DNA from: Thermoleophilaceae bacterium
Lineage (GTDB): Bacteria; Actinomycetota; Thermoleophilia; Solirubrobacterales; Thermoleophilaceae
DNA length: 61,604 nucleotides
Assembly (NCBI GenBank): GCA_014534235.1
Contig: JACVRW010000005.1
Coordinates: forward strand, 1-61,604
Direction of reading: 5' to 3'
The translations under genes and the position numbers were made by a program. A model generated the notes under the pieces. That model did no database searches, was not told the origin of the DNA, and saw only the letters and a list, made by a program, of their open reading frames with translations. Below are positions 1-61,604 of this stretch, piece by piece. How positions within the stretch are numbered: position 1 is the stretch's first letter; every line of letters begins with the position of its first letter.

Positions 1-326
<326 letters not shown>

Positions 327-426
327 CTTTTGTGATCTTCCGGAGTGCCGCTGCGCTGTGGCGCGGCGGCGGGGCGGCCGGCTGTGCGGTTTTCAAGGGC
401 CGGCGAGGGCCGGGTCTCGCGAGCTT

Positions 427-542
<116 letters not shown>

Positions 543-552
543 TTGATTGAGG

Positions 553-578
553 GGGTCGTCCCCGCTGGGGGGCGGCCC
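553..578 (+). terminator. rRNA operon terminator hairpin
   Basis: An 11-bp stem (553-563 with 568-578, including G-U pairs) closes a GCTG loop about 10 bp after 5S and is followed by TTTC. The U tract is short, as is common in high-GC actinobacteria. Position and stem strength support a terminator for the rRNA operon. Confidence 0.7.
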
Positions 579-729
579 TTTCATCGTCTGGGGGCCGTTT
601 CGCTCTGCCTGTTCGCCGGGGCCGCCCTCAGGAGAGGATGGGTTTCGTGAGCCTTGGAAGAGGCGTGCCGCGGTCTCGGAGAGCCGCCGGCCCGTGCGCC
701 GGCCCGGCTGTCGGCACACCCGAATCAAA

Positions 730-759
730 CGGCGCCGCTCGTCGGACCCGACGGCGCCG
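730..759. terminator. Hairpin between rRNA operon and convergent gene
   Basis: Two nested stems, CGGCGC/GCGCCG (730-735 with 754-759) and CGTCGG/CCGACG (740-745 with 748-753), form an almost perfect hairpin. It lies between the rRNA operon and the 3' end of the minus-strand gene ending at 815, so it may end transcription from that gene. The rest of 584-814 shows no gene, only GC-rich spacer. Confidence 0.45.
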
Positions 760-814
760 GTCGCCGCTCGTCAGAGCTATCCCTCGCCACCACGCGACGC
801 TCGGCGCATCGTCG

Positions 815-1213
815 CTAGGGCCCGGCTCCCACGGCGCGCAGAGCCTCCTCCGGATCGCGGTAGGGCTCGTTGCGCAACAGTCTGCCGTTTCTGACGGTCC
901 AGACGTGACCCGTGCGCTCGCAGAGCCCCGCGCCGCTCTCCCTCCCACGCACATGCATCGTCATGACGATCGCGACCCGCCCGTCCGGTGCCGCGGCTAT
1001 GCGGTGAACCTCCACCTTCCACTCCTCCCACGCGGTGGCGACGTCCTCGAAGTACTGTCGGATGCCCTCATGCCCGGCATACGCCTGGCCGCTGACGGCT
1101 AGAACGGAGAGGAACTCGACCTCCGGGTCGCATACGGTGATCGCGGCATCCGGATCGTAGTTGGTGACCGCTTCTGCGAAGCGGCGCACCGGCTCCTCGT
1201 GTTCGGCTCCCAT
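815..1213 (-). CDS. NTF2/SnoaL-like small protein
   Basis: 132 aa with the alpha+beta cone-fold pattern of SnoaL-like/NTF2-like proteins. It has an N-terminal helix with ExVRRFAEAVTNYDPDAA, the central phrase GHEGIRQYFEDV, and a C-terminal strand with GHVWTVRNGR followed by YRDPEEALRAVG. The start is ATG at 1213, with a GATACT box six bases upstream suggesting leaderless expression. Members of this superfamily bind small hydrophobic ligands or act as isomerases or cyclases; the actual ligand cannot be read from sequence. The C-terminal third resembles the protein at 35068-35469, so the two are probably paralogues. Confidence 0.85.
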   Translation of the reverse strand: MGAEHEEPVRRFAEAVTNYDPDAAITVCDPEVEFLSVLAVSGQAYAGHEGIRQYFEDVATAWEEWKVEVHRIAAAPDGRVAIVMTMHVRGRESGAGLCERTGHVWTVRNGRLLRNEPYRDPEEALRAVGAGP

Positions 1214-1331
1214 CCGAGCAGTATCCACGCCTAGACCGATGTCGCGGCGGCCAGCCGGCGCCCGACCTCCTGGCCCGGGACACCGAGCGCTCCGCTGGCG
1301 TGGTCGCCGATCGCTAGCCTGACGCCCGGTC

Positions 1332-1733
1332 GTGACCGCTCCGATCGCCCTGTCAACGCTCGCCATCGTCCTGATTGTCGTGGGCGCGGTCATCCTGATC
1401 ATGCTCATCCTCGGGTTCCTCGGCGCATGGGCGCGGAGTCGCCGGCAGGCGCCGTCGTACGACGAGCACGTCGCGGCGGCCGACGCCGCCCTCGAGCAGG
1501 CGCGTGCCGCCGACAAGGGGTGGAGTCGCGAGGTCATGGAAGAGGCTGCCCGGGCGGCGCTCGACGAATCGCGTCCCTCGTGGACGTATCGCGAGCTCCA
1601 CCTCGTCCTGGTCGACGACCGGCCAGGCGTGCACGAGGACCGCGCCCACTTCATGGCGGTCGGCGACGACGGCGAGGCTCGCGTGATACTGGCTCGCCAC
1701 GAAGATCGCTGGGTCGCGGAGCGGGTGGAGTAG
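1332..1733 (+). CDS. Small membrane-anchored protein of unknown function
   Basis: 133 aa, starting at GTG. Residues about 5-31 form one very hydrophobic transmembrane segment (ALSTLAIVLIVVGAVILIML and on), followed by ARSRR, which suggests the C-terminal part is cytoplasmic. A charged helix with Ala/Glu/Asp (about 42-75) precedes a small strand-rich domain ending ARVILARHEDRWVAERVE. I do not recognise a family. It is divergent from the NTF2-like gene upstream and monocistronic. Codon bias with strongly GC-rich third positions supports it as a real gene. Confidence 0.75.
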   Translation: MTAPIALSTLAIVLIVVGAVILIMLILGFLGAWARSRRQAPSYDEHVAAADAALEQARAADKGWSREVMEEAARAALDESRPSWTYRELHLVLVDDRPGVHEDRAHFMAVGDDGEARVILARHEDRWVAERVE

Positions 1734-1868
1734 CGATCTCCAGCGCAGGGTCCCCTTGAGCATCATGGGCAGCGCCACCCGCGCGGTGCACTGGCAGCTC
1801 TCCTGAGCCGTGCCTCCAGCGGACGGTGCCGCACCGAAGTTAGGGGGTGCTCGTCGTCGCTGCCTAGA

Positions 1869-2303
1869 TCAAGAGGCAGGGCTGGCGGGAGCCGCCGGAG
1901 TCCCTGTGCGCCGCGCGGCGCCGCCCGCCGTCGCCCGCCGGTCGCCGTGGCCTGGGCGGTCTGGGCATTGCGGCCGCCGCGCCGCGGGGCTTGCCCCGGC
2001 CGTCCAGGTGGTCGCCCGCCGAGGCGCGGTCGCTGCGACCCGCGTGAGCGCGATCGCCCGCCGTGCCGCGGGGGTTGCGACCGGCGTCGCGCCGGTCGCC
2101 CCGCCCGCGACGGTGCGGCGGACCGCAGCACGCCCGGCCGGCGAGCCGGCGCCTCCCAGCTGCGGTACGCGGTCAGGAGCGACGGCGGGGGCGGTCGCGG
2201 CGCCGCCGGCGCAGTGTTCGCCGAGGCGATACTCGCCGAGCGTCGAGAACTCGACGATGAGGTCGAGCGCCATGCCGAGCTGCTCTCTGAGCCGAGGGAA
2301 CAT
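1869..2303 (-). CDS. Low-complexity Ala/Arg/Pro-rich protein, unrecognised
   Basis: 144-codon frame. The first 30 residues look like ordinary protein (MFPRLREQLGMALDLIVEFS followed by TLGEYRLGEH). The remainder is Ala-, Arg-, Thr- and Pro-rich low complexity built on recurrent GCGACC/GGTCGC words. The N-terminal part has the normal G/C third-position bias. No good ribosome-binding site is visible before 2303, and an internal ATG eleven codons in is an alternative start. A perfect 6-bp inverted repeat lies about 50 bp upstream. It could be a real small protein with a disordered cationic tail or a degraded gene; I cannot assign a function. 1734-1868 shows nothing else. Confidence 0.4.
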   Translation of the reverse strand: MFPRLREQLGMALDLIVEFSTLGEYRLGEHCAGGAATAPAVAPDRVPQLGGAGSPAGRAAVRRTVAGGATGATPVATPAARRAIALTRVAATAPRRATTWTAGASPAARRPQCPDRPGHGDRRATAGGAARRTGTPAAPASPAS

Positions 2304-2349
2304 GCGTTCGAGAAGCTATGAGGTGAATCGGATGGAATGCCCGCATACA

Positions 2350-2365
2350 TGCAACTTCCGTTGCA
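2350..2365. promoter_or_regulatory. Inverted repeat, candidate operator
   Basis: TGCAAC-TTCC-GTTGCA is a perfect 6-bp inverted repeat with a 4-bp spacer in an otherwise gene-free stretch (2304-2572). It is in relatively AT-rich DNA 47-62 bp upstream of the minus-strand start at 2303. The form resembles a small dimeric-repressor site, but no regulator gene is adjacent. Confidence 0.35.
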
Positions 2366-2559
2366 GTGAGCCGCGCGCGGAGTCGCGGAGGGGTGCGCGC
2401 CTGGCCGCCAGACGCGGCGGGCATTGCGCGACGGCCGGGGCTTGCGCCATGACGCGCGGCGGGTAACGGCGATCGCGGCCGGCCGGCCGAGGTCGCGGCG
2501 GGCGACAAGGCAGCCCGCAGGGGCGGCCGAACCTGATGAGGGCGGCGGCATGGCGGCGC

Positions 2560-2565
2560 TACGCT
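2560..2565 (+). promoter_or_regulatory. -10 box, leaderless promoter of thioesterase
   Basis: TACGCT ends 7 bp before the ATG at 2573, which would place the transcription start at or next to the start codon. The same layout recurs before many genes in this window. Confidence 0.5.
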
Positions 2566-2572
2566 GGCCTCG

Positions 2573-3007
2573 ATGAGCGCCCCGTTTCGGCATCGCACCC
2601 GGGTTCGCTGGGCGGAGTGCGACCTGCAGGGCGTGGCGTTCTATCCGAACTACCTCGCGTGGTTCGATCTCGTCCTGACCGAGCTCTGGCGAGCCGGCGG
2701 TCTGCCGTATCCGGAGATGATCAGGGGCGGCGCCGACATGGTGGTCGCGGAGGCGGCGATCCGCTACCGCGCTTCGGCGCGGTTCGACGAGGAGATCAAC
2801 CTACTCGCCACGGTGCGGCGGCTCGGCTCGACATCGATCACCACGTCGATCTCGATCGAACGTGCAGAGGACGGCCGGTTGCTCGCCGAGGGTGAGCTCC
2901 GCCATGTCTGCGTCGACCCGCACACCATGGAGAAGCGCGGGCTTCCCGCACGCGTGCGCGAGGTGCTCTCCCAGTTCACGGTCGAGCCCGAGCGGATCGC
3001 AGGATGA
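2573..3007 (+). CDS. Hotdog-fold acyl-CoA thioesterase (YbgC/FadM type)
   Basis: 144 aa, the usual size for a single hotdog domain of the 4HBT/YbgC type. The family's N-terminal active-site phrase is visible as VRWAECDLQGVAFYPNYLAW (residues about 10-29), with the catalytic acid in ECD. The central helix and the strand AEGELRHVCVD follow. Such enzymes hydrolyse short- or medium-chain acyl-CoA, often feeding phospholipid or fatty-acid turnover. The stop overlaps the ATG of the next gene (ATGA at 3004), so the two were co-transcribed. The specific substrate is unknown. Confidence 0.85.
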   Translation: MSAPFRHRTRVRWAECDLQGVAFYPNYLAWFDLVLTELWRAGGLPYPEMIRGGADMVVAEAAIRYRASARFDEEINLLATVRRLGSTSITTSISIERAEDGRLLAEGELRHVCVDPHTMEKRGLPARVREVLSQFTVEPERIAG

Positions 3008-4053
3008 TCCACCTGCGCATCGTCGCGCCGGAGGACATCGCCGCCAAGGTGCTCGATCTCTTCAGGGCCTCGCCGTCCGTGCTGAACGTGGTGCACCTGC
3101 GGGGCGCCTCGCAGAAGCCGCCCGGCGACGTGATCCTCTGCGACATCGTCTGCGAGGCGGCCAGCATCATCCTCAGCGACCTGAAGGAGCTTGACCTCCC
3201 GCAGCGCGGGACCATCGCGGTGGAGCACCTCGACACGGCGATCTCGAACGCCTTCGAGGAGGCAGAGAAGGCCACCCCCGGCCTGCCGTCCGACGCGGTG
3301 TCTGGGAAGAGGTGGAGTCGCGCACCTCGGAGGAGACGGAGCTCTCGATCAACTTCGTCCTCTTCATGATCCTCGCGATGCAGATCGCGGCAGCGGGGAT
3401 CGTCCTCGACCAGCCGATCCTAATCGTGGGCGGGATGGTCGTGGGGCCCGAGTTCGGCCCCCTGGCGGGCATCTGCGTGGCACTGGTCCACCGCGAGCGC
3501 CAGCTGGCCCGGCGCTCGCTGACAGCGCTCGCGGTCGGGTTCCCCGCGGGCGCGATCGGGGCCCTGCTCCACGGCGACCGTCTTCATCGAGACCGGCGTC
3601 TTCCCCGAGAGCTTCTCCCAGCGGACCATCCGCTCACCGGGTTCATCTCGCAGCGGCCGGACTTCCTCACGTTCTTCGTCGCCTTCGTGGCCGGAACCGC
3701 GGGCGTACTGTCTCTCACCTCCGCGAAGTCCGGCGCCCTCGTGGGCGTCCTCATCTCCGTGACCACGATTTCGGCCGCGTCGAACGTCGGCGTGGCGGCA
3801 GCCTACGGCGACTGGTCGGAAGCGGGCTGGGCCGCCGCGCAACTCGGCGTCAACCTGGGCTCCATCGTGAGCGCCGGGCTCCTCACGCTGTTCATCCAGC
3901 GCCCGGTACTACGTCTACCGTCGGCGGCGGCACCTCCTGGATCCCGCGCGCACCGCCGCGGGACTCCCGATCGGACGAAGCGTGCGCGAGACGAAGGAGG
4001 TACCCGGCTGGCGCGAGCTCGAGGAGGGCGGAAGGAGCCGCGGCGGCGGATAG
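3004..4053 (+). pseudogene. DUF389 (TIGR00341-like) membrane protein, four frameshifts
   Basis: Joining three reading-frame switches and a return reconstructs one DUF389 protein. Frame A (from 3004) gives the ACT-like N-terminus MIHLRIVAPEDIAAKVLDLF through GLPSDAV. Near 3297-3300 the coding moves to frame B (VWEEVESRTSEETELS, then the hydrophobic GIVLDQPILIVGGMVVGPEF). Near 3566-3576 it returns to A (TVFIETGVFPESFSQ), near 3630 to B (HPLTGFISQ and FLTFFVAFVAGTAGVLSLTS), and near 3900 to A (RYYVYRRRRHLLDPAR to the TAG at 4051). Net frame is restored and codon bias persists. This is either a young pseudogene or a cluster of indel errors. The family's function is unknown. It overlaps the upstream thioesterase by 4 bp. 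Confidence 0.8.
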
Positions 4054-4067
4054 CGGCGACCCCTCGA

Positions 4068-5156
4068 TTAGAGCGACGCCCAGATGTCGATCTTCGTCCG
4101 CACGCGCGCGATCACCTCGCTCGTGAACTCGCTGGTGCTCGAGTGGCCGCCGAGGTCCGGCGTCCGCACGCCGGTGGCGGTGGCCTCTAGCACTGACTCG
4201 TAGATCGCGCGCGATGGGGTCTCACAGTCGTCGTGGCCCATGGTGGAGGCGTACTGGAGCAGGGCGGCCGCGGCGAGGATCATGGCCATCGGATTGGCGA
4301 TGTCCTTGCCAGTGAGCGCCGGCGCGGTGCCGTGCGGCGCCTCGGCCATCACGACGATCGGCTCATAGTCGTCGTCGAACGCAAGCAGCACCGACTCCGC
4401 GCCGGCGATCGAGCCGAACATCGGCATGACAAGGTCGGAGAGGCAGTCGCCGTCGCGGTTCAGGGCGGGTATCACGAGCGGGGCGTCGGCGGCGCCCGAG
4501 ATGAGCCCCGCATAGGTGGCGTCGATCAGCACGGGGCTGTAGGGCACGTCGGGGTGCCGCTCGGCGCCGGCGTCGAGCTCCTCCTTCAGCATCCCCTCGT
4601 AGACCGGGCTAACCGTCCACTTCGGCCCGCCGTAGACCCGTCCGTGGATGCGCGAGGCGGTTCTGAAGCTGTACTCGGCGACCGCACGGCAGATGCTGCG
4701 CGAGATTCGCTCCGTCCGGTACGCGACCTCGTCCCCGTCCTCGTCCCGGCGCCACTGCTTCGCGCCGTACGCGTCGCCCACCGCCATCCGCACCACGGCG
4801 ATCGGGTAGTGGACGCCGGCGACCGGGGTCACCCCGGGTATCCGGCGACCGGTGCGGATGATCACCTTGCCGTCGATCGCCTCGCGCAGGAGCCGGTTCG
4901 GGCTGCCCACGTCGTCCGCGCCCTCCGGTGTGATGGTGGCCGCCTTGAGGCCGAACCTCGTCTCACGCATCGCGCCGGCCGCGGCCAGGACCACGTCGTT
5001 GCGCGTGCGACGGCGGTTCTCGAGCGACAGGTCGTAGTGCTCGAGCTCGAGGGGAACCCTCGTCACGGCGGGGTCGAGCACTCGCAGCGCCTCCTCGAGC
5101 AGCTCCTGCCCGGTGTCGTCTCCCTCCATGACGATGATCCGGAGCTCGTCCGCCAT
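4068..5156 (-). CDS. Isocitrate/isopropylmalate-type dehydrogenase
   Basis: 362 aa of the NAD(P)-dependent beta-decarboxylating dehydrogenase family. The N-terminal nucleotide region begins RIIVMEGDDTGQELLEEAL. Metal/substrate-loop residues appear as IPALNRDGDCLSDLVMPMFG, and the family signature as EAPHGTAPALTGKDIANPMA with MILAAAALL after it. The usual R-x3-R substrate loop is not typical, so whether it uses isocitrate, 3-isopropylmalate or another 2-hydroxy acid is open; no leu or TCA genes are nearby. It is convergent with the broken DUF389 gene and preceded by a TAGATT box 8 bp before ATG. Confidence 0.85.
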   Translation of the reverse strand: MADELRIIVMEGDDTGQELLEEALRVLDPAVTRVPLELEHYDLSLENRRRTRNDVVLAAAGAMRETRFGLKAATITPEGADDVGSPNRLLREAIDGKVIIRTGRRIPGVTPVAGVHYPIAVVRMAVGDAYGAKQWRRDEDGDEVAYRTERISRSICRAVAEYSFRTASRIHGRVYGGPKWTVSPVYEGMLKEELDAGAERHPDVPYSPVLIDATYAGLISGAADAPLVIPALNRDGDCLSDLVMPMFGSIAGAESVLLAFDDDYEPIVVMAEAPHGTAPALTGKDIANPMAMILAAAALLQYASTMGHDDCETPSRAIYESVLEATATGVRTPDLGGHSSTSEFTSEVIARVRTKIDIWASL

Positions 5157-5164
5157 GGCTGCGC

Positions 5165-5170
5165 AATCTA
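5165..5170 (-). promoter_or_regulatory. -10 box, leaderless promoter of dehydrogenase
   Basis: On the minus strand TAGATT is followed by 8 nt and the ATG at 5156, the recurrent leaderless layout of this window. Confidence 0.5.
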
Positions 5171-5223
5171 CTGCTGCCTGGCCCGGCGCGGTCGGGCGGT
5201 TCGTGCAGGAAGGCGGCCGGCGC

Positions 5224-5802
5224 CTACGACGCGACCTGGTGCGCCGAGAGCCCGAGCTCGTCGGCGCGCTCCTCCATCGCCGCGATCAGGAACCCGACGT
5301 GCTGGTCGAAGCCCACGCCCAGCTCCTCGGCGCCGCGCCTGACCTCCTCCCGGTCGACGCCCGCGGCGAAGCTTGGCTGCTTCAGCTTCTTCTTCACGGA
5401 CTTGGGGGTCATGCCCTCGATTCCGGTGGGGCGGACGAGCGCGCACGCGGCGAGGAACCCGGACAGCTCATCGACCGCGTACAGGGTCTTCGCCATGCGG
5501 CTCTCGCGAGGCACGCCCAGGAAGTCCGCGTGTCCCGCGACGGCGTCGATCAGCTCCTGCGAGTATCCCCTCTCGCGGAAGAGCTCGAGCGCCTTGCGCG
5601 GATGGCCCGTCTCGAGGTCCGGATAGCGCTCGTAGTCGAGGTCGTGAAGCAGCCCCGTCACCCCGTACAGCTCCTCGTCCTCGCCGAAGCGGCGGGCGTA
5701 GGCCCGCATCCCGACCTCGACGCCGAGCAGGTGCTTGCGCAGCGAGTCGCTCTGGACCCACTCCTGTACGAGGTCCCATGCTTCGTCACGAGTCGGCGCC
5801 AT
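5224..5802 (-). CDS. HD-domain protein (HDIG-type phosphohydrolase-like)
   Basis: 192 aa. The HD-domain metal ligands are visible: H in LRKHLLGVE (about residue 24), the HD pair in LLHDLDYERYP (about 53-54), and a later H in VAGHADFLG. These define a single-domain HD phosphohydrolase, usually acting on nucleotides or phosphate esters. The C-terminal region (KKKLKQPSFAAGVDREEVRR) is seen in predicted HDIG hydrolases of this size. It starts at ATG and has a TACGCT box 9 bp upstream (5812-5817). It runs in the same direction as the dehydrogenase at 4068 but has its own promoter. The substrate is unknown. Confidence 0.85.
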   Translation of the reverse strand: MAPTRDEAWDLVQEWVQSDSLRKHLLGVEVGMRAYARRFGEDEELYGVTGLLHDLDYERYPDLETGHPRKALELFRERGYSQELIDAVAGHADFLGVPRESRMAKTLYAVDELSGFLAACALVRPTGIEGMTPKSVKKKLKQPSFAAGVDREEVRRGAEELGVGFDQHVGFLIAAMEERADELGLSAHQVAS

Positions 5803-5811
5803 CGACCCGGC

Positions 5812-5817
5812 AGCGTA
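5812..5817 (-). promoter_or_regulatory. -10 box, leaderless promoter of HD protein
   Basis: Minus-strand TACGCT ends 9 bp before the ATG at 5802. Confidence 0.45.
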
Positions 5818-5945
5818 GCCGCCCGCGGCATCGAGGGGGCGGGACCGGGCGAGAGGTAATCAGCCGGGGGGCCCGAAACTCCAGCCAGATGGCCTTCGAT
5901 ACCCTTCGCCCGCCGCTCGACCCGCGGATCCCGACCGACCGCCGC

Positions 5946-7244
5946 ATGGAGAAGTTCATCATCGAGGGCGGGACGCCCCTCTCTGGGACGATCGTCCCCG
6001 CCGGCAACAAGAATGCCGCTCTGCCCGCGCTCGCCGCTGCTCTGCTCACGGCGGAAGAGGTGGTGCTGCGCAACGTCCCGCGCATCCGAGACGTCCAGGC
6101 GATGGTCGAGCTGCTCGTGCGCCTCGGCGCAAAGGCCGAGTGGCGCGACGAGAACGTGATCGCCGTCCGCTGCGACGAGGTGAACCGCACGGACGTCGAT
6201 CCGCAGCTGGCCGAGCGCATGCGCGCCTCGTTCCTCGTGGCCGGCCCGCTGCTCGCCCGGTTCGGCAGGGCAGACATGCCGCCGCCGGGCGGGGACGTGA
6301 TCGGCCGGCGCCGGCTCGACCCGCACCTCGATGCGTTCCGGGCGCTCGGCGCCGATGTGCGCGCCGCCCGCTGGTTCGAGCTCCGCGCCCCCGACGGACT
6401 CCACGCCTGCGATTTCTTCATGGATGAGGCGTCCGTGATGGGGACCGAGAACGCCCTGATGGCGGCGGCCCTCACGCCCGGCTCAACCGTGATCCACAAC
6501 GCCGCCTCCGAGCCGCACGTCCAGGATCTGGCCCACCTCCTGATGCAGATGGGGGCCCGCATTGAGGGCATCGGGTCGAACCTGCTCATCATCCACGGCC
6601 AGGAGGAGCTCGGCGGCGCCGACTACGCGATCGGCCCCGACCACATCGAGATCGGGTCCTTTATCGCGCTCGCCGCGTGCACCGGCGGCGAGCTTCGGAT
6701 CCGCGACTGCGTGCCGCACCACCTGCGCATGACCCGCCTAGCCTTCGAGCGGATCGGCTGCCGGATCGCGTACGACGGCAACGACGTGATCGTTCCGCCC
6801 GACCAGCAGCTGCGCATCAAGTCCGACGAGGGAGAGGCCGTCTCGAAGATCGAGGACGGACCATGGCCGGCCTTCCCCGCCGACCTCACCAGCATCGCGC
6901 TGGCCATGGCGACCCAGGCGGAAGGCCTTCTCCTGATCCACGAGAAGATGTTCGAGAACCGGCTCTTCTTCGTGGACAAGCTGGTCTCGATGGGGGCTCG
7001 GGTGATCGTCTGCGACCCGCACCGCGCGGTCGTCAGCGGCCCGAGCCGGCTTCACGGCGAGCGCATGGAGAGCCCGGACATCCGCGCGGGCATGGCGATG
7101 CTCATCGCGGCGCTGTGCGCCGAGGGCAGGTCCGAGATCGGCAACATCCGTCAGATCGACCGCGGGTACGAGCGGATCGACGAGCGGCTGCGGGCGCTCG
7201 GCGCGCGGATCGAGCGGGTCGCCGGCGAGCGCGTGCTTGCCTGA
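5946..7244 (+). CDS. murA: UDP-N-acetylglucosamine 1-carboxyvinyltransferase, Asp-type
   Basis: 432 aa, normal for MurA, which transfers enolpyruvate from PEP to UDP-GlcNAc in the first committed step of peptidoglycan synthesis in the cytoplasm. KNAALPAL (about 22-29), RIRDVQAMVELL and ENRLFFVDKLVSMGA are family landmarks. The catalytic loop reads PPPGGDVIGRRRLDPHL: Asp117 stands where E. coli has Cys115, the residue alkylated by fosfomycin. The ATG at 5946 matches the usual N-terminus MEKFIIEGG; an in-frame ATG at 5889 would add 19 residues. It lies just upstream of the his cluster with only 21 bp between, so the genes may be co-transcribed. Confidence 0.96.
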   Translation: MEKFIIEGGTPLSGTIVPAGNKNAALPALAAALLTAEEVVLRNVPRIRDVQAMVELLVRLGAKAEWRDENVIAVRCDEVNRTDVDPQLAERMRASFLVAGPLLARFGRADMPPPGGDVIGRRRLDPHLDAFRALGADVRAARWFELRAPDGLHACDFFMDEASVMGTENALMAAALTPGSTVIHNAASEPHVQDLAHLLMQMGARIEGIGSNLLIIHGQEELGGADYAIGPDHIEIGSFIALAACTGGELRIRDCVPHHLRMTRLAFERIGCRIAYDGNDVIVPPDQQLRIKSDEGEAVSKIEDGPWPAFPADLTSIALAMATQAEGLLLIHEKMFENRLFFVDKLVSMGARVIVCDPHRAVVSGPSRLHGERMESPDIRAGMAMLIAALCAEGRSEIGNIRQIDRGYERIDERLRALGARIERVAGERVLA

Positions 7245-7265
7245 CGGCCCGGCGAAGGACGCGCC

Positions 7266-8237
7266 GTGACGCACCCCATCCCGCCGGGCACCCGTGACGT
7301 GCTTCCTGACGAGATGCGGGAGCTGCGGGCGATCACCGAGCGCATGCGCGCGCGGTTCGAGGACGCCGGCTACGGCGAGATCCACACGCCGGCGCTCGAG
7401 TACGAGGAGGTCCTGCGGCGCGGTGAGGAGCGAGCGGCGGGCGCCCGCTATCGGACGTTCGACGAGCAGGGGAACGTGCTCGCGCTGCGCTCCGACATGA
7501 CGATCCCGATCGCGCGCGTGGTGGCGACCCGCTACGCGGATGTCGAGCCACCACTGCGCTTCTGTTACTTCGCGCGCGCGTGGCGGGCGGTCGACCGCGG
7601 CGTGGGCGAGCCGCGGGAGTTCCTGCAGGGCGGCGTCGAGCTGATCGGGATACCACCACCGGAGGCCGAGGCGGAGGTGTTGGCGCTCACGATCGCCGCC
7701 CTCGAGGAGGCGGGCCTGCGGCGCCATCGGGTCGGGATCGGCGATGGATCCCTGTACCGTCGGCTGCTCGGCGCGCTGGGCGTACCGGCGGAGGCTCACC
7801 CGGCGCTGCTCGAGTGCCTCTCCCGGCGGGACCTCGTCGAGCTCGACCGGCGCGTAGCCGGGCTGCGGCTCGCCGACCGGGAGCGGGAGCTCCTCGTGCG
7901 GCTCCCGGAGCTGCGCGGCGGCCGCCGTGTGCTGGAGGGCGCCGACGGCCTCGTCGGGGACGCGGTTCACGGCCTGCGAGCGCTCCACGAGCTGCTCGAG
8001 GAGTGCGGCGTGGGGGATCGGGTGATCTTCGATCTGGGGCTCGTGCGGCAGCTCGGCTACTACACCGGCGCGGTGTTCGAGGTCTACGATCCCGCCGTGG
8101 GGTTCGCGCTCGGTGGCGGCGGGCGCTACGACGAGCTGCTCGGCCGCTTCGGGCGCCAGCTTCCGGCGTGCGGAGTGGCCCTCGACGTACAGCGCGTGCA
8201 CCTGGCGCAGGCCGCCGAGGAGGCGCTCGGTGGATAG
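7266..8237 (+). CDS. hisZ: ATP phosphoribosyltransferase regulatory subunit
   Basis: 323 aa, a catalytically inactive histidyl-tRNA synthetase-like protein that pairs with short-form HisG. It has the class II start PPGTRDVLPDE, motif-2-like LRFCYFARAWRAVDRG with REFLQGGVELIG, and the C-terminal GFALGGGGRYDELLGRFG. It lacks a tRNA anticodon-binding domain, so it is HisZ rather than HisRS. The start is GTG at 7266. It overlaps hisG by 8 bp, and the pair should form the hetero-octameric first enzyme of histidine synthesis, the site of feedback control. Confidence 0.94.
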   Translation: MTHPIPPGTRDVLPDEMRELRAITERMRARFEDAGYGEIHTPALEYEEVLRRGEERAAGARYRTFDEQGNVLALRSDMTIPIARVVATRYADVEPPLRFCYFARAWRAVDRGVGEPREFLQGGVELIGIPPPEAEAEVLALTIAALEEAGLRRHRVGIGDGSLYRRLLGALGVPAEAHPALLECLSRRDLVELDRRVAGLRLADRERELLVRLPELRGGRRVLEGADGLVGDAVHGLRALHELLEECGVGDRVIFDLGLVRQLGYYTGAVFEVYDPAVGFALGGGGRYDELLGRFGRQLPACGVALDVQRVHLAQAAEEALGG

Positions 8238-8859
8238 CGACCTCGCCATCGCGGTGCCGCGTGGAACGATCTTCGGCGAGACGCTCGACCTGCTCGACCG
8301 CCTCGGGATAGACACGAGCGAGGTGCGCTCGAACGAGCGCAAGCTGCTCTTCCCGAAGGCGGGCATCGTGACGATGCGGCCGAGTGACGTGCCGACCTAC
8401 GTGGAGCACGGCTCGGCCGACATCGGGATCACAGGCAAGGACGTGCTGCTCGAGCAGTCGCAGCGCGACGTCTACGAGCTCCTCGACCTCGGCTATGGGC
8501 ACTGCCGCATGGTGGTGGCCGCCCGCGAGAGCGGCGACCCGATCGGCGACGCGCTGCGCCGCCTCGGCCGGGTGCGGATCGCCACCAAGTACCCGCGCGT
8601 GGCGGCCGCCCACTTCGCCGAGACCGGCCGCCAGGCGGAGATCGTGGAGGTGAAGGGCTCCGTGGAGCTCGCGCCGCTGACCGGCCTCGTGGACGGCATC
8701 GTCGACCTCACCGCCACCGGCCGCACCCTCGCCGAGAACCGCCTCCGCGTGGTCGAGGAGATCGGGGTCTGCACGGCGCGGCTGATCGCCAATCCGGTGG
8801 CGCACAAGCTGAAGGCCGACCAGATCGACCGGATCGTGGAGCGCATTCGGGCGGGATGA
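8230..8859 (+). CDS. hisG: ATP phosphoribosyltransferase, short form catalytic subunit
   Basis: 209 aa, the short HisG lacking the C-terminal ACT-like regulatory domain, in keeping with the adjacent hisZ. It condenses ATP with PRPP. It shows LAIAVPRGTIFGETLDLLDR at the N-terminus, DIGITGKDVLLEQ, and the PRPP-binding glycine-rich region near GIVDLTATGRTLAENRL. The GTG at 8230 was chosen because it yields the conserved N-terminus and overlaps the hisZ stop. Its stop overlaps the hisD ATG by 4 bp. Confidence 0.94.
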   Translation: MDSDLAIAVPRGTIFGETLDLLDRLGIDTSEVRSNERKLLFPKAGIVTMRPSDVPTYVEHGSADIGITGKDVLLEQSQRDVYELLDLGYGHCRMVVAARESGDPIGDALRRLGRVRIATKYPRVAAAHFAETGRQAEIVEVKGSVELAPLTGLVDGIVDLTATGRTLAENRLRVVEEIGVCTARLIANPVAHKLKADQIDRIVERIRAG

Positions 8860-10094
8860 GAATCGAGCGGAACGCGCGGGTCACCCGGCGAGAGATCCGC
8901 CCCGGCTTGGAGCAGGAGGTCCGCGCCATCCTGGACGAGGTGCGGAGCGGCGGCGACGAGGCCGTGCTGAGCCTCACCGAGCGCTTCGACAACGCGGAGC
9001 TGGCGCCCGAGCAGCTGCGGGTGGAGCCGCGCGAGCTCGAGGCGTCACTGGGCGTGCTGGAGCCGGGGGTCGTGCGGGGCCTGCGGACGGCGATCGCCAA
9101 CGTGCGGGCGGTGGTGCGCGCCCAGTCGCGTGAACCGGTCAGCGTGGAGCTCGAGCAGGGCCAGCAGGTCGAGATCGTCGAGGTCCCTGTTCGGCGGGCG
9201 GCGATCTACGTGCCCGGCGGCCGGGCGGCCTACCCCTCGACCGTCGTGATGGGCGCGGTCTCGGCGCGGGCGGCGGGCGTCGGCGAGACCGCGGTCTGCG
9301 CGCCGCCCGGGCCCGGCGGCCACGCGCACCCGACGATCCTGGCCGCGTGCGTCCTCTGCGAGGTGAACGAGGTGTACCGCATGGGCGGGGCCCAGGCCAT
9401 CGCGGCGCTCGCCTACGGTACGGAGAGCGTGCGGGCGGTCGACGTGATCACCGGTCCGGGCAACCCATGGGTGCAGGAGGCCAAGCGCCAGGTGGCGTTC
9501 ACGGAGGTCGGGATCGACGGCGTGGCGGGCCCCAGCGAGCTCGCGGTGATCGCCGACGGCGCCGGGGTGGACCCCGAGGTCGTGGCGCTCGACCTGCTCG
9601 CCCAGGCGGAGCACGGGGCGGACAGCCCGCTGTGGCTGTTCGCCCCGGACGGCGAGGTGCGCGAGGCGATCGTCGCCGCGATCGAGCGGCTCGCCCCCAC
9701 GCGGCCGAGCGTCGCCGACGCCCGCCTAGAGGTGTGCCCGGTCGGCGCCGAGCAGGCGCTGCGGATGGTGGAGGGGCTCGCTCCCGAGCACCTGCAACTG
9801 GTGGGGCGGGACGCGGAGGCGCTTGCCGATCGCGTCCGCCGAGCCGGCTGCGTGTTCGTGGGCGCCGGTGCCGGCACCGCGTTCGGCGACTACGTCGCCG
9901 GCTCGAACCACGTACTGCCCACGGGCGGCGCGGCGCGCTTCCAGAGCGCGCTGTCGGCGGCGACCTTCCGGCGCCGAATGGCTCGCGTATCCTTGCCCGG
10001 CGAGGCGCCCGCACGCCTTGCGCCCGCCGGCGCCGCGCTGGCCCGGGCCGAGGGCTTTCCCGTGCACGCAGAATCGATGGAGCGCCGCGTGTGA
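8856..10094 (+). CDS. hisD: Histidinol dehydrogenase
   Basis: 412 aa. It performs the two-step NAD-dependent oxidation of histidinol to histidine using one Zn2+. Recognisable segments are VPVRRAAIYVPGGRAAYPST, the GPGNPWVQEAKRQV loop, GIDGVAGPSELAVIAD, AQAEHGADSP (zinc/base region) and EGLAPEHLQL. The ATG at 8856 overlaps the hisG stop, and the hisD stop overlaps hisB (GTGA). Confidence 0.96.
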   Translation: MRIERNARVTRREIRPGLEQEVRAILDEVRSGGDEAVLSLTERFDNAELAPEQLRVEPRELEASLGVLEPGVVRGLRTAIANVRAVVRAQSREPVSVELEQGQQVEIVEVPVRRAAIYVPGGRAAYPSTVVMGAVSARAAGVGETAVCAPPGPGGHAHPTILAACVLCEVNEVYRMGGAQAIAALAYGTESVRAVDVITGPGNPWVQEAKRQVAFTEVGIDGVAGPSELAVIADGAGVDPEVVALDLLAQAEHGADSPLWLFAPDGEVREAIVAAIERLAPTRPSVADARLEVCPVGAEQALRMVEGLAPEHLQLVGRDAEALADRVRRAGCVFVGAGAGTAFGDYVAGSNHVLPTGGAARFQSALSAATFRRRMARVSLPGEAPARLAPAGAALARAEGFPVHAESMERRV

Positions 10095-10681
10095 GCCGTA
10101 CCTCCCAGATCAACCGAGTTACCGGCGAGACCGACGTGTCGCTGTCCCTCGCCCTCGACGGCGGGGGCGCCGGCGTGCGCGAGACCGGCGTCGGGTTCTT
10201 CGACCACCTGCTGGATGCGGTCGCCCGCCATGGGGCGCTCGACCTCGACATCCACGTCCGGCGGGGCGACCTGCAGACCGGGCCCCACCACACCGTGGAG
10301 GACGCAGGGCTGACGCTCGGCCAGGCGCTCGACGAGGCGCTCGGGGACCGCGCCGGCATACGCCGGTTCGGACACGCGGTGGTGCCGATGGACGAGGCCC
10401 GCGCCTCCTGCGCGATCGACGTGTCGGGGCGGCCGTTCACCTTCTTCGAGGGCCGCTTCCCGGCCGACCGCGTGGCCGACTTCGACACGGACCTGACGGA
10501 GGAGTTTCTGCGCGCCGTGGCGACGAGCGCCAAGCTGACACTACACCTGTGGCTGGAGGCCGGGACGAACGCCCACCACATGGTCGAGGCTTCGTTCAAG
10601 GCGTTCGCGCGCGCGCTCCGGCAGGCCGTGGAGGAGGACGACCGCATGCAGGGAGTGCCGTCGACCAAAGGTCTCCTGTGA
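10091..10681 (+). CDS. hisB: Imidazoleglycerol-phosphate dehydratase
   Basis: 196 aa, the monofunctional form without a histidinol-phosphatase domain. The metal-binding duplicated motifs are visible: GFFDHLLDAVARHG with DLQTGPHHTVEDAG, and later GTNAHHMVEASFKAFAR. GTG start at 10091 in a 4-bp overlap with hisD. hisC, which commonly lies between hisD and hisB in actinobacteria, is missing here. Confidence 0.96.
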   Translation: MSRTSQINRVTGETDVSLSLALDGGGAGVRETGVGFFDHLLDAVARHGALDLDIHVRRGDLQTGPHHTVEDAGLTLGQALDEALGDRAGIRRFGHAVVPMDEARASCAIDVSGRPFTFFEGRFPADRVADFDTDLTEEFLRAVATSAKLTLHLWLEAGTNAHHMVEASFKAFARALRQAVEEDDRMQGVPSTKGLL

Positions 10682-11304
10682 CGCGAATAGCGATCCTCGA
10701 CTACGGCATGGGCAACCTGCGTTCGGTGGCGAAGGCCGTCGAGCACGTGGGCGCGCGGCCGGACGTCACGAACGACCACGGGCTCGTGCGCCGTGCCGAC
10801 GGCGTTGTCCTGCCCGGCGTGGGGGCGATGCCGAAGGCGATGGAGCGCGTGCGGGCGCTCGAGCTCGACGAGCTGTTGCGCGAGCGGGTCGGCGCCGGCG
10901 TCCCGCTGCTCGGCCTCTGCATGGGCATGCAGTTGCTGTTCGAGTCGACGACCGAGTTGGGCGGCGCGGAGGGCATCGGCCTGCTCGAGGGCCCGGTGGA
11001 GCAACTCGACGCACCGGGGCTGAAGGTCCCGCACATCGGCTGGAACCCCGTGCGCTGGCGCCGACCGAGCGCGCTGAACGCAAGGCTTCCGAACCCGTGC
11101 CCCTTCTACCACGCCAACTCCTTTGCGCCCCGTCCCGCTCACGCGGACGACGTTCTCGGCACCGCGGACTACGGCGGCGAGTTCGTCAGCGCGGTGGCGC
11201 GCCCACCGGTGTACGGCGTCCAGTTCCACCCGGAGAAGTCCGGCCCTCACGGGCTCTCGCTGCTCGGGAACTTCGTCCGGGCGGCGGTTCCCGCCGTGGC
11301 ATGA
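10678..11304 (+). CDS. hisH: Imidazole glycerol phosphate synthase, glutaminase subunit
   Basis: 208 aa class I glutamine amidotransferase. The nucleophile Cys is in [13 protein letters not shown]. The His/Glu of the triad lie in [14 protein letters not shown] near the C-terminus. It begins [15 protein letters not shown]. It supplies ammonia to HisF through a tunnel; the partner is encoded two genes downstream. GTG start overlapping the hisB stop; its own stop overlaps the hisA ATG. Confidence 0.96.
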
Positions 11305-12032
11305 TCCTGCTGCCGGCCGTCGACATCCGCGGCGGAAAGGCGGTCCGCCTCCGCCAGGGCGACTTCGACCAGGAGACCGTGTACGCCGACGACCCCCTCG
11401 AGGCGGCGCGCGCCTTCGTCGCGGCGGGGGCGCGGTTCCTCCACGTGGTCGACCTGGACGGCGCCCTGGAGGGGGAGCCGGTCAACCTCCACCACCTCGA
11501 GCGGATCAGGCACGACCTAGAGGTCCCGGTGCAGTTCGGCGGCGGCCTTCGCTCGATCGCCGCGATCCGCCGGGCGCTGGCCGCGGGGGCCGACCGGGTC
11601 GTGGTCGGCACCGCCGCGTACACCGACCCGGACTTCCTGGACGAGGCCCTCACCGGCTTCACCGGTCGCATCCTCGTCGCGGTGGACGTGCGCGGCGGTT
11701 TCGTCTCGGTGGCCGGGTGGACGCGGAAGACCCAGATGCGCGGCGAGGACGTGATCCGGCGCATGCAGCAGCGGGGCGCCACGCGCTTCGCGTACACGAA
11801 CGTCGACCGCGACGGCATGCTCGATGGTCCCGACCCAGACGAGCTGAGGCGAGTGTCGGACGCGGTGCGTGGGCGCTTCCTCTATTCCGGCGGAATCGGC
11901 TCGCTCGACCATCTGGTCATGCTGCGCTCGCTGCGGCTGCTCAACCTCGCCGGCGTCATCGCCGGAAGGGCGCTCTACGACGGGCGCTTCGGCGTGCGGG
12001 AGGGCCAGGCCGTGCTGGAGGACCGTGGATGA
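11301..12032 (+). CDS. hisA: ProFAR isomerase
   Basis: 243 aa (beta/alpha)8 barrel that isomerises ProFAR to PRFAR. It shows the catalytic Asp in [28 protein letters not shown], the phosphate-binding VQFGGGLRS, and the second catalytic Asp in [13 protein letters not shown]. The PriA-type residues that would let it also serve tryptophan synthesis cannot be decided from reading alone. Overlaps hisH and hisF by 4 bp each. Confidence 0.95.
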
Positions 12033-12787
12033 TGCTCCTGCGCCGCGTCATCCCCTGTCTGGACGTGGACAAGGGCCGCGTGGTGAAGGGCGTGGAGTTC
12101 GTGAACCTGCGCGACGCAGGCGACCCCGTGGAGCTGGCGGTGCGCTATGAGGAGGAGGGGGCTGACGAGATCGTCTTCCTCGACATCACCGCCTCACACG
12201 AGAAGCGCGACACGGTGGCGCGACTCGCGCGGCGGTGCGCCGACGCCGTCTTCATCCCGTTCACGATCGGAGGCGGGGTGCGGTCGGTGGCGGACGCCCA
12301 GGCCGTGCTCGACGCGGGGGCCGACAAGGTGTCGGTCAACTCCGCCGCCGCGGCCCGCCCGGAGCTGCTCGCCGAGCTGGCCGAGGTGTTCGGCGCCCAA
12401 TGCGTGGTGCTCGCGATCGACGCCCGGCGCGAGAACGGCGGCTACGGCGTCTACGTGGACGGCGGTCGCCGCGCGGTCGGGCGAGACGCAATCGCGTGGG
12501 CCCGCGAGGGGGTGGAGCGCGGCGCCGGGGAGATACTGCTGACGAGCATGGACCGGGACGGCACGGAGGACGGCTACGAGCTCGAGCTCACCAGGGCGGT
12601 GGCGGACGCGGTGGACGTGCCGGTGATCGCCTCAGGCGGCGCCGGCGGGCTAGACCACCTGGTCGACGCCGTGCAGCGGGGCGGCGCCGACGCCGTCCTC
12701 TGCGCGTCGATATTCCACTACGGGCGGCACACCGTCCGCGAGGCCAAGGAGCGGATGCGCGAGGCGGGGATCCCGGTTCGACTGTGA
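12029..12787 (+). CDS. hisF: Imidazole glycerol phosphate synthase, cyclase subunit
   Basis: 252 aa barrel. Landmarks are [20 protein letters not shown] (catalytic Asp in CLDVD), the phosphate site [27 protein letters not shown] (second Asp) and [14 protein letters not shown]. It closes the ring of IGP using ammonia from HisH and releases AICAR. Two ATGs stand in tandem at 12029 and 12032; the first overlaps the hisA stop. hisI/hisE do not follow, so the pathway is completed elsewhere in the genome. Confidence 0.96.
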
Positions 12788-14022
12788 GCCCGACGCCCGA
12801 CGTCGAGCTGCGCGAACGCGTCCGGCGCATACCCGGCATAGAGCGGCTCTTGCCGGCGCTCGAGGGCCTGCCGCCCGCCTACCTGGTTGGCGGCGCCGTC
12901 CGCGACCTCCTCCGCGGCGCGGACGCCGTGGACGTCGACATCGCGGTCGAGGGAGACGCCCGCTCGGTGGCGCGGGCGCTCGCCGAGCGGCTGTCGGCGG
13001 AGGTCCGCGAGCATGAGCGCTTCGGCACGGCGACGGTGCGCGCCGGAGACCTCGGGTTCGACCTGGCCACGACGCGGACCGAGGTCTACGACGAACCCGG
13101 GGCGCTACCCCGCGTTGCGGCGGCGTCGCTCGACGAGGACCTCGCCCGGCGCGACTTCGCTATCAACGCGATGGCGGTGGGCCTGACGGGCGACGACCTC
13201 GGCCACCTGTACGACCCGTGCGGCGGGCTCTCGGACCTGAACGACGGCGTGGTGCGCGTGCTCCACGACCGCAGCTTCCTCGACGACCCCACGCGGCTGC
13301 TGCGAGCCGTGCGCTACGAGGTCCGCCTCGGCTTCCGGATGAACTCCGCGACGGAGAGCCTGGCCCGGGCGGCCGTCGTCGACGGGGCGCTCCGCACCGT
13401 CTCCGGAGCGCGCGTGCGCGATGAGCTGTTGGACCTGCTTGGCGAGTCCCAGGCGCCGGCCGGGGTGCGGCGAATGCACGACCTCGGGCTCGATCTGGCG
13501 CTGCATCCGGCGCTCGACTCGGACCCCGATCTCGTCGCGTCCGCCTCGCTCGGGGCGGCCGCGATCGGGGCCGACCCGGCGCTCGCGGCCCTCGCCGCCC
13601 TGTGCGCGGCGGCGCCGGCGGAGCTCGACCTCTGGCTCGCCGACCTGCACCTGCCGGCCGCGCAGCGCGACAGCGTCGCGCGCGCCGCCCGGGTCGGGCC
13701 GCGGCTCGCGCGGGAGCTACGCGCCGGCGAGCACCAGCCGTCGCAGCTGCGCTCGCTCCTCGGCCGCGAGCCGGTCCTCTCGCTCGCGCTCGCGATGGCC
13801 ATGGGCGCTCCCTCGGAGCCGATCCTGCGCTGGGTCACGGAGCTTCGCTCCGTCCGGCTCGAGATCAGCGGCGACGACCTCCTGGCCGCGGGCGTGCCCG
13901 AGGGCCCCGCGGTGGGGCGGGCGCTCGACGAGACGCTTAGCCGTAAGCTCGACGGGCTCGTGTCCGGACGAGACGAGGAGCTCGAGACGGCCCTGGCCGT
14001 GGCAAGGGAGGCCGCGCGGTGA
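12784..14022 (+). CDS. CCA-adding/poly(A) polymerase-type nucleotidyltransferase
   Basis: 412 aa. The class II nucleotidyltransferase head domain is clear: [22 protein letters not shown] (GG-x8-DxD, about residues 35-56), [14 protein letters not shown], and the fold-closing [20 protein letters not shown] with [18 protein letters not shown]. There is no C-terminal HD domain. It could add CCA to tRNA 3' ends or only one or two of its nucleotides; the discriminating residues are not decidable here. GTG start overlaps the hisF stop, so it sits in the same transcript, and its stop overlaps yfiH. Confidence 0.88.
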
Positions 14023-14783
14023 ACGGTGACCGCGCCTTCGAGGTGCGCCTCCCCGGCGCGCGAGCGGTCTTCTCGACGCGCCGCGGCGGCGTGAGCGAGG
14101 GGCCCTACGAGTCGCTCAACCTAGGGATACTGACCGACGACGACCCGGACCGGGTCGCCGCGAACCGGCGCCGGGTGGCGGATGCCGCCCGGGTGCCGGC
14201 CGAGCGGGTGGCGATGGGCTGGCAGGTGCACGGCACCGAGCTGTTCGTGTGGGACGCGCCGCCGCGGGACCGCGCTTACGCCGAGCCCGGTGGGAAGGTG
14301 CTGCCGCGGGTCGACGGCCACCTCACGAATCAGCCGGGCCTCGGGTTGCTGGTGCTGGTGGCGGACTGCTACCCGGTCGCGCTGTCCGATGGGAGCCGCG
14401 TGGCGATGCTCCACTGCGGCTGGCGCCCGCTCGCCGAGGGCATCGTCGAACGGGCGCTCGCCCGCTTCGACGGGACGCCGGCCGCCGTCGTCGGCCCTGG
14501 GATCGGCGGCTGCTGCTACGAGGTCGGCCCGGAGGTGCTCGAGGCCTTCTCCGACCTGGACGGGGTCTCGAGCGGCCGCATGCTCGATCTGCGGGCGGTG
14601 ATCGCCGCGAAGCTCGCCGCCGCCGGAGTCACTCGAGCGGAGCACGTCGACCACTGCACTAGCTGCCGGCCGGACCTCTACTTCTCCCACCGCCGGGACG
14701 GCGGCGTGACGGGCCGCCAGGCCGGGCTGGTGGTCCTTGATGTCGGCAATGCGCCGAGCGCGGCGACGGGTGTTGTCGAGTAA
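14019..14783 (+). CDS. yfiH: YfiH/LACC1-family multi-copper-like purine phosphorylase
   Basis: 254 aa. It contains FSTRRGGVSEGPYESLNLG, MGWQVHGTELFVW (first His ligand), LLVLVADCYPVAL (Cys) and VAMLHCGWRPLAEGI (second His), the zinc/active-site triad of the family formerly called polyphenol oxidase or laccase domain. Characterised members act on adenosine, inosine and methylthioadenosine. GTG start at 14019 overlapping the previous stop. The TAA stop at 14781 lies inside a short dispersed repeat. It is the first gene of the yfiH-yggS-sepF-proC-yggT series typical of the end of the division cluster. Confidence 0.9.
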   Translation: MNGDRAFEVRLPGARAVFSTRRGGVSEGPYESLNLGILTDDDPDRVAANRRRVADAARVPAERVAMGWQVHGTELFVWDAPPRDRAYAEPGGKVLPRVDGHLTNQPGLGLLVLVADCYPVALSDGSRVAMLHCGWRPLAEGIVERALARFDGTPAAVVGPGIGGCCYEVGPEVLEAFSDLDGVSSGRMLDLRAVIAAKLAAAGVTRAEHVDHCTSCRPDLYFSHRRDGGVTGRQAGLVVLDVGNAPSAATGVVE

Positions 14784-14806
14784 TTCGAAAGCCCGAGCGA
14801 AGCGAC
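14778..14806 (+). repeat. Dispersed 30-bp repeat, copy 1
   Basis: The 29-bp segment beginning GAGTAATTCGAAAGCCCGAG and ending with AGCGAAGCGAC matches 61564-61593 at most positions. This copy supplies the yfiH stop codon. With its right flank it forms an imperfect hairpin (TTCGAAAGCCCG pairs with CGGGTTTTGAA, to about 14817). Confidence 0.6.
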
Positions 14807-14811
14807 GGGTT

Positions 14812-15417
14812 TTGAATCCTGACCGCGTGAGGGCCAACCTCCAGCGGGTCCGGGAGCAGGTCGGGCCCGACGTCGAGATCTGCGCCGCGATCAAGTACGT
14901 CCCCGTCGACGACCTCCCGGCGCTGGCCGAGGCGGGCATCGAGCTCGTCGGCGAGAACCGCGCCCAGGACCTGCTCGTCAAGCAGAAGGCGCACCGCGAC
15001 CTCTTCACCTGGGACTTCATCGGGGCGCTCCAGAGCCGGAAGCTCCGGGACATCTCGCCGAACGTCCGCCTGATCCATTCGATCGCCTCGGAGTCCGCAC
15101 TGCGCCGGCTCGAGCGGTACCGGGCGCGCGAGGTGCTGATCCAGGTGAACGTAGCGGGGGAGGAGTCGAAGGAGGGGATCGACCCTGCGGAGCTCGAGAG
15201 CTACCTCGAGCGCTGCCCCGTCCCCGTGACCGGCCTTATGACGATGCCGCCGTTCACGGAACGGCCGGAGGACAGCAGGCGCTACTTCGCCCGCCTGGCG
15301 CAGCTGGCCGCCGAGCATGGGCTTGAGCGACTCTCGATGGGGACGACCCAGGACTACGTGATCGCCGTCGAGGAGGGCGCCACGATTGTCCGGCTCGGGA
15401 ACGTGCTCTACGAGTAG
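14812..15417 (+). CDS. yggS: YggS/PLPBP-type PLP homeostasis protein
   Basis: 201 aa, single-domain alanine racemase-like barrel that binds and buffers pyridoxal phosphate. It shows CAAIKYVPVDDL (the PLP lysine), IELVGENRAQDLLVKQKAH, FIGALQSRKLRDI, IQVNVAGEESKEGI and LSMGTTQDYVIAVEEGATIVRLG. The N-terminus is short for the family (about 230 aa), because the dispersed repeat occupies the usual start area. TTG at 14812 and GTG at 14827 are both plausible starts, and an ATG at 14737 would read through the repeat. Its 3' end overlaps the convergent hydrolase by 10 bp. Confidence 0.9.
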   Translation: MNPDRVRANLQRVREQVGPDVEICAAIKYVPVDDLPALAEAGIELVGENRAQDLLVKQKAHRDLFTWDFIGALQSRKLRDISPNVRLIHSIASESALRRLERYRAREVLIQVNVAGEESKEGIDPAELESYLERCPVPVTGLMTMPPFTERPEDSRRYFARLAQLAAEHGLERLSMGTTQDYVIAVEEGATIVRLGNVLYE

Positions 15418-16235
15418 CCCACGCGCTCGAGAAAGTCGCCGATCGCGCTCGACAGCCGGGTGCCCTGCCAGGCGAGCGGCGACTGGCCTTCCTCCTCGAC
15501 CACGAGCTCCGCCCGCGGAAGCCGGCGGGCGTACTCTTGCGCGACGGCCAGGGGATGCATCGGGTCGGCCTCGTCGCGGGAGCCGACGACGAGCACCGGC
15601 AGGTCGAGGCGCTCGAGGGGCTGGAGCCCCTCCCAGAGCATCGAGCCAGGCACTTCGCGCAGCGCGCGGGCGACGGCGTCCGGGTGCCGGTGGCGCTCCA
15701 TCCGCTGGCGTGTGGCCGTGCGGACCGCCTCGCGCCAGCGCTCCGGGATGCCGTCGGGCTGCGCGGCCTCCACGAAGGCGTCAACGCCGCCGCGCTCGAG
15801 CGCGGTGGCCAGCCGCTCCCAGCGTCCCTCGTCGACGCTCCGCGGATCGCCGGTGTACGCAGGCGTGATCTGGACGAGCGCCGGCACGCGGTCCGGGTGC
15901 TCGAGCGCGAAGGCGATCGCGGTCGCCGCTCCCATCGAGCTGCCGACGAGCGGGGCACGCTCCAGGTCGAAGTCGGCGAGCACGGCCTCGAGATCGGCCA
16001 CCAGATCGGCGTACCGGTACCGCGGGGCGGAGTCGGATGCGCCGTGGCCGCGGGCGTCGTAGGCGATCAGGCGGTAGCCGCGCCGCAACAGGTGGCGCGA
16101 GCCCTGCACCACGTTGCGTCGCGTGGCGGACAGGCCGTGGAGCAATACGAGCGGCGGGCCTTCGCCCGCGGCCTCACCGACGAGCACGAGGCTCCCGGCC
16201 CCCGGAATCTGGCGGAGGACTCGAAACGACCGCAT
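15408..16235 (-). CDS. Alpha/beta hydrolase
   Basis: 275 aa alpha/beta-hydrolase fold. The oxyanion region is LVLLHGLSATRRNVV, the strand/turn YDARGHGASD is typical, and the nucleophile elbow is LVGSSMGAATAIA with Ser in GSSMG. A late Asp appears in VVGSRDEADPMHPL, while the usual C-terminal catalytic His is not obvious near EEEGQSPLAW, so activity is uncertain. It has its own leaderless promoter and is inserted antisense within the otherwise colinear yggS-sepF pair. The substrate is unknown. Confidence 0.88.
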   Translation of the reverse strand: MRSFRVLRQIPGAGSLVLVGEAAGEGPPLVLLHGLSATRRNVVQGSRHLLRRGYRLIAYDARGHGASDSAPRYRYADLVADLEAVLADFDLERAPLVGSSMGAATAIAFALEHPDRVPALVQITPAYTGDPRSVDEGRWERLATALERGGVDAFVEAAQPDGIPERWREAVRTATRQRMERHRHPDAVARALREVPGSMLWEGLQPLERLDLPVLVVGSRDEADPMHPLAVAQEYARRLPRAELVVEEEGQSPLAWQGTRLSSAIGDFLERVGYS

Positions 16236-16242
16236 GCGTTCG

Positions 16243-16248
16243 ACCTTA
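16243..16248 (-). promoter_or_regulatory. -10 box, leaderless promoter of hydrolase
   Basis: Minus-strand TAAGGT ends 7 bp before the ATG at 16235. Confidence 0.45.
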
Positions 16249-16305
16249 CGCGGCCATAGGCAGCACAAGCTCGAAAGCGTCGCGCGCCCACGGCGTCGGC
16301 GCTGC

Positions 16306-16311
16306 TACGGT
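16306..16311 (+). promoter_or_regulatory. -10 box upstream of sepF
   Basis: TACGGT lies 46 bp before the sepF ATG. This leaves a short leader with the purine-rich GAAAAGA (about 16343-16349) as a weak ribosome-binding site. No clear -35 is visible. Confidence 0.35.
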
Positions 16312-16357
16312 GGGCGACGACAAGGAGTTTCCCGCTTACGCGCGAAAAGACCTACGC

Positions 16358-16900
16358 ATGGGGCTTCGGGACACATGGCACCGCACACTGGTCTACTTCG
16401 GACTCGCCGAGGAGGAGGATCCGCGCTACGAGGCCGTTCCGGAGCCCGAGCCGGAGGCCGAGCTCGAGGATCGCTACCGCGAACGGCCCAACGTACGCCG
16501 GCTCCAGCGGCGCCGCCGGGACGAGATCGACGAGATCTTCGCGGACGACTCGCGCGCCTCGGCCCGCGAGACCCGGCCGCTACGACCGGTCGGCGGTAAT
16601 GGCCGCACTACCGAAGCGGGGGATATCCAGGTGCACCTTGTCATCCCGAAGAACTTCAACGACGCCCAGCAGATCGCCGACCAGTTCAAGGACGCGATCC
16701 CGGTCATCCTGAACCTGCAGGGCACCGACACGGACCTCTCCAAGCGGCTGATCGACTTCTCCTCCGGCCTCACCTATGCCCTCGACGGCGGCATGCAGCG
16801 GATCGCCGACAAGGTGTTCCTGTTGACGCCGCGGAACGTCGAGGTGTCGGCGGAGGAGCGGGCCCGCCTCATCGAGAAGGGTTTCTTCAACCAGTCCTGA
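16358..16900 (+). CDS. sepF: Cell division protein SepF
   Basis: 180 aa. The N-terminal amphipathic membrane-binding helix MGLRDTWHRTLVYFGLAEEE is followed by an acidic linker and a C-terminal SepF domain (about 95-175) with VHLVIPKNFNDAQQIADQFK, VILNLQGTDTDLSKRLIDF and GLTYALDGGMQRIADKVFLL. SepF tethers FtsZ filaments to the membrane and is essential in actinobacteria that lack FtsA. The ATG at 16358 gives the family N-terminus. It lies in the conserved yggS-sepF-proC order. Confidence 0.95.
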   Translation: MGLRDTWHRTLVYFGLAEEEDPRYEAVPEPEPEAELEDRYRERPNVRRLQRRRRDEIDEIFADDSRASARETRPLRPVGGNGRTTEAGDIQVHLVIPKNFNDAQQIADQFKDAIPVILNLQGTDTDLSKRLIDFSSGLTYALDGGMQRIADKVFLLTPRNVEVSAEERARLIEKGFFNQS

Positions 16901-16953
16901 CCCGCCGCCCGCCCGCGAGGAGCTTGCGCCAGGGCGACGGCGATTCGCGCCGG

Positions 16954-16959
16954 TAGAGT
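16954..16959 (+). promoter_or_regulatory. -10 box, leaderless promoter of proC
   Basis: TAGAGT ends 8 bp before the GTG at 16968. No Shine-Dalgarno sequence is present. Confidence 0.45.
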
Positions 16960-16967
16960 CCCGCGGC

Positions 16968-17729
16968 GTGAAGCTTGGGCTGATCGGCGCAGGCAACATG
17001 GCCTCCGCTCTCGCGCGGGGCATCGGCGAACCGTCGCTCGTGGCCGACATAGATAGGGAGAAGGCGGCACGGCTCGCGCAGGAGCTCGGCGGCGAACCCG
17101 TCGAGTCGAACGCTGAGCTCGCGGAGCGGGCGGATGCGATCGTCCTCTGTCACAAGCCGAAGCAGCTCGAGGAGGTGGCGCGGGAGGTCGACGGCAGGGC
17201 CAAGGTGGTCGTCTCGATCCTCGCCGCCGTGACCACCGACCGGCTCGAGGCCGCGTATCCCGGCACGCCGGTGTACCGCTTCATACCCAACCTTCCCGCC
17301 GAGGTCGGTAGGGGGGTGATGTGCTATACGCCCGGCGCGCGGGCCGCGGAGGGTCCGGAGCGGGAGATCCTCGAGCTGTTCGGCCGGGCCGGAACGATCA
17401 TCACGCTCGACGACGAAGTCCTCATCGAGCCGGCCATGGCGATCATGAGCTGCTCGCCGGCGTTCATAGCGCTGGTGGCCGAGGCCTTCGCCGACGCCGG
17501 CGCGGCCCACGGCCTCGCCGCCGACCTGGGGGTGCGCATGGTCGTCGAGACGATGGCGGGGACCGCGGCCTACCTGGCCGAGCACGGCTACGACACGGAG
17601 ACGCTCCGTGCGCGCGTGGCCACCCCCGGCGGGGCCACCGAGCGGGGGCTCATTCAGCTGGAGGAGCGCGGCCTGCCCGAGGCGTGCCGGGCGGCCGTCG
17701 ACGCTGTCGTGGAGATGGCCCGGCAATGA
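16968..17729 (+). CDS. proC: Pyrroline-5-carboxylate reductase
   Basis: 253 aa. The Rossmann NAD(P) site is [18 protein letters not shown]. The C-terminal dimerisation and substrate region contains [20 protein letters not shown] and [20 protein letters not shown], which holds the family signature. It reduces P5C to proline. The start is GTG at 16968, 8 bp after a -10 box. The ATGA overlap with yggT indicates coupling. Confidence 0.94.
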
Positions 17730-18034
17730 GCCTCCCGCTGGCGGTCACCCGCGGGGACGTGGCGGACTACGTCGAGACGCTCGCGCTCGTTTACCTCGTC
17801 CTGATCTTCATCCGGATCATCATGACCTGGATCCCACGCATCCCGTACAACCGCTACCTGGCGGCGGCCCTCAAGTTCGTGTCGGACGTGACCGACCCAT
17901 ACCTCAACCTCTTCCGGCGCTTCCTCCGGCCGGTGCGGCTCGGGCCCGGGGCGCTCGACCTCAGCCCGATCGTCGCCACGTTCGTGCTCCTCATCGTGAG
18001 CAGCATCGTGGCGAACATCATCCGGGGCTCTTGA
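17726..18034 (+). CDS. yggT: YggT family membrane protein
   Basis: 102 aa with two transmembrane helices (about 18-36 and 76-99) separated by the conserved cytoplasmic loop [11 protein letters not shown] and [15 protein letters not shown]. The family is linked by context and genetics to cell division and osmotic tolerance, with no defined biochemical activity. In many actinobacteria divIVA and ileS follow; here lspA starts inside its stop codon. Confidence 0.92.
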
Positions 18035-18495
18035 TCGCTGGGCCGGCGGGCGCCGTGGCGACCGCGGGAGTGGTCGTCGCCGTCGATCAAGCGACGAAGC
18101 AGGCCGCCGTGTCGCACATCGCCCGCGGCGGCCATGTGAGCGTCATCCCCGGCCTCGACCTGACGAACGCGCGCAACACCGGTGTGGCGTTCGGAGCGCT
18201 GCAGGGCGGAGGCCTGGTCGTGGCGATCTTGATCGGGCTCGCGATGGCGCTACTGCTCGGATACTTCGCCGTGCACCGCGATCTGCCGTGGCTGTGGCTT
18301 CCGGTCGGGCTGCTGCTGGGCGGCGCCCTCGGCAACCTGGCCGATCGGGCGCGCGACGGAGCGGTGATCGACTTCATCGATCCGGTCGGCTGGCCGGCGT
18401 TCAACGTGGCGGACTCCTGCATCGTGATCGGCGTGCTGGCGCTGCTCTATGTCGTGGAGGTGCGGCCCAAGCGCGCGTCGAGGGAGCCGGCCTGA
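18031..18495 (+). CDS. lspA: Prolipoprotein signal peptidase
   Basis: 154 aa aspartyl membrane protease that cleaves the signal peptide from diacylglyceryl-modified prolipoproteins. Four membrane helices are visible. The conserved boxes are [32 protein letters not shown] (catalytic Asp) and [10 protein letters not shown] (second catalytic Asp). The TTG at 18031 overlaps the yggT stop (TTGA) and gives a normal length; no better start exists. Confidence 0.94.
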
Positions 18496-18521
18496 GCGCC
18501 GGCGGAGGGCAGGAGCTCGTG

Positions 18522-19436
18522 GTGGGGCCAGCGGAGGCGGGCTCGCGCCTGGACACCTTCCTGGCGACCCGGGGGGGGGCCGCGTCGCGCGCCGCCGCTC
18601 AGCGACTGATTCGGACGGGCGCGGTGACCGTGGACGGTCGGGCGGTGGCGAAGAATCGTCGGCTCGCCGCCGGAGACGTCGTCGCGGTGGCCGAGGCGGA
18701 CACGGCGCCGGCCCGGAGCGCGGCGGACGTGGCGTTCGAGGTCGTCTATGAGGACGAGCACCTGCTCGTGATCGACAAGCCGACAGGCGTCGTTACCCAC
18801 CCCGCGCCGGGTCACGTCGGCACTACCGTGGCCGAGGCCCTGGCCGGGCGGGCCGCGGGCGGGCCGCACCCGGAGCGGGCCGGGATCGTGCACCGCCTCG
18901 ACAGGGACACCTCGGGGCTGCTCGTCGTGGCGAAGTCGGAGGACGCCTATGAGGCGCTGCGGCGGATGGTTCGAAGCCGCCAGATCGTCCGCGAGTACGT
19001 CGCGCTCGTCGCCGGCCACCCGGACGCGCGGAGCGGCACGATCGACGCCCCGATCGGCCGCGATCGCGCGCGGCGCACCACGGTTTCGACCCGGACCGAC
19101 CAAGCCCGCGCGGCCGTCACTCACTTCGAGGTGCTCGAGCGACTCGCGCGGACGACGCTCCTGCGAGTCCGGCTCGAGACCGGGCGCACACATCAGATCC
19201 GCGCGCACATGGCCGCGATCGGACATCCGGTGTGTGGCGACCGCCACTACGGAGACGGGGAGTGCGGGAACCGGCTCGGCCTCGACCGGCAGTTCCTCCA
19301 CGCGACGCTATTGAGGTTTAGGCATCCCTGGAGCGGGGAATGCCTCGAATGCGAGTCCAAACCACCCGTTGACCTGCGTCGCGCGCTCGACGTGGCGAGA
19401 CGGGAGCCAGTCTCCGGAGGGCCAGACGGGGACTGA
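18522..19436 (+). CDS. rluD: Large-subunit rRNA pseudouridine synthase, RluD type
   Basis: 304 aa. An N-terminal S4 RNA-binding domain (about 10-70, [20 protein letters not shown]) is followed by the RsuA/RluD catalytic domain. The catalytic Asp is in [19 protein letters not shown], and the C-terminal motif is [20 protein letters not shown]. The second of two tandem GTGs (18522) is preferred because AGGAG lies 6 bp upstream. It follows lspA, as in most bacteria, and is the last gene before a strong hairpin. Confidence 0.93.
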
Positions 19437-19442
19437 GACATA

Positions 19443-19472
19443 AGACGAGGCGGCTTCCGGGCCGCCTCGTCT
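19443..19472 (+). terminator. 12-bp stem terminator after rluD
   Basis: AGACGAGGCGGC (19443-19454) and GCCGCCTCGTCT (19461-19472) pair perfectly over 12 bp around a 6-nt loop, starting 6 bp after the rluD stop. There is no U tract. A rho-independent-like terminator separates the rluD operon from rpsB. Confidence 0.75.
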
Positions 19473-19487
19473 CGTCGCGGCCGCCGC

Positions 19488-19493
19488 TATCCT
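19488..19493 (+). promoter_or_regulatory. -10 box of rpsB operon
   Basis: TATCCT sits 140 bp upstream of the rpsB start, just after the terminator hairpin, and would give a leader of about 130 nt. A second weaker box (TATCTG, 19503-19508) follows. A long GC-rich leader is usual for rpsB, where S2 can autoregulate; no specific fold was proven. Confidence 0.35.
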
Positions 19494-19633
19494 TCGCCGC
19501 CGTATCTGATCGCGACCCCGCCGGGGACGCCGCCGCAGCGCGCGGCGGCGACGGCCGCGGCCCTGCCCGGAGCGAGCTTCCGGGTCCGCAGCCGGCCGGC
19601 GGGCAGACGGACCAGTCAACCAAGGGAGCCTCC

Positions 19634-20590
19634 TTGTCTCAAGTAATCGGAGAACCGCTCGCCGAGCGACCGGCTCTGGCCGCCGAGATCGGCATCAAGG
19701 AACTGCTGGAGGCCGGGGTCCACTTCGGCCACCAGACCCGCCGCTGGAACCCCAAGATGCGCCGGTTCATCTTCGGCGAGCGCGGCGGAATCCACATCAT
19801 CGACCTGCAGAGGACCGAGCGCCTGCTCCGCGAGGCGCAGGGGTTCGCCGGCGATCTCGCCGGCCGCGGCGGCACGATCCTGTTCGTAGGCACCAAGAAG
19901 CAGGCGCGGGACGCGGTCAAGGACGCCGCCGACCGCTGCGGCATGCCGTACGTGAACCAGCGCTGGCTCGGCGGGCTCTTGACGAACTACCAGACCATCT
20001 CGAAGCGCATCAGGCGCCTCCACGAGCTGCGCGACTGGGCGGAGAGCGGCACGATGGAGCTGCTGCCGGTTCGGGAGCGCATCGCCGCCACCTCCGAGCG
20101 CGACAAGCTCGAGATCAACCTCGGCGGGGTGGTCGACATGCAGCGCGTGCCGGACGCCATGTTCGTGATCGACCTGAAGAACGAGGCGATCGCCGTCCGG
20201 GAGGCCGAGCGTCTGAGGATGCCGATCATCGGGCTCGTGGACACGAACTGCGACCCCGACCCAATCGACTACGTGATCCCCGGCAACGACGACGCCATCC
20301 GCTCGTGCAAGTTGATCACCGACGCGATCGCCGACGTGGTCAGCTCCCGCGCGGCCCGCTTCCGCGCGGAGGAGGAGGCCGCCCGTCGAGAGCGCGAGGA
20401 GCAGGAGCGCCGCGAGGCTGAGGAGCGCGCGATCCGCGAGGCGGAGGAGCAGGAACGCCGCGAGGCTGAGGAGCGTGCCCGCCGCGAGGCCGAGGAGGCC
20501 GGGTTCTCGCCGGATGAGCCCGCCACGCCGCAACCGGCCGCGGCGGCGCCGCGCGAGCGCCGGACCTTCGATCCGGACGAAGACCTGTAA
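19634..20590 (+). CDS. rpsB: 30S ribosomal protein S2 with acidic/basic tail
   Basis: 318 aa. The S2 body is complete: [54 protein letters not shown], and [20 protein letters not shown] with [11 protein letters not shown]. After about residue 240 a Glu/Arg-rich helix with imperfect repeats ([20 protein letters not shown]) and an Ala/Pro tail add some 75 residues beyond E. coli S2. The start is TTG, with AAGGGAG five bases upstream. First gene of rpsB-tsf-pyrH-frr. Confidence 0.96.
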
Positions 20591-20599
20591 GGAGCACAT

Positions 20600-21211
20600 G
20601 TGAGCATCGCCATCTCGGCACAGGACGTGAAGGCCCTGCGCGATCGCACCGGCGCCGGCATGATGGACTGCAAGGCCGCCCTTCAGGAGGCCGGTGGGGA
20701 CGTCGACAAGGCCGTCGAGATCCTGCGCATCAAGGGTCAGGCCTCCGCGGCCAAGCGCGGCGGGCGCGCCGCCGCCGAGGGCGTCGTCTCGAGCTACATC
20801 CACGCCGGCGGTCAGATCGGGGTGCTCGTAGAGGTCAACTGCGAGACGGACTTCGTGGCTCGCACGGAGCAGTTCCAGGACTTCGCGCGCGAGGTCGCGG
20901 TCCACATCGCGGCCGCCGCGCCGCTGTACATCTCGAGGGACGAGGTGCCCGAGGAGGCCCGCGTGGCGGAGCTGCGCGTCCTCCGAGAGCAGGCGGCCGC
21001 CGAGGGCAAGCCCGAGCACGTCCAGGAGCGGATCGTCGAGGGTCGGCTCGGCAAGTGGCTCGAGGAGGTCGTCCTGCTCGACCAGACCCATGTGAACGAG
21101 GAGAAGCACGACGGGAAGACGCTCGAGGAGCTCCGTGCGGAGCTCTCCGCGAACACCGGCGAGAACGTGGTGATCCGGAGGTTCGCTCGGTTTCAGGTCG
21201 GGAAGGATTGA
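20600..21211 (+). CDS. tsf: Translation elongation factor Ts
   Basis: 203 aa. It shows the UBA-like N-terminus [20 protein letters not shown], the EF-Tu-interacting [15 protein letters not shown], and the C-terminal module with [13 protein letters not shown]. It recycles EF-Tu from GDP to GTP form. It is shorter than E. coli EF-Ts (283 aa), as in many Gram-positives, with one reduced dimerisation domain. AAGGAG lies 6 bp before GTG at 20600. Its stop overlaps the TTG of pyrH. Confidence 0.95.
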
Positions 21212-21930
21212 CGCCGGCGTTCAAGCGCATCCTGCTGAAGCTCTCGGGGGAGGCCCTCATGGGCGACCTCCCCTACGGGGCCGATCCGGAGCGCATCGCG
21301 GCGATCGCCCGCCAGGTGAAGACGGTCACGGACCGCGGCGTCGAGATCGCGATCGTGGTCGGCGGCGGGAACATCTACCGGGGACTCAAGGGCGCCGCCG
21401 CGGGAATGGACCGAGCCACGGGCGACTACATGGGCATGCTCGCCACCGTGCTCAACGCCCTGGCGCTGCAGGACGCCTTGGAGAAGATCGGCGCGGTGAC
21501 TCGCGTTCAGTCGGCGATCACGATCTCGGAGGTGGCCGAGCCATACATCCGCAGGCGGGCGATGCGCCATCTCGAGCGGGGCAGGATCGTGATCTTCGCC
21601 GCCGGGACGGGCAATCCCTTCTTCACCACCGACACGGCGGCGGCGCTGCGCGCGCTCGAGATCCACGCCGAGGCGATCCTCATGGGAAAGCACGGCGTGC
21701 AGGGCGTGTACAGCGCCGATCCGCGCCTCGACTCCGGCGCCAGCTTCATCCCTGAGATCAGCCACCAGGAGGCGATCGAGCAGCGGCTCCAGGTGATGGA
21801 CTCGACGGCGCTCTCGCTGTGCATGGACAACGGTCTGCCGCTGTATGTGTTCAACATCGACGACGAGCGCAATATCGACCGGATAGTGTGCGGCGAGCGA
21901 GTAGGGACGGTGGTGAGGACCGCAAGATGA
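21208..21930 (+). CDS. pyrH: Uridylate kinase
   Basis: 240 aa of the bacterial hexameric UMP kinase. Landmarks are [26 protein letters not shown], the [20 protein letters not shown] loop, [17 protein letters not shown] and [10 protein letters not shown]. It phosphorylates UMP to UDP. The TTG start at 21208 overlaps the tsf stop, and GGAAGGA of the tsf 3' end serves as a ribosome-binding site. Confidence 0.95.
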
Positions 21931-22496
21931 GCGACGGGGTACTGAAGGACTTCCTCGACGAGGCGACCGTTCGGATGAAGAAGTCCGTGGAGGCGACCCG
22001 GAACGAGTTCGCGACCGTGCGCACCGGCAGGGCGTCGCCGCATCTGCTCGACCGGATCGACGTCGACTACTACGGGACGAGGACCCCGCTCAGGCAGCTG
22101 GCGCAGATCTCGGCCACCGAGGCGCGCCTGCTCACGATCACCCCTTACGACAAGAACTCGATTCGGGCGATCGAGAAGGCCATCCTCGAGTCGGACGTGG
22201 GACTCAACCCCTCCAATGACGGCACGGTGATCCGGCTGCAGATCCCCGAGCTGACCGAGGAGCGCCGCAGGGAGCTCGTCAAAATCGTGCACGGCATCGC
22301 CGAGCAGGGGCGCGTCGGCGTCCGCAACATCCGCCGCGACGTGATGCACGACCTGCGAGAACTGAAGAGCGAGGGCGAGGTGGGCTCGGATGAGGAGCAC
22401 CGCGCTGAGAACGAGCTCCAGAAGCTCACCGACGCCCACATCGGCGAGATCGACGCGGCGCTCGCCGGTAAAGAAGAAGAGATCATGGAGGTTTGA
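21927..22496 (+). CDS. frr: Ribosome recycling factor
   Basis: 189 aa, standard length. It has [56 protein letters not shown] and [14 protein letters not shown]. With EF-G it splits post-termination ribosomes. ATG at 21927 overlaps the pyrH stop; the stop overlaps the TTG of uppS. Confidence 0.96.
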
Positions 22497-23173
22497 CGGG
22501 GGTCCCGCCGGAGAGGGCGCGCTACGTCGCGATCATCACCGACGGCAACGGGCGCTGGGCGCGTCAGCGTGGCCTGCCGGTGCTCGCCGGGCACCAGGCC
22601 GGGGCCGACACGGTAAAGGCACGCCTGCGCGACGCCGTCGAGTTCGGCGTCGAGGAGCTGACCGTCTACTCGTTCTCGACGGAGAACTGGGCGCGTCCGC
22701 GTGAAGAGGTGGACGGGCTGATGGCGATGTTCGCTGAGCGGATCGATCGGGAGACACCGGAGCTGCATGAGGAGGGCGTGAGAATGCGCTTCGTGGGTCG
22801 CCGACAGGGTGTCGCCGACGGGCTGACCCGCCGCATGGACTGGGCCGAGCGCCTCACGGGCGGGAACGAGCGGATAACCCTGTTCGTCGCCTTCAACTAT
22901 GGCGGCAGAGCGGAGATCGTGGACGCGGCTCGAACCTTCGAGGGCGAGACCGAGGAGGACTTCAGGCGCCACCTCTACGCGCCGGACATGCACGACCCCG
23001 ACCTGTTGATCCGCACCAGCGGCGAGCTGCGCATATCGAACTACCTGCTCTGGCAGGTCGCATACTCCGAGTTCATCTTCCGCGACGAGCTCTGGCCCGA
23101 CTTCTCGCGCGAGGCGTTCGCCGAGTCGCTCGACGAGTACGCCGCGCGCGGCCGCAGGTTCGGAGGCAGGTAG
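22493..23173 (+). CDS. uppS: Undecaprenyl diphosphate synthase (cis-prenyltransferase)
   Basis: 226 aa. It begins with the catalytic IITDGNGRWARQRGLPVLAG and contains VYSFSTENWARPREEV, VAFNYGGRAEIVDAA, DLLIRTSGELRISNYLLWQ and YSEFIFRDELWPDF, all conserved in UppS. It makes the C55 carrier lipid precursor for cell-wall synthesis from FPP and IPP. TTG start in an overlap with frr, and cdsA starts 3 bp after its stop. Confidence 0.95.
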   Translation: MTGVPPERARYVAIITDGNGRWARQRGLPVLAGHQAGADTVKARLRDAVEFGVEELTVYSFSTENWARPREEVDGLMAMFAERIDRETPELHEEGVRMRFVGRRQGVADGLTRRMDWAERLTGGNERITLFVAFNYGGRAEIVDAARTFEGETEEDFRRHLYAPDMHDPDLLIRTSGELRISNYLLWQVAYSEFIFRDELWPDFSREAFAESLDEYAARGRRFGGR

Positions 23174-23176
23174 CCG

Positions 23177-24022
23177 GTGGCGGTCACCGGCGAGCGGCCG
23201 CGCCGCGAGGCCGAGCGGCCCCGTGGCGCGTCCGACCTCGGCGCGCGCGTGCTGATCGCGATCCCGGCGGCCGCGTACGCGATCTTCATCGTGGTGCAGG
23301 GCGGAGCGGTGTTCGCGCTCGGCATCTACGTGCTCGGCGTGGTCGCGCTAGGGGAGCTGTACATGCTGATGGGCAGGGTGCGGCCCGCCGCGCTCGCCGG
23401 GTTCCTGACCCTCGGGGGGATGATCGCGGCGGCCCTCTACGGCGAGCCCCGCCACGTGCTGATGGTGCTGGCGGCCGCGTTTCCCGTGACGTTCTTCCTC
23501 GCGCTCCTTCGTCCGCGGCGAGAGCACGTCTCGTGGGCGATCGCGGCGACGCTGTTCGGCGCCCTCTGGATCGGGATCGCAATGGTCCACGCGGTGTTCC
23601 TGCGGGAGACCCCGCACGGCGACGGCCTCGTCATCGACGTGCTGGTGGCGACGTTCGTGGGCGACGCCTTCGCCTACTTCGGCGGTCGCCTCTACGGCAG
23701 GACGCTTCTAGCGCCCCGGATATCGCCCGGCAAGACGCTGGAGGGGCTCGTCGCCGGGGTCGCCGGCGGCACGCTCGCCTTTTGGTTCGCGGGCCTCTAC
23801 CAGGACTGGCTTACGGGCCCGGACGCGCTCCTCATGGGCGCCCTCGTGGCGATCGCGGCGCCGGTGGGAGACCTCTTCGAATCTCTCATCAAGCGAGACC
23901 TCGACGTCAAGGACACCGGCCGCTTCTTCGGCGCCCACGGTGGAGTGCTCGACCGCCTGGACGCGCTCCTCTTCACGATCGTCGTGGGTTACTACGCGGC
24001 GCTCGCGCTCGGATACGCGTAG
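23177..24022 (+). CDS. cdsA: Phosphatidate cytidylyltransferase
   Basis: 281 aa integral membrane enzyme that makes CDP-diacylglycerol from phosphatidate and CTP. About eight hydrophobic segments follow a short basic N-terminus. The CDS signature is present as SLIKRDLDVKDTGRFFGAHG followed by GVLDRLDALLF, and GDAFAYFGGRLYGRTLL with ISPGKTLEG precedes it. In related genomes dxr follows directly; here three unrelated genes intervene. Confidence 0.95.
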   Translation: MAVTGERPRREAERPRGASDLGARVLIAIPAAAYAIFIVVQGGAVFALGIYVLGVVALGELYMLMGRVRPAALAGFLTLGGMIAAALYGEPRHVLMVLAAAFPVTFFLALLRPRREHVSWAIAATLFGALWIGIAMVHAVFLRETPHGDGLVIDVLVATFVGDAFAYFGGRLYGRTLLAPRISPGKTLEGLVAGVAGGTLAFWFAGLYQDWLTGPDALLMGALVAIAAPVGDLFESLIKRDLDVKDTGRFFGAHGGVLDRLDALLFTIVVGYYAALALGYA

Positions 24023-24101
24023 GGCCACACTCGCCTCCGAGCCGCCGGCCGGCCGCGTACGAGCGGCGCACGCCTCCCCGCTCGCGCGATCGACAAATAT
24101 T

Positions 24102-24119
24102 CCTATATAGGTATACAAT
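24102..24119 (+). promoter_or_regulatory. Operator palindrome overlapping -10 of ArsR-type gene
   Basis: CCTATATAGG (24102-24111) is a perfect 10-bp palindrome, with partial symmetry extending outward (ATT...TAT). It runs into TATACAAT, whose TACAAT box (24114-24119) ends 6 bp before the GTG at 24126. This AT-rich island in 70% GC DNA looks like a leaderless promoter with an autoregulatory operator. Confidence 0.6.
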
Positions 24120-24125
24120 TGCCGC

Positions 24126-24476
24126 GTGGCGCGAGCAGCGACCACAGCGGACGCGTTCAACGCGGTGGCCGAGCCCCGGCGGCGACAGATCCTCGACGTC
24201 CTCGCGGGCGGCGAGCGCCCCGTGAACGACCTGGTGCGCCAGCTCGGGCTGCCTCAGCCACAGGTGTCCAAGCATCTGCGGGTGCTTCGAGAGGTGGGAG
24301 CTGTTGACGTGCGCGACGAAGGACGGCGGCGGCTTTACCGGCTGAACGGCCGCGCCCTCAAGCCCATCCACGATTGGGTCAAGGACTACGAGCGCTTCTG
24401 GTCGGAGCGGTTCGACGAGCTGGACGTCGTGTTGGAAGAGCTCAAGCGAAAGGAGGAAGGAGATGGCAGTGAGTAG
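24126..24476 (+). CDS. ArsR-type HTH repressor (SRPBCC-linked)
   Basis: 116 aa winged-helix protein. FNAVAEPRRRQILDVLAGGE and RPVNDLVRQLGLPQPQVSKH with LRVLREVGAVDV are the HTH and recognition helix of the ArsR/SmtB fold. No metal-binding cysteines are present, so it is of the non-metal subgroup commonly paired with AHSA1 proteins. GTG start at 24126. Its last 14 bp overlap the SRPBCC gene, and the palindrome over its promoter suggests self-repression. Confidence 0.9.
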   Translation: MARAATTADAFNAVAEPRRRQILDVLAGGERPVNDLVRQLGLPQPQVSKHLRVLREVGAVDVRDEGRRRLYRLNGRALKPIHDWVKDYERFWSERFDELDVVLEELKRKEEGDGSE

Positions 24477-24954
24477 CCGTACCGCGAAGGTGACGCTCCC
24501 CACGGATGAGCAGATCCTCATCACGCGGGAGTTCGACGCGCCGAAGCACCTCGTATACAAGGCGTACACCACACCCGACCTCGTGCGGCGCTGGTGGCAC
24601 GCCGGGCGGGGCGAGATGACGGTCTGCGAGATCGACTTGCGGGTCGGCGGCAAGTGGCGCTACGTGATGGTCACGCCGGACGGCACCGAGGTCGGATTCC
24701 ACGGCGAGTACCGTGAGCTCGTTCCGGACGAGCGGATCGTCTCGACGGAGGTCTACGAGGGCGTGCCGGGCGGGGACGATGACCCCGCGCTCGACACGCT
24801 CACGCTCATCGAGGCGGACGGACGCACGACGCTCACGATCCTCATGCAGCTCTCGAACAAGCAGACCCGCGACATGATCATCGAGTCCGGCATGGAGGAG
24901 GGCCTGCAGGACGCCCTCGCCCTGCTGGAGCAGGTCGCGGTCTCGCTTCGCTGA
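24463..24954 (+). CDS. SRPBCC (AHSA1-like) domain protein
   Basis: 163 aa START/Bet v1-like fold. EILITREFDAPKHLVYKAYT is replaced here by QILITREFDAPKHLVYKAYT at the N-terminus, followed by RRWWHAGRGEMTVCEIDLRV with GGKWRYVM, and GYREL-like YRELVPDERIVSTEVYEG. This is the AHSA1 pattern found beside ArsR repressors. Members bind hydrophobic ligands; the ligand here is unknown. The strong ribosome-binding site AAGGAGGAAGGAG precedes ATG 24463 inside the end of the regulator gene. Confidence 0.9.
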   Translation: MAVSSRTAKVTLPTDEQILITREFDAPKHLVYKAYTTPDLVRRWWHAGRGEMTVCEIDLRVGGKWRYVMVTPDGTEVGFHGEYRELVPDERIVSTEVYEGVPGGDDDPALDTLTLIEADGRTTLTILMQLSNKQTRDMIIESGMEEGLQDALALLEQVAVSLR

Positions 24955-24970
24955 GCCGGCGTCCCCATCG

Positions 24971-25002
24971 CGGACCACCGGGAGCTCGCTCCCGGTGGTC
25001 CG
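24971..25002. terminator. 14-bp bidirectional terminator
   Basis: CGGACCACCGGGAG (24971-24984) pairs perfectly with CTCCCGGTGGTCCG (24989-25002) around a CTCG tetraloop. It lies exactly between the convergent SRPBCC gene and the LLM-SCP2 gene, serving both strands. Confidence 0.85.
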
Positions 25003-25007
25003 TCCGC

Positions 25008-26762
25008 TCAGAACCGCGGCGGCGCCCCGAACATCTCGGGGACGCGCATGGCCAGCGAGATGTCCCCCTCGACGTCGAACCGGCCCGCGAAGAGGAGCTC
25101 CTGGGGGTCGACCTCCCCGGCGAGCAGGCGGGCGAAGTCCGGCACCGAGACGCGGAAGGTGATCGCGGGCGTCCCATCCGCGCCGGGCAGCGCGGCGGCG
25201 GCGCCGTCCCCGACGCGCACGGTCCACCGGGACGGCGGCCGCGCGTTCCCATGGTGCACCAGCTCGTACGCGATGTCTCCCTCGAAGCCGAACGCGAGCC
25301 TCGGCTCGAACTGCCGCGCCATCCCGGAGAAGACGGCCCGCTGGGCGACCCGGCTCCCGAACCGGCGCTCGAGTTGCTCGTCGCTCGCGCCGCGCACGAA
25401 CCGCGCCAGGGCCTCCTGGCCGCGGCGCTGTAGGGAGCGCCTGGCCTCGCCCGTCAGCTCCGTGAATATATATCTGACATCGCCCCGGCGCCGAGCACGC
25501 GCCGCGCGCTCGAGTTCCGCCGCCTCGTCGATCACATAACGGGCCGGGGCGTCCCGCGCCGGCGGGCGCCGGGCGAGCGCCGCCTCGACCGCGGGCGCGA
25601 GGCGCTCCGCCTTCGCCCGCTCCTTCGCCTCGCGCCCCGCGGCGAAGTGGGGAATCACCCGCTCCGCAAACAGCTCGAGGCTCTCGCAGGTGTGGTCGTG
25701 CTTGTTCGGCCCCGCCTGGAGGACGAAGATCACCTGATCCACGCCCGCGGCGTCGTAGCGCCGGCAGAGTTCGAGCACCTGCTCCGGCGTGCCGATCGCT
25801 CCCCTGAGCGAACCGAGCCCATGCTGCATGATCCTGACCGCCAGCGGCGCTGCGTCCGGAGTGACGATTCTGCGCGCAAACCCCCGCTCGTCGCGGTTTG
25901 CCAGGAACTCCTTCCAGACGCTCGTACCGCCCGGCCGGTGATTTCCCATGCCGTAGTAGTGCGCGAGCGAGTAGCCGAAGAAGTGGGCGCCGTCGATGCC
26001 CCTGTCGATGGCCGTCGACTCGTCCTCGTGGAGCATCATCGGAAGCACCACCGCGACCTGCGGGTTCACGTCGAAGCCGACCGGCACGCACTCCTCGGAG
26101 GCGATCAGCGCGTAGTAGTCCTGGACCCAGCGGGCGGCGTCCTCCGGCTCCACGAACGAGAACGAGAGCGCGCCGATGCCGTTGCGAGCGGCGAACTGGA
26201 TCGTCTCCCGCCGACTGCACGCGACCCAGAGCGGCGGATGCGGCTTCTGCAGCGGCTTTGGGACGACGTTGCGCGGCGGCATCTGCCAGAACTCGCTGCT
26301 CCGGCCGGCGAACGGCTCCTCGACGAACATCCGGGCGATCGCATCCATGGCGTCCTCCCACATGGCGCGCTTCCGCGCGCGCTCGACGAGGAAGCCGCCC
26401 AGCTCGGCGGCGGAGCTGGACTCGCCGGTGCCGAACTCCACCCGGCCGTCCGACACCAGGTCGAGCGTCGCCACGCGCTCCGCCACGCGCGCCGGATGGT
26501 TCACCTTCGGCGGGATCTGGACGATCCCGTGCCCGAGCCGGATCCGGGCGGTACGAGCCGCCGCCGCGGCCAGGAACACCTCCGGCGCCGAGCTGTGGCT
26601 GTACTCCTCCAGGAAGTGGTGCTCGACCGCCCAGACGTAGTCGAACCCGACCCGGTCGGCCACCTCGACCTGCTCGAGCGCGTCCTTCAGCAGCCTGTGC
26701 TCGGTGCGCTCGGCCTCCCATGGGCGGGGGTTCTGGTGCTCGTAGAAGATGCCGAAGCGCAC
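25008..26762 (-). CDS. Luciferase-like (LLM) monooxygenase fused to SCP2-like domain
   Basis: 584 aa. Residues about 1-375 form an F420/FMN-dependent luciferase-like monooxygenase: RFGIFYEHQNPRP, GFDYVWAVEHHFLEEYSHSS, RIRLGHGIVQIPPKVNHPAR and GRVEFGTGESSSAAELGGF, followed by a later GTPEQVLEL. The last 140 residues have an SCP2/sterol-carrier-like pattern: LAFGFEGDIAYEL, WTVRVGDGAAA, ITFRVSVPDFARLLAGEVDP and LLFAGRFDVEGDISLAMRVP. GTG at 26762 gives the family N-terminus; an ATG at 26846 would add 28 low-complexity residues. It probably oxidises a hydrophobic substrate presented by the lipid-binding domain (inferred). It lies between cdsA and dxr. Confidence 0.88.
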   Translation of the reverse strand: MRFGIFYEHQNPRPWEAERTEHRLLKDALEQVEVADRVGFDYVWAVEHHFLEEYSHSSAPEVFLAAAAARTARIRLGHGIVQIPPKVNHPARVAERVATLDLVSDGRVEFGTGESSSAAELGGFLVERARKRAMWEDAMDAIARMFVEEPFAGRSSEFWQMPPRNVVPKPLQKPHPPLWVACSRRETIQFAARNGIGALSFSFVEPEDAARWVQDYYALIASEECVPVGFDVNPQVAVVLPMMLHEDESTAIDRGIDGAHFFGYSLAHYYGMGNHRPGGTSVWKEFLANRDERGFARRIVTPDAAPLAVRIMQHGLGSLRGAIGTPEQVLELCRRYDAAGVDQVIFVLQAGPNKHDHTCESLELFAERVIPHFAAGREAKERAKAERLAPAVEAALARRPPARDAPARYVIDEAAELERAARARRRGDVRYIFTELTGEARRSLQRRGQEALARFVRGASDEQLERRFGSRVAQRAVFSGMARQFEPRLAFGFEGDIAYELVHHGNARPPSRWTVRVGDGAAAALPGADGTPAITFRVSVPDFARLLAGEVDPQELLFAGRFDVEGDISLAMRVPEMFGAPPRF

Positions 26763-26853
26763 CGCGTGGAGCCTAACCGCGGGCGGTGGCCCGGGCTGCT
26801 GTTGCCTGGAAGCGGCGGCCGCGGCTCCACCCGGCGCGGCCGACACCCCTCCC

Positions 26854-26859
26854 TAGACT
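26854..26859 (+). promoter_or_regulatory. -10 box, leaderless promoter of dxr
   Basis: TAGACT ends 7 bp before the GTG at 26867, with no Shine-Dalgarno sequence. This implies that dxr, now separated from cdsA, has its own promoter. Confidence 0.5.
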
Positions 26860-26866
26860 CACCCGG

Positions 26867-27997
26867 GTGCGAAGGATCCTCATAGTGGGCTCCACCGGGT
26901 CGATCGGCACGCAGGCGCTCGACGTCGTCGAGCGCAGCGACGAGCTCGAGGTCGTGGGGCTCGCCGCAGCCTCGAGCTGGGACTCGCTGACGGAGCAGGC
27001 CCGCCGCTTCGGGGTGCCGCGGATCGCGCTCGCCGACCCCGACGCCGCGGCTCGGGCCGCGGAGCACTCCGAGGTGGACGTGCTCGCGGGCTCGGAGGGG
27101 CTCGTGGAGCTGATCACGGATACGGACTGCGACCTGGTGCTGAACGCGCTCGTAGGCTCGGCCGGTCTGGGTCCCACCGTCGCCGCGCTCGGAGAGGGAC
27201 TCGACCTGGCGCTCGCCAACAAGGAGAGCCTCGTGGTGGGGGGCGAGCTCGTGACCGCCCTGGCCGAGGCGACCGGCGCGCAGCTGATCCCCGTCGACTC
27301 GGAGCACTCCGCGCTGTACCAGCTGATCGCCGCCGAGGCACCGGGCAGCGTGGAGCGGCTCGTATTGACCGCTAGCGGTGGCCCGTTCCGGGGCCGCGCC
27401 GACCTCGAGGGCGTCACGCGCGAGGAGGCGCTCGCCCACCCGACCTGGGACATGGGCGGCAAGATCACGATCGACTCGGCGACGCTGATGAACAAGGGTC
27501 TCGAGCTGATCGAGGCCCATCACCTCTTCGGCGTCCCCTACGAGCGCATCGACGTGATCGTCCATCCCCAGTCGATCGTCCACGCGCTCGTGCACCTGAA
27601 CGACGGCGCCTCGCTGGCGCACCTCGGCTATCCGGACATGCGGGTTCCGATCTCCTACGCGCTCCACCATCCCGAGCGTGCGGACGTGGCCGTCGCGACC
27701 CTCGACCTCGTCGAGGTTGGCTCCCTGACCTTCGAGGAGCCCGACCCCGACACGTTCGCCTGCCTGCGCCTCGCACGCGAGGCGGCCGTCGCGGGCGGGA
27801 CCGCGCCCTGCGTCCTGAACGCGGCCAACGAGGTCGCGGTGCACGCCTTCCTGCGCGGGGAGCTCTCCTTCACCGGCATCGCGCGGGTCATCGAGTCCAC
27901 GCTCTCCGGGCTGCCCGCCCGGCCCGTGCGGCACTTCTCGGATCTCTACGAGGCCGACGTCCTGGCGCGCGAGGTGGCCCGGGGAGTCGCCGCGTGA
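26867..27997 (+). CDS. dxr: 1-deoxy-D-xylulose 5-phosphate reductoisomerase
   Basis: 376 aa. NADPH site RRILIVGSTGSIGTQALDVV; LANKESLVVGGELV; metal/substrate residues in LIPVDSEHSALYQLI; LTASGGPFRG; HPTWDMGGKITIDSATLMNK; and CVLNAANEVAVHAFL near the C-terminus. It catalyses the committed step of the MEP isoprenoid pathway. GTG start at 26867. The stop overlaps the rseP GTG by 4 bp. Confidence 0.96.
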   Translation: MRRILIVGSTGSIGTQALDVVERSDELEVVGLAAASSWDSLTEQARRFGVPRIALADPDAAARAAEHSEVDVLAGSEGLVELITDTDCDLVLNALVGSAGLGPTVAALGEGLDLALANKESLVVGGELVTALAEATGAQLIPVDSEHSALYQLIAAEAPGSVERLVLTASGGPFRGRADLEGVTREEALAHPTWDMGGKITIDSATLMNKGLELIEAHHLFGVPYERIDVIVHPQSIVHALVHLNDGASLAHLGYPDMRVPISYALHHPERADVAVATLDLVEVGSLTFEEPDPDTFACLRLAREAAVAGGTAPCVLNAANEVAVHAFLRGELSFTGIARVIESTLSGLPARPVRHFSDLYEADVLAREVARGVAA

Positions 27998-29097
27998 GCT
28001 GGCTGCTCGCGTTCATCGGCTTCGCGCTGCTCGTGATCCTCCACGAGCTGGGGCACTTCACCGCGGCGAAGGCGGTCGGGATGAGGGTGGAGAAGTTCTC
28101 GCTGTTCTTCCCGCCGACGCTCTTGAAGAAGAGGGTGGGGGAGACCGAGTACGCCCTTGGCGCCATCCCCGCAGGCGGCTACGTGAAGATCACCGGCATG
28201 AACCCGGACGAGGACCTCCCGGACGAGGTCCGCACCCAGGCGTACTACTCCCAGCCGGTGTGGAAGCGGATCGTGGTCATCGCGGCGGGGCCCGCGGTGA
28301 ACCTCGTGCTGGCCTTCCTGCTGTTGCTCGTCTTCTTCTGGGCGATCGGCCCCGAGACCGGCAGCAAAAGCGTGGGGACGATCGAGAGAGGCTATCCGGC
28401 TGCCGGGGTGCTCCAGCCGGGCGACCGGTTGGTCGCCGTTGACGGTCATCGCGGCACGCCGACGAAGCTCTCAGAACGGATCGCGAGCCACAAGTGCCCC
28501 GAGACTCCGCCCCGTAGAGGGTGCAAGGCGGCCACGCCCGCCGCCGTCACGGTGGTCCGCGACGGGCACAAGCGGACGTTCGAGCTCACGCCTATCTACG
28601 ACCCCAGGGCGCCGACGAGCGACCCCGACAACCCCGGTCGGATGCGGCTCGGCTTCTCCTACGCGCCCGGGCCGCGGGATCCGCTTCCGTTGGGCACCGC
28701 GCTCGACCTGACCACGGACCGGTTCTGGTTCATCACGAAGGCCACGCTCGAGCTGCCCGCGCGCCTGATCGATCCCGAGAAGCGGGAGGAGATCTCGGGC
28801 GTCGTCGGCTCGTATGAGGTCACCCGCCAGACGATCCTCAACGACATCGCCGACACCGTCGGGATCCTGGCGATCATCTCGCTGTCGCTCGCGATCGTGA
28901 ACCTGTTCCCGTTCCTCCCGCTGGACGGTGGGCACATCTTCTGGGCAATCGTGGAGAAGGTGCGCCGGAAGCCCGTGCCCTTCAGCGTGATGGAGCGGGC
29001 GGGCGTGGTGGGCTTCATGCTGGTGATCCTGATCTTCCTGGTGGGCCTGTCGAACGACATCGACCGGCTCTCCGGCGAGGGCTTCCGGGTTCGCTGA
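27994..29097 (+). CDS. rseP: Site-2 (M50) membrane metalloprotease
   Basis: 367 aa. The zinc site HELGH lies in the first membrane helix (FALLVILHELGHFTAAKAVG), and the third ligand is in FPFLPLDGGHIFWAIVEKVR. A PDZ domain sits between (about 125-210, GYPAAGVLQPGDRLVAVDG), with a Cys-containing insert (HKCPETPPRRGCKAA). It performs intramembrane cleavage of anti-sigma factors or signal-peptide remnants. Coupled to dxr by a GTGA overlap. Confidence 0.95.
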   Translation: MSWLLAFIGFALLVILHELGHFTAAKAVGMRVEKFSLFFPPTLLKKRVGETEYALGAIPAGGYVKITGMNPDEDLPDEVRTQAYYSQPVWKRIVVIAAGPAVNLVLAFLLLLVFFWAIGPETGSKSVGTIERGYPAAGVLQPGDRLVAVDGHRGTPTKLSERIASHKCPETPPRRGCKAATPAAVTVVRDGHKRTFELTPIYDPRAPTSDPDNPGRMRLGFSYAPGPRDPLPLGTALDLTTDRFWFITKATLELPARLIDPEKREEISGVVGSYEVTRQTILNDIADTVGILAIISLSLAIVNLFPFLPLDGGHIFWAIVEKVRRKPVPFSVMERAGVVGFMLVILIFLVGLSNDIDRLSGEGFRVR

Positions 29098-29113
29098 GAC
29101 AGAGCGCGCAGGC

Positions 29114-29142
29114 CTGACAACGCGGCGCGTCGCGGTTAGGCT
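29114..29142 (+). promoter_or_regulatory. Promoter of acyl-CoA synthetase gene
   Basis: CTGACA (29114-29119) and TAGGCT (29137-29142) are spaced by 17 bp. The expected start lies about 26 nt before the TTG at 29175, and AAAGGGAGG is the ribosome-binding site. This gene therefore has its own leadered promoter inside the dxr-rseP-ispG cluster. Confidence 0.55.
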
Positions 29143-29174
29143 GATCTCGCATTCCGCCCAAAGGGAGGACGACC

Positions 29175-30974
29175 TTGAGCATCACGCGCGCCCGCGGTAC
29201 CAGCCGACCACTCGGCCTCGAAGCCCCCACGGTGGCCGAGGCATTCCAGCTCACCGCTCAGGCTCATGCCGAGCGCCCGGCGCTCCGGCTCAAGGACGAC
29301 GCCTTCTCGATGACCTGGGCGGAGTACGCGGGCAAGGTCCGCGACGTGGCCGCAGGGCTCGCCGCGCTCGGGCTCGAACCGGGTTCGACAATGGCGATCA
29401 TGCTCACCAACCGCCCGGAGTTCCATTTCTTCGACGCGGCAGCGATGCACCTCGCCGCGACGCCCTTCTCCATCTACAACACGTACGCGCCCGAGCAGAT
29501 CCAATACCAGGTGAACGACGCCGGCGCGCGCATCCTCGTCACGGAGAAGGCGTTCCTCGAGCGGGCGCGTGCGGTCGAGGGCCTCGACCAGATCGTCGTG
29601 GTCGACGCCGACAACCTCGACGACGCCCTCACCATCGCGGACGTCGAGGCGGAGGGAGATCCGGAGTTCGACTTCGAGGCGGCTTGGCGCGCGATCTCGC
29701 CCTACGACTACCTCACGCTGATCTACACCTCCGGCACCACCGGGCCGCCCAAGGGCGTGCAGCTGACCCACGCCAACCTGACCTCCGCGGTCCGCGGCTT
29801 CGACGAGGTCATCGCGTTCCCGGACGACGGGCGGGTCGTGTCGTGGCTCCCGATGGCGCACATCGCCGAGCGCGCGTGCAGCCACTACCTGCCGATGATG
29901 CTTGGCTTCACCACCACCTGCTGCCCGGACCCGCGCCAGGTGGTGGGTTACCTGCCGGAGGTGCGGCCGACCTGGTTCTTCGCCGTGCCCCGCATCTTCG
30001 AGAAGCTTAAGGCGGCGATCGAGGCTGGGATCGCCGCCGAGCGGGATGAGACCAAGCGGCAGGCGACGCAGTGGGCGCTCGACGTCGGACTGCGCAAGGT
30101 CCGGGCCGAGCAGGCCGGCGAGGAGGTCTGCGAGGAGCTCGCGGGCGAGTACGCCCAGGCGGACGAGCTCGTTCTGTCGAAGATCCGCGCGCGCCTCGGG
30201 CTCGACCAGATCGAGTCGATCAACGTGGGCGCCGCCCCCACGCCTCGCGAGGTGATCGAGTTCTTCCACGCGATCGGGATCCCGCTGGCCGAGCTCTGGG
30301 GCATGTCGGAGACAACCGGCTACGGGGCCTGCAACCCACCCGACCGGATCAAGATCGGGACGGTCGGCCCGCCTGCGCCGGGCTGCGAGATCAAGCTGGC
30401 GGACGACGGCGAGGTGCTGATGCGCGGCCCGATGGTGACGCCCGGCTACCGCAACCAGCCGGACATGACCCGCGAGGCCATCGACGACGAGGGCTGGCTC
30501 CACACCGGCGACGTCGGCGAGTTCGACGAGGACGGGTACCTCAAGATCGTCGATCGCAAGAAGGAGCTGATCATCAACGCCGCCGGGAAGAACATGTCGC
30601 CGGCGAACATCGAGGCGAAGGTGAAGGCGGCCAGCCCGCTGATCGGCCAGGCGATCGCGATCGGCGACGCGCGCCCGTACAACGTCGCGCTGATCACGCT
30701 CGATCCCGACGTCGCTCCGGGCTTCGCGGCGCAGCACGGGATCGGCGCCTCGCTCGAGGCGCTCGCGGAGCACCCGGCCGTGCTCGAGGAGGTGCAGCGC
30801 GGGATCGACGCCGCCAACGAGCAGCTCGCCCGGGTCGAGCAGATCAAGCGCTTCAAGGTGCTCCAAGCCGAGTGGCAGCCGGGCGGCGACGAGCTCACCC
30901 CGACGATGAAGCTGAAGCGCAAGCCGATACACGGGAAGTACAAGCCGGAGATCGAGGCGCTGTACGCCGAGTAG
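29175..30974 (+). CDS. Long-chain fatty acid-CoA ligase (AMP-forming)
   Basis: 599 aa ANL-superfamily enzyme of the long-chain acyl-CoA synthetase group. The P-loop is LIYTSGTTGPPKGVQLTHAN (about residues 184-203), A5 is LWGMSETTGYGA, A7-A8 are WLHTGDVGEFDEDGYLKIVD with RKKELIINAAGKNMSP, and the catalytic Lys is in TPTMKLKRKPIHGKY. It activates fatty acids for beta-oxidation or lipid synthesis. TTG start with a strong ribosome-binding site. It is inserted between rseP and ispG, which are normally neighbours. Confidence 0.93.
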   Translation: MSITRARGTSRPLGLEAPTVAEAFQLTAQAHAERPALRLKDDAFSMTWAEYAGKVRDVAAGLAALGLEPGSTMAIMLTNRPEFHFFDAAAMHLAATPFSIYNTYAPEQIQYQVNDAGARILVTEKAFLERARAVEGLDQIVVVDADNLDDALTIADVEAEGDPEFDFEAAWRAISPYDYLTLIYTSGTTGPPKGVQLTHANLTSAVRGFDEVIAFPDDGRVVSWLPMAHIAERACSHYLPMMLGFTTTCCPDPRQVVGYLPEVRPTWFFAVPRIFEKLKAAIEAGIAAERDETKRQATQWALDVGLRKVRAEQAGEEVCEELAGEYAQADELVLSKIRARLGLDQIESINVGAAPTPREVIEFFHAIGIPLAELWGMSETTGYGACNPPDRIKIGTVGPPAPGCEIKLADDGEVLMRGPMVTPGYRNQPDMTREAIDDEGWLHTGDVGEFDEDGYLKIVDRKKELIINAAGKNMSPANIEAKVKAASPLIGQAIAIGDARPYNVALITLDPDVAPGFAAQHGIGASLEALAEHPAVLEEVQRGIDAANEQLARVEQIKRFKVLQAEWQPGGDELTPTMKLKRKPIHGKYKPEIEALYAE

Positions 30975-30996
30975 CGGCCGCTGCGGTAGCGGCCAC

Positions 30997-31002
30997 TACC
31001 AT
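30997..31002 (+). promoter_or_regulatory. -10 box, leaderless promoter of ispG
   Basis: TACCAT ends 8 bp before the GTG at 31011. Confidence 0.5.
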
Positions 31003-31010
31003 CCTCGGAC

Positions 31011-32306
31011 GTGGCCTCGAAGCGACAGATCGACGTCGGCGGCGTCAAGATAGGCGGCGGCGCGCCGGTCGCCGTCCAGTCGATGACGAAGACCGAGACC
31101 GCCGACTACGACGCCACCATGCGCCAGATCCGGGCGATCGCGGAGGCCGGCGGCGATCTCGTCCGCTGCGCGGTGCCGCGCGACGAGGACGTCCGTGCGC
31201 TCGAGCGGATCGTCCGCGAGTCGCCGATCCCGGTCATCGCCGACATCCACTTCAACTACACGTTGGCGCTCAAGGCGATCGACGCCGGGGCGCACTGCAT
31301 CCGCATCAACCCGGGGAACATCGGCGGGCACGAGAAGACGCGGCTCGTGGTGGACCGCGCGCGCGCAGCAGGCGTGCCGATGCGCATAGGCGTGAACTCG
31401 GGCTCGCTCCCCAAGCATCTGCACGAGCTCGAGCGGGAGGACCCGGTCGAGGCCCTCGTCCGGGCCGCCGTGGAGTACGTGGAGCTGATCGAGAGCCTCG
31501 ACTTCCACGACTTCAAGGTCTCGATCAAGTCGACGAGCGTCCCGAACACGATCGCCTCGAACCGGCTGCTGGCCGAGCGGATCGAGTACCCGCTCCACCT
31601 CGGGATCACCGAGGCCGGCACGAAGTGGTCGGGGTCGCTCAAGTCGGCGGTGGGGCTCGGCACGCTGCTCGCCGACGGCATCGGCGACACGATCCGGATC
31701 TCGCTCTCCACCTTCCACGCCGAGGAGGAGGTCAAGGTCGCCTGGGAGATCCTGAAGGCGCTCAAGCTGCGGGAGCGGGGCCCGGTCCTGATCGCGTGCC
31801 CGACCTGCGGCCGCCTCCAGTTCGACATGGACACGGTCGTGGCCGAGATCGAGGAGCGCCTGCGCCACTACGACGAACCGATCGAGGTCGCCGTGCTGGG
31901 CTGCGCGGTGAACGGGATCGGCGAAGCCTCGCACGCGGACTTCGGGATCACCGGCGCGAAGAACGAAGGGCTCATCTTCGCGCACGGCAAGCCGCTCAGG
32001 AAGGTGCCGCAGGAGCGGCTCGTCGACGAGCTCTTCGCCGAGATCGACAAGTCGATTGACGCGGGCCGCGTAGTCGTCGACCAGCGGAGGGCGGTCGAGG
32101 GAGCCGCGTGGCTCGAGCGGATCGAAGAGGAGAACGCCGGCGAGCTCACGCCCGAGCGGATCGCCGCCATGGAGGCCGCGGCCGCTACGGACGACGCGCT
32201 CGCGAACGGGAAGTCGCTCCCGATGGCCGGCGCGCCAACGGCGAAGCGGATCGCACTCGACGAGGACGACTCGCCGACGGCCGGGCGCCGCTTTACGCGG
32301 GCGTAG
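31011..32306 (+). CDS. ispG: HMBPP synthase ((E)-4-hydroxy-3-methylbut-2-enyl-PP synthase)
   Basis: 431 aa. It has APVAVQSMTKTETADYDATM, VIADIHFNYTLALKAID and CIRINPGNIG, and the [4Fe-4S] ligands in LIACPTCGRLQFD and VAVLGCAVNGIGEA. It converts ME-cPP to HMBPP, the penultimate MEP-pathway step, in the same pathway as dxr upstream. The last 60 residues (after KVPQERLVDELFAEI) form an acidic extension beyond the catalytic core. GTG start at 31011. Confidence 0.96.
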   Translation: MASKRQIDVGGVKIGGGAPVAVQSMTKTETADYDATMRQIRAIAEAGGDLVRCAVPRDEDVRALERIVRESPIPVIADIHFNYTLALKAIDAGAHCIRINPGNIGGHEKTRLVVDRARAAGVPMRIGVNSGSLPKHLHELEREDPVEALVRAAVEYVELIESLDFHDFKVSIKSTSVPNTIASNRLLAERIEYPLHLGITEAGTKWSGSLKSAVGLGTLLADGIGDTIRISLSTFHAEEEVKVAWEILKALKLRERGPVLIACPTCGRLQFDMDTVVAEIEERLRHYDEPIEVAVLGCAVNGIGEASHADFGITGAKNEGLIFAHGKPLRKVPQERLVDELFAEIDKSIDAGRVVVDQRRAVEGAAWLERIEEENAGELTPERIAAMEAAAATDDALANGKSLPMAGAPTAKRIALDEDDSPTAGRRFTRA

Positions 32307-32480
32307 CCCCCCGCGCGCGCCCCGGCGTAGCCCCGCAGGGTGCCGCTTCGCGCGCGCGCGGCGGCGCGGCCGCGCGCTTCCCGGGCGCTGACGGCAGCCG
32401 TGTGGCCAAGCCGGGCCGCTTAAGCACCCAGGCGGTGCGGCGCCGGGCCCGCTCGCACCGTGACATGCGCCACACAACAC
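32307..32480. other. GC-alternating intergenic segment
   Basis: Two direct copies of GGCGTAGCCCC (32301-32311 and 32329-32339 region) and runs of alternating CG (CGCGCGCGCG near 32315 and 32355) fill the space before the GMC promoter. I see no gene. Alternating CpG tracts may adopt Z-DNA or mark decayed sequence. Confidence 0.3.
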
Positions 32481-32509
32481 TTGACCCGCCCGCCCGCGGC
32501 CCCTACGGT
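32481..32509 (+). promoter_or_regulatory. Sigma70-type promoter of GMC oxidoreductase
   Basis: TTGACC (32481-32486), a 17-bp spacer and TACGGT (32504-32509). The transcript would have a leader of about 70 nt, ending in the strong ribosome-binding site GAGGAGG before the ATG at 32588. Confidence 0.6.
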
Positions 32510-32587
32510 CGATGTGGAGTACGCACGCGCGGCAGCTCTCCTCGGCCGCCGGCCGTGAGCGAGGGAAACGCGCCCCGAGGAGGTCGA

Positions 32588-35071
32588 ATGGCAGTCAGAA
32601 GGTCGCCGGTCGTCGAGCGGGTAACCGGGATGGACGGCGATGGTGCCGATGGGGGACCCACACGCGCCTCGGAGCCGTCTCCCGCCGACGAGGCGACGCG
32701 CGAGGAACGGACGCTGCGACGCTGGCTGCTAGCGCTTACGGTGCTCTTCGCCGCTCAGGCCGCGCTGTACCTACCGGAGTTCTGGAGTGGCCCGCCCGAG
32801 ACACGGCCGTTTGCCGTCAACTCCTTCGCCAAGGACGCCGTCTTCGCCGCACTCATCGGCATTGCCGCGGCGGACGTTCGGCGCTTCGGCCGCCTGATCG
32901 CGTTCGTGATCGTCGGGCACATCGCGATTGCCCTGCTCCTCGCCATCGGGCTCATCTCCGGCCGGTACGAGGCCGTCTTTCCCCCGCCGGGCGAGTCCGC
33001 GGGGGCATGGCCGTTCGCCGCCTGGCTGGCCGGCGCGCTCGTGATGATCGGCGTCCTCGTCTGGCTCTACCGGAGAGCCATGCGCGCCCGGTACACGCTG
33101 CGTTATCTGTGGCCGATCGAGCACGACACGCTGGCCGCGGTGGCCGACGCAATACTCGACGCTCCCAAGGTGCCGCCGCGCGAGATCGCCGCCGCGGTGG
33201 ACGCCTACTGGGACTCCCTGCGGATCCGCGAGAAGCGCCGCCTGCGCTTCGCGCTGTGGATCGTCTGCTTCGTGCCGCTCGTGTGGCTAAAGGCGCCCCT
33301 CCCGCTGCAGGCGCGGGAACGGCGGCGTGGCTTTCTCGAGCACCGCCTGCTGCCTGACATCGCGACCCGCGCGAACCTGCGCTGGTTCCGCACGCTGGTG
33401 CAGTCCTCCGTCCGGTTCGTCATGCAGCTCGTGTACGTCGGGTACTACAGCAACGAGCGCACCTATCCCGATACCCGCTACGTTCCTTTCAGCAAGCGCC
33501 CCGGGCGGCACGAGGACCCAAGGCCGGAAAGGCAACTGCGGACGCTGGCGCCCGACGACGCCGCGGGGAAGCACCTCGAGGCTGACGTGGTGGTGGTCGG
33601 AAGCGGCGCAGGCGGGGCGATCGCCGCCCACGCCCTCGCCGCGCATGGCCACGAGGTGCTGATCGTAGAGCGTGGGCCGCACGTCCCCCGGTCAAAGTTC
33701 ACCGAGAACGAACGGGACATGTACGCGCGGCTCTACTCGGACGGAGCGCTTCAGCTGTCGCGCGACTTCAGCGTCCAGGTGTTGCAGGGGATGTGCGTAG
33801 GAGGCAGCACGGTCGTGAACAATGGGGTCAGCTTCAACATCCCTCCGGACGTGCTCGAGGAATGGAACGAGCGGTACGACGCCGGACTCGACCCCCCGAC
33901 GCTTCAGCAGTCATTCGACGCCGTACGCGAGGTCGTCTCCGTTCAGTGCCAGCACGAGCCTCCGCCAAACCCGGTGGCGGATCGGATCGGCCGTGCCGCC
34001 GACTGCCGCGACACCAGCCAGAAGCCGGGCCGCCTGCGGCCGGTGGAAGCGAACCTCGACGGCTGCCTCGGCTGCGGGCAATGCAACATCGGCTGCCGCT
34101 ACGGCAAGAAGCTGTCGATGCTGGAGACCGTGCTGCCGGATATTCAGGAGAAGTACGGTGACCGGCTGCGGATCCTCCCCGACTGCGCCGCCGAGGGGAT
34201 CCTCGTCCACGAACGGCGGGCGACGGGCGTCCGGGGACGCTTGCAGCTCCGGGGTAGGCGCAGCAGCACCGTCGAGGTACACGCGCGCCGGGCCGTCGTC
34301 GTGGCAGCCGGGGCGGTGCACTCGAGCCTGCTGCTGATGCGCAGCGGCATCGGGGGCGAGCGGGTCGGCCACGGGCTGTGCGCCAACCTGGGCTCGCACC
34401 TCACCGCGTACTTCCAGGACGGCCCCCCGCTGAATGCCTTCGACGGGCTCCAGATGTCCCACTACGTGGACGAGGGCGGTCCGGGAGGGCCGGTGATCGA
34501 GACGTGGTTCAACCCGGTCATGTCGCAGGCGCTCGTCACGCCGGGTTGGCTCGGCGATCACCAGGCGAACATGAACCGTTACAACCGGCTCTCCTGCCTC
34601 GGTGTGCTCGTGGGTAGCGACGTCCAGCCCGGGAACCGCGTCCGCAAGCGACCGGCGCTCAACGGCGCCCAGTACGACTTCACTCCCTCGGAGGCCGACC
34701 TCGACCGCCTCCTGGGCGGCCTGAAGAGGGCCGGCGAGATCCTGCTCGCGAGCGGCGCCAACTGCGTCATGCCGGCGACGTTCCGCTACTGGGAGCTAGG
34801 CGCCGGCGACCTCGCGAAGCTGAGGCGAGGCGATGGCGGCATCGTCACCGACGCGAGCGACATCTCCGTGAGCACCGCCCATCCCCAGGGGGGCAACCCG
34901 ATGAGCCGGCACAGCGCCCGCGGCGTGGTGGACGAGCGCTTCCGCGTACACGGCTACGAGAACCTCCACGTCTGCGACGCCAGCGTGTTCCCGAGCGCAG
35001 TGACGGTCAACCCGCAGCTGACCGTGATGGCGCTGGCCCACCTCGCCGGCTCGCACTACATCGCCGACTAG
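32588..35071 (+). CDS. Membrane-anchored GMC oxidoreductase (long-chain alcohol oxidase-like)
   Basis: 827 aa. Three hydrophobic segments (about 46-62, 104-124, 141-161) and a possible fourth (221-238) precede a helical region resembling long-chain alcohol oxidase N-termini. The FAD-binding GMC domain begins VVVVGSGAGGAIAAHALAAH (335-354), with LQGMCVGGSTVVNNGVSFNI and the C-terminal SVSTAHPQGGNPMSRHSARG and VFPSAVTVNPQLTVMALAHL, where the catalytic His/Asn lie. A CxxCxxCxxxC cluster (Cys493, 496, 499, 503) could bind an iron-sulfur centre. It probably oxidises long-chain alcohols at the membrane (inferred). ATG 32588 follows GAGGAGG. Confidence 0.88.
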   Translation: MAVRRSPVVERVTGMDGDGADGGPTRASEPSPADEATREERTLRRWLLALTVLFAAQAALYLPEFWSGPPETRPFAVNSFAKDAVFAALIGIAAADVRRFGRLIAFVIVGHIAIALLLAIGLISGRYEAVFPPPGESAGAWPFAAWLAGALVMIGVLVWLYRRAMRARYTLRYLWPIEHDTLAAVADAILDAPKVPPREIAAAVDAYWDSLRIREKRRLRFALWIVCFVPLVWLKAPLPLQARERRRGFLEHRLLPDIATRANLRWFRTLVQSSVRFVMQLVYVGYYSNERTYPDTRYVPFSKRPGRHEDPRPERQLRTLAPDDAAGKHLEADVVVVGSGAGGAIAAHALAAHGHEVLIVERGPHVPRSKFTENERDMYARLYSDGALQLSRDFSVQVLQGMCVGGSTVVNNGVSFNIPPDVLEEWNERYDAGLDPPTLQQSFDAVREVVSVQCQHEPPPNPVADRIGRAADCRDTSQKPGRLRPVEANLDGCLGCGQCNIGCRYGKKLSMLETVLPDIQEKYGDRLRILPDCAAEGILVHERRATGVRGRLQLRGRRSSTVEVHARRAVVVAAGAVHSSLLLMRSGIGGERVGHGLCANLGSHLTAYFQDGPPLNAFDGLQMSHYVDEGGPGGPVIETWFNPVMSQALVTPGWLGDHQANMNRYNRLSCLGVLVGSDVQPGNRVRKRPALNGAQYDFTPSEADLDRLLGGLKRAGEILLASGANCVMPATFRYWELGAGDLAKLRRGDGGIVTDASDISVSTAHPQGGNPMSRHSARGVVDERFRVHGYENLHVCDASVFPSAVTVNPQLTVMALAHLAGSHYIAD

Positions 35072-35469
35072 TCCGGCTCGAGGCCGACCGCCCTCAGCGC
35101 CTCGGCCTTGTCGCGGTAGGCCCGCATTCGACAGGCCCGTCCGTCGCGCACCGTCCAGACGTGGACGAAGCGCTGCGTCACCTCGACGCCCGAGGCGCGC
35201 CCGCGCGCGACCTCCAGGACGTCGACCAGCACCTCGTCGCCCGCCGCGAGGACCTCCTGCGGCTCGAAGCGGAAGCTCTCCCAGAGTCGCGAGAGGCTGG
35301 CGAGATACGAGCCGAACTGCTCGCGCGTGTACACATGCGCGCCACCCGGGACCTCCGACGACTCGTGCCACTCGAAGTGCGGGTCCACCAGCTCCAGGAC
35401 CGCCGCGACGTCACCGCGGTTCCAGGCGTCGTAGCCTCGCCTCACTATCTCGGCGTTATCGCCGGGCAC
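35068..35469 (-). CDS. NTF2/SnoaL-like small protein (paralogue)
   Basis: 133 aa. DNAEIVRRGYDAWNRGDVAA at the N-terminus, FEWHESSEVPGG in the middle, and VTQRFVHVWTVRDGRACRMR followed by YRDKAEALRAVGLEPD at the end are typical of SnoaL-like ketosteroid-isomerase-fold proteins. The GTG at 35469 gives the family N-terminus; an in-frame ATG at 35556 would add 29 residues. It is related to the protein at 815-1213. It is convergent with the GMC gene, overlapping its last 4 bp, and divergent from proS. Confidence 0.82.
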   Translation of the reverse strand: MPGDNAEIVRRGYDAWNRGDVAAVLELVDPHFEWHESSEVPGGAHVYTREQFGSYLASLSRLWESFRFEPQEVLAAGDEVLVDVLEVARGRASGVEVTQRFVHVWTVRDGRACRMRAYRDKAEALRAVGLEPD

Positions 35470-35636
35470 CGACGCCCGGTCTCCACCTGGAAGCACGCGC
35501 TCAGCGCGCACCCGCGCCTTGTACACCCCGGTCCGCGACGGCGGTGAGGCATTCATCACGCTCACCGCTGCGCACGACGTGGGACCGGCGAAGCTGTCTC
35601 GGGGGGCGGATCTGTCAACGGTACCGGAACCGCGAC

Positions 35637-35642
35637 TACACT
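35637..35642 (+). promoter_or_regulatory. -10 box, leaderless promoter of proS
   Basis: TACACT ends 8 bp before GTG 35651. TGTCAA (35613-35618) is a possible -35 with an 18-bp spacer. Confidence 0.5.
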
Positions 35643-35650
35643 CGCCCGCT

Positions 35651-37348
35651 GTGACGCGACTTTCCAGGTATTTCCTGCCGACCACCCGCGAGGCGCCCGC
35701 CGACGCAGAGGCGGCGTCCCACCGGCTGCTCGTGCGAGCCGGACTGGCGCGGCAGCTCGGCGCCGGGATGTGGACCTGGCTCCCGGCGGGGTGGCGGGCC
35801 CACCGCAAGGTGGAGCAGATCATCCGCGAGGAGCTCGATGCGATCGGCGCGGCCGAGGTGCTGATGCCGGTCCTGCAGCCGGCCGAGCTGTGGAAGCGCA
35901 GCGGACGCTACGACATCGACGAGGTGTTCAAGCTTCGGGACCGGCGCGGCGCGGAGCTCGTGCTGGCGATGACCCACGAGGAGAACCTGACCTGGCATAT
36001 CGCCCGCGAGGTCCGCTCCTACCGCGACCTTCCGAAGCTCCTCTACCACTTCCAGACCAAGGAGCGGGACGAGCCCCGACCGCGCGCGGGGGTGCTTCGC
36101 ACGCGCGAGTTCATCATGAAGGACTCGTACAGCTTCGACCGCGATCTCGAGGGCCTCGACCGCTCGTACGAGCTGCACATCGAGGCGTATGACCACATCT
36201 TCGACCGCTCGGGCCTCGAGTGGTACCGGGTCGAGTCCGACGTGGGGATGATGGGCGGCCTCGGTGCCCACGAGTACATGGCCCCCTGCGCCGCCGGCGA
36301 GAACGAGGTCGCCCTGTCCGAGGCCGGCTATGCGGCGAACGTCGAGGTGGCCTCGGCGACGCCCCAGCCGATCGACGGCCTCCCGGAGCCGCTCCCCGAG
36401 CCGCGCCCCGTCGAGACCCCCGGCGCGACCACCATCGATGCCGTCTCGAGGATGCTCGGCGTGCCTGCCGGCGCGCTCATCAAGGCGTTTCCCCTGTTCG
36501 TGGACGGTCGTGGCCCGGCGCTCGTGGTGATCCGCGGCGACCACCGCTTGAACGAGGTGAAGCTTCGGAACGCGCTCGGGGCGGCGGCCCGGCCCGCCGA
36601 GCCCGAGGAGGTCCGTGAGAACTTCGGGGCGGAGGGCGGCTTCATCGGGCCGGTGCGGGCACAGGTGGAGGTCCTGGCCGACGAGGCGCTGCGCGGCCTG
36701 AGCGGCCTCGTGGCGGGGGGCAACGAGCCCGACGTCCACCTGGTCGGCGTCGAGCCGGGGCGCGACTTCAAGGCCACCTGGGTCGACGTGCGCCGGGTGG
36801 AGCCGGGCGACACCTGCCCGAACGGCGCCACCATCCGGATCGAGCCCGCCATCGAGGTGGGGAACATCTTCAAGCTCGGCCTCCGCTACTCGGAGCCTCT
36901 GGGCGCCCACTATCTCGACGAGGAGGGGCGCGAGCAACCGATCTGGATGGGGTCGTACGGCATCGGGCCGGCGCGGATCGTCGCCGCCGCGATCGAGCAG
37001 TTCCACGACGAGCACGGCATCGCCTGGCCCCGTTCGGTTGCACCGTTCGACGTTGAGCTGGTGACGCTCGGCAGGCAGGGCGAGGAGGCCCGGCGCGTGG
37101 CGGACGTGCTCTACGAGCAGCTCCGCGGCGTCGGCCTCGACGTGCTGTACGACGACCGGGAGATGAGCGCCGGCGAGAAGTTCGCCGACGCGGAGTTGCT
37201 CGGCTGCCCGCTCCGACTCACGGTCGGGCGGCGAAGCATCGAGGCCGGAGAGGTCGACGTGCAGATCCGCCGCGGCCGAGAAAAGCGATCGGTGCCGCTA
37301 GATGGGGCGGCGGAGGCGGCCGCGGATCTGTTCTACACGCTGCCGTGA
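35651..37348 (+). CDS. proS: Prolyl-tRNA synthetase, bacterial type
   Basis: 565 aa class IIa synthetase. Motif 1 region GMWTWLPAGWRAHRKVEQII; motif 2 FQTKERDEPRPRAGVLRTRE followed by FIMKDSYSF; motif 3 GSYGIGPARIVAAAIEQ. A YbaK-like editing (INS) domain lies at about 225-390 with ALIKAFPLFVDGRGPALVVI, where K is the editing lysine. The anticodon domain occupies the last 110 residues. It charges tRNA-Pro and hydrolyses Ala-tRNA-Pro. GTG start at 35651 from a leaderless promoter. A free-standing YbaK-like deacylase is encoded at 55133. Confidence 0.95.
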   Translation: MTRLSRYFLPTTREAPADAEAASHRLLVRAGLARQLGAGMWTWLPAGWRAHRKVEQIIREELDAIGAAEVLMPVLQPAELWKRSGRYDIDEVFKLRDRRGAELVLAMTHEENLTWHIAREVRSYRDLPKLLYHFQTKERDEPRPRAGVLRTREFIMKDSYSFDRDLEGLDRSYELHIEAYDHIFDRSGLEWYRVESDVGMMGGLGAHEYMAPCAAGENEVALSEAGYAANVEVASATPQPIDGLPEPLPEPRPVETPGATTIDAVSRMLGVPAGALIKAFPLFVDGRGPALVVIRGDHRLNEVKLRNALGAAARPAEPEEVRENFGAEGGFIGPVRAQVEVLADEALRGLSGLVAGGNEPDVHLVGVEPGRDFKATWVDVRRVEPGDTCPNGATIRIEPAIEVGNIFKLGLRYSEPLGAHYLDEEGREQPIWMGSYGIGPARIVAAAIEQFHDEHGIAWPRSVAPFDVELVTLGRQGEEARRVADVLYEQLRGVGLDVLYDDREMSAGEKFADAELLGCPLRLTVGRRSIEAGEVDVQIRRGREKRSVPLDGAAEAAADLFYTLP

Positions 37349-37968
37349 GGCAGCCGCTCACGAGGCGCCGGCTGCTCGGGCTCGACCGCTCGGGTGGTCC
37401 GCCGCCCGAGACGCTCCGCGATCAGCCGCTCCACCCGTGGACGATCCCGAACGCGATCGGCTTCCTCCGCATCGGGCTCATTCCAGTGTTCGTGGTGCTC
37501 GCTCTCGGGTCGGGGGACGGCCGCGACACCACCGCCACGGTCGTATTTTCCTTCATCGCGGCCGGCGACTACCTCGACGGCATGGTGGCGCGGATCACGG
37601 GCCAGTACAGCCGGCTCGGCGCGCTGCTCGACCCCCTGACCGACCGCCTGCTCGTGATCTCCGGCGTGATCGTGGCCTGGGAGTTCGAGCTCCTGCCGCC
37701 CTGGGCGCTTGCGGTGGTTGCCGCCCGCGAGGCATTCATGCTGCTCCTGACCCGGGTCGCGCTGCGGCGGGGGCTCGACGTCTCCGTGAACGTGATCGGC
37801 CGCTTCGCGGTATGGCCAACGATGGGGGCCCTCGGACTCTCCATGATCATAGAGACGTGGGTGTCGGAGGCCCTGCTGTACATCGGCCTCGCCCTCACGC
37901 TTGCGGCGACCGCCCGCTATCTGCAGGATGGGTGGCGGGCGCTGCGCGAACGCTCAACCTCTACTTGA
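37345..37968 (+). CDS. pgsA: CDP-alcohol phosphatidyltransferase (PgsA-like)
   Basis: 207 aa membrane enzyme. The CDP-alcohol transferase signature D-x2-DG-x2-AR-x8-G-x3-D-x3-D is complete (Asp75 to Asp100: GDYLDGMVARITGQYSRLGA followed by LLDPLTD). Four to six hydrophobic helices follow. It most likely makes phosphatidylglycerophosphate or a cardiolipin-type product from CDP-DAG, the product of CdsA upstream. GTG start overlapping the proS stop. Position next to garA and the MerR gene parallels the mycobacterial pgsA2-garA-Rv1828 neighbourhood. Confidence 0.92.
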   Translation: MRQPLTRRRLLGLDRSGGPPPETLRDQPLHPWTIPNAIGFLRIGLIPVFVVLALGSGDGRDTTATVVFSFIAAGDYLDGMVARITGQYSRLGALLDPLTDRLLVISGVIVAWEFELLPPWALAVVAAREAFMLLLTRVALRRGLDVSVNVIGRFAVWPTMGALGLSMIIETWVSEALLYIGLALTLAATARYLQDGWRALRERSTST

Positions 37969-37976
37969 GCATCGGC

Positions 37977-37982
37977 TATAGT
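37977..37982 (+). promoter_or_regulatory. -10 box, leaderless promoter of rsiG-like gene
   Basis: TATAGT, the best -10 match in the region, ends 7 bp before the CTG at 37990. That is the same geometry as the other leaderless promoters here and supports that codon as the start. Confidence 0.5.
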
Positions 37983-37989
37983 CGCGTCT

Positions 37990-38268
37990 CTGCCCCGAAA
38001 GGACCGCATCGACACGTTTCCCGACCTCGGCGCGCTCTCGGACGAGGAGCTGAAGGACCTGATCCGGCAGCTCACAGACGAGGAGAGGGACGTCTCATAC
38101 CGGCGGCGGATCCTCCACGGCCGGATCGACATCCTGCGCGCGGAGCTCGTGAGCCGCCTGCGCACCAAGCACGAGGCGGGGGAGTCGCTCATCAGCGGAT
38201 CTGACGTTCGCCAGCTGACGAGCATCCTGGCGGGCAAGGGCATCCCTTCCGAGGCGGACCCGGAGTAG
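37990..38268 (+). CDS. RsiG-type c-di-GMP-binding anti-sigma candidate (CTG start)
   Basis: 92 aa. The open frame has no ATG, GTG or TTG between the pgsA stop and the conserved region; CTG 37990 sits 7 bp after TATAGT, and ATC 38008 follows GAAAGGA as an alternative. The helix ALSDEELKDLIRQLTDEERD is followed by VSYRRRILHGRIDILRAELV. The pattern E-x3-S-x2-R-x3-H-x3-D (Glu32, Ser36, Arg39, His43, Asp47) matches the c-di-GMP motif of RsiG, the WhiG anti-sigma factor. Short deep-branching RsiG proteins carry one such motif and dimerise around c-di-GMP. No whiG gene is in the window. Confidence 0.75.
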   Translation: MPRKDRIDTFPDLGALSDEELKDLIRQLTDEERDVSYRRRILHGRIDILRAELVSRLRTKHEAGESLISGSDVRQLTSILAGKGIPSEADPE

Positions 38269-38274
38269 CGGCGC

Positions 38275-38739
38275 GTGTCGGTGCACTGCCCAGAGTGCGG
38301 CTTCGTGAACGCGGAGGGCGCCAACTACTGCCAGAAGTGCGGCGCCTTCCTCGGGGACGGCAAGGAGGGCGACACGACCGAGGTCTACCAGGTGGACGAG
38401 ACGGGTGAGATCAGGCCGGTCGACCTCGAGGAGGTGACCGGTGAGGGCGCCACGCTCGTCATCCGCTCCGGCGGCGGACGCTCGGGGGAGGCCTTCAACG
38501 TGAGCGGCGACCGGATGACGATCGGCCGCAGCCCCGACGCGGAGATCTTTCTCGACGACGTGACGGTCTCCCGCAACCACGCGCTGCTCGTCCGCCGGCG
38601 CGACGGCCTCTACATCGACGACCTCGGCTCGCTCAACGGAACCTACGTCAACCGGCGGCGCATCGAGTCGCACCGCCTCCGAGACGGCGACGAGCTCCAG
38701 GTGGGCAAGTACAAGCTCACCTACATCGACGAGCGATGA
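38275..38739 (+). CDS. garA: FHA-domain protein with zinc ribbon (GarA-like)
   Basis: 154 aa. An N-terminal zinc ribbon (CPECG, CQKCG; Cys5, 8, 19, 22) is followed by an acidic linker with DTTEVYQVDETGEI, resembling the ETT phosphoacceptor of mycobacterial GarA. The FHA domain (about 70-150) has MTIGRSPDAEIFLDDVTVSR, NHALLV and DLGSLNGTYVNRRRI, the phosphothreonine-binding loops. GarA-type proteins respond to Ser/Thr kinases and regulate 2-oxoglutarate/glutamate metabolism. GTG start 6 bp after rsiG; its stop overlaps the MerR gene. Confidence 0.85.
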   Translation: MSVHCPECGFVNAEGANYCQKCGAFLGDGKEGDTTEVYQVDETGEIRPVDLEEVTGEGATLVIRSGGGRSGEAFNVSGDRMTIGRSPDAEIFLDDVTVSRNHALLVRRRDGLYIDDLGSLNGTYVNRRRIESHRLRDGDELQVGKYKLTYIDER

Positions 38740-39464
38740 GCGCCGACGTCGAGGCCCGCGCTCGCCCGCGCAAGGAGAAGGCGCTGACGATCGGGGCCGT
38801 CTGCAAGCACCTCGAGCGCGAGTTCCCCGACATCTCCATCTCGAAGATCCGCTACCTGGAGGACCAGAAGCTGCTCTCGCCGCGGCGCACTCCGGGGGGC
38901 TACCGCCTGTACGGGCCGGCGGACGTGGACCGTCTCCGCACCATCCTGCGACTTCAGCGCGACGAGTTCCTCCCCCTGCGCGTGATCCGGCAGGAGCTGG
39001 CCTCGGGCCGGTCGGACAGCGACCTCTCTCAGGGGGCGTCGGAGCCACGCGCCCTGCGCCGGTCGACGTTCGCGTTGCGGGGGCCCGGCTCCCAGTACCG
39101 GCTCGACGAGGTCCTCGACGACACGGGCGCCGACCGCGCGCTCGTGAAGGAGCTCGAGGACTACGGGGTGATCAAGGGCGAGCGGCACGACGGCGAGGTC
39201 CTGTACGACGACACGGAGCGCGAGATCGTCCGTGCCGTCACGGAGCTGAAGCGCTTCGGCGTGGGCGGCCGGAACCTGCGCGTGTTCCGGACGTCGGCGG
39301 ACCGCGAGGCCGCGCTGCTCGAGCAGATCCTCGCCCCGGCACTGCGGTCGCGAAACCCGGAGCGACGCAAGGAGGCGGTGGAGGCGCTCGAGAACCTGGC
39401 CGCGATCGCCTCGCACCTGAAGCACCTGCTGCTGATCCGGGATCTCCGCAAGCTCGCGCGCTAG
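38736..39464 (+). CDS. MerR-family regulator, FtsR-like
   Basis: 242 aa. A MerR-type winged HTH (about 18-85) reads LTIGAVCKHLEREFPDISIS followed by KIRYLEDQKLLSPRRTPGGY, with RLYGPADVDRLRTIL next. A long C-terminal ligand or dimer domain follows. Gene order directly after a GarA-like FHA protein is that of mycobacterial Rv1827-Rv1828 and corynebacterial ftsR, whose product activates ftsZ. The FtsR assignment rests on domain order and synteny. ATGA overlap with garA. Confidence 0.85.
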   Translation: MSADVEARARPRKEKALTIGAVCKHLEREFPDISISKIRYLEDQKLLSPRRTPGGYRLYGPADVDRLRTILRLQRDEFLPLRVIRQELASGRSDSDLSQGASEPRALRRSTFALRGPGSQYRLDEVLDDTGADRALVKELEDYGVIKGERHDGEVLYDDTEREIVRAVTELKRFGVGGRNLRVFRTSADREAALLEQILAPALRSRNPERRKEAVEALENLAAIASHLKHLLLIRDLRKLAR

Positions 39465-39467
39465 CAC

Positions 39468-39989
39468 GTGCGGCTCGAAGATCACATCTGGGACATACCG
39501 GGCTTCCCCAAGCCGGGCATCGTCTTCAAGGACATCACCCCGCTGTTCCTCGATCCCGAGGCGCTGCGATCGGCCGTCGGCGCCCTCGCCGACTACGCGC
39601 GCTCGCGCGAGGCCGACTACATCGTCTCGGCCGAGGCGCGCGGGTTCGTGCTAGGCGGGGCGATCGCCGCCGACGTCGGCGCCGGCTTCATCCTCGCCCG
39701 CAAGCCCGGGAAGCTGCCGCGCGAGACGTCGTCCATCGAGTACCAGCTGGAGTACGGCGTGGATGCTCTCGAGGTACACGCCGACGCCGTGGCGGGCGGC
39801 GCCCGCGTGCTCGTCCACGACGACCTGCTCGCCACGGGCGGCACCGCAAAGGCGCTCTGTGGCCTCGTGGAGCAGGCCGGGGGCGTGGTGGCAGGGTGCG
39901 CCTTCGTGATCGAGCTGGCGTTCCTGCGCGGACGTGAGCGACTCAGGGGCTACGACGTCCACAGCCTGATCGTGTACGACGGCGAGTGA
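39468..39989 (+). CDS. apt: Adenine phosphoribosyltransferase
   Basis: 173 aa. It begins with the Apt signature LEDHIWDIPGFPKPGIVFKD followed by ITPLF, and carries the PRPP loop ARVLVHDDLLATGGTAKAL. It salvages adenine to AMP with PRPP. GTG start 3 bp after the MerR gene; the stop overlaps the next GTG. All substrate-loop residues appear intact. Confidence 0.93.
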   Translation: MRLEDHIWDIPGFPKPGIVFKDITPLFLDPEALRSAVGALADYARSREADYIVSAEARGFVLGGAIAADVGAGFILARKPGKLPRETSSIEYQLEYGVDALEVHADAVAGGARVLVHDDLLATGGTAKALCGLVEQAGGVVAGCAFVIELAFLRGRERLRGYDVHSLIVYDGE

Positions 39990-40432
39990 TCGTGCGCCGC
40001 CAACGGACGGTGCGGGCGGCGCCGGCCGAGGTCTGGGGCGTCGTGAGCAACCCGGCGCGGCTGCCGCAGTGGTGGCCGGGCGTCTCGCGCGTCGAGGAGG
40101 CCTCGCCGGACGCCTGGACCAAGGTGCTCACCTCCGTCAAGGGCACGACCGTGCGGGCCGACTACACCCGCCTCGACGCGGAGGAGCCGCGGCGGCTCCG
40201 GTGGCGACACGAGGTGGAGGCGTCGCCCTTCGAGCGCATCCTGTCGCAGTCGACAACGGAGATCGCGCTCGAGCCGGAGAACGGCAGGACGCGCGTGGAG
40301 ATCGCGATCAGGCAGCAGGCGCGCGGCTGGGCGCGCCTCAGTCCGTTCCAGCTGCGCGCCGCCGCGACGAGGCAGGCCGAGGGCGCCCTAGACGGGCTCG
40401 AGCGCCTGCTCGGAGCCCGGGAGGCCGCGTAG
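39986..40432 (+). CDS. SRPBCC / polyketide-cyclase-like protein
   Basis: 148 aa START-like fold: VRRQRTVRAAPAEVWGVVSN, ARLPQWWPGVSRVEE, and RLRWRHEVEASPFERILSQS in the body, with a long C-terminal helix ending ALDGLERLLGA. It probably binds a hydrophobic ligand. It overlaps apt by 4 bp and lies 2 bp before the flavoprotein gene, so the three genes are probably one transcript. Function unknown. Confidence 0.82.
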   Translation: MIVRRQRTVRAAPAEVWGVVSNPARLPQWWPGVSRVEEASPDAWTKVLTSVKGTTVRADYTRLDAEEPRRLRWRHEVEASPFERILSQSTTEIALEPENGRTRVEIAIRQQARGWARLSPFQLRAAATRQAEGALDGLERLLGAREAA

Positions 40433-40434
40433 CC

Positions 40435-42060
40435 GTGCGGTGGTGGGGGTGGGGGGAGGAGGCCCATACCGTTGCGATGCCGGAGACCGCCGCGGCGCTG
40501 CTGCGGGACGAGCTCGGCATCGACGGGTCGGTCCGCCGCCGGCCGGTGGCGCTCGACCAAGTGCGGCTGCCCGAGCCGCGACTGCCGGTCGCCGCGCGGG
40601 AGCGGCTCGGCCGCGCCGTAGGAGCGGAGAACGTGCGCGACGACCGCGGCTCGCGCGTCGGCCACGCGGCCGGTCGCTCGTATCCGGACCTGATTCGGCT
40701 GCGGTCGGGCGACGGCTCGAGCGCTCCGGACGCCGTCGTCCTGCCCGGCTCCGCGGCCCAGGTGGCGGCGATCCTGGCCGCCTGCACCGACCACGGCGTG
40801 GCGGTCGTCCCGTTCGGCGGCGGGACCAGCGTGGTGGGTGGGGTCGAGCCCATGAGCGACGGATTCGAGGGCGCCGTGTCTGTCGATCTGCGGCGCCTGG
40901 ATCGGGTCGTGTCGATCGACCGCACCTCCCTGACGGCCACCCTCGAGGCCGGGCTCAGCGGACCGCAGACCGAGCGGGCGCTGGCGGCCGAGGGGCTCAC
41001 GCTCGGTCACTTTCCGCAGTCGTTCGAGTACTCGACGGTCGGGGGCTGGGTCGCCACCCGCTCGGCCGGCCAGGCGTCGACGGGCTATGGGCGGATCGAC
41101 GAGCTCGTGGAGGGGCTGCGCGTGATCGCGCCGGCCGGGGAGATCGGGGCGCGTGCGCTGCCCGCGTCCGCGGCCGGCCCCGACCTGCGCGAGCTCCTCA
41201 TGGGCTCGGAGGGCGTACTTGGCGTCATCTGCGATGTGACCCTTAGGGTGCGGCGCGCCCCGGTGGCGAGTCGCTACGACGGCTGGTGGTTCGGCAGCTT
41301 CACCGAGGGACTGGAGGCGCTCAGGGTGATGGAGCAGGCGGACGCGTCCCCCGACGTGGCCCGGGTCTCCGATGAGGACGAGACCCGCTTCTCACTCGCC
41401 TTCGCCTACGGCACGGGCGCGGGCATGGCCGCGCGGCTCGGACGGGTCTACCTCCGGGCGCGGACGCGAGAGTCTGGATGCCTCGCGATCATCGGCTTCG
41501 AGGGGGACCCGGAGGACGTGGAGCGGCGGCGGGTCCGCACGGGCTCGCTTCTGCGTGCGGGCGGCGGGATCGCCATGGGCCGGCACCCGGGAGACCTGTG
41601 GTTGCAGTCGCGCTACGCGGCGCCCTACCTGCGCGACGAGCTGCTCGACCGCGGCGTGCTCGTCGACACGCTCGAGACGGCCGCGACCTGGAGCGACCTC
41701 GACCGCCTGTACCGGGCGACCCGCGACGCGCTCCGGTCGTCGCTCGCCGCCCGCGGGACGCCCCCGTTCGTCATGTGCCATATCTCGCACCTCTACCGCT
41801 CGGGCGCCTCGCTCTACTTCACGTTCCTGGCCCGGCAGGAGGACGACGCGCTCGCCCAGTGGCGGGCCGCCAAGCACGCCGCCTCCGAGGCGATCGTCGG
41901 CGCGGGCGGCACGATTACGCACCATCACGCGGTGGGCCGGGACCACGCCCGCTGGATGCGTGCCGAGGTGGGGGAGATGGGCCTCGAGCTGATACGGGCG
42001 GCGAAGGAGCGCCTCGACCCCGCGGGGATCATGAACCCGGGCAAGCTGCTGCCGAGATAG
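40435..42060 (+). CDS. FAD-linked oxidase, alkyl-DHAP synthase-like
   Basis: 541 aa of the VAO/PCMH flavoprotein family. The start MRWWGWGEEA is typical of bacterial alkylglycerone-phosphate-synthase homologues. The FAD-binding segment is AVVPFGGGTSVVGGVEPMSD with GHFPQSFEYSTVGGWVATRS, and the C-terminal active-site histidines are in GGTITHHHAVGRDHARWM, the HHH motif of AGPS. The final LDPAGIMNPGKLLPR is typical. AGPS swaps the acyl for an alkyl chain on DHAP to start ether-lipid synthesis; substrate and activity are inferred. GTG start at 40435. Confidence 0.85.
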   Translation: MRWWGWGEEAHTVAMPETAAALLRDELGIDGSVRRRPVALDQVRLPEPRLPVAARERLGRAVGAENVRDDRGSRVGHAAGRSYPDLIRLRSGDGSSAPDAVVLPGSAAQVAAILAACTDHGVAVVPFGGGTSVVGGVEPMSDGFEGAVSVDLRRLDRVVSIDRTSLTATLEAGLSGPQTERALAAEGLTLGHFPQSFEYSTVGGWVATRSAGQASTGYGRIDELVEGLRVIAPAGEIGARALPASAAGPDLRELLMGSEGVLGVICDVTLRVRRAPVASRYDGWWFGSFTEGLEALRVMEQADASPDVARVSDEDETRFSLAFAYGTGAGMAARLGRVYLRARTRESGCLAIIGFEGDPEDVERRRVRTGSLLRAGGGIAMGRHPGDLWLQSRYAAPYLRDELLDRGVLVDTLETAATWSDLDRLYRATRDALRSSLAARGTPPFVMCHISHLYRSGASLYFTFLARQEDDALAQWRAAKHAASEAIVGAGGTITHHHAVGRDHARWMRAEVGEMGLELIRAAKERLDPAGIMNPGKLLPR

Positions 42061-42087
42061 CTCGGTTCCGCGGCGGCGCCTCGCGCC

Positions 42088-43083
42088 CTACCCGGTCCCG
42101 CTCGGGAGCGGCAGGAGCGGGATGTCCGCGATCAGCGTGATCCGGTTCTTCCCGCTCCCCCGGATGATCGGCTTGTCGCGGACCCTGAGCAGGCCCCGCA
42201 GGACGGACCGCCCGGTGCGCAGGCTCTGCCCATTCACCGCGACCTCCGTCACGTCGATGAAGCGGTACTGCCGGTAGTCGGCGGGCAGCTGACCGCCCGC
42301 CTGGAGCGTCCCCTGCGCGTCGGTCACCTGGGCGCCGATCGATTTGCGGTCCTGCTCGCTGTTGTAGAGCCAGACCTGGTAGGCGGACCGCTCGGTGGAT
42401 GGAGGCAGGCCGGAGGCGGTGACGATGATCTGCGGAGGTGCGCGCTCCCCGCCCTGGCGGGCGATGATGGCCTGGCCGCGACCGCGGGCCGACGCGCCCT
42501 GCTCAGCACCGGCGCGGGTGCCGACCCGCTGATCGGGGCCGCTTTCGTCGTCGCCCGTCAGGACCCCGATCGGCCAGACGAGGACCGCGAACAGGAGCAG
42601 CGCCGCCGCCGTTCCAGCGGCGGCCATCAGGCGCCTGCGCCTGATCGCGGCGTGCGCCTCGGGCCGCGGCTCCACCGCTCGGGCCCCGGGGGCCGCCGCC
42701 GGCGCGCGACGGGCGACGCGCCCGCCGCCGCCGTCGGGGATCGCCGGCATCGAGCCGTTTGGGTACAGCCGCTCGAGCGAGTCGAGCAGCGAGAGGGCCC
42801 AGGTGCGCGCCGGCTCAGAGCGGCGAAGGTGCCCCTTCGTCGCGGTCGCGTCCGGCCCCACCTGCTGCCCGAGCACGTAGTCCGCCAGCTGGCCGCGCCA
42901 ATCGGCCTCGACGCGGCGGGCGCTGAGCGGAGACAGCTCGACCAGCGCGTCCCGCGCCAGCTCGCGCACGCGCGTCTCCGGGATCTCGAGCATGCCGGCG
43001 AGCTCCTCGTAGCTCTTCCCCTGCTGAAGGACAAGCTCGACGATCGCCCGCTGCTCCGCGGAGAGCTGGTCGAACGTGGCCAT
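42088..43083 (-). CDS. Sigma-region-4-like HTH fused to membrane anti-sigma-like domain
   Basis: 331 aa. Residues 1-50 (FDQLSAEQRAIVELVLQQGK followed by SYEELAGMLEIPETRV) form a sigma region 4-type HTH. A linker leads to one membrane helix (about 153-173, LMAAAGTAAALLLFAVLVWP). The extracytoplasmic part (TASGLPPSTERSAYQVWLYN and RYRFIDVTEV-like YRQYRFIDVTEVAVNG) resembles the C-terminal domain of anti-sigma-K (RskA) proteins. It could be a membrane-tethered regulator rather than a sigma-binding protein. It is divergent from the PaaI gene, with only 28 bp between starts. Confidence 0.78.
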   Translation of the reverse strand: MATFDQLSAEQRAIVELVLQQGKSYEELAGMLEIPETRVRELARDALVELSPLSARRVEADWRGQLADYVLGQQVGPDATATKGHLRRSEPARTWALSLLDSLERLYPNGSMPAIPDGGGGRVARRAPAAAPGARAVEPRPEAHAAIRRRRLMAAAGTAAALLLFAVLVWPIGVLTGDDESGPDQRVGTRAGAEQGASARGRGQAIIARQGGERAPPQIIVTASGLPPSTERSAYQVWLYNSEQDRKSIGAQVTDAQGTLQAGGQLPADYRQYRFIDVTEVAVNGQSLRTGRSVLRGLLRVRDKPIIRGSGKNRITLIADIPLLPLPSGTG

Positions 43084-43094
43084 ATGCAGGCCGA

Positions 43095-43104
43095 ACTGTA
43101 GTGT
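43095..43104. promoter_or_regulatory. Overlapping divergent -10 boxes
   Basis: Plus-strand TAGTGT (43099-43104) ends 7 bp before ATG 43112. Minus-strand TACAGT (43100-43095) ends 11 bp before ATG 43083. The two -10 boxes overlap by 2 bp, so the divergent genes cannot both be transcribed from the site at once. Confidence 0.5.
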
Positions 43105-43111
43105 GCCGCCG

Positions 43112-43525
43112 ATGGAGGATTCGCTGCTCCTGGACCACCCTGTCGCGGGCACGCTCGACGACGTGCTGGGGTTCGAGCTGCTCGAGGCGAGCGCGGACGG
43201 CGCCCGTGCGCGGTTCCAGGTACGGGACCGCGTGTGCCAGCCCGCCGGGATCGTGCACGGCGGCGCTTACGCGGCACTGGCCGAGTCGATGGTCTCGATC
43301 ACGACGAACGCGCTCGTCGCCGAGGACGGTCAGGGCGCCCTCGGGCAGGCGAACAACACGAGCTTCCTCCGGCCCGTCAACGAGGGGTTCGTCAGCGCTG
43401 AGGCACACCCTCGCCACCGGGGCCGGGCGACCTGGGTCTGGGACGTCGAGTTCGTCGACGACAATGGCCGCCTCTGCGCCGTCTCGCGGGTCACGCTGGC
43501 GTTGCGGCCGGCGCAGGGCGGGTAG
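43112..43525 (+). CDS. PaaI-type hotdog thioesterase
   Basis: 137 aa single hotdog domain. The PaaI/YdiI phrase CQPAGIVHGGAYAALAESMV contains the HGG motif, followed by GQANNTSFLRPVNEGFVSAE. Such enzymes hydrolyse aromatic or short acyl-CoA thioesters. The start is ATG at 43112 with a leaderless promoter. It is convergent with the cyclase remnant. Specificity unknown. Confidence 0.88.
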   Translation: MEDSLLLDHPVAGTLDDVLGFELLEASADGARARFQVRDRVCQPAGIVHGGAYAALAESMVSITTNALVAEDGQGALGQANNTSFLRPVNEGFVSAEAHPRHRGRATWVWDVEFVDDNGRLCAVSRVTLALRPAQGG

Positions 43526-43548
43526 CGACCGGCGGCGCGGCTCGCGAC

Positions 43549-43917
43549 CTACCGCCGGCGGGTCTCGAACCGTACCGCCACGTTCACCGTGTCGCCGATA
43601 ACCGTGTAGCTTCGCCCGCTCTCCGCGACGACGACCCCGACCAGGGCCTCGCCGCTGTTCACGGCGATCCGAAACCGCGGCCACTCGGGATGCTGGTCGG
43701 GCGATTCGCGTCGCCTCCGCCTGGACCGCGGCCGCCGCCCGCACCGCGCGCTCCGCGTGGTCGGGCTGGTCGCCGCGGGTGCCCCAGATGGGCTTGATCG
43801 CGTCCCCGATGAGGCGGTCGATCTGGCCGCCGTGTTCGCGCACGACCTGCGGTATCGCCACCTCGAAATAGGCGTCCAGCATCTCCGAGACCTCGGGAGG
43901 GTCGCGCGGACGGCTAG
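43549..43917 (-). pseudogene. Adenylate/guanylate cyclase domain remnant
   Basis: Only the C-terminal half of a class III cyclase domain survives. Frame 1 gives PPEVSEMLDAYFEVAIPQVV followed by REHGGQIDRLIGDAIKPIWG and HAERAVRAAAAVQAEA. After a frameshift near 43695 the coding resumes with HPEWPRFRIAVNSGEALVGV followed by VAESGRSYTVIGDTVNVAVRFE to a stop at 43549. The N-terminal part with the first metal Asp is missing: the upstream edge abuts the nadE stop at 43914. It is a decayed, truncated gene. Confidence 0.75.
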
Positions 43918-45695
43918 TGAAGCGCCCTCAGCCGCCGCTCGGCGTGCTCCACTCGGCTGTCGTACCGGTTCGTGATCGGAAGGCGGCGGTCTCGCCCGAA
44001 GGCCTTCGTCGAGATCTTGATGCCCGGCGGTGCCTGGCGCCGCTTGTACTCGGCGCGGTCGACCATCGCGATCACCCGCTCGACCTCGTCCTCGGGCAGG
44101 CCGCGATTCACGAGCTCGGTGGCGTCGAGGTCGTCCTCCACGTAGCCGGCGAGAATCGAATCGAGCACCTCGTACGGTGGGAGCGAGTCCTGGTCGCGCT
44201 GCTCGTAGCGAAGCTCGGCGGACGGCGGACGCTCGAGGACGGAGGCGGGCACGAGCTCCCCGTCGCCGCGGCCGTTGCGCCAGCGAACGAGCCGGTAGAC
44301 CCAGCCCTTGAACACGTCCTTCAGGACCGCGAAGCCGCCGGCCATGTCACCGTAGAGCGTCGCGTAGCCCACCGACAGCTCCGACTTGTTCCCGGTCGTC
44401 AGCACCAGCCAACCGAACTTGTTCGAGAGAGCCATCACCACGTTGCCGCGGATCCGAGCCTGGACGTTCTCCTCAGTGATGTCCGGCTCGCGGCCGGCGA
44501 ACGCCTCGCTCAGCATTTCGTCGTAGGCGCGCATGGCGTGCTCGATCGGGATCTCCAAGAAGTCGACCCCGAGATTCCCCGCGATGGTCCGGGCGTCGGC
44601 CCGAGTGCCCTCGCTCGAGTACGGAGAGGGCAACGAGACGCAGGTGACGCGCTCGGTGCCGAGCGCGTCGACGGCCACGAGAGCCGTTAGCGCGGAATCG
44701 ATGCCGCCGGACACAGCGATCACGACATGCTCGAATCCGTTCTTCTCTGTGTAGTCGCGAAGCCCCGTGCACAGCGCCGCGTACACCTCCGCCTCAGGGC
44801 CGGCGAGTGGGGCCACCTCGGCGTCGACCCGTTCGCCGAGGCTCGCCACCTCGAGCCGCGCGAGCGTGTGGACCGGCGGCTCGGCCGAAGACGCGACGCG
44901 ACGTTGGCGGCGGACGTTCACCCGATGCCGGGTGTCACGCAGCCGGGCCGCCACGACCTCGCGCGGGTCGATCGTGCAGACGGCCAGATGCTCCTCGAAC
45001 TGGGGGCAGCGGGTGAGGATCCGACCGTCCTGGTCGATGGCGAGGCTGTGCCCGTCGAAGACGAGCTCGTCCTGGCCGCCGACGGTGTTCACGAACACCA
45101 TCGCCGCCAGGTAGTCGACCGCCCGCTGGACGAGCATCCGCTCGCGGGCGCGCCCGTAGCCGACCCGGTACGGCGAGGCCGACAGGTTCACGATGACCTG
45201 CGCGCCCCCGAGCGCCTCGGTCATCACCGGCGGACCGGGCTCCCAGATGTCCTCGCAGATCGTGATGCCGATCGGCACGTCGTTCAGCTCGACGATGGCC
45301 GCCTCGGCCCCCGACTGGAAGTAGCGCTGCTCGTCGAACACGCCGTAGTTGGGGAGGTACGTCTTGCGGTAGACGGCGGCCACCTCGCCGCCGGCGAGCA
45401 CGGCGGCCGAGTTGTAGACGTCCTCGGCGCGCTCGGGAAAGCCGACCACGGCCGCGATGCCGTGCGTTTGTGCGGCGAGCTCATTCAGAGCGCCGGCGGC
45501 GGCCTCGAGGAAGCCGGTCTTCAGCAGCAGATCCTCCGGCGGATACCCGCTCAGCGTCAGCTCCGGGAACACCACCAGCGCGGCGCCCTCATCCCGCGCA
45601 CGCGAGATGTGGTCGGCGATCATGCGCGCGTTGCCGCGGATGTCCCCGACGGTGGGGTTCACCTGTGCGAGCCCGACTCGCAGCAGCTCGGTCAC
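43914..45695 (-). CDS. nadE: NAD+ synthase, glutamine-dependent
   Basis: 593 aa. The N-terminal nitrilase-type glutaminase (1-270) has its Glu in LVVFPELTLSGYPPEDLLLK, Lys in VYRKTYLPNYGVFDEQRYFQ and Cys in GITICEDIWEPG. The C-terminal ATP-pyrophosphatase domain has the P-loop VIAVSGGIDSALTALVAVDA, plus TTGNKSELSVGYATLYGDMA and a late FGRDRRLPITNRY. It amidates nicotinate adenine dinucleotide using glutamine. GTG start at 45695, overlapping a tiny upstream frame. Confidence 0.95.
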   Translation of the reverse strand: MTELLRVGLAQVNPTVGDIRGNARMIADHISRARDEGAALVVFPELTLSGYPPEDLLLKTGFLEAAAGALNELAAQTHGIAAVVGFPERAEDVYNSAAVLAGGEVAAVYRKTYLPNYGVFDEQRYFQSGAEAAIVELNDVPIGITICEDIWEPGPPVMTEALGGAQVIVNLSASPYRVGYGRARERMLVQRAVDYLAAMVFVNTVGGQDELVFDGHSLAIDQDGRILTRCPQFEEHLAVCTIDPREVVAARLRDTRHRVNVRRQRRVASSAEPPVHTLARLEVASLGERVDAEVAPLAGPEAEVYAALCTGLRDYTEKNGFEHVVIAVSGGIDSALTALVAVDALGTERVTCVSLPSPYSSEGTRADARTIAGNLGVDFLEIPIEHAMRAYDEMLSEAFAGREPDITEENVQARIRGNVVMALSNKFGWLVLTTGNKSELSVGYATLYGDMAGGFAVLKDVFKGWVYRLVRWRNGRGDGELVPASVLERPPSAELRYEQRDQDSLPPYEVLDSILAGYVEDDLDATELVNRGLPEDEVERVIAMVDRAEYKRRQAPPGIKISTKAFGRDRRLPITNRYDSRVEHAERRLRALH

Positions 45696-45790
45696 GATCC
45701 GATTATCGCGGACTCGGTAACGGCGAGCAGCACCCGCAGCTCGGCGAGCATGCGCTCGAATTCCTCCAAGACGTCGCCCCTACGTACCAC
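45692..45790 (-). CDS. Possible 32-aa ORF coupled to nadE
   Basis: A short frame (GTG 45790, alternatively TTG 45769 after AGGGG) encodes a peptide ending EEFERMLAELRVLLAVTESA followed by IIGS. Its TGA overlaps the nadE GTG, the classic coupling arrangement. The sequence looks like a short amphipathic helix. There is no homologue I recognise, and it may simply be leader sequence. Confidence 0.25.
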   Translation of the reverse strand: MVRRGDVLEEFERMLAELRVLLAVTESAIIGS

Positions 45791-45820
45791 TGAATGATGC
45801 AGCGCCGGGATTTCGCGCCG

Positions 45821-47557
45821 CTACGCGCCGCAGCCCAGCGTCAGGTCCAGGTAGCGCGTGCCTTTTACGCGGTGGTCGAAGTGCCACCACTCGCGCCAGT
45901 AGTTCGAGAAGCCGAAGCGCTCCATCGCCCGCTTGAGTGTGAGCCGGTTGCGCAGGAGGCGCCCGCTCGCGTCGAGGGTGTGCGCGCCGGGGCCGAGGGC
46001 ATCGAAGCGGCCCATGCGCACCCGGTGGCCGTCGCTCAGCCGCACGAGCGTCAGGTCCACCGCGCTGCCCAGGTTGTGGTTGCTGCGGCGGGCGAGGTAC
46101 GTGCCGACGAGGTGGCCGCGACCGGTGCGCTCCGCCCACCTCACGAGCGCGCGCGTGGCCCGTGCGGGTCGGTAGGCGTCGAGGATCAGCAGGCCGAGGC
46201 CCCGCCGGCGCAGGTTTCGCTGCACCCTTCCCAGGTCGCGGGCGGCCGGCTCGAGCAGCAGCGCCCACTCCCGGCAGTAGCCCGGAAGGCGGCGGCCGGT
46301 GATGTTGCGTGTCGTGCGATAGACGAGCTCGGTGCTGACATCGGGAGCGAAGCGGTGGACGTCCGCGAGCCCCGCGCGGCGGTGGGCCGGGGTGCCCGCC
46401 TGGTCCGGGGGCGGGGCGTCGCCGGGGATCGGCCCGGCGCCGACGTCCGCGGCTTGGCGCGCCCGCCGCCCGAATATCCGCGCCGCCACGCCGCGTAGCG
46501 TTGCGGTCCCATAGGCGTGGGAGGGGTTGCCGTCCGTGAGCACGGCCATCGAGAGCCGGACGGGTCCGCGCTCGAAGGCGGCGGCCTCGTGCACCAGCGC
46601 GCCGCGGCTGGTTGGGCGCCAGCCGCCCTTGAAGAACGTCCGAAAACCGGCGGCCAGCGAGTAGCGCGAGAACCCCCAGCGCTGCCAGGAGACGATCGAT
46701 GAGAGCAGCCGGCGAGCGTAGCGGCGTGAGCGCGGTGGGACCAGGCGGTCGAACACGTAGAAGAAGCGCGCCTGGTCGGCGGCGCTGAAGTACGCCGCGG
46801 CCCAGGAATGAGCCACCGTGAAGCTGCGCATGCCGGCACGCCGAGCGAGCCGGCGGAGGGCGCCGTCGCCGACGCGGCGGTAGACGAGGGTGGCGCGGGC
46901 GTTGTCCGACACGGTGATCATGGGGCCGAGCAGCAGGCGGTCCAAGGTGGTCGGCATCCGGTTGCCGATCCTTCGCAGGTACGCCACGAGCAGCATCGCC
47001 TTGACCACGCTCGCGGAGACGTACCGCCGCCCTGGCGCGAAGCCGTGGAGCCGCCCGCGCGAGTCGATCAGGGCCCATGAGTTCACCCCGGCGCGGGACG
47101 CGATATAGCGTCGGGCAGCCGCCAGCCTCGAGCGGGGCGGGAACAGCGCCGGCTGAACCCGGACGCCCATCGTGCATCCCCGACCCGGCCTGACCACCAC
47201 GCGCACCACCGTCCTGCCGCGCGGCAGCACCCGGAGCGGGCGCGCGCAGGCGTCGGTCGGTGGGTCGAGCGCCGCACAGCCCGCGGAACAGGGGCGCTGA
47301 AAGCTCGTCACCCGGTAGCGGCCCGCCGATAGGGGCTGTCGCAGGCGGAGGCGGCGACGCTGGCGGAACTCGCGCTCGAGGACCACCGCGCCGCGGGCGT
47401 CCCTCACGCTGACGTACGAGAAGGAGCCCTCGACGTACGTGCCGCGCGAGGTGTCGACGACCTGCCGGTAGTCGAGCGTCCCTCGTGCCGCCGAGGCCCC
47501 CGCCGGAACGAGGAGCGCCACCACGAGGCACAAAAGGGACGCCCGGACGAGCCGCAT
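45821..47557 (-). CDS. Exported serine beta-lactamase-like/VanX-type dipeptidase fusion
   Basis: 578 aa. A signal peptide (1-23, ending ASA) is followed by a strand-rich segment with paired cysteines. Next is a penicillin-recognising domain (about 150-365) with S183-V-V-K186, S217-D-N and K310-G-G, the three motifs of class A beta-lactamases and S11/S13 transpeptidases. After a Pro-rich linker comes an M15D domain (about 395-578): LLILDAYRPARATRALVRWA, S492-N-H494-NLGSAVD501 and E556-W-W-H559, the zinc/catalytic motifs of VanX D-Ala-D-Ala dipeptidase. It should act outside the membrane on peptidoglycan stems or fragments. A TACCCT box ends 9 bp before the ATG. Confidence 0.88.
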   Translation of the reverse strand: MRLVRASLLCLVVALLVPAGASAARGTLDYRQVVDTSRGTYVEGSFSYVSVRDARGAVVLEREFRQRRRLRLRQPLSAGRYRVTSFQRPCSAGCAALDPPTDACARPLRVLPRGRTVVRVVVRPGRGCTMGVRVQPALFPPRSRLAAARRYIASRAGVNSWALIDSRGRLHGFAPGRRYVSASVVKAMLLVAYLRRIGNRMPTTLDRLLLGPMITVSDNARATLVYRRVGDGALRRLARRAGMRSFTVAHSWAAAYFSAADQARFFYVFDRLVPPRSRRYARRLLSSIVSWQRWGFSRYSLAAGFRTFFKGGWRPTSRGALVHEAAAFERGPVRLSMAVLTDGNPSHAYGTATLRGVAARIFGRRARQAADVGAGPIPGDAPPPDQAGTPAHRRAGLADVHRFAPDVSTELVYRTTRNITGRRLPGYCREWALLLEPAARDLGRVQRNLRRRGLGLLILDAYRPARATRALVRWAERTGRGHLVGTYLARRSNHNLGSAVDLTLVRLSDGHRVRMGRFDALGPGAHTLDASGRLLRNRLTLKRAMERFGFSNYWREWWHFDHRVKGTRYLDLTLGCGA

Positions 47558-47566
47558 ACCCGGCGG

Positions 47567-47572
47567 AGGGTA
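47567..47572 (-). promoter_or_regulatory. -10 box, leaderless promoter of fusion gene
   Basis: Minus-strand TACCCT ends 9 bp before the ATG at 47557. Confidence 0.45.
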
Positions 47573-47607
47573 CGGGTGCCCGTATCGACGCGTCCGCCGG
47601 CCGGCCG

Positions 47608-47613
47608 TACGCT
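47608..47613 (+). promoter_or_regulatory. -10 box, leaderless promoter of sensor kinase
   Basis: TACGCT ends 9 bp before the ATG at 47623. Confidence 0.45.
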
Positions 47614-47622
47614 CTGCCCCGA

Positions 47623-49368
47623 ATGATCGCTCGGCTCGAACGTGACATCCTCGACCGCCGGACCTACGGCCGCATCGCGTACCTGCTGCTGGCGCTGCCT
47701 CTCGGCATCGTCGAGTCCACCTTCCTCGTAACGGCGATCTCGTTCGGAGTCGGCACGGCCGTGACCCTGATCGGGATTCCGGTCCTCATCGGGACCGTCT
47801 ACGCGTGGCGGTGGATGGCCGGCGTCGAGCGCTCGCTGATCGGGGCGCTGACGGGCATCCACATCCCGAGCCCCTACCGCGCCGAGCCGGCCGGGGCGTC
47901 GTGGTGGGACGGGCTGAAGGCACGACTCGCCGATCCCGCGACCTGGAAGGACTTGCTGTTCCTGCTGCTCCAGCTCCCGCTCGGCATCGCGTCCTTCGTC
48001 ATCGTCGTCTGCGTCCTATGCGCGTCGCTGGGGTCCGTGCTCGCGCCGGTCTACTTCTGGTCAGTACCGGACGGCATCGACCTGTGGCTGCTCGAGGTCG
48101 ACACGCTCCTTGAGGCGCTCGCGCTCGTCCCCCTGGGCGCGGTGTGGATCGTCCTCGGCATCCCGGCCCTGGGCGCGCTCGGCCGCCTCTACGGGGAGCT
48201 CGCGAGCCTGCTGCTCGGTTCGAACGTCGACCCCAAGCTGACGGCGGAGGTGTCCGATCTCCGCGACGCCCGGTCGCGGATCATCGCCGCCGCCGACGCC
48301 GAGCGCCGCCGCATCGAGCGCGACCTGCACGACGGCGCCCAACAGCGCCTCGTCGCCCTCGCGCTGACGCTGCGGATGGCCGAGAAGCGGGCCGCCGACG
48401 GCGACCCCGACACCGCGGTGCTCGTGCGCCAGGCCGGAGACGAGGCGGGGCTCGCGCTCGATGAGCTGCGCGATCTGGCGCGTGGGATCCACCCGGCGAT
48501 ACTCACGAACAGGGGGCTCCGCGCCGCGCTCGACGACCTCGCCGCCCGCGCGACGCTGCCTGTCGAGATCGTCGCTGCACCGGCGGAGCGCCTCCCCGAG
48601 CCCGTCGAGGCGGCGGCGTACTTCGTGGTCTCGGAGTCCCTGGCGAATGTCTCGAAGCACGCGCACGCGACCCGCGCGGAGGTGTCCGTGGCGGTGGGCG
48701 AGGGACGCGTCACCGTCACCGTCGGCGACGACGGCGTGGGCGGCGCCGACCCCGAAAACGGCTCCGGGCTCCAGGGCCTCGCCGACCGGGTAGGCGCCGT
48801 CGACGGCCACTTGACGGTGCACTCCCCGCCGGGAGAGGGGACCCGTGTGGTCGCGACGATCCCGCTAGCCGCGCCCCCGGTGCCGGTCATCGACCCGTTG
48901 CCGCCGGAGGCGCCCCGCATCCTGCCTGACGACGTCGCGGCCGAGCGCCAGCGGGCGCGGGTGGGCCGGCTGCGCACGCGGCTCGCCGTGCTCGGCGGAC
49001 TGGGCCTTGTGTGCGTGGTCGTGTGGGCGCTCACGAGCGGGGGGTACTTCTGGCCGGTGTGGCCCCTGCTCGGGCTGGGTCTCGTCGCCGGCGTGGACGC
49101 CTCGCGCGTCCTCGCGGGCCCGCCGCTCCGCCAGTCCGAGGTGAGCGACGGCCGCGAGCCGCGTGAGCTGCGGAGGCGACGCCGGCTGCGGGTGGAGGCC
49201 AGCGCGCTCGGGGTCGTCAATCTGTTCCTGATCGGGGTCTGGCTCGCCGCCGGCGGCGGTTACTTCTGGCCCGTCTGGCCGCTGCTGGGCTCGGGCGTGG
49301 CCGTGGGGCTGAAGGCTCTCCGGTGGCCGGCCGTCGTGCGTGACCGGCTGCTCGATCAGGCGTCGTAG
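47623..49368 (+). CDS. Membrane sensor histidine kinase, NarL-class, no partner nearby
   Basis: 581 aa. The N-terminal membrane sensor (about 15-195) has four to five helices of the putative-sensor type found in actinobacterial kinases. The HisKA_3 dimerisation helix has ERRRIERDLHDGAQQRLVAL with the phosphoacceptor His236. The HATPase domain follows, with VVSESLANVSKHAHATRAEV, VGDDGVGGADPENGSGLQGL and PGEGTRVVATIP. After about 430 there are two copies of a 2TM-like module, each with GGYFWPVWPLLG (about 470 and 545). No response regulator is adjacent. It overlaps the convergent glnA 3' end by 13 bp. Confidence 0.9.
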   Translation: MIARLERDILDRRTYGRIAYLLLALPLGIVESTFLVTAISFGVGTAVTLIGIPVLIGTVYAWRWMAGVERSLIGALTGIHIPSPYRAEPAGASWWDGLKARLADPATWKDLLFLLLQLPLGIASFVIVVCVLCASLGSVLAPVYFWSVPDGIDLWLLEVDTLLEALALVPLGAVWIVLGIPALGALGRLYGELASLLLGSNVDPKLTAEVSDLRDARSRIIAAADAERRRIERDLHDGAQQRLVALALTLRMAEKRAADGDPDTAVLVRQAGDEAGLALDELRDLARGIHPAILTNRGLRAALDDLAARATLPVEIVAAPAERLPEPVEAAAYFVVSESLANVSKHAHATRAEVSVAVGEGRVTVTVGDDGVGGADPENGSGLQGLADRVGAVDGHLTVHSPPGEGTRVVATIPLAAPPVPVIDPLPPEAPRILPDDVAAERQRARVGRLRTRLAVLGGLGLVCVVVWALTSGGYFWPVWPLLGLGLVAGVDASRVLAGPPLRQSEVSDGREPRELRRRRRLRVEASALGVVNLFLIGVWLAAGGGYFWPVWPLLGSGVAVGLKALRWPAVVRDRLLDQAS

Positions 49369-50831
49369 TAGAGCGCGAACTCCCACGGGTGCGGTCGCAA
49401 CCGCACCTCGTCGGCCTCCTCCCGGCGCTTGTGACGGATCCAGGTCTCGATCAGGTCCTCGGTGAAGACGCCGCCCTTCAGGAGGAAGTCGTGGTCGGCC
49501 CGGAGCGCGTCGAGCGCCTCGTCGAGCGACGCCGGGACGTGCTCGATCCGGGCCAGCTCCTCCTCGGGCAGCTCGAACAGGTCCTCGTCGACCGGAAGCC
49601 CGGGATCGATCCGGTTCTGGATGCCGTCGAGGCCGGCCATCAAGAGCGCCGAGAACGCCAGATAGGGGTTCGCGGTCGGATCCGGCGGGCGAAACTCCAC
49701 GCGCTTCGACTTGGGCGACGACGAGTAGACCGGGATCCGGCACGCCGCCGAACGATTGCGCTGCGAGTACACGAGGTTCACCGGCGCCTCGTAGCCCGGA
49801 ACCAGCCGGCGATAGGAGTTCGTGGTCGGCGCGCAGAAGGCCATCAGCGCGCGGCCGTGGGCGAGCAGCCCGCCGATGAAGTTCAGAGCCTCGCGTGACA
49901 GCAGGCCGTAGCCGCCGAAGTCGTACATCACGTTCTCGCCGCCCTGCGACAGCGAGATGTGCACGTGCATCCCGGAGCCGTTCTCCTCGAACACCGGCTT
50001 GGGCATGAACGTGGCGGTCTTGCCGGCCTGAGCCGCCACGTTCTTCACCACGTACTTCTGCAGCTGGAGCTGGTCGGCCATCTTGAGGAGCGGCTGGAAG
50101 CGGACGTTGATCTCCGCCTGCCCAGCCGACCCCACCTCGTGGTGGTGGAACTCGCAGGGGATGCCCATCGACTCGAGCGTCGTGACCATTCGCGCCCGGA
50201 GGTCGCCGTGGGTGTCGCCCGGAGCGGCCGGGAAGTAGCCCTGCTGCGAGCGGAGCTTGTAGCCGAGGTTCGGCTGACCGTTCCGCTCGGCGCCGAACCC
50301 CTTGCCCCGGTTCCAGTAGCCCTCCTCCGAATCGACCTCGTAGAACGCCCTGTTCGCCGCCTGGTCGAACGCCACGTGCTCGAAGACGTAGAACTCCGCC
50401 TCCGGCCCCATGAGGCAGGTGTCCGCGATCCCGGTGTCGACGAGGTGGCGCTCCGCCTTCACCGCCACGTAGCGCGGGTCGCGCGTGTACGGCTCGCGGG
50501 TTATCGGGTCGATCACGTCGCATACGATCGAGATGGTCTGCTGCTCGTGGAACGGGTCGATGAGCGCGGTGGCGGGGTCCGGCACCAGCACCATGTCTGA
50601 CTCGGAGATCTCCTGGAACCCGCGGATCGAGGACCCGTCGAAGCCGAGCCCCTCGGTGAACGCGTCCTCGTCGAGGGCGTGAATCGACAGGCCGAGGTGC
50701 TGCCAGGTGCCGGGAAGGTCGGTGAACTTGAAGTCCACCATCCGCACGCCGTGCTCCTGCGCCAGCGCCAGAACGTCCTTGGCCTCGGCGACGCGCCCGC
50801 CGACGAAGCGCTCGACGGTCGGCGGCGTCAC
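49356..50831 (-). CDS. glnA: Type I glutamine synthetase lacking the adenylylation Tyr
   Basis: 491 aa. It shows LGFDGSSIRGFQEISESDMV, the metal Glu in CLMGPEAEFYVFE and FHHHEVGSAGQAEINVRFQP, and the latch SGMHVHISL. The substrate flap contributes NSYRRLVPGYEAPVNLVYSQ with NRSAACRIP, and EFRPPDPTANPYLAF closes the active site. The region of the regulatory tyrosine reads EDLFELPEEE, with Phe419 in place of the adenylylated Tyr397 of E. coli. It makes glutamine from glutamate, ammonia and ATP. GTG start overlapping the flotillin stop; last gene of amt-glnB-unknown-flotillin-glnA. Confidence 0.96.
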   Translation of the reverse strand: MTPPTVERFVGGRVAEAKDVLALAQEHGVRMVDFKFTDLPGTWQHLGLSIHALDEDAFTEGLGFDGSSIRGFQEISESDMVLVPDPATALIDPFHEQQTISIVCDVIDPITREPYTRDPRYVAVKAERHLVDTGIADTCLMGPEAEFYVFEHVAFDQAANRAFYEVDSEEGYWNRGKGFGAERNGQPNLGYKLRSQQGYFPAAPGDTHGDLRARMVTTLESMGIPCEFHHHEVGSAGQAEINVRFQPLLKMADQLQLQKYVVKNVAAQAGKTATFMPKPVFEENGSGMHVHISLSQGGENVMYDFGGYGLLSREALNFIGGLLAHGRALMAFCAPTTNSYRRLVPGYEAPVNLVYSQRNRSAACRIPVYSSSPKSKRVEFRPPDPTANPYLAFSALLMAGLDGIQNRIDPGLPVDEDLFELPEEELARIEHVPASLDEALDALRADHDFLLKGGVFTEDLIETWIRHKRREEADEVRLRPHPWEFALYYDA

Positions 50832-52180
50832 TTGATCTCCTCCGCCGCACCGTCCGCCCCGCCGGCGTCACCCTGTACCGCCGGGATGCGCTTCGCGAGC
50901 TCCTCCAGCTTCGTGCCGGTGAGCGCCTCCACCACCGCCGGCAGCTCCGCCATGACCTGGGTCACGTCGCGGGTGATCTTGTGGGCGCCCGGACCCGCGC
51001 CGTTCTCACCCCCGCCGATCATGACGATCTTCTCGGTCTGGGCGAGCGGCGCCGAGACCGCCCCCGCCAGCTCGGGCAGGATCTCGAGCACGCGGTCGGT
51101 GATCGCCGCCTCGTTGTAGCCCTTGCAGGATTGCGCCTTGGCCGCCATGGCCTCGGCCTCGGCCAGGCCGCGCGAGCGCAGGGCGTCGGCCTCGCCGGCC
51201 CCGAGCGCGGCCGCCCGCTCTCGCTCCGCTTCCGCGATCTGCATGATCTCCTTCGCCTTCGCGAGCGCCGGCTCGACGATCTCCGCGGTCAACTCGCGCT
51301 TGCGCCGCTCTACCTCCGCCTGCATCAGCTCGATCGCCTTCTGGCGCTCGACGATCTCCACCTGGAGCTGCGCAGCGCGCACCTGCTGGGAGGAGATCGC
51401 CTTCTGGAGCTCGTAGGAGAGGTCCGCCTCCGCCGAGGCCCTCATGCCCTCGGACTTGAACCTGGCCTTCTCCACCTCGTAGTCGCGCCGCGACTGCTCG
51501 ATCGCGAGGTCGGCTTCGTAGCGGGAGGCCTTCGCCTCGCGCTCGGCGGCGGCCTCGCCGCGGATCGCGTCGCGCTTCACCTGCGCGGTCCGGGGCCGGC
51601 CGAGCGCCTCGATGTAGCCCTGCCTATCGCCGACGTTCCTGACCGTGAGCGAGACGATCGTCAGGCCCATCAGCTCGACGTCCGGCTGCGCGAGCTCGCG
51701 CACCTGCTCGACGAGCCGCTGGCGGTCGCGGTAGATCTCCTCGATCGAGAGGCTGCCGATGGCACTGCGCATGTGGCCTTCCACGGCCTGCATGGCGGTG
51801 CGGACGATGTCCTCCTGGCGCCGGGACAGGAACTGCTCGGCGGCGCGTTCGATACCCTCGTCGCTGCCGTCGATCTTCACCATGCAGACGCCGTCCGCCT
51901 GCACGGGCACGCCGTGCATGGAGTACGTCTCGCCGGTGCGCACGTCGAACTGCATCAGCTCGAGCGTCAGCCGCTGGACGCGCTCGCGGAACGGCCGCAC
52001 GTAGGTGCCGCCGCCGCGGACGATCCGGTAGCCACGGCCGCCGCCCCGACGAGACCGGCGCCCGGAGATGATCAGCACCTCGTTCGGGCCGACCTTTGTG
52101 TACTGGTGCGCCCAGACCGCAAAGGCGATGACGAGCAGAGCGGCGATTACCGAGCCGCCGATGATGAGCGCTAGCTCCAT
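50828..52180 (-). CDS. Flotillin-like SPFH membrane scaffold protein
   Basis: 450 aa. A single N-terminal membrane helix (3-25, ALIIGGSVIAALLVIAFAVW) is followed by an SPFH domain (about 35-190: VLIISGRRSRRGGGRGYRIV, MHGVPVQADGVCMVKI, VELMGLTIVSLTVRNV). A long Ala/Glu-rich coiled coil runs to about 370 with EA repeats (QAEVERRKRELTAEIVEPAL), then a C-terminal oligomerisation region. Flotillins scaffold membrane microdomains. It has no NfeD partner, the usual companion, but is coupled to glnA (4-bp overlap) and to the unknown gene upstream (10-bp overlap). Confidence 0.93.
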   Translation of the reverse strand: MELALIIGGSVIAALLVIAFAVWAHQYTKVGPNEVLIISGRRSRRGGGRGYRIVRGGGTYVRPFRERVQRLTLELMQFDVRTGETYSMHGVPVQADGVCMVKIDGSDEGIERAAEQFLSRRQEDIVRTAMQAVEGHMRSAIGSLSIEEIYRDRQRLVEQVRELAQPDVELMGLTIVSLTVRNVGDRQGYIEALGRPRTAQVKRDAIRGEAAAEREAKASRYEADLAIEQSRRDYEVEKARFKSEGMRASAEADLSYELQKAISSQQVRAAQLQVEIVERQKAIELMQAEVERRKRELTAEIVEPALAKAKEIMQIAEAERERAAALGAGEADALRSRGLAEAEAMAAKAQSCKGYNEAAITDRVLEILPELAGAVSAPLAQTEKIVMIGGGENGAGPGAHKITRDVTQVMAELPAVVEALTGTKLEELAKRIPAVQGDAGGADGAAEEIK

Positions 52181-53301
52181 GCTGCGTGAACCTCCTCCTG
52201 TGCGCGGATCGAGTCGACGCCGAGGCGCTCCGCGCGGGGCGCGTCGGCGTAGTGGATCTCCACCTCGGTGGTGGAGCGGAGAAACTCGGCGCCGGCCAGG
52301 TGGTGGCCCACCTGCACGGCGAGCGCGTTCTCGTCCGGAGCGAGGAACACGTTGATCCCACGGTCCTCGAGCGCCACGGCCACGTCGCCGCCGCCGGTGC
52401 GGCGGACCTCGAGCTGCAGGCGGGTCGACTCCTCGTCGGTGAGATGTGCGAGCAGGCGGACGCCCGCGTCGTCGGTGCGCTCCTCGGCGGCCGCCCAGAT
52501 CTCCGGGCGGACCTCGCTCGCGTGGAGGCCCCAGGCCGCCACCTGACCGGCCCGGCCCAGCTCAGCCTGCAGGTAGCGGATCAGGGCGATCACATCCGGC
52601 GCGGCCGGGGCGGTGTCGTCCTGCGCCGGCCCGGCGGCCCGTCGGCGCTGCCGCCGCCGGAGCTGAGGAGCCTGCCCGACCACGCCGACCACCGGGCCGT
52701 CCGGCGACACACCCTCCACCGAAGGGATCCACAGGTCGGGGTCGGAGTGCGAGCGGAACACGGCCGCCGGGGGCACCCGCCGCAGGTCGCGCGGACGGAC
52801 CACGCCCACCGTGACCTCGTCGGCATGGCCCACGTAGCCGGCCGACTCCAGGTAGCGGCAAACCTGGCGCCGGATCCCGGCGAGGTCGTGGGCCCGCAGG
52901 CGAGGACCGCCGAGCACCGGCGACGTGAGCCACCCGCCCTGCTCGTACACGGGCAGCTCGTAGTCCATGGCCGGCGCGCGGAAGTAGCAGAGCGGCAGTG
53001 TGCGGCCGGGCGCGATCGTCTCGAGGACCCGGGCCACCTTGGCCTTGAGCGCGTAGACGTTGGCGGCCTCGAGCGTCTGCCCGGCAACCTCGCAGCAGTG
53101 GATCTCCTTGAGGATCGGGTGAGGAGCGGGGTTGACACGGCGACCGACCGGGATCCGGGCCGTCTCGCCGCCGCCGAAGCCGGCCCTGACGCCGAGCCGG
53201 AACGCGTAGGCGTGCTCGGACGTGCGCTCCAGGTGGATGGGGACTGGCTCGTCCTCGCCGCGGTCGGCGATCACGCCCCTGATCCAGGATCGAAGCCCCA
53301 C
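52171..53301 (-). CDS. Unrecognised 376-aa protein in the PII-flotillin operon
   Basis: 376 aa, soluble, no membrane helix or signal peptide. The first half (residues 20-140) is strand-rich with IHLERTSEHAYAFRLGVRAG, PAPHPILKEIHCCEVAGQTL (HCC at about 68-70) and LCYFRAPAMDYELPVYEQGG. A basic stretch (RRRQRRRAAG, about 214-223) separates it from a C-terminal part with VIALIRYLQAELGRAGQVAA and a strand pattern near VAVALEDRGINVFLAPDENA. I recognise no family. It is encoded between glnB (no gap) and the flotillin (10-bp overlap), so a role linking PII signalling or ammonium transport to the membrane scaffold is a fair guess only. Confidence 0.85.
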   Translation of the reverse strand: MGLRSWIRGVIADRGEDEPVPIHLERTSEHAYAFRLGVRAGFGGGETARIPVGRRVNPAPHPILKEIHCCEVAGQTLEAANVYALKAKVARVLETIAPGRTLPLCYFRAPAMDYELPVYEQGGWLTSPVLGGPRLRAHDLAGIRRQVCRYLESAGYVGHADEVTVGVVRPRDLRRVPPAAVFRSHSDPDLWIPSVEGVSPDGPVVGVVGQAPQLRRRQRRRAAGPAQDDTAPAAPDVIALIRYLQAELGRAGQVAAWGLHASEVRPEIWAAAEERTDDAGVRLLAHLTDEESTRLQLEVRRTGGGDVAVALEDRGINVFLAPDENALAVQVGHHLAGAEFLRSTTEVEIHYADAPRAERLGVDSIRAQEEVHAAWS

Positions 53302-53670
53302 TCAGTAACCCCAGCCCACGGGCGCCTCGTGGCGCACGGTCTCCTCCCCGCGCTCCCCGGTGCGGATCCGCACCGACTGCTCGACGGCGTATACGAAGAC
53401 GCGCCCGTCGCCGGTCTCCCCGGTGTAGGCGGCCGCCACGATGGCCTCGACCGCCTTGTCCACCACGTCCGCCGGGACCACCGACTCCACCTTGATCTTC
53501 GGCAGCAGGGAGATGTTCGCCCGCGATCCCCGGTACTGCTCCGTGTAACCCTTCTGGCGCCCGCAGCCCATCACCTCGCTGACAGTCAGCCCGGAGACGC
53601 CGAGCTCGTCGAGGGCGTCCTGTACCTCCTGGAGCCGCTCCGGCCGGATGATCGCCTCGATCTTCTTCAT
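53302..53670 (-). CDS. glnB: Nitrogen regulatory PII protein without Tyr51
   Basis: 122 aa trimeric PII. KKIEAIIRPERLQEVQDALD; the T-loop reads GRQKGYTEQYRGSRANISLL; the C-terminal signature is TGETGDGRVFVYAVEQSVRI followed by RTGE. Position 51, the Tyr uridylylated in proteobacteria or adenylylated in other actinobacteria, is Ala. Ser49, the site phosphorylated in cyanobacterial PII, is present. Lys58 and the ATP/2-oxoglutarate residues are kept, so ligand sensing should remain. It lies 6 bp downstream of amt, its usual partner. Confidence 0.95.
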   Translation of the reverse strand: MKKIEAIIRPERLQEVQDALDELGVSGLTVSEVMGCGRQKGYTEQYRGSRANISLLPKIKVESVVPADVVDKAVEAIVAAAYTGETGDGRVFVYAVEQSVRIRTGERGEETVRHEAPVGWGY

Positions 53671-53676
53671 CTCGCG

Positions 53677-55053
53677 TCAGCCCTCCTGCGTCCGGGTGGA
53701 CAGCCCGATCGGCACGGGTCGCGGCGTGGGCCGCTGGGCCGGCGCCGCGGGCTGGTGGTACTCGGAGCCTGGGACCGGCATGAACTGCTCCGGGTAGCCC
53801 CACATGCCGTGTTCCACGATGTCCAGGCCGTAGCGCTCCTCCTCGGGCTTCACCCGCAGGCCGTATGTGGCCTTGATCAGGAAGAAGACGAGGAAGCTGA
53901 CCGTGAACACGGCCACGAACGCGGCGGCGACGCCGAGCGCCTGCACTCCGAGCTGGTCGAACGAGCCGGTGTAGAACAGCCCGCCGTTGCCGATCGCGTT
54001 CAGCTCGGCGAGGCGCGGCGACGCGAACAGCCCGCACGACAGCGTGCCCCAGATTCCGGCCAGCCCGTGCGAGGACAGGGCGCCGACCGGGTCGTCGATC
54101 ACCTTGTCGATCAGGATCACGCCGGTGACCACGATCACGCCGGCCACCAGGCCGATGATCGGCGCCGCCCAGTACTCGACGTAGCCCGAAGGCGCGGTGA
54201 TCGCCACTAGCCCGGCGATCGCGCCGTTGCCGGTCATGCCGATGTCCCAGGTGCGCGTGAGGAGGTAGATCGTGGCCATGGCGCCCAGCACGCCGGCCGC
54301 CGCGGCCAGGTTCGTCACGACCATCACCTCGGCGAAGCGCCCGCCGATCGCCCCCAGCGTCGAACCCGGGTTGAAGCCCTGCCAGCCGAACCAGAGGATC
54401 AGCACGGCGAGTCCGACCAGCGGCATCGAGTGCCCCGGTATGACGTTCGGCTTCCCGTCGCGGCCGTACTTGCCCTGGCGCGGCCCGAGCAGGAGCAGCG
54501 CGGCGAACGCCCCGGTGGCCCCAATCAGGTGCACGACGGTCGACCCCGCAAAGTCCTGCATGCCGAAGCTCGCCTGCAGCCAGCCGCCGCCGAAGATCCA
54601 GTGGCTGATGATCGGGTAGATGAGCGCGCTGAAGACGACCGCGTAGATCAGGTAGGCGCCGAACTTGATCCGCTCGAGCGTGGTGCCCCACACGATCGCG
54701 AGCGAGACGGCGCAGAAGACGAACTGGAAGAAGAACTTCGCCGGCACGGTGGCCGAGCTGAACGCCATCGCCGGGAACAGGTCGCCGTTGCTCGTGCCGA
54801 GGAAGGTGCCCTCCGTCCCGGCGAACCAGCCCGCCCCTCCGAAGGCCAGCGCGAAGCCCACGCCCCAGTAGCAGAGCGCGGCGACCGAGAGGTTCGCGAG
54901 CACCTTCGGCACCACCGTGCCGGCGTTCTTCATTCGCGAGAAACCGACCTCCAGCAGAAGGAAGCCGGCCTGCATGAACAGCACGAACACGGCGGCCACG
55001 ACCACCCAGGTGGTCTCGATGGCCGGGATGGCGTCGTTGAGCGTGGGTTCCAT
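53677..55053 (-). CDS. amt: Ammonium transporter
   Basis: 458 aa, eleven membrane helices. It contains the twin conduction-pore histidines in AGSTVVHLIGATGAFAALLL and LSSHGLAGIWGTLSCGLF, the signature VGFSRMKNAGTVVPKV, and DIGMTGNGAIAGLVAITAP. The C-terminal cytoplasmic tail (EEERYGLDIVEHGMWGYPEQ) contains the conserved helix that couples subunits and contacts PII. First gene of the nitrogen operon. ATG at 55053. Promoter not clear. Confidence 0.95.
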   Translation of the reverse strand: MEPTLNDAIPAIETTWVVVAAVFVLFMQAGFLLLEVGFSRMKNAGTVVPKVLANLSVAALCYWGVGFALAFGGAGWFAGTEGTFLGTSNGDLFPAMAFSSATVPAKFFFQFVFCAVSLAIVWGTTLERIKFGAYLIYAVVFSALIYPIISHWIFGGGWLQASFGMQDFAGSTVVHLIGATGAFAALLLLGPRQGKYGRDGKPNVIPGHSMPLVGLAVLILWFGWQGFNPGSTLGAIGGRFAEVMVVTNLAAAAGVLGAMATIYLLTRTWDIGMTGNGAIAGLVAITAPSGYVEYWAAPIIGLVAGVIVVTGVILIDKVIDDPVGALSSHGLAGIWGTLSCGLFASPRLAELNAIGNGGLFYTGSFDQLGVQALGVAAAFVAVFTVSFLVFFLIKATYGLRVKPEEERYGLDIVEHGMWGYPEQFMPVPGSEYHQPAAPAQRPTPRPVPIGLSTRTQEG

Positions 55054-55092
55054 GGGCCGATGTTCGGCCCGTAGGGCCGATCCGTCATTCGC

Positions 55093-55115
55093 CCGGCGTA
55101 CAGGATTTACGCCGG
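55093..55115. promoter_or_regulatory. 8-bp inverted repeat upstream of amt
   Basis: CCGGCGTA (55093-55100) and TACGCCGG (55108-55115) form a perfect inverted repeat with a 7-bp spacer, between the ybaK stop and the amt start. It could be an operator of the nitrogen operon or a ybaK terminator without a U tract. A second GGGCCGA/CGGCCC cluster lies at 55055-55080. Confidence 0.45.
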
Positions 55116-55132
55116 CCGCTTGTACAGGTGGC

Positions 55133-55594
55133 CTACTCGGACCGCTCGCCGACCGCGAGGACCCGCGCGTCGATGCACCTGCACAGCTCGCGGGGGTCGA
55201 CCCGGAAGAGGCTGTTGGGATCTCCCGCGGCGGCCCAGACGCGCTCGTGGCGAAGGAGCTCCTCGTCGAAGATCACGGGCACGTCGTGGCCGAACGGGGG
55301 CACCCCCCCGATCGCGAAGCCGGTCGCGGCGCGCACCTCGGCGGCGCCCGCCTGGCGGACCTCGGCGACGTCGAGCGCCTTGGCGATCCTGTCGGTGTCG
55401 ATGCGGTGCCGGCCGGAGGCCACGCACACGACCGGGTCGCCGTCGGCGACGAACACGATCGACTTGGCGATCTCGGCCACGTCGCAGCCGACCGCCGCCG
55501 CCGCGTCCTTCACCGTCCGCGTGGAGTCCTCGAGGCGCTCGACCTTCATCTCAATGCCCAGGTCGCGAGCGCGCTCGGCGAGCCGGTCTCTCAC
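55133..55594 (-). CDS. YbaK/EbsC-type aminoacyl-tRNA deacylase
   Basis: 153 aa. The family lysine is in AEIAKSIVFVADGDPVVCVA. VRAATGFAIGGVPPFGHDVP forms the conserved GG-x-P loop. This is a free-standing editing domain that hydrolyses mischarged Cys- or Ala-tRNA, complementing the INS domain of ProRS (35651). It overlaps the WS/DGAT gene stop region by 4 bp. Confidence 0.9.
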   Translation of the reverse strand: MRDRLAERARDLGIEMKVERLEDSTRTVKDAAAAVGCDVAEIAKSIVFVADGDPVVCVASGRHRIDTDRIAKALDVAEVRQAGAAEVRAATGFAIGGVPPFGHDVPVIFDEELLRHERVWAAAGDPNSLFRVDPRELCRCIDARVLAVGERSE

Positions 55595-57024
55595 CGGCGC
55601 ACCACGTCGGCGGTCGCCGGGCGCTCGCTGGAGAGCTCGACTCGCGCCGCGTCCGCGAGCTGCTCGAGCGACTCGCGGATGTCGCCCGCGAGGTCGTCAA
55701 GGTCCCAGAGGAGGTCGTAGTCGCCCACCAGCCCGAAGTTGATCGAGCCGTCGTAGGACAGGATCGCCACGCCGAGGCCTTGGTTTCTCGCGAGCGGGAC
55801 CATTGGAAAGATCTCGAGCATCGGCCGGCCGAGCAGGTAGAGCGGGAACTGCGGCCCCGGCACGTTCGTCACGACCAGGTTGAACAACCGCTGGCGGGAG
55901 GACAGCCGTGCCGCCTGGCTCATGATCGTCGGCGGGGCGAAGTCCGCGAGCTCCGTGAGCGCGCCGGCCGCGACGGCCCGTCCGCTCGCCTTCAGCTCCT
56001 CCATCTCCTCACGCACGATGTCGAGCCGTGCCACAGGGTCGTGGCACCACACGGGGAGCCGGGCCATCATCGCCGCGACGCGGTTGCCGAGGGCGCCGCG
56101 CTCGATGTCCGTCCGGACGCTCACCGGGATCAGGGCCTCGAGCTCGAGCCCGTCGGTGTCCCGGCCGCGCCGGCGCAGGTGGGCGCCGAGGCCACCCGCC
56201 ACGGTGGCGAGCACGACGTCGTTGACGGTGCCCCCGAGCTCCTTCTTGACGGCCTTGACGTCGTCGAGCTTCGCGCGCACCCAGGTGAAGCGCCGGTGCG
56301 GGCCGATCGGCGCGTTGTATGGGGTCGGCGGGGCCGGATTCATCCCGGCCCCCGCCATCGCTCCCACGCCCACGGCGGCATCGCGCACGTCGGCGAGCAC
56401 CCGCCGCGGGCCGCGAAGGAGGGCCCGCACCGACCGGGCGGCCTCAGCGGGCATCGTCGCGCGCTCGAGGAGCGCCTCGGCGAGCAGCTGGGCGCGGCTC
56501 GGGAGTGGACGCGGGAGCCATCGGTCGCCCGGATCGGTCGGGACGGTTGGCTCGGGGGAGGTATCGAACAGGACCGAGACGATGTCCATGCCGGAGACCC
56601 CGTCCACGAGCGCGTGGTGGGTCTTCGCCAGCATCGCGAAGCGATCGTCCTCGACGCCCTCCGCGATCCAGATCTCCCACAGCGGCTTGTCGCGGTCGAG
56701 TTGCTGGGAGAAGACCCGACCGGCGAGGTCCTTCAGCTGCCGCTCGGAGCCGGGGGAGGGGAGCGCCGTGTACCGCACGTGGTACCGGAGGTTGAGGTGG
56801 GGATCGTCCACCCACTTGGCCCGCCCCTGGCCGAGCGGGACGAACGCAAGCCGCTGGCGGTAGCGCGGCACGAGCGCCAGGCGGCGCTCGATCGCCTCGA
56901 GGAACTCGTCGTAGGGGGGAGGGGACCCCGCGAACAGCGTGACGGACGCCACGTGCATGTGCGCCGCCGCGTCCTCCAGGTGCAGGAACGAGGCGTCGAG
57001 CCCGCTCAGTCGGTCCGAAGCCAT
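55591..57024 (-). CDS. Wax ester synthase/diacylglycerol acyltransferase
   Basis: 477 aa WS/DGAT family. The start RLSGLDASFLHLEDAAAHMH and the catalytic MLAKTHHALVDGVSGMDIVS (HHxxxDG) are typical. NDVVLATVAGGL and VVTNVPGPQFPLYLLGRPML followed by EIFPMVPL are further landmarks. It makes triacylglycerol or wax esters from acyl-CoA, fitting the acyl-CoA synthetase and thioesterases in the window. The ATG at 57024 follows a TACGGT box by 9 bp. Confidence 0.93.
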   Translation of the reverse strand: MASDRLSGLDASFLHLEDAAAHMHVASVTLFAGSPPPYDEFLEAIERRLALVPRYRQRLAFVPLGQGRAKWVDDPHLNLRYHVRYTALPSPGSERQLKDLAGRVFSQQLDRDKPLWEIWIAEGVEDDRFAMLAKTHHALVDGVSGMDIVSVLFDTSPEPTVPTDPGDRWLPRPLPSRAQLLAEALLERATMPAEAARSVRALLRGPRRVLADVRDAAVGVGAMAGAGMNPAPPTPYNAPIGPHRRFTWVRAKLDDVKAVKKELGGTVNDVVLATVAGGLGAHLRRRGRDTDGLELEALIPVSVRTDIERGALGNRVAAMMARLPVWCHDPVARLDIVREEMEELKASGRAVAAGALTELADFAPPTIMSQAARLSSRQRLFNLVVTNVPGPQFPLYLLGRPMLEIFPMVPLARNQGLGVAILSYDGSINFGLVGDYDLLWDLDDLAGDIRESLEQLADAARVELSSERPATADVVRR

Positions 57025-57033
57025 GCGGCATGG

Positions 57034-57039
57034 ACCGTA
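57034..57039 (-). promoter_or_regulatory. -10 box, leaderless promoter of WS/DGAT
   Basis: Minus-strand TACGGT ends 9 bp before the ATG at 57024. Confidence 0.45.
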
Positions 57040-57045
57040 GCGGAG

Positions 57046-58104
57046 TCAGACGGAGAGGCTCAGCTGGTCGTCCCGGGCGGCGGGCGCAGCCCGCCGCCCC
57101 TCCGCCAGCCCCGCCACCCGCACCCCGAGCAGCCGCACCGGCCGGCGTGGTCCGAGGCGGCGCAGCAGGTCGAGCGCGACGGCGGACACTGTGCCGATGT
57201 CGTTCACCGCCTCGTCGAGCGTGCGGGCCCGCGTGACCGTCGCGAAGTCGGAGAACCGCACCTTGATCCCGATCGTGCGACCGCGGCGCTCCTGCCGGCC
57301 GAGCGTGGTGCAGAGCTCACCCACCAGCCGCCGGAGCGCCGCCTCGAGCTGCGGTAGCCCATGGAGGTCGTGATCGAACGTCGTCTCGCGCGACTCCGAC
57401 TTGGCCACCCTGGCCGTCTCGAAGCCCCGCGTGTCCTCGAAGCGGGCCAGCCTTCCCAGGTACGGCCCCAGGCGCGGCCCGAACCACTCGCAAAGCCGGG
57501 TATCGGAGACGGCCGCCAGCGCGCCGAGCGTGGCGACCCCGAGGTCCTCGAGCCGCGCCACCGTCTTCGGTCCGATCCCGGGCACGACCGCCGGTGAGGA
57601 GCCCGCGAATCGCCGGCGCGCCTCTCCCGCGGTGAGCTCCGTGAAGCCGTCGGGCTTTTCGAGGTCCGAGGCGACCTTCGCCACTAGCTTGCTCGGCCCG
57701 ACCCCGACCGAGCAGGTGAGGCCGGTCGCCTCGCGCACCGCCGCCTTCACCCGCCGGGCCGCGGCGCGGTGGCGCTCCAGGCCGCTCAGGTCGAGGTAGG
57801 CCTCGTCGAGGCCCACGACCTCGACCCGGTCGACATGCGCCCTCAGCACCGCCATCACCTCGCGCGACCGGGCTCGGTAGTGATCGAAGTCGGGCGGAAT
57901 GAAGACGGCGTCCGGGCAGAGGCGCCTAGCCCGCTCGGCGGGCGTGGCGGAGAACACGCCGAAGCGGCGCGCCTCGTAGCTCGCCGTCGTGACGACCGCC
58001 CGCGGCCCGCTGCCGGCCACGACCACCGGCCGGCCGCGCAGCTCGGGACGCCGCTGGAGCTCCACGCTCACGTAGAACGCGTCCATGTCGACCAGCGCGT
58101 ACAT
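57046..58104 (-). CDS. dinB: DNA polymerase IV (Y family)
   Basis: 352 aa. Catalytic residues appear in YALVDMDAFYVSVELQRRPE, VVTTASYEARRFGVFSATPA and VVGLDEAYLDLSGLE (DE pair). The helix-hairpin-helix is VPGIGPKTVARLEDLGVATL, and the little finger domain follows. The C-terminus ends DDQLSLSV, a QLSL-type sliding-clamp-binding motif. Translesion polymerase. ATG 58104 or a GTG seven codons upstream may be the start. Confidence 0.94.
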   Translation of the reverse strand: MYALVDMDAFYVSVELQRRPELRGRPVVVAGSGPRAVVTTASYEARRFGVFSATPAERARRLCPDAVFIPPDFDHYRARSREVMAVLRAHVDRVEVVGLDEAYLDLSGLERHRAAARRVKAAVREATGLTCSVGVGPSKLVAKVASDLEKPDGFTELTAGEARRRFAGSSPAVVPGIGPKTVARLEDLGVATLGALAAVSDTRLCEWFGPRLGPYLGRLARFEDTRGFETARVAKSESRETTFDHDLHGLPQLEAALRRLVGELCTTLGRQERRGRTIGIKVRFSDFATVTRARTLDEAVNDIGTVSAVALDLLRRLGPRRPVRLLGVRVAGLAEGRRAAPAARDDQLSLSV

Positions 58105-58166
58105 GTGGCGACTCGCAACGCCCACTGCTTCAGCGTACGCGCCGGCCAGGACACCGGCCCGGCGAC

Positions 58167-58859
58167 TCAGGTCGCCTGATGGATCGGCCGCACCAGCACC
58201 TCGCTTACGTCCACGTGAGGTGGTTGCGTCAGCGCGAACATCACCGCGCGGGCGATGTCGTCGGCCTCGAGGGCGCCGCTCGGGCGACTCTCGAAGAAGG
58301 GCGTGTCGACCATGCCGGGCTCGACAAGCGTCACCTTGATATCGGTCTCCGCTACCTCCTGGCGCAGCGCCTCGCCCATCGCGGTGACGGCGAACTTGGT
58401 CGCCGAGTAGAGCGACCCCGGCAGCGCGCGGCGCCCGGCGAGCGAGCTGGTCAGGAGCACGTGACCCCGTCCCGCCGGCTTGAACTGCTCGAGCGCGGCT
58501 CGGATCGAGAGCGCGGCACCGTAGACGTTGGTGTCGATCATCGACTTCCAGAACTCGGGCGACTCCGCGAGGAATCCCCGCTTCGCGCCGAAACCGGCGT
58601 TCGCGAAGAACGCATCCATGCGGCCGAAATGGTCGAGCGTCCTCCAGACGAGCGCCTGCTGGTCCTCCCAGCTCCTGACGTCGCACCGCACCGCGAGGGC
58701 GTTGTCATCGCCGCCGAGCTCGTCGCTCAACGCCTCCAGCTGCTCCATGGAGCGGGCCGCGAGCGTCACGCGATAGCCGAACTCGGCCGCCCGGCGCGCG
58801 GTGGCAGCGCCGATGCCGGTGCTCGCGCCGGTGATGACGAGGACCGGTTCGTCCGCCAT
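58167..58859 (-). CDS. Short-chain dehydrogenase/reductase
   Basis: 230 aa classical SDR. It has VLVITGASTGIGAATARRAA (TGxxxGIG), AFFANAGFGA (NAG), a catalytic Ser in VLLTSSLAGRRALPGS, and YSATK. The signature of cofactor preference (ARSMEQLEAL after the second strand) suggests NADP. The substrate is unknown. It runs in the same direction as dinB and pdxH. Confidence 0.92.
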   Translation of the reverse strand: MADEPVLVITGASTGIGAATARRAAEFGYRVTLAARSMEQLEALSDELGGDDNALAVRCDVRSWEDQQALVWRTLDHFGRMDAFFANAGFGAKRGFLAESPEFWKSMIDTNVYGAALSIRAALEQFKPAGRGHVLLTSSLAGRRALPGSLYSATKFAVTAMGEALRQEVAETDIKVTLVEPGMVDTPFFESRPSGALEADDIARAVMFALTQPPHVDVSEVLVRPIHQAT

Positions 58860-58923
58860 GGGCCCGGTTTCTAGCAGGCGGGTACCGGCGGTCCGGGCCG
58901 GTCCAGATGGTCGGATCCGTCGA

Positions 58924-59544
58924 TCACGGGCCTAGGCGCTCGATCGTCCAGGCCCCGGCGGGCGTGAGCTCGTAGCGAAACCGGTCGTGGAGGCGGCTCG
59001 AGCGGTGCTGCCAGAACTCCCACGCCGCCGGCTGGAGCCGATACCCGCCCCATTCCTCGGACACCGGCAGCTCGCCGCGGCGGTACTCGCGGTCGAGGGC
59101 CGCGACCCGTTCCTCCAGCCAACGCCGGCTTGGCACAGGTCGGCTCTGAGGGGAGGCGAGCGCACTCAGCTGGCTGGAGCGCGATCTGCTCCTGGCGTAG
59201 GCCACGCTTTCCGCGCGCTCGACCCGGCCCACCGACCCCTCGACGCGCACCTGCCGGCCGAGCTCCGGCCAATGGAAGAGCAGTGCCGCGCGCGGGTTGG
59301 TCTCGAGCTCGACCGCCTTGCGGCTGCCGTAGTTCGTGAAGAAGCTGATGCCGCCGTCGTCGAAGCCTTTCATCAGGACCATCCGAACCGACGGAGCGCC
59401 GGTCGCGGCCGCCGTCGCGAGGGCCATCGCGTCGGGCTCGAAGGCGTCACGCGCGCACGCCTCCTCGTACCAGCGGGCGAACTGCGTCAGCGGCTTGCGG
59501 GCGAGGTCGTCCCTCGCCAGCGGACGGTGCTGGATGCTTGCCAC
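58924..59544 (-). CDS. pdxH: Pyridoxine/pyridoxamine 5'-phosphate oxidase
   Basis: 206 aa FMN-dependent split-barrel enzyme. PSVRMVLMKGFDDGGISFFT followed by NYGSRKAVELETNPRAALLF forms the FMN site. QVRVEGSVGRVERAES continues the barrel, and the C-terminal signature WEFWQHRSSRLHDRFRYEL is diagnostic. It produces PLP, which YggS (14812) handles. The loop between SRSRSSQLSALASPQSRP follows the family pattern. Confidence 0.93.
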   Translation of the reverse strand: MASIQHRPLARDDLARKPLTQFARWYEEACARDAFEPDAMALATAAATGAPSVRMVLMKGFDDGGISFFTNYGSRKAVELETNPRAALLFHWPELGRQVRVEGSVGRVERAESVAYARSRSRSSQLSALASPQSRPVPSRRWLEERVAALDREYRRGELPVSEEWGGYRLQPAAWEFWQHRSSRLHDRFRYELTPAGAWTIERLGP

Positions 59545-59595
59545 GGGCGGGGAGTCTCCCGGATCGCCGTTCCGGCGCCGGCGGTGGTCAGCGGA

Positions 59596-60264
59596 TTACG
59601 TCCCGCCGCAGACGCGTGGGACGCTCACATGAGGCGTGGTGGCGATCGATCCCTCCCCGGGTCGACCCGACACCTTGCAGAAGGCGTAGCGTCCGCTCTC
59701 GAAGTCGACTCGCAGCCTGTAGGGGTGACCGATCATGCCGCCTTCGCTCGCCTCGGTCGGCCCGAACTCGCCCGTCACGGCGAGACAGGCATAGCGACCA
59801 AAGCGCCGGGACGGGTCCTGATCAGCGCCGCGTCGCTCCACCGAGCGCGGGAACGGCTCGCAGGCCACGCGTTCGATCGGCCCGTCCAGCGCGCCGGCGG
59901 CGACCCGCGCGCGCGCGTCGCGGCTGACCGACGCGGCCGCGTCTGCGAGCAGTCGCTCGCGCGCCGCCAGACTCGCCATCGCCGGCGTGCCCCGCCCGAA
60001 CCCCGGCCGCTGCTCCCGGCGGAGGCGCTCGATGCGCGCCGCGCGCGCCCGCTCGCGTCGCTCCGACTGGGCGCTCGCCCGCTCCTCCTTGCCGCGCTCG
60101 ATCCCGGGGCCGAGCGCAATTACGAGCGCAAGCGCGACGAGCGGTAGCAGGGCGACACCGACCTTCGCGACCCCCGGGAGGCGCCGCCAGACCCACGAAG
60201 GCAGCCGGCTCAGGCCGGGAAGGGGCTCGTAGCGGTCGCTCGCGCGCGAGGAGTTATCCGCCAT
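59596..60264 (-). CDS. Single-pass membrane protein of unknown function
   Basis: 222 aa. A membrane helix (about 35-54, VGVALLPLVALALVIALGPG) is followed by a basic Arg/Glu coiled stretch (ERASAQSERRERARAARIER). An extracytoplasmic domain follows with a Cys pair (VACEPFP, YACLAVTG) and later cysteines in YAFCKVSG and RVCGGT. I recognise no family. It is divergent from the MarR gene, and its start lies 16 bp from the palindrome, so both genes may share that control site. An upstream ATG at 60285 is alternative. Confidence 0.75.
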   Translation of the reverse strand: MADNSSRASDRYEPLPGLSRLPSWVWRRLPGVAKVGVALLPLVALALVIALGPGIERGKEERASAQSERRERARAARIERLRREQRPGFGRGTPAMASLAARERLLADAAASVSRDARARVAAGALDGPIERVACEPFPRSVERRGADQDPSRRFGRYACLAVTGEFGPTEASEGGMIGHPYRLRVDFESGRYAFCKVSGRPGEGSIATTPHVSVPRVCGGT

Positions 60265-60271
60265 AGCCAGG

Positions 60272-60277
60272 TAGGAT
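60272..60277 (+). promoter_or_regulatory. -10 box, leaderless promoter of MarR gene
   Basis: TAGGAT ends 6 bp before ATG 60284 and directly abuts the palindrome. Confidence 0.45.
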
Positions 60278-60279
60278 AC

Positions 60280-60296
60280 ATGCATGACTCATGCAT
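60280..60296. promoter_or_regulatory. 17-bp perfect palindrome, MarR operator
   Basis: ATGCATGA-C-TCATGCAT is a perfect palindrome with a single central base. It contains the MarR ATG (60284) and sits 16 bp from the start of the divergent membrane protein. A dimeric MarR protein bound here would block both transcription and leaderless translation. Confidence 0.7.
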
Positions 60297-60934
60297 TCGA
60301 TGGCGACCGGTCCCACGGCGGATCGGACTCGCCGCATGGAGGCTCGGACTCGCCCGGAGGCTCTGCGGCGGGGCGCGGCCGCGGCTCGGCGGACGGCGCC
60401 CGCGACGCGAACCTGCTCGGCGCCTTCGTGCTTGCGGTGGCCGAGCGACTGGACGACGCGACCCGGGAGGCGGCCGCCAGCGGCGGCGCGGCACCGGCGG
60501 CGCTCGTGGCGCTGGAGAGCTTCCTCGACGGCTCCTCGATCGACACGCTGCGCAAGCCGCTGGGACTGACTCACTCGGCCGCGGTTCGGCTCGTCGATCG
60601 CCTGGTGGCCGCCGGCCTCGTGAGGCGCGAGCCTGGGGCGGACGCCCGCTCGGTGGCTGTGTTCCTGACCGGGGCTGGACGTCAAGCGTCGGAGCGGGTA
60701 CAGGCGGGTCGCATGAGGGCGCTGGCCGACGTCCTCTCGCCGCTCGACGCGGCGGAGCGCGAGCAACTCGCGCGACTCCACGAACGCCTCCTCGGCGGCC
60801 TCACCTCCGGGCGCGCCGACGCTCGGCACATCTGCCGCCTGTGCGACAGCCATGCCTGCGGCCACGAGCGCGGGCTGTGTCCCGTGACACGAGCCGCCGA
60901 TCGCGCCGAGGCGGCGAGAGCGGCGGATTCGTAA
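60284..60934 (+). CDS. MarR-type regulator with C-terminal cysteine cluster
   Basis: 216 aa. A Gly/Ser/Asp-rich N-terminal stretch (1-40) precedes a winged HTH: IDTLRKPLGLTHSAAVRLVD (recognition helix) and RLVAAGLVRREPGADARSVA (wing). The end carries ICRLCDSHACGHERGLCPVT with Cys184, 187, 192 and 199 (C-x2-C-x4-C-x6-C), which could bind zinc or act as a thiol redox switch. The start lies inside the palindrome. The downstream OsmC gene suggests a peroxide- or thiol-responsive regulator. Confidence 0.88.
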   Translation: MTHAFDGDRSHGGSDSPHGGSDSPGGSAAGRGRGSADGARDANLLGAFVLAVAERLDDATREAAASGGAAPAALVALESFLDGSSIDTLRKPLGLTHSAAVRLVDRLVAAGLVRREPGADARSVAVFLTGAGRQASERVQAGRMRALADVLSPLDAAEREQLARLHERLLGGLTSGRADARHICRLCDSHACGHERGLCPVTRAADRAEAARAADS

Positions 60935-60965
60935 GCTCTGCGCTGACCACGACGGAGGAGATGAC

Positions 60966-61397
60966 ATGCCGAAGCGAAGGGCGAACGCGCGCTGGGAGGG
61001 ATCGCTCGAAGGCGGCCACGGGACCATGCACATGGCGAGTGGCTCGTACGAAGGCCCGTACTCGTTCCAGTCACGCTTCGAGGAGGGCGACGGCACCAAC
61101 CCGGAGGAGCTGATCGCGGCGGCCCACGCCGGTTGCTTCTCGATGGCCCTGTCGCTCGGGCTCGGCCGCGCCGGACACGAACCCGAGAGCATCGACACGG
61201 AGGCGACCGTCCAGATCGACAAGGTGGGCGACGGCTTTGGGATCACGCGCATCCTGCTGCAGACGCGTGCGAAGGTCCCCGGCATCTCTGAGGACGAGTT
61301 CCAGCGGCAGGCCGAGGCCGCCAAGGAGGGATGCCCGGTGTCGCAGGCTCTCGGCGGAGTGGAGACCATCGACGTCGAGGCCCAACTCGTGAGCTGA
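60966..61397 (+). CDS. OsmC/Ohr-family peroxidase
   Basis: 143 aa. Two redox cysteines are in IAAAHAGCFSMALSLGLGRA and AAKEGCPVSQALGG, the OsmC pattern. The N-terminus RRANARWEGSLEGGHGTMHM and central SFQSRFEEGDGTNPEELI are typical of the OsmC subfamily. It reduces organic hydroperoxides with dihydrolipoamide or similar thiols. GGAGG lies 7 bp before ATG. It lies 31 bp after the MarR gene in the same direction, probably co-transcribed. Confidence 0.92.
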   Translation: MPKRRANARWEGSLEGGHGTMHMASGSYEGPYSFQSRFEEGDGTNPEELIAAAHAGCFSMALSLGLGRAGHEPESIDTEATVQIDKVGDGFGITRILLQTRAKVPGISEDEFQRQAEAAKEGCPVSQALGGVETIDVEAQLVS

Positions 61398-61406
61398 GCG
61401 GACCGC

Positions 61407-61424
61407 CGGGGTCGAAGCACCCCG
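61407..61424 (+). terminator. Hairpin after osmC
   Basis: CGGGGT (61407-61412) pairs with ACCCCG (61419-61424) around CGAAGC, starting about 10 bp after the stop. No U tract. Confidence 0.45.
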
Positions 61425-61546
61425 ACCGCCCGTCCACGTCGCGTCCTCTGGGTTGTATGCCACTGTGGCCGTCAACGCGGATAGCGTCGGTCGTGACGCG
61501 TCGGAGTCCGCCCGCGAGACCCGGGAACGAGCTGGCGCAATGCTCG

Positions 61547-61560
61547 ATAACCGGGGTTAT
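61547..61560. repeat. Small inverted repeat at window end
   Basis: ATAACC-GG-GGTTAT is a perfect 6-bp inverted repeat just before the second dispersed repeat copy. No gene is seen in 61425-61604. Confidence 0.3.
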
Positions 61561-61563
61561 GTG

Positions 61564-61593
61564 AAGTAACTCGACAACCCCGAGCGAAGCGAC
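61564..61593 (+). repeat. Dispersed 30-bp repeat, copy 2
   Basis: AAGTAACTCGACAACCCCGA followed by GCGAAGCGAC matches copy 1 (14778-14806) with about five differences and one length change. The core CCCGAGCGAAGCGAC is identical. Unlike copy 1 it is followed by CCCC rather than CGGG, so it does not form the same hairpin. Confidence 0.6.
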
Positions 61594-61604
61594 CCCACCT
61601 CGAC

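What the first reader, a model, noticed from the sequence alone, without database searches (positions are those of the whole stretch)
37990..38268. RsiG-type c-di-GMP anti-sigma with an apparent leaderless CTG start
The frame encodes E-x3-S-x2-R-x3-H-x3-D within a helical pair, the c-di-GMP signature of RsiG proteins that hold WhiG. It has a single copy, as reported for deep-branching actinobacteria. No ATG, GTG or TTG exists in frame before the motif; CTG sits 7 bp after TATAGT, like other leaderless starts here. Gene callers that demand canonical starts will miss it.
Basis: partly seen in the sequence, partly recalled or inferred. Interest (0 to 1): 0.7.

Follow-up and report, generated by a model that had tools for sequence, protein, structure and literature searches.

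The report
Single-motif RsiG anti-sigma, misread start

Summary
The frame is real and is RsiG: Pfam RsiG 78.4 bits (cut-off 27), the E-x3-S-x2-R-x3-H-x3-D motif once, dN/dS about 0.13 against a congener. WhiG, one diguanylate cyclase and one HD_5 protein are in the same genome. Single-motif RsiG with histidine is published for Thermoleophilia, where c-di-GMP and WhiG binding were shown, so this is a new member of a known kind. The leaderless CTG start is not supported. In 42 of 42 order-level relatives a canonical start (ATG; TTG in one congener) lies 25-26 codons before the motif, usually after a Shine-Dalgarno-like site. The homologous codon here is ATC at 38008, behind the same GAAAGGA as the congener; CTG 37990 is not conserved. 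The TATAGT box is a conserved promoter, but it would give an mRNA with a leader of about 18 nt. Whether ATC is a rare AUC start or a one-base assembly error cannot be settled here. Outside the finding: rsiG-FHA(GarA/OdhI-like)-ftsR order is conserved through the class. The shared promoter carries CTCAA-N7-TTGAG, matching the published FtsR box, which is also enriched upstream of ftsZ in these relatives. This predicts an FtsR-controlled operon tying the c-di-GMP/WhiG switch to cell division.

The parts
38008..38268 (+). rsiG coding sequence by homology (86 codons plus stop), first codon ATC
   Evidence: Pfam RsiG 78.4 bits; homologous start position in 42 relatives
38083..38130 (+). c-di-GMP signature ERDVSYRRRILHGRID (E-x3-S-x2-R-x3-H-x3-D), one copy
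   Evidence: motif and Q/H variant described in PMC8325347
37997..38003 (+). Shine-Dalgarno-like GAAAGGA, 4 nt before ATC
   Evidence: GAAAGGA or similar before the start in congener and several relatives
37990..37992 (+).
37977..37982 (+). -10 box TATAGT of a conserved promoter (TATACT or TATGCT in most relatives)
37951..37971 (+). inverted repeat CGCTCAA-N7-TTGAGCA, candidate FtsR box, overlapping the end of pgsA
   Evidence: published FtsR motif AACCCTAAAGTAAAGGTTGAGGGTA (PMC6683498); enriched upstream of ftsZ in relatives
37345..37968 (+). CDP-alcohol phosphatidyltransferase (pgsA-like), upstream neighbour
38275..38739 (+). zinc-ribbon plus FHA protein, GarA/OdhI-like (OdhI model 104.9 bits, below its cut-off of 200)
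38736..39464 (+). MerR-family regulator FtsR (221.7 bits, cut-off 150); start overlaps the FHA stop

Best explanation
The gene encodes a single-motif RsiG of about 86 residues. By homology it forms an antiparallel homodimer that binds a c-di-GMP dimer and, when c-di-GMP is high, sequesters WhiG; when c-di-GMP falls, WhiG is released and transcribes its genes (inferred from the solved Rubrobacter complex, not shown here). It is transcribed from a conserved promoter carrying an FtsR-type inverted repeat, as the first gene of an rsiG-FHA-ftsR cluster that is probably one operon. Translation begins at the codon homologous to the relatives' ATG, which reads ATC at 38008, after a Shine-Dalgarno-like site on a short leader, and not at a leaderless CTG. 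The ATC is either a rare AUC start or a one-base error in the assembly.
For: Pfam RsiG 78.4 bits vs cut-off 27; phmmer hits to S. venezuelae and R. radiotolerans RsiG structures; WhiG in the same genome, 277 bits, E = 2.7e-87 to WhiG of the solved S. venezuelae complex, with the sigma2 K-x3-G-R contact residues kept; RsiG and WhiG co-occur (Fisher p = 6e-5 in genomes at least 90% complete, not corrected for kinship); GGDEF protein with intact GGDEF, HD_5 protein; purifying selection; start position conserved in 42 of 42 relatives, TTG in congener G001; promoter, repeat and gene order conserved.
Against: ATC is not a normal start codon. No second assembly of this species was available to check it. 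No WhiG-type promoter was found in the own genome with strict patterns, so what WhiG controls is unknown. The window's repeat has 3 mismatches to the strict FtsR consensus used.
Confidence: 0.85

Rival explanations
1. Leaderless translation from CTG 37990: the transcript starts at or next to the C, and the protein is 6 residues longer than in relatives.
For: TATAGT to CTG distance fits the leaderless geometry; such geometry is enriched in the window (8 of 42 genes); no canonical start is in frame.
Against: The CTG and the codons after it are not conserved; L003 and L020 have stops directly before their ATG; 42 of 42 relatives start at the ATC-homologous codon. CUG gives about 0.86% of AUG expression in E. 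coli (figure cited in PMC11497404).
Confidence: 0.08
2. The ATC is an assembly or sequencing error (true sequence ATG), so nothing is unusual about the start. This is a sub-case of the best explanation.
For: Draft genome of 197 contigs, 84% complete; every relative that could be read in the order has a canonical codon there; the change needed is one base.
Against: No direct evidence of error; the congener G001 shows that this codon drifts (TTG), with a one-base length difference between the Shine-Dalgarno-like site and the start.
Confidence: 0.5
3. The gene is decaying: loss of the start codon has silenced it.
For: Loss of a canonical start.
Against: Frame intact with full motif; dN/dS about 0.13 against G001; promoter, Shine-Dalgarno-like site and WhiG retained.
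Confidence: 0.05

Closest known systems
Single-motif RsiG of Conexibacter woesei, Patulibacter medicamentivorans and Thermoleophilum album (class Thermoleophilia; PMC8325347)
   Same: One E-x3-S-x2-R-x3-[Q/H]-x3-D motif, small size, WhiG partner in the genome; the histidine form of C. woesei was shown to bind c-di-GMP (Kd 25 uM alone, 1.7 uM with WhiG)
   Different: No canonical start codon in this copy; genomic neighbours are not discussed in that paper's main text
RsiG of Rubrobacter radiotolerans (PDB 7lq2, 7lq3, 7lq4)
   Same: Homologous over the motif helix (E = 1.9e-10); homodimeric mechanism inferred for the window protein
   Different: Glutamine instead of histidine in the motif; controls type IV pili there; no WhiG-type promoters found here
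Twin-motif RsiG of Streptomyces (PDB 6pfj, 6pfv)
   Same: Same motif and WhiG partner type
   Different: Two motifs in one chain, acts as monomer; the window protein has one
odhI/garA-ftsR gene pair of Actinobacteria (PMC6683498)
   Same: FHA protein followed by FtsR; inverted repeat like the published FtsR box
   Different: Here rsiG stands before the pair; the FHA protein carries a zinc ribbon

Membership tests
RsiG (PF22802) | Profile match over the curated cut-off | tested here: met
   78.4 bits vs 27
RsiG (PF22802) | E-x3-S-x2-R-x3-[Q/H]-x3-D motif | tested here: met
   ERDVSYRRRILHGRID at 38083-38130
Single-motif RsiG subgroup | Only one motif, short protein | tested here: met
   One domain in a 99-codon open frame; one match in the genome
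RsiG (PF22802) | Cognate WhiG in the same genome with the c-di-GMP contacts of sigma2 | tested here: met
   G000:C174, 277 bits; K-x3-G-R kept in the alignment to WhiG of 6pfj
RsiG (PF22802) | Binds c-di-GMP; forms antiparallel homodimer; holds WhiG | not testable with these tools
   Needs purified protein
Leaderless CTG-start gene | -10 box about 7 nt before the start codon | tested here: met
   TATAGT 37977-37982, CTG 37990
Leaderless CTG-start gene | Start codon at the transcript end is conserved, and no start behind a Shine-Dalgarno-like site downstream | tested here: not met
   Not conserved; 42 of 42 relatives start at the codon homologous to 38008
FtsR-controlled operon | Repeat matching the FtsR box in the promoter, and ftsR in the cluster | tested here: met
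   CTCAA-N7-TTGAG-type repeat in most relatives; ftsR 221.7 bits; box enriched before ftsZ
FtsR-controlled operon | FtsR binds this promoter; genes are cotranscribed | not testable with these tools
   Needs binding assay and RNA data

The most novel reading that the evidence does not exclude
rsiG opens an FtsR-autoregulated rsiG-garA/odhI-ftsR operon throughout Thermoleophilia, so that c-di-GMP control of WhiG and transcriptional control of ftsZ are tied together; in this species the anti-sigma is in addition translated from a true AUC start, which would keep its dose low.
Probability: 0.2. Interest if true: 0.6.

Novelty: new member of a known kind. Interest (0 to 1): 0.3.

Why it matters
As an RsiG it adds one more member to a published group. 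The correction matters for annotation: a promoter-like box 7 nt before a CTG was read as a leaderless start, while comparison with relatives puts the start elsewhere. The conserved rsiG-FHA-ftsR order and the shared FtsR-type box suggest a testable link between c-di-GMP, the WhiG sigma factor and cell division in a deep-branching actinobacterial class; I found no mention of it in the main text of the RsiG evolution paper or in the passages of the FtsR paper that I read.

Tried and rejected
Strict WhiG-type promoter patterns (TAAA, 14-17 nt, GCCGATAA; one mismatch at spacing 15; TAAA-GCCGAT at 15-16) gave no hit, or one hit equal to the reversed control; none in the T2SSE region. EAL domain: none in the own assembly. 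FtsR box pattern with up to 2 mismatches in the own genome: 3 places, not more than the reversed control (5), so the own genome alone does not support it; the support comes from relatives. A scan of genome contigs for another genome of the same species gave none. The tree of RsiG domains is poorly resolved. Two scripts needed correction: reverse-strand loci, the FtsZ pattern. Loci L068 and L092-L094 were not resolved for the start codon and are not counted.

Full report
What is there. The protein matches Pfam RsiG at 78.4 bits (cut-off 27) and the RsiG chains of Streptomyces venezuelae and Rubrobacter radiotolerans in the PDB. The c-di-GMP motif ERDVSYRRRILHGRID is present once (38083-38130). 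A match was found in 52 of 61 genomes, the own one included, and in 119 of 149 sampled genomes of the class. Two relatives' contigs, recognisable by their lengths, are titled Thermoleophilaceae. Against congener G001, dN is 0.095 and dS 0.75: the gene is under purifying selection.

Partner and signal. WhiG is encoded at G000:C174 (277 bits, cut-off 189.6) and aligns over its length with WhiG of the solved S. venezuelae complex, keeping the K-x3-G-R contact residues of sigma2 (residues named in PMC8325347). The assembly (84% complete) has one GGDEF protein with an intact GGDEF, one HD_5 protein and no EAL. In genomes at least 90% complete RsiG and WhiG occur together: 32 have both, 5 neither, 1 and 1 only one of them (Fisher p = 6e-5, without correction for kinship; presence of WhiG read by hand from the score gap). 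Of two genomes of one genus, G049 lacks both and G051 has both.

The start. In relatives the start codon lies 25 or 26 codons before the motif: ATG in most, TTG in congener G001 (L002), TTG in L087 and GTG in L088. This holds for all 42 single-motif relatives of the order in which it could be read. In the window the homologous codon is ATC at 38008, preceded by GAAAGGA (37997-38003); G001 has GAAAGGA before its TTG. Protein similarity begins at the residue after this codon. In L003 a stop codon stands directly before the start and in L020 one codon before it, so a longer N-terminus is not general in the family. The TATAGT box is the -10 of a promoter conserved in relatives (TATACT, TATGCT), which there ends 27-56 nt before the start, against 25 here. 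Of 36 relatives with such a box, one (L015) has a CTG at +7, and it has its own ATG downstream. Transcription from TATAGT would give a leader of about 18 nt here (inference from the box position).

Leaderless geometry is indeed common in the window: 8 of 42 crude gene calls have TANNNT 5-8 nt before a candidate start, against 0-3 in other four-base bins. So the idea was reasonable, but for this gene the comparison with relatives goes against it. CUG gives about 0.86% of AUG expression in E. coli according to a figure cited in PMC11497404. I cannot tell a real AUC start from a one-base assembly error: only one genome of the species was available.

Surroundings. The order rsiG-FHA-FtsR was found at nearly all single-motif loci long enough to show it, with pgsA upstream and apt downstream at most loci of the window's order. 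FtsR is over its cut-off (221.7 vs 150). The promoter carries CTCAA-N7-TTGAG (window 37953-37969). The published FtsR motif of Corynebacterium glutamicum is AACCCTAAAGTAAAGGTTGAGGGTA (PMC6683498), which has similar half-sites and the same 7-base gap. Upstream of ftsZ in 26 genomes the best match to CCCTCAA-N7-TTGAGGG has 2.7 mismatches on average, against 5.2 in shuffled sequence. I infer that FtsR controls the rsiG-FHA-ftsR cluster. The own genome alone is weak evidence.

Known or new. Schumacher et al. 2021 (PMC8325347) described single-motif RsiG from Rubrobacteria and Thermoleophilia, including the histidine variant, its c-di-GMP and WhiG binding, and the homodimer. The window gene is a new member of that group. 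What WhiG controls here is unknown: strict WhiG-type promoter searches were negative, and the only T2SSE/T2SSF genes found had none nearby.

Noticed in passing
L062, L063, L079, L080, L081 (genus g19) and L099-L103 (g42, g51): RsiG proteins with two domains in one chain inside this class, where the 2021 paper reported only single-motif forms. In a weak tree g42 halves group with single-motif forms of their family and g19 halves with those of the order, apart from the C-terminal half of the Actinokineospora protein, which suggests further independent duplications.
   Followed up: partly
window, 42 crude gene calls: TANNNT 5-8 nt before a candidate start codon in 8 genes versus 0-3 at other offsets: leaderless transcripts seem common in this genome.
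   Followed up: partly
upstream of ftsZ in L123-L151: CCCTCAA-N7-TTGAGGG-like repeat upstream of ftsZ in most relatives, in line with FtsR control of ftsZ in this class.
   Followed up: partly
G000:C32:80301-81248 and G000:C48:7761-8717: Two full ftsZ-like genes in the window's genome and in most relatives.
   Followed up: no
G049 and G051 (same genus g30): G051 has both RsiG and WhiG, G049 neither, which would fit joint loss.
   Followed up: no
G050: L064, L065, L066: Three RsiG-like matches in one genome, two of them partial.
   Followed up: no

Follow-up and report, generated by a model that had tools for sequence, protein, structure and literature searches.

A conserved five-gene unit for ammonium assimilation

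Five adjacent genes of a Thermoleophilaceae bacterium, encoding an ammonium transporter (Amt), a PII signal protein, a protein of no recognised family (here unk), a flotillin and a second glutamine synthetase (GS), very probably constitute one functional, co-inherited unit. The order amt-glnB-unk-flotillin-glnA recurs in every one of the seven genomes in which unk was found, across three families; this is more than chance, and no accident of a single genome. The unit is well supported because several lines agree: linkage is strict, the flotillin belongs to a clade restricted to these clusters, a congener has lost three of the genes jointly, the cluster GS has traits of its own, and Amt and PII carry cluster-specific tails.

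All five open reading frames lie on the minus strand of the window, by which is meant the whole 61,604-nt stretch of DNA analysed (Table 1). From amt onward they are separated by gaps of 6 and 0 nt, then by overlaps of 10 and 4 bp; a sequence-only reading had given five same-strand genes with just these spacings, and they prove exact to the base on coordinate re-check. The GTG start of unk stands directly 3' of the glnB stop. On the promoter side the operon is flanked by genes for a YbaK-type tRNA-editing protein, a wax-ester synthase/DGAT and DNA polymerase IV; beyond glnA comes a histidine kinase gene on the opposite strand. Elsewhere in the window, positions 45821-47557 encode a predicted protein that joins beta-lactamase-like and D-Ala-D-Ala dipeptidase (M15) domains in a single chain. 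Transcript ends that would part unk and flotillin from amt-glnB or from glnA, a possibility raised by that first reading, find no counterpart in the sequence: no terminator-like site was seen on the operon strand. A scan of the sequence found no sigma-70 promoter for the operon, and no riboswitch or other Rfam RNA was found near it. We infer that the five genes are co-transcribed.

Table 1. The five genes of the cluster, in order of reading, with positions in the window
Feature	Position	Strand	Evidence
amt, ammonium transporter, 458 aa	53677..55053	-	Pfam PF00909, 351 bits; TIGR00836
glnB, PII signal protein, 122 aa	53302..53670	-	Pfam PF00543, 107 bits
unk, unknown soluble protein, 376 aa	52171..53301	-	no family match; 7 homologues, all in the same cluster type
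flotillin (FloT-like), 450 aa	50828..52180	-	Band_7, 78 bits
glnA, second type I (GSI-beta) glutamine synthetase, 491 aa	49356..50831	-	TIGR00653, 630 bits

Distribution and linkage

The unk gene was sought in 61 relatives, in 399 genomes of the class and 397 of the phylum, and then in 232 genomes of the order. It is present in 7 of the 232 (five genera, three families), always in the arrangement given above; these seven, nearly all fragmented drafts, are the whole sample behind the linkage. Five carriers, including the window genome, belong to one family (G000, the window; G016; G022; G023; G027), and the other two to two further families (G386, G044). Outside the order, unk was not found in the class and phylum samples. 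The five genes are readable in one piece in G000, G016, G022, G027 and G386; a contig break falls inside unk in G044, with both halves in the expected arrangement, and in the flotillin-glnA stretch in G023, with the remainder on another contig. An alignment-based scan of genome contigs gave four unk matches, which are G022, G023, G027 and G386 again (metagenome-assembled Actinobacteria); a single-sequence query in the same scan gave no match, nor did a scan of viral contigs. The 4-nt overlap of flotillin and glnA is found also in G016, G027 and G022. At this junction G386 (locus L025, 4725-5413) has an apparent frameshift, probably an assembly error.

The flotillin is as restricted as unk. Its clade (69-80% identity) occurs in 6 of 151 order genomes, exactly the six sampled unk carriers; all other flotillins are ~30-35% identical to it, and none of 38 other flotillin loci in the order and phylum adjoins Amt, PII, GS or unk. 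The genus of G044 also offers two distant flotillin genes in tandem (L120, G773:C186, 452-2896), ~30% identical to the window's and with no nitrogen genes adjoining. The functional link first proposed, of unk and flotillin to amt-glnB-glnA, is thus well supported: both occur only there, across three families, and the pair was seen away from nitrogen genes in none of the order, class and phylum genomes.

One could suppose that a chance insertion placed unk and flotillin between glnB and glnA and that linkage has kept them there, given that the canonical amt-glnB-glnA operon works without them; it does so even within G044, which carries an ordinary amt-glnB-glnA operon with no flotillin (C27) beside the flotillin version. 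Passengers of this kind would hardly hold an exact order across three families whose proteins are 49-69% identical, nor keep their frames overlapping and dN/dS at ~0.06; this account is disfavoured as highly improbable. In a few soil actinobacteria, it seems, the genes are passed on and disappear as a set.

The flotillin

Solved flotillins oligomerise at the membrane. The window protein has an SPFH/Band 7 domain over residues 29-214 (PF01145), and its residues 30-428 align with residues 5-419 of human flotillin-1 (phmmer E 4e-70); its N-terminus is a hydrophobic anchor, and its full C-terminal coiled-coil region is co-linear with that of solved flotillins. It scores 332 bits against the 700-bit cut-off of the NCBIfam FloT equivalog model; by these matches it is a flotillin relative, not a FloT equivalog. 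At its membrane end the flotillin cage measures 32 nm across, narrowing to 19 nm at the other; its height is 22 nm (PMC11260169). Membrane oligomers or cages of the window protein would be expected from its family. The usual NfeD partner is indeed missing, as had been noticed at the outset: there is no NfeD gene in the operon, and of the NfeD genes that lie elsewhere in the window genome two have other SPFH genes as neighbours (C15 and C174).

The flotillin and unk might serve general membrane organisation or quality control, for example in protecting Amt, and share an operon for nitrogen starvation without anything being assembled. Many genomes do have flotillins with no nitrogen genes nearby, and a stabilising effect of bacterial flotillins on unfolded proteins in membrane microdomains has been reported (PMC11222466). 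If its role were general, one would expect this flotillin outside the operon too, yet the window clade is found only there, and the tails of Amt and PII change where unk, flotillin and glnA have been lost (in G001, below); co-expression without assembly is accordingly rated a distinctly improbable account.

The unknown protein

The 376-aa product, left unrecognised on first reading, stays so: HMM searches give no Pfam or NCBIfam match, and no homologue was found in PHROGs or the PDB. The NfeD domain (PF01957) matches none of the seven members. As far as these searches reach, unk is an undescribed, new protein family. It is predicted from sequence to be soluble, with no membrane segment and a pI of 6.1. 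It evolves fastest of the five genes and is under purifying selection, with a dN/dS between G016 and G023 of 0.06, similar to that of the neighbouring genes. An internal duplication joins about residues 136-181 to 320-366 (hhalign score 27.2; 60 shuffles reached 16.0 at most); a three-repeat architecture was rejected, as hhalign supports two repeats only.

A model of the whole protein has low confidence (pLDDT 49), and its fold matches are meaningless. The C-terminal part is modelled at pLDDT 67 and gives no fold match with E below 0.001; the best is the ESX chaperone EspG1 (5vba_B, E 0.03, TM 0.30), with no Pfam match to accompany it, and the likeness to EspG may serve as a weak lead only. 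A weak match among the class genomes (G261) was dismissed as a chance one, the reading frame being adenylate-kinase-like by reading of its sequence. The homologues in G016 (L009, 7650-8810) and G023 (L010, 1634-2794) lack an ATG, GTG or TTG around the conserved N-terminus; in both, the glnB stop is followed by a CTG, and this or another start has to be supposed, which points to non-canonical or coupled initiation. The unk gene of G022 has a gap, possibly an assembly error.

Transporter and PII tails

The window Amt spans the full Ammonium_transp domain (PF00909 positions 2-399 of 399). In all seven clusters it ends in a Pro-rich C-terminal tail, HGMWGYPEQFMPVPG(S/Y)EYHxPAxPAxRPxPRPxPxG, and the PII C-terminus is likewise -GWGY in 7 of 7; the 3 other Amts and 12 other PIIs inspected have different tails. 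This pattern makes the two tails candidate docking motifs. The Amt tail is the stronger clue of the two: the codons for GWGY stand just before the start of unk, and their conservation may reflect use as the unk ribosome-binding site.

The window PII has the P-II domain and, in alignment to PDB 2eg1, the RTGERG C-terminal motif; its T-loop is without Tyr51 (RGSRANISLLP versus RGTEYVIDFLP in 2eg1). Loss of this residue was discarded as a trait of the cluster, since Tyr51 is absent from other PIIs of the order too. The PII search covered six cluster genomes and in five of them detected no PII other than the cluster one (genomes 84-95% complete).

A second glutamine synthetase without the usual adenylylation Tyr

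The cluster GS has both GS domains (Gln-synt_C 434 bits, Gln-synt_N 112 bits), passes the 429-bit cut-off of the type I GlnA model TIGR00653, and has as its best PDB match, over the full length, GlnA1 of M. tuberculosis (a GSI-beta enzyme; 623 bits). The window genome carries a housekeeping GS as well (G000:C170), which is only 42% identical to it, and the relatives carry GS that is only ~42% identical to the cluster enzyme. The cluster glnA is, to judge by these comparisons, a second GS of GSI-beta type.

In the GSI-beta family the Tyr of DLYELP is the adenylylation site. Alignment of the window enzyme to GlnA1 puts Phe in its place (DLFELP), and Phe stands there in 6 of 6 readable cluster enzymes (window, G016, G023, G027, G044 and G386); the cluster glnA of G022 ends before the site and is outside this count. 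The Tyr is kept in the separate GSI-beta of G013, in a second copy in G027 (C70) and in a GS of G024. Residue for residue, then, adenylylation of the cluster GS at the usual position would not be possible. The separate enzymes in G013 (L117, G013:C193, 6299-10900) and G027 (L118, G027:C70, 2249-6958) are a different GSI-beta, 62-68% identical over pieces, and lie near a distant Amt (28-32%); the G027 C70 copy is frameshifted.

GlnE and GlnD were not detected in twelve genomes (G000, G001, G002, G003, G005, G013, G016, G022, G023, G027, G044 and G386), by a search that finds both in E. coli, Caulobacter and C. glutamicum. The adenylylation/uridylylation cascade seems to be absent from the lineage. 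Its loss cannot be counted as a trait of the cluster, as both proteins are also undetected in relatives without it; for the same reason the Phe may be an effect, not a cause.

These observations invite a reading in terms of regulation rather than scaffolding: unk would bind GS, PII or both and regulate them in place of GlnE/GlnD control, the flotillin would do no more than anchor or stabilise unk, and nothing would be channelled. The two undetected enzymes, the exchange of Tyr for Phe in GS and the PII without Tyr51 all suit a substitute regulator, as does the position of unk directly after glnB; PII is known to bind GS directly in a methanogen (8tge). The same losses, of GlnE/GlnD and of Tyr51, are found in relatives without unk, and did not need unk to occur. 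Retention of a whole flotillin is also left unexplained, and regulation by unk is judged an unlikely account of the cluster.

Joint loss in a congener

A congener with the same synteny (G001) keeps the genes for DNA polymerase IV, DGAT and YbaK, and amt and glnB; what it lacks is the trio unk, flotillin and glnA. The glnB gene is followed by ~590 bp, which by reading of their translation resemble a fragment of a D-Ala-D-Ala carboxypeptidase gene, and then the same histidine kinase and peptidase as in the window. The remnant amt-glnB (L116, G001:C265, 6380-8719) is itself altered: amt has an in-frame TAG, the Pro-rich tail of Amt is degenerate, and PII ends in GWGH versus GWGY. The amt branch measures 0.19 in G001 and 0.06 in the window, the glnB branch 0.18 and 0.02 respectively, so that the G001 branches are 3-9 times longer. 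The simplest reading is that cluster-type amt-glnB lose constraint once unk-flotillin-glnA is gone; this co-decay is that of one draft MAG, in which the in-frame stop could be an assembly error.

A proposed membrane assembly for Amt, PII and GS

The best explanation, held tentatively and at a little short of an even chance, is that the flotillin holds Amt, PII and GS in an assembly for which unk serves as adaptor. That is, a canonical amt-glnB-glnA operon would have had a flotillin and an undescribed protein built in; the flotillin would oligomerise at the membrane and mark or enclose a patch holding the Amt trimer; PII would dock on Amt as in AmtB-GlnK; unk would be a soluble adaptor bringing the dedicated GSI-beta dodecamer, perhaps PII too, to the patch; finally, ammonium entering the cell would meet a GS exempt from control by adenylylation. 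Physical assembly, the adaptor role of unk and the channelling of ammonium are what we infer from the genes. A bolder form of the same idea, rather unlikely as it stands, would give a single metabolic step its own flotillin cage or patch, with Amt-PII inside it and the new adaptor family recruiting the non-adenylylatable GS, to form a membrane-bound ammonium-to-glutamine metabolon.

The notion of a membrane patch with channelling, already put forward by the sequence-only reading, draws circumstantial support from the cluster-specific tails of Amt and PII, the joint loss in G001 and the GS that should escape adenylylation. Each pairwise contact has a precedent. The PDB matches include Amt-GlnK complexes (2nuu, 2ns1) and a GS-GlnK1 complex from a methanogen (8tge); for a membrane protein that holds the accessory GS of its operon there is heliorhodopsin (PMC9529153), and for a flotillin linked to a single membrane protein there are the flotillin-associated rhodopsin (FArhodopsin) clusters (PMC10308929). 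With the size of the GS dodecamer taken from general knowledge, a flotillin cage could in principle be large enough for Amt-PII and the dodecamer. To our knowledge Amt and PII need no scaffold elsewhere, which counts against the assembly; so does the low-confidence model of unk without a significant fold match.

Bacterial flotillins are called scaffolds, but only for few of them has a defined client of their own been named. Here likely clients (Amt, PII and GS) and a new partner family emerge from gene order, co-occurrence and joint decay, so that five genes suffice for a direct test of the scaffold idea. If true, it would also show how GS can be organised where, as in this lineage, GlnE and GlnD are undetected.

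Comparison with known systems

A literature search found no report of the arrangement amt-glnB-unk-flotillin-glnA; several known systems share parts of it. In the FArhodopsin clusters of marine bacteria a conserved arrangement likewise couples a flotillin gene, the sole flotillin copy of the genome, with the gene of a single membrane protein; that protein is a rhodopsin, and the accessible part of the source describes no Amt, PII and GS unit (PMC10308929). Flotillin-NfeD pairs resemble the window in giving the flotillin an operon partner; in the window unk holds the neighbouring position, and NfeD is found beside other SPFH genes. In Actinobacteria bacterium IMCC26103 the gene of a membrane protein stands beside that of an accessory GS: heliorhodopsin binds and regulates the GS of its own operon, with a light receptor instead of flotillin and unk, and with no amt-glnB in the operon as described (PMC9529153). 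The canonical amt-glnB(glnK)-glnA operon has the same transporter, PII and GS in the same order; it differs in the tails of its Amt and PII, and the example in G044, without flotillin or unk, has a housekeeping-type GS ~40% identical to the cluster enzyme. That operon is already known; the flotillin and the new family are the new part.
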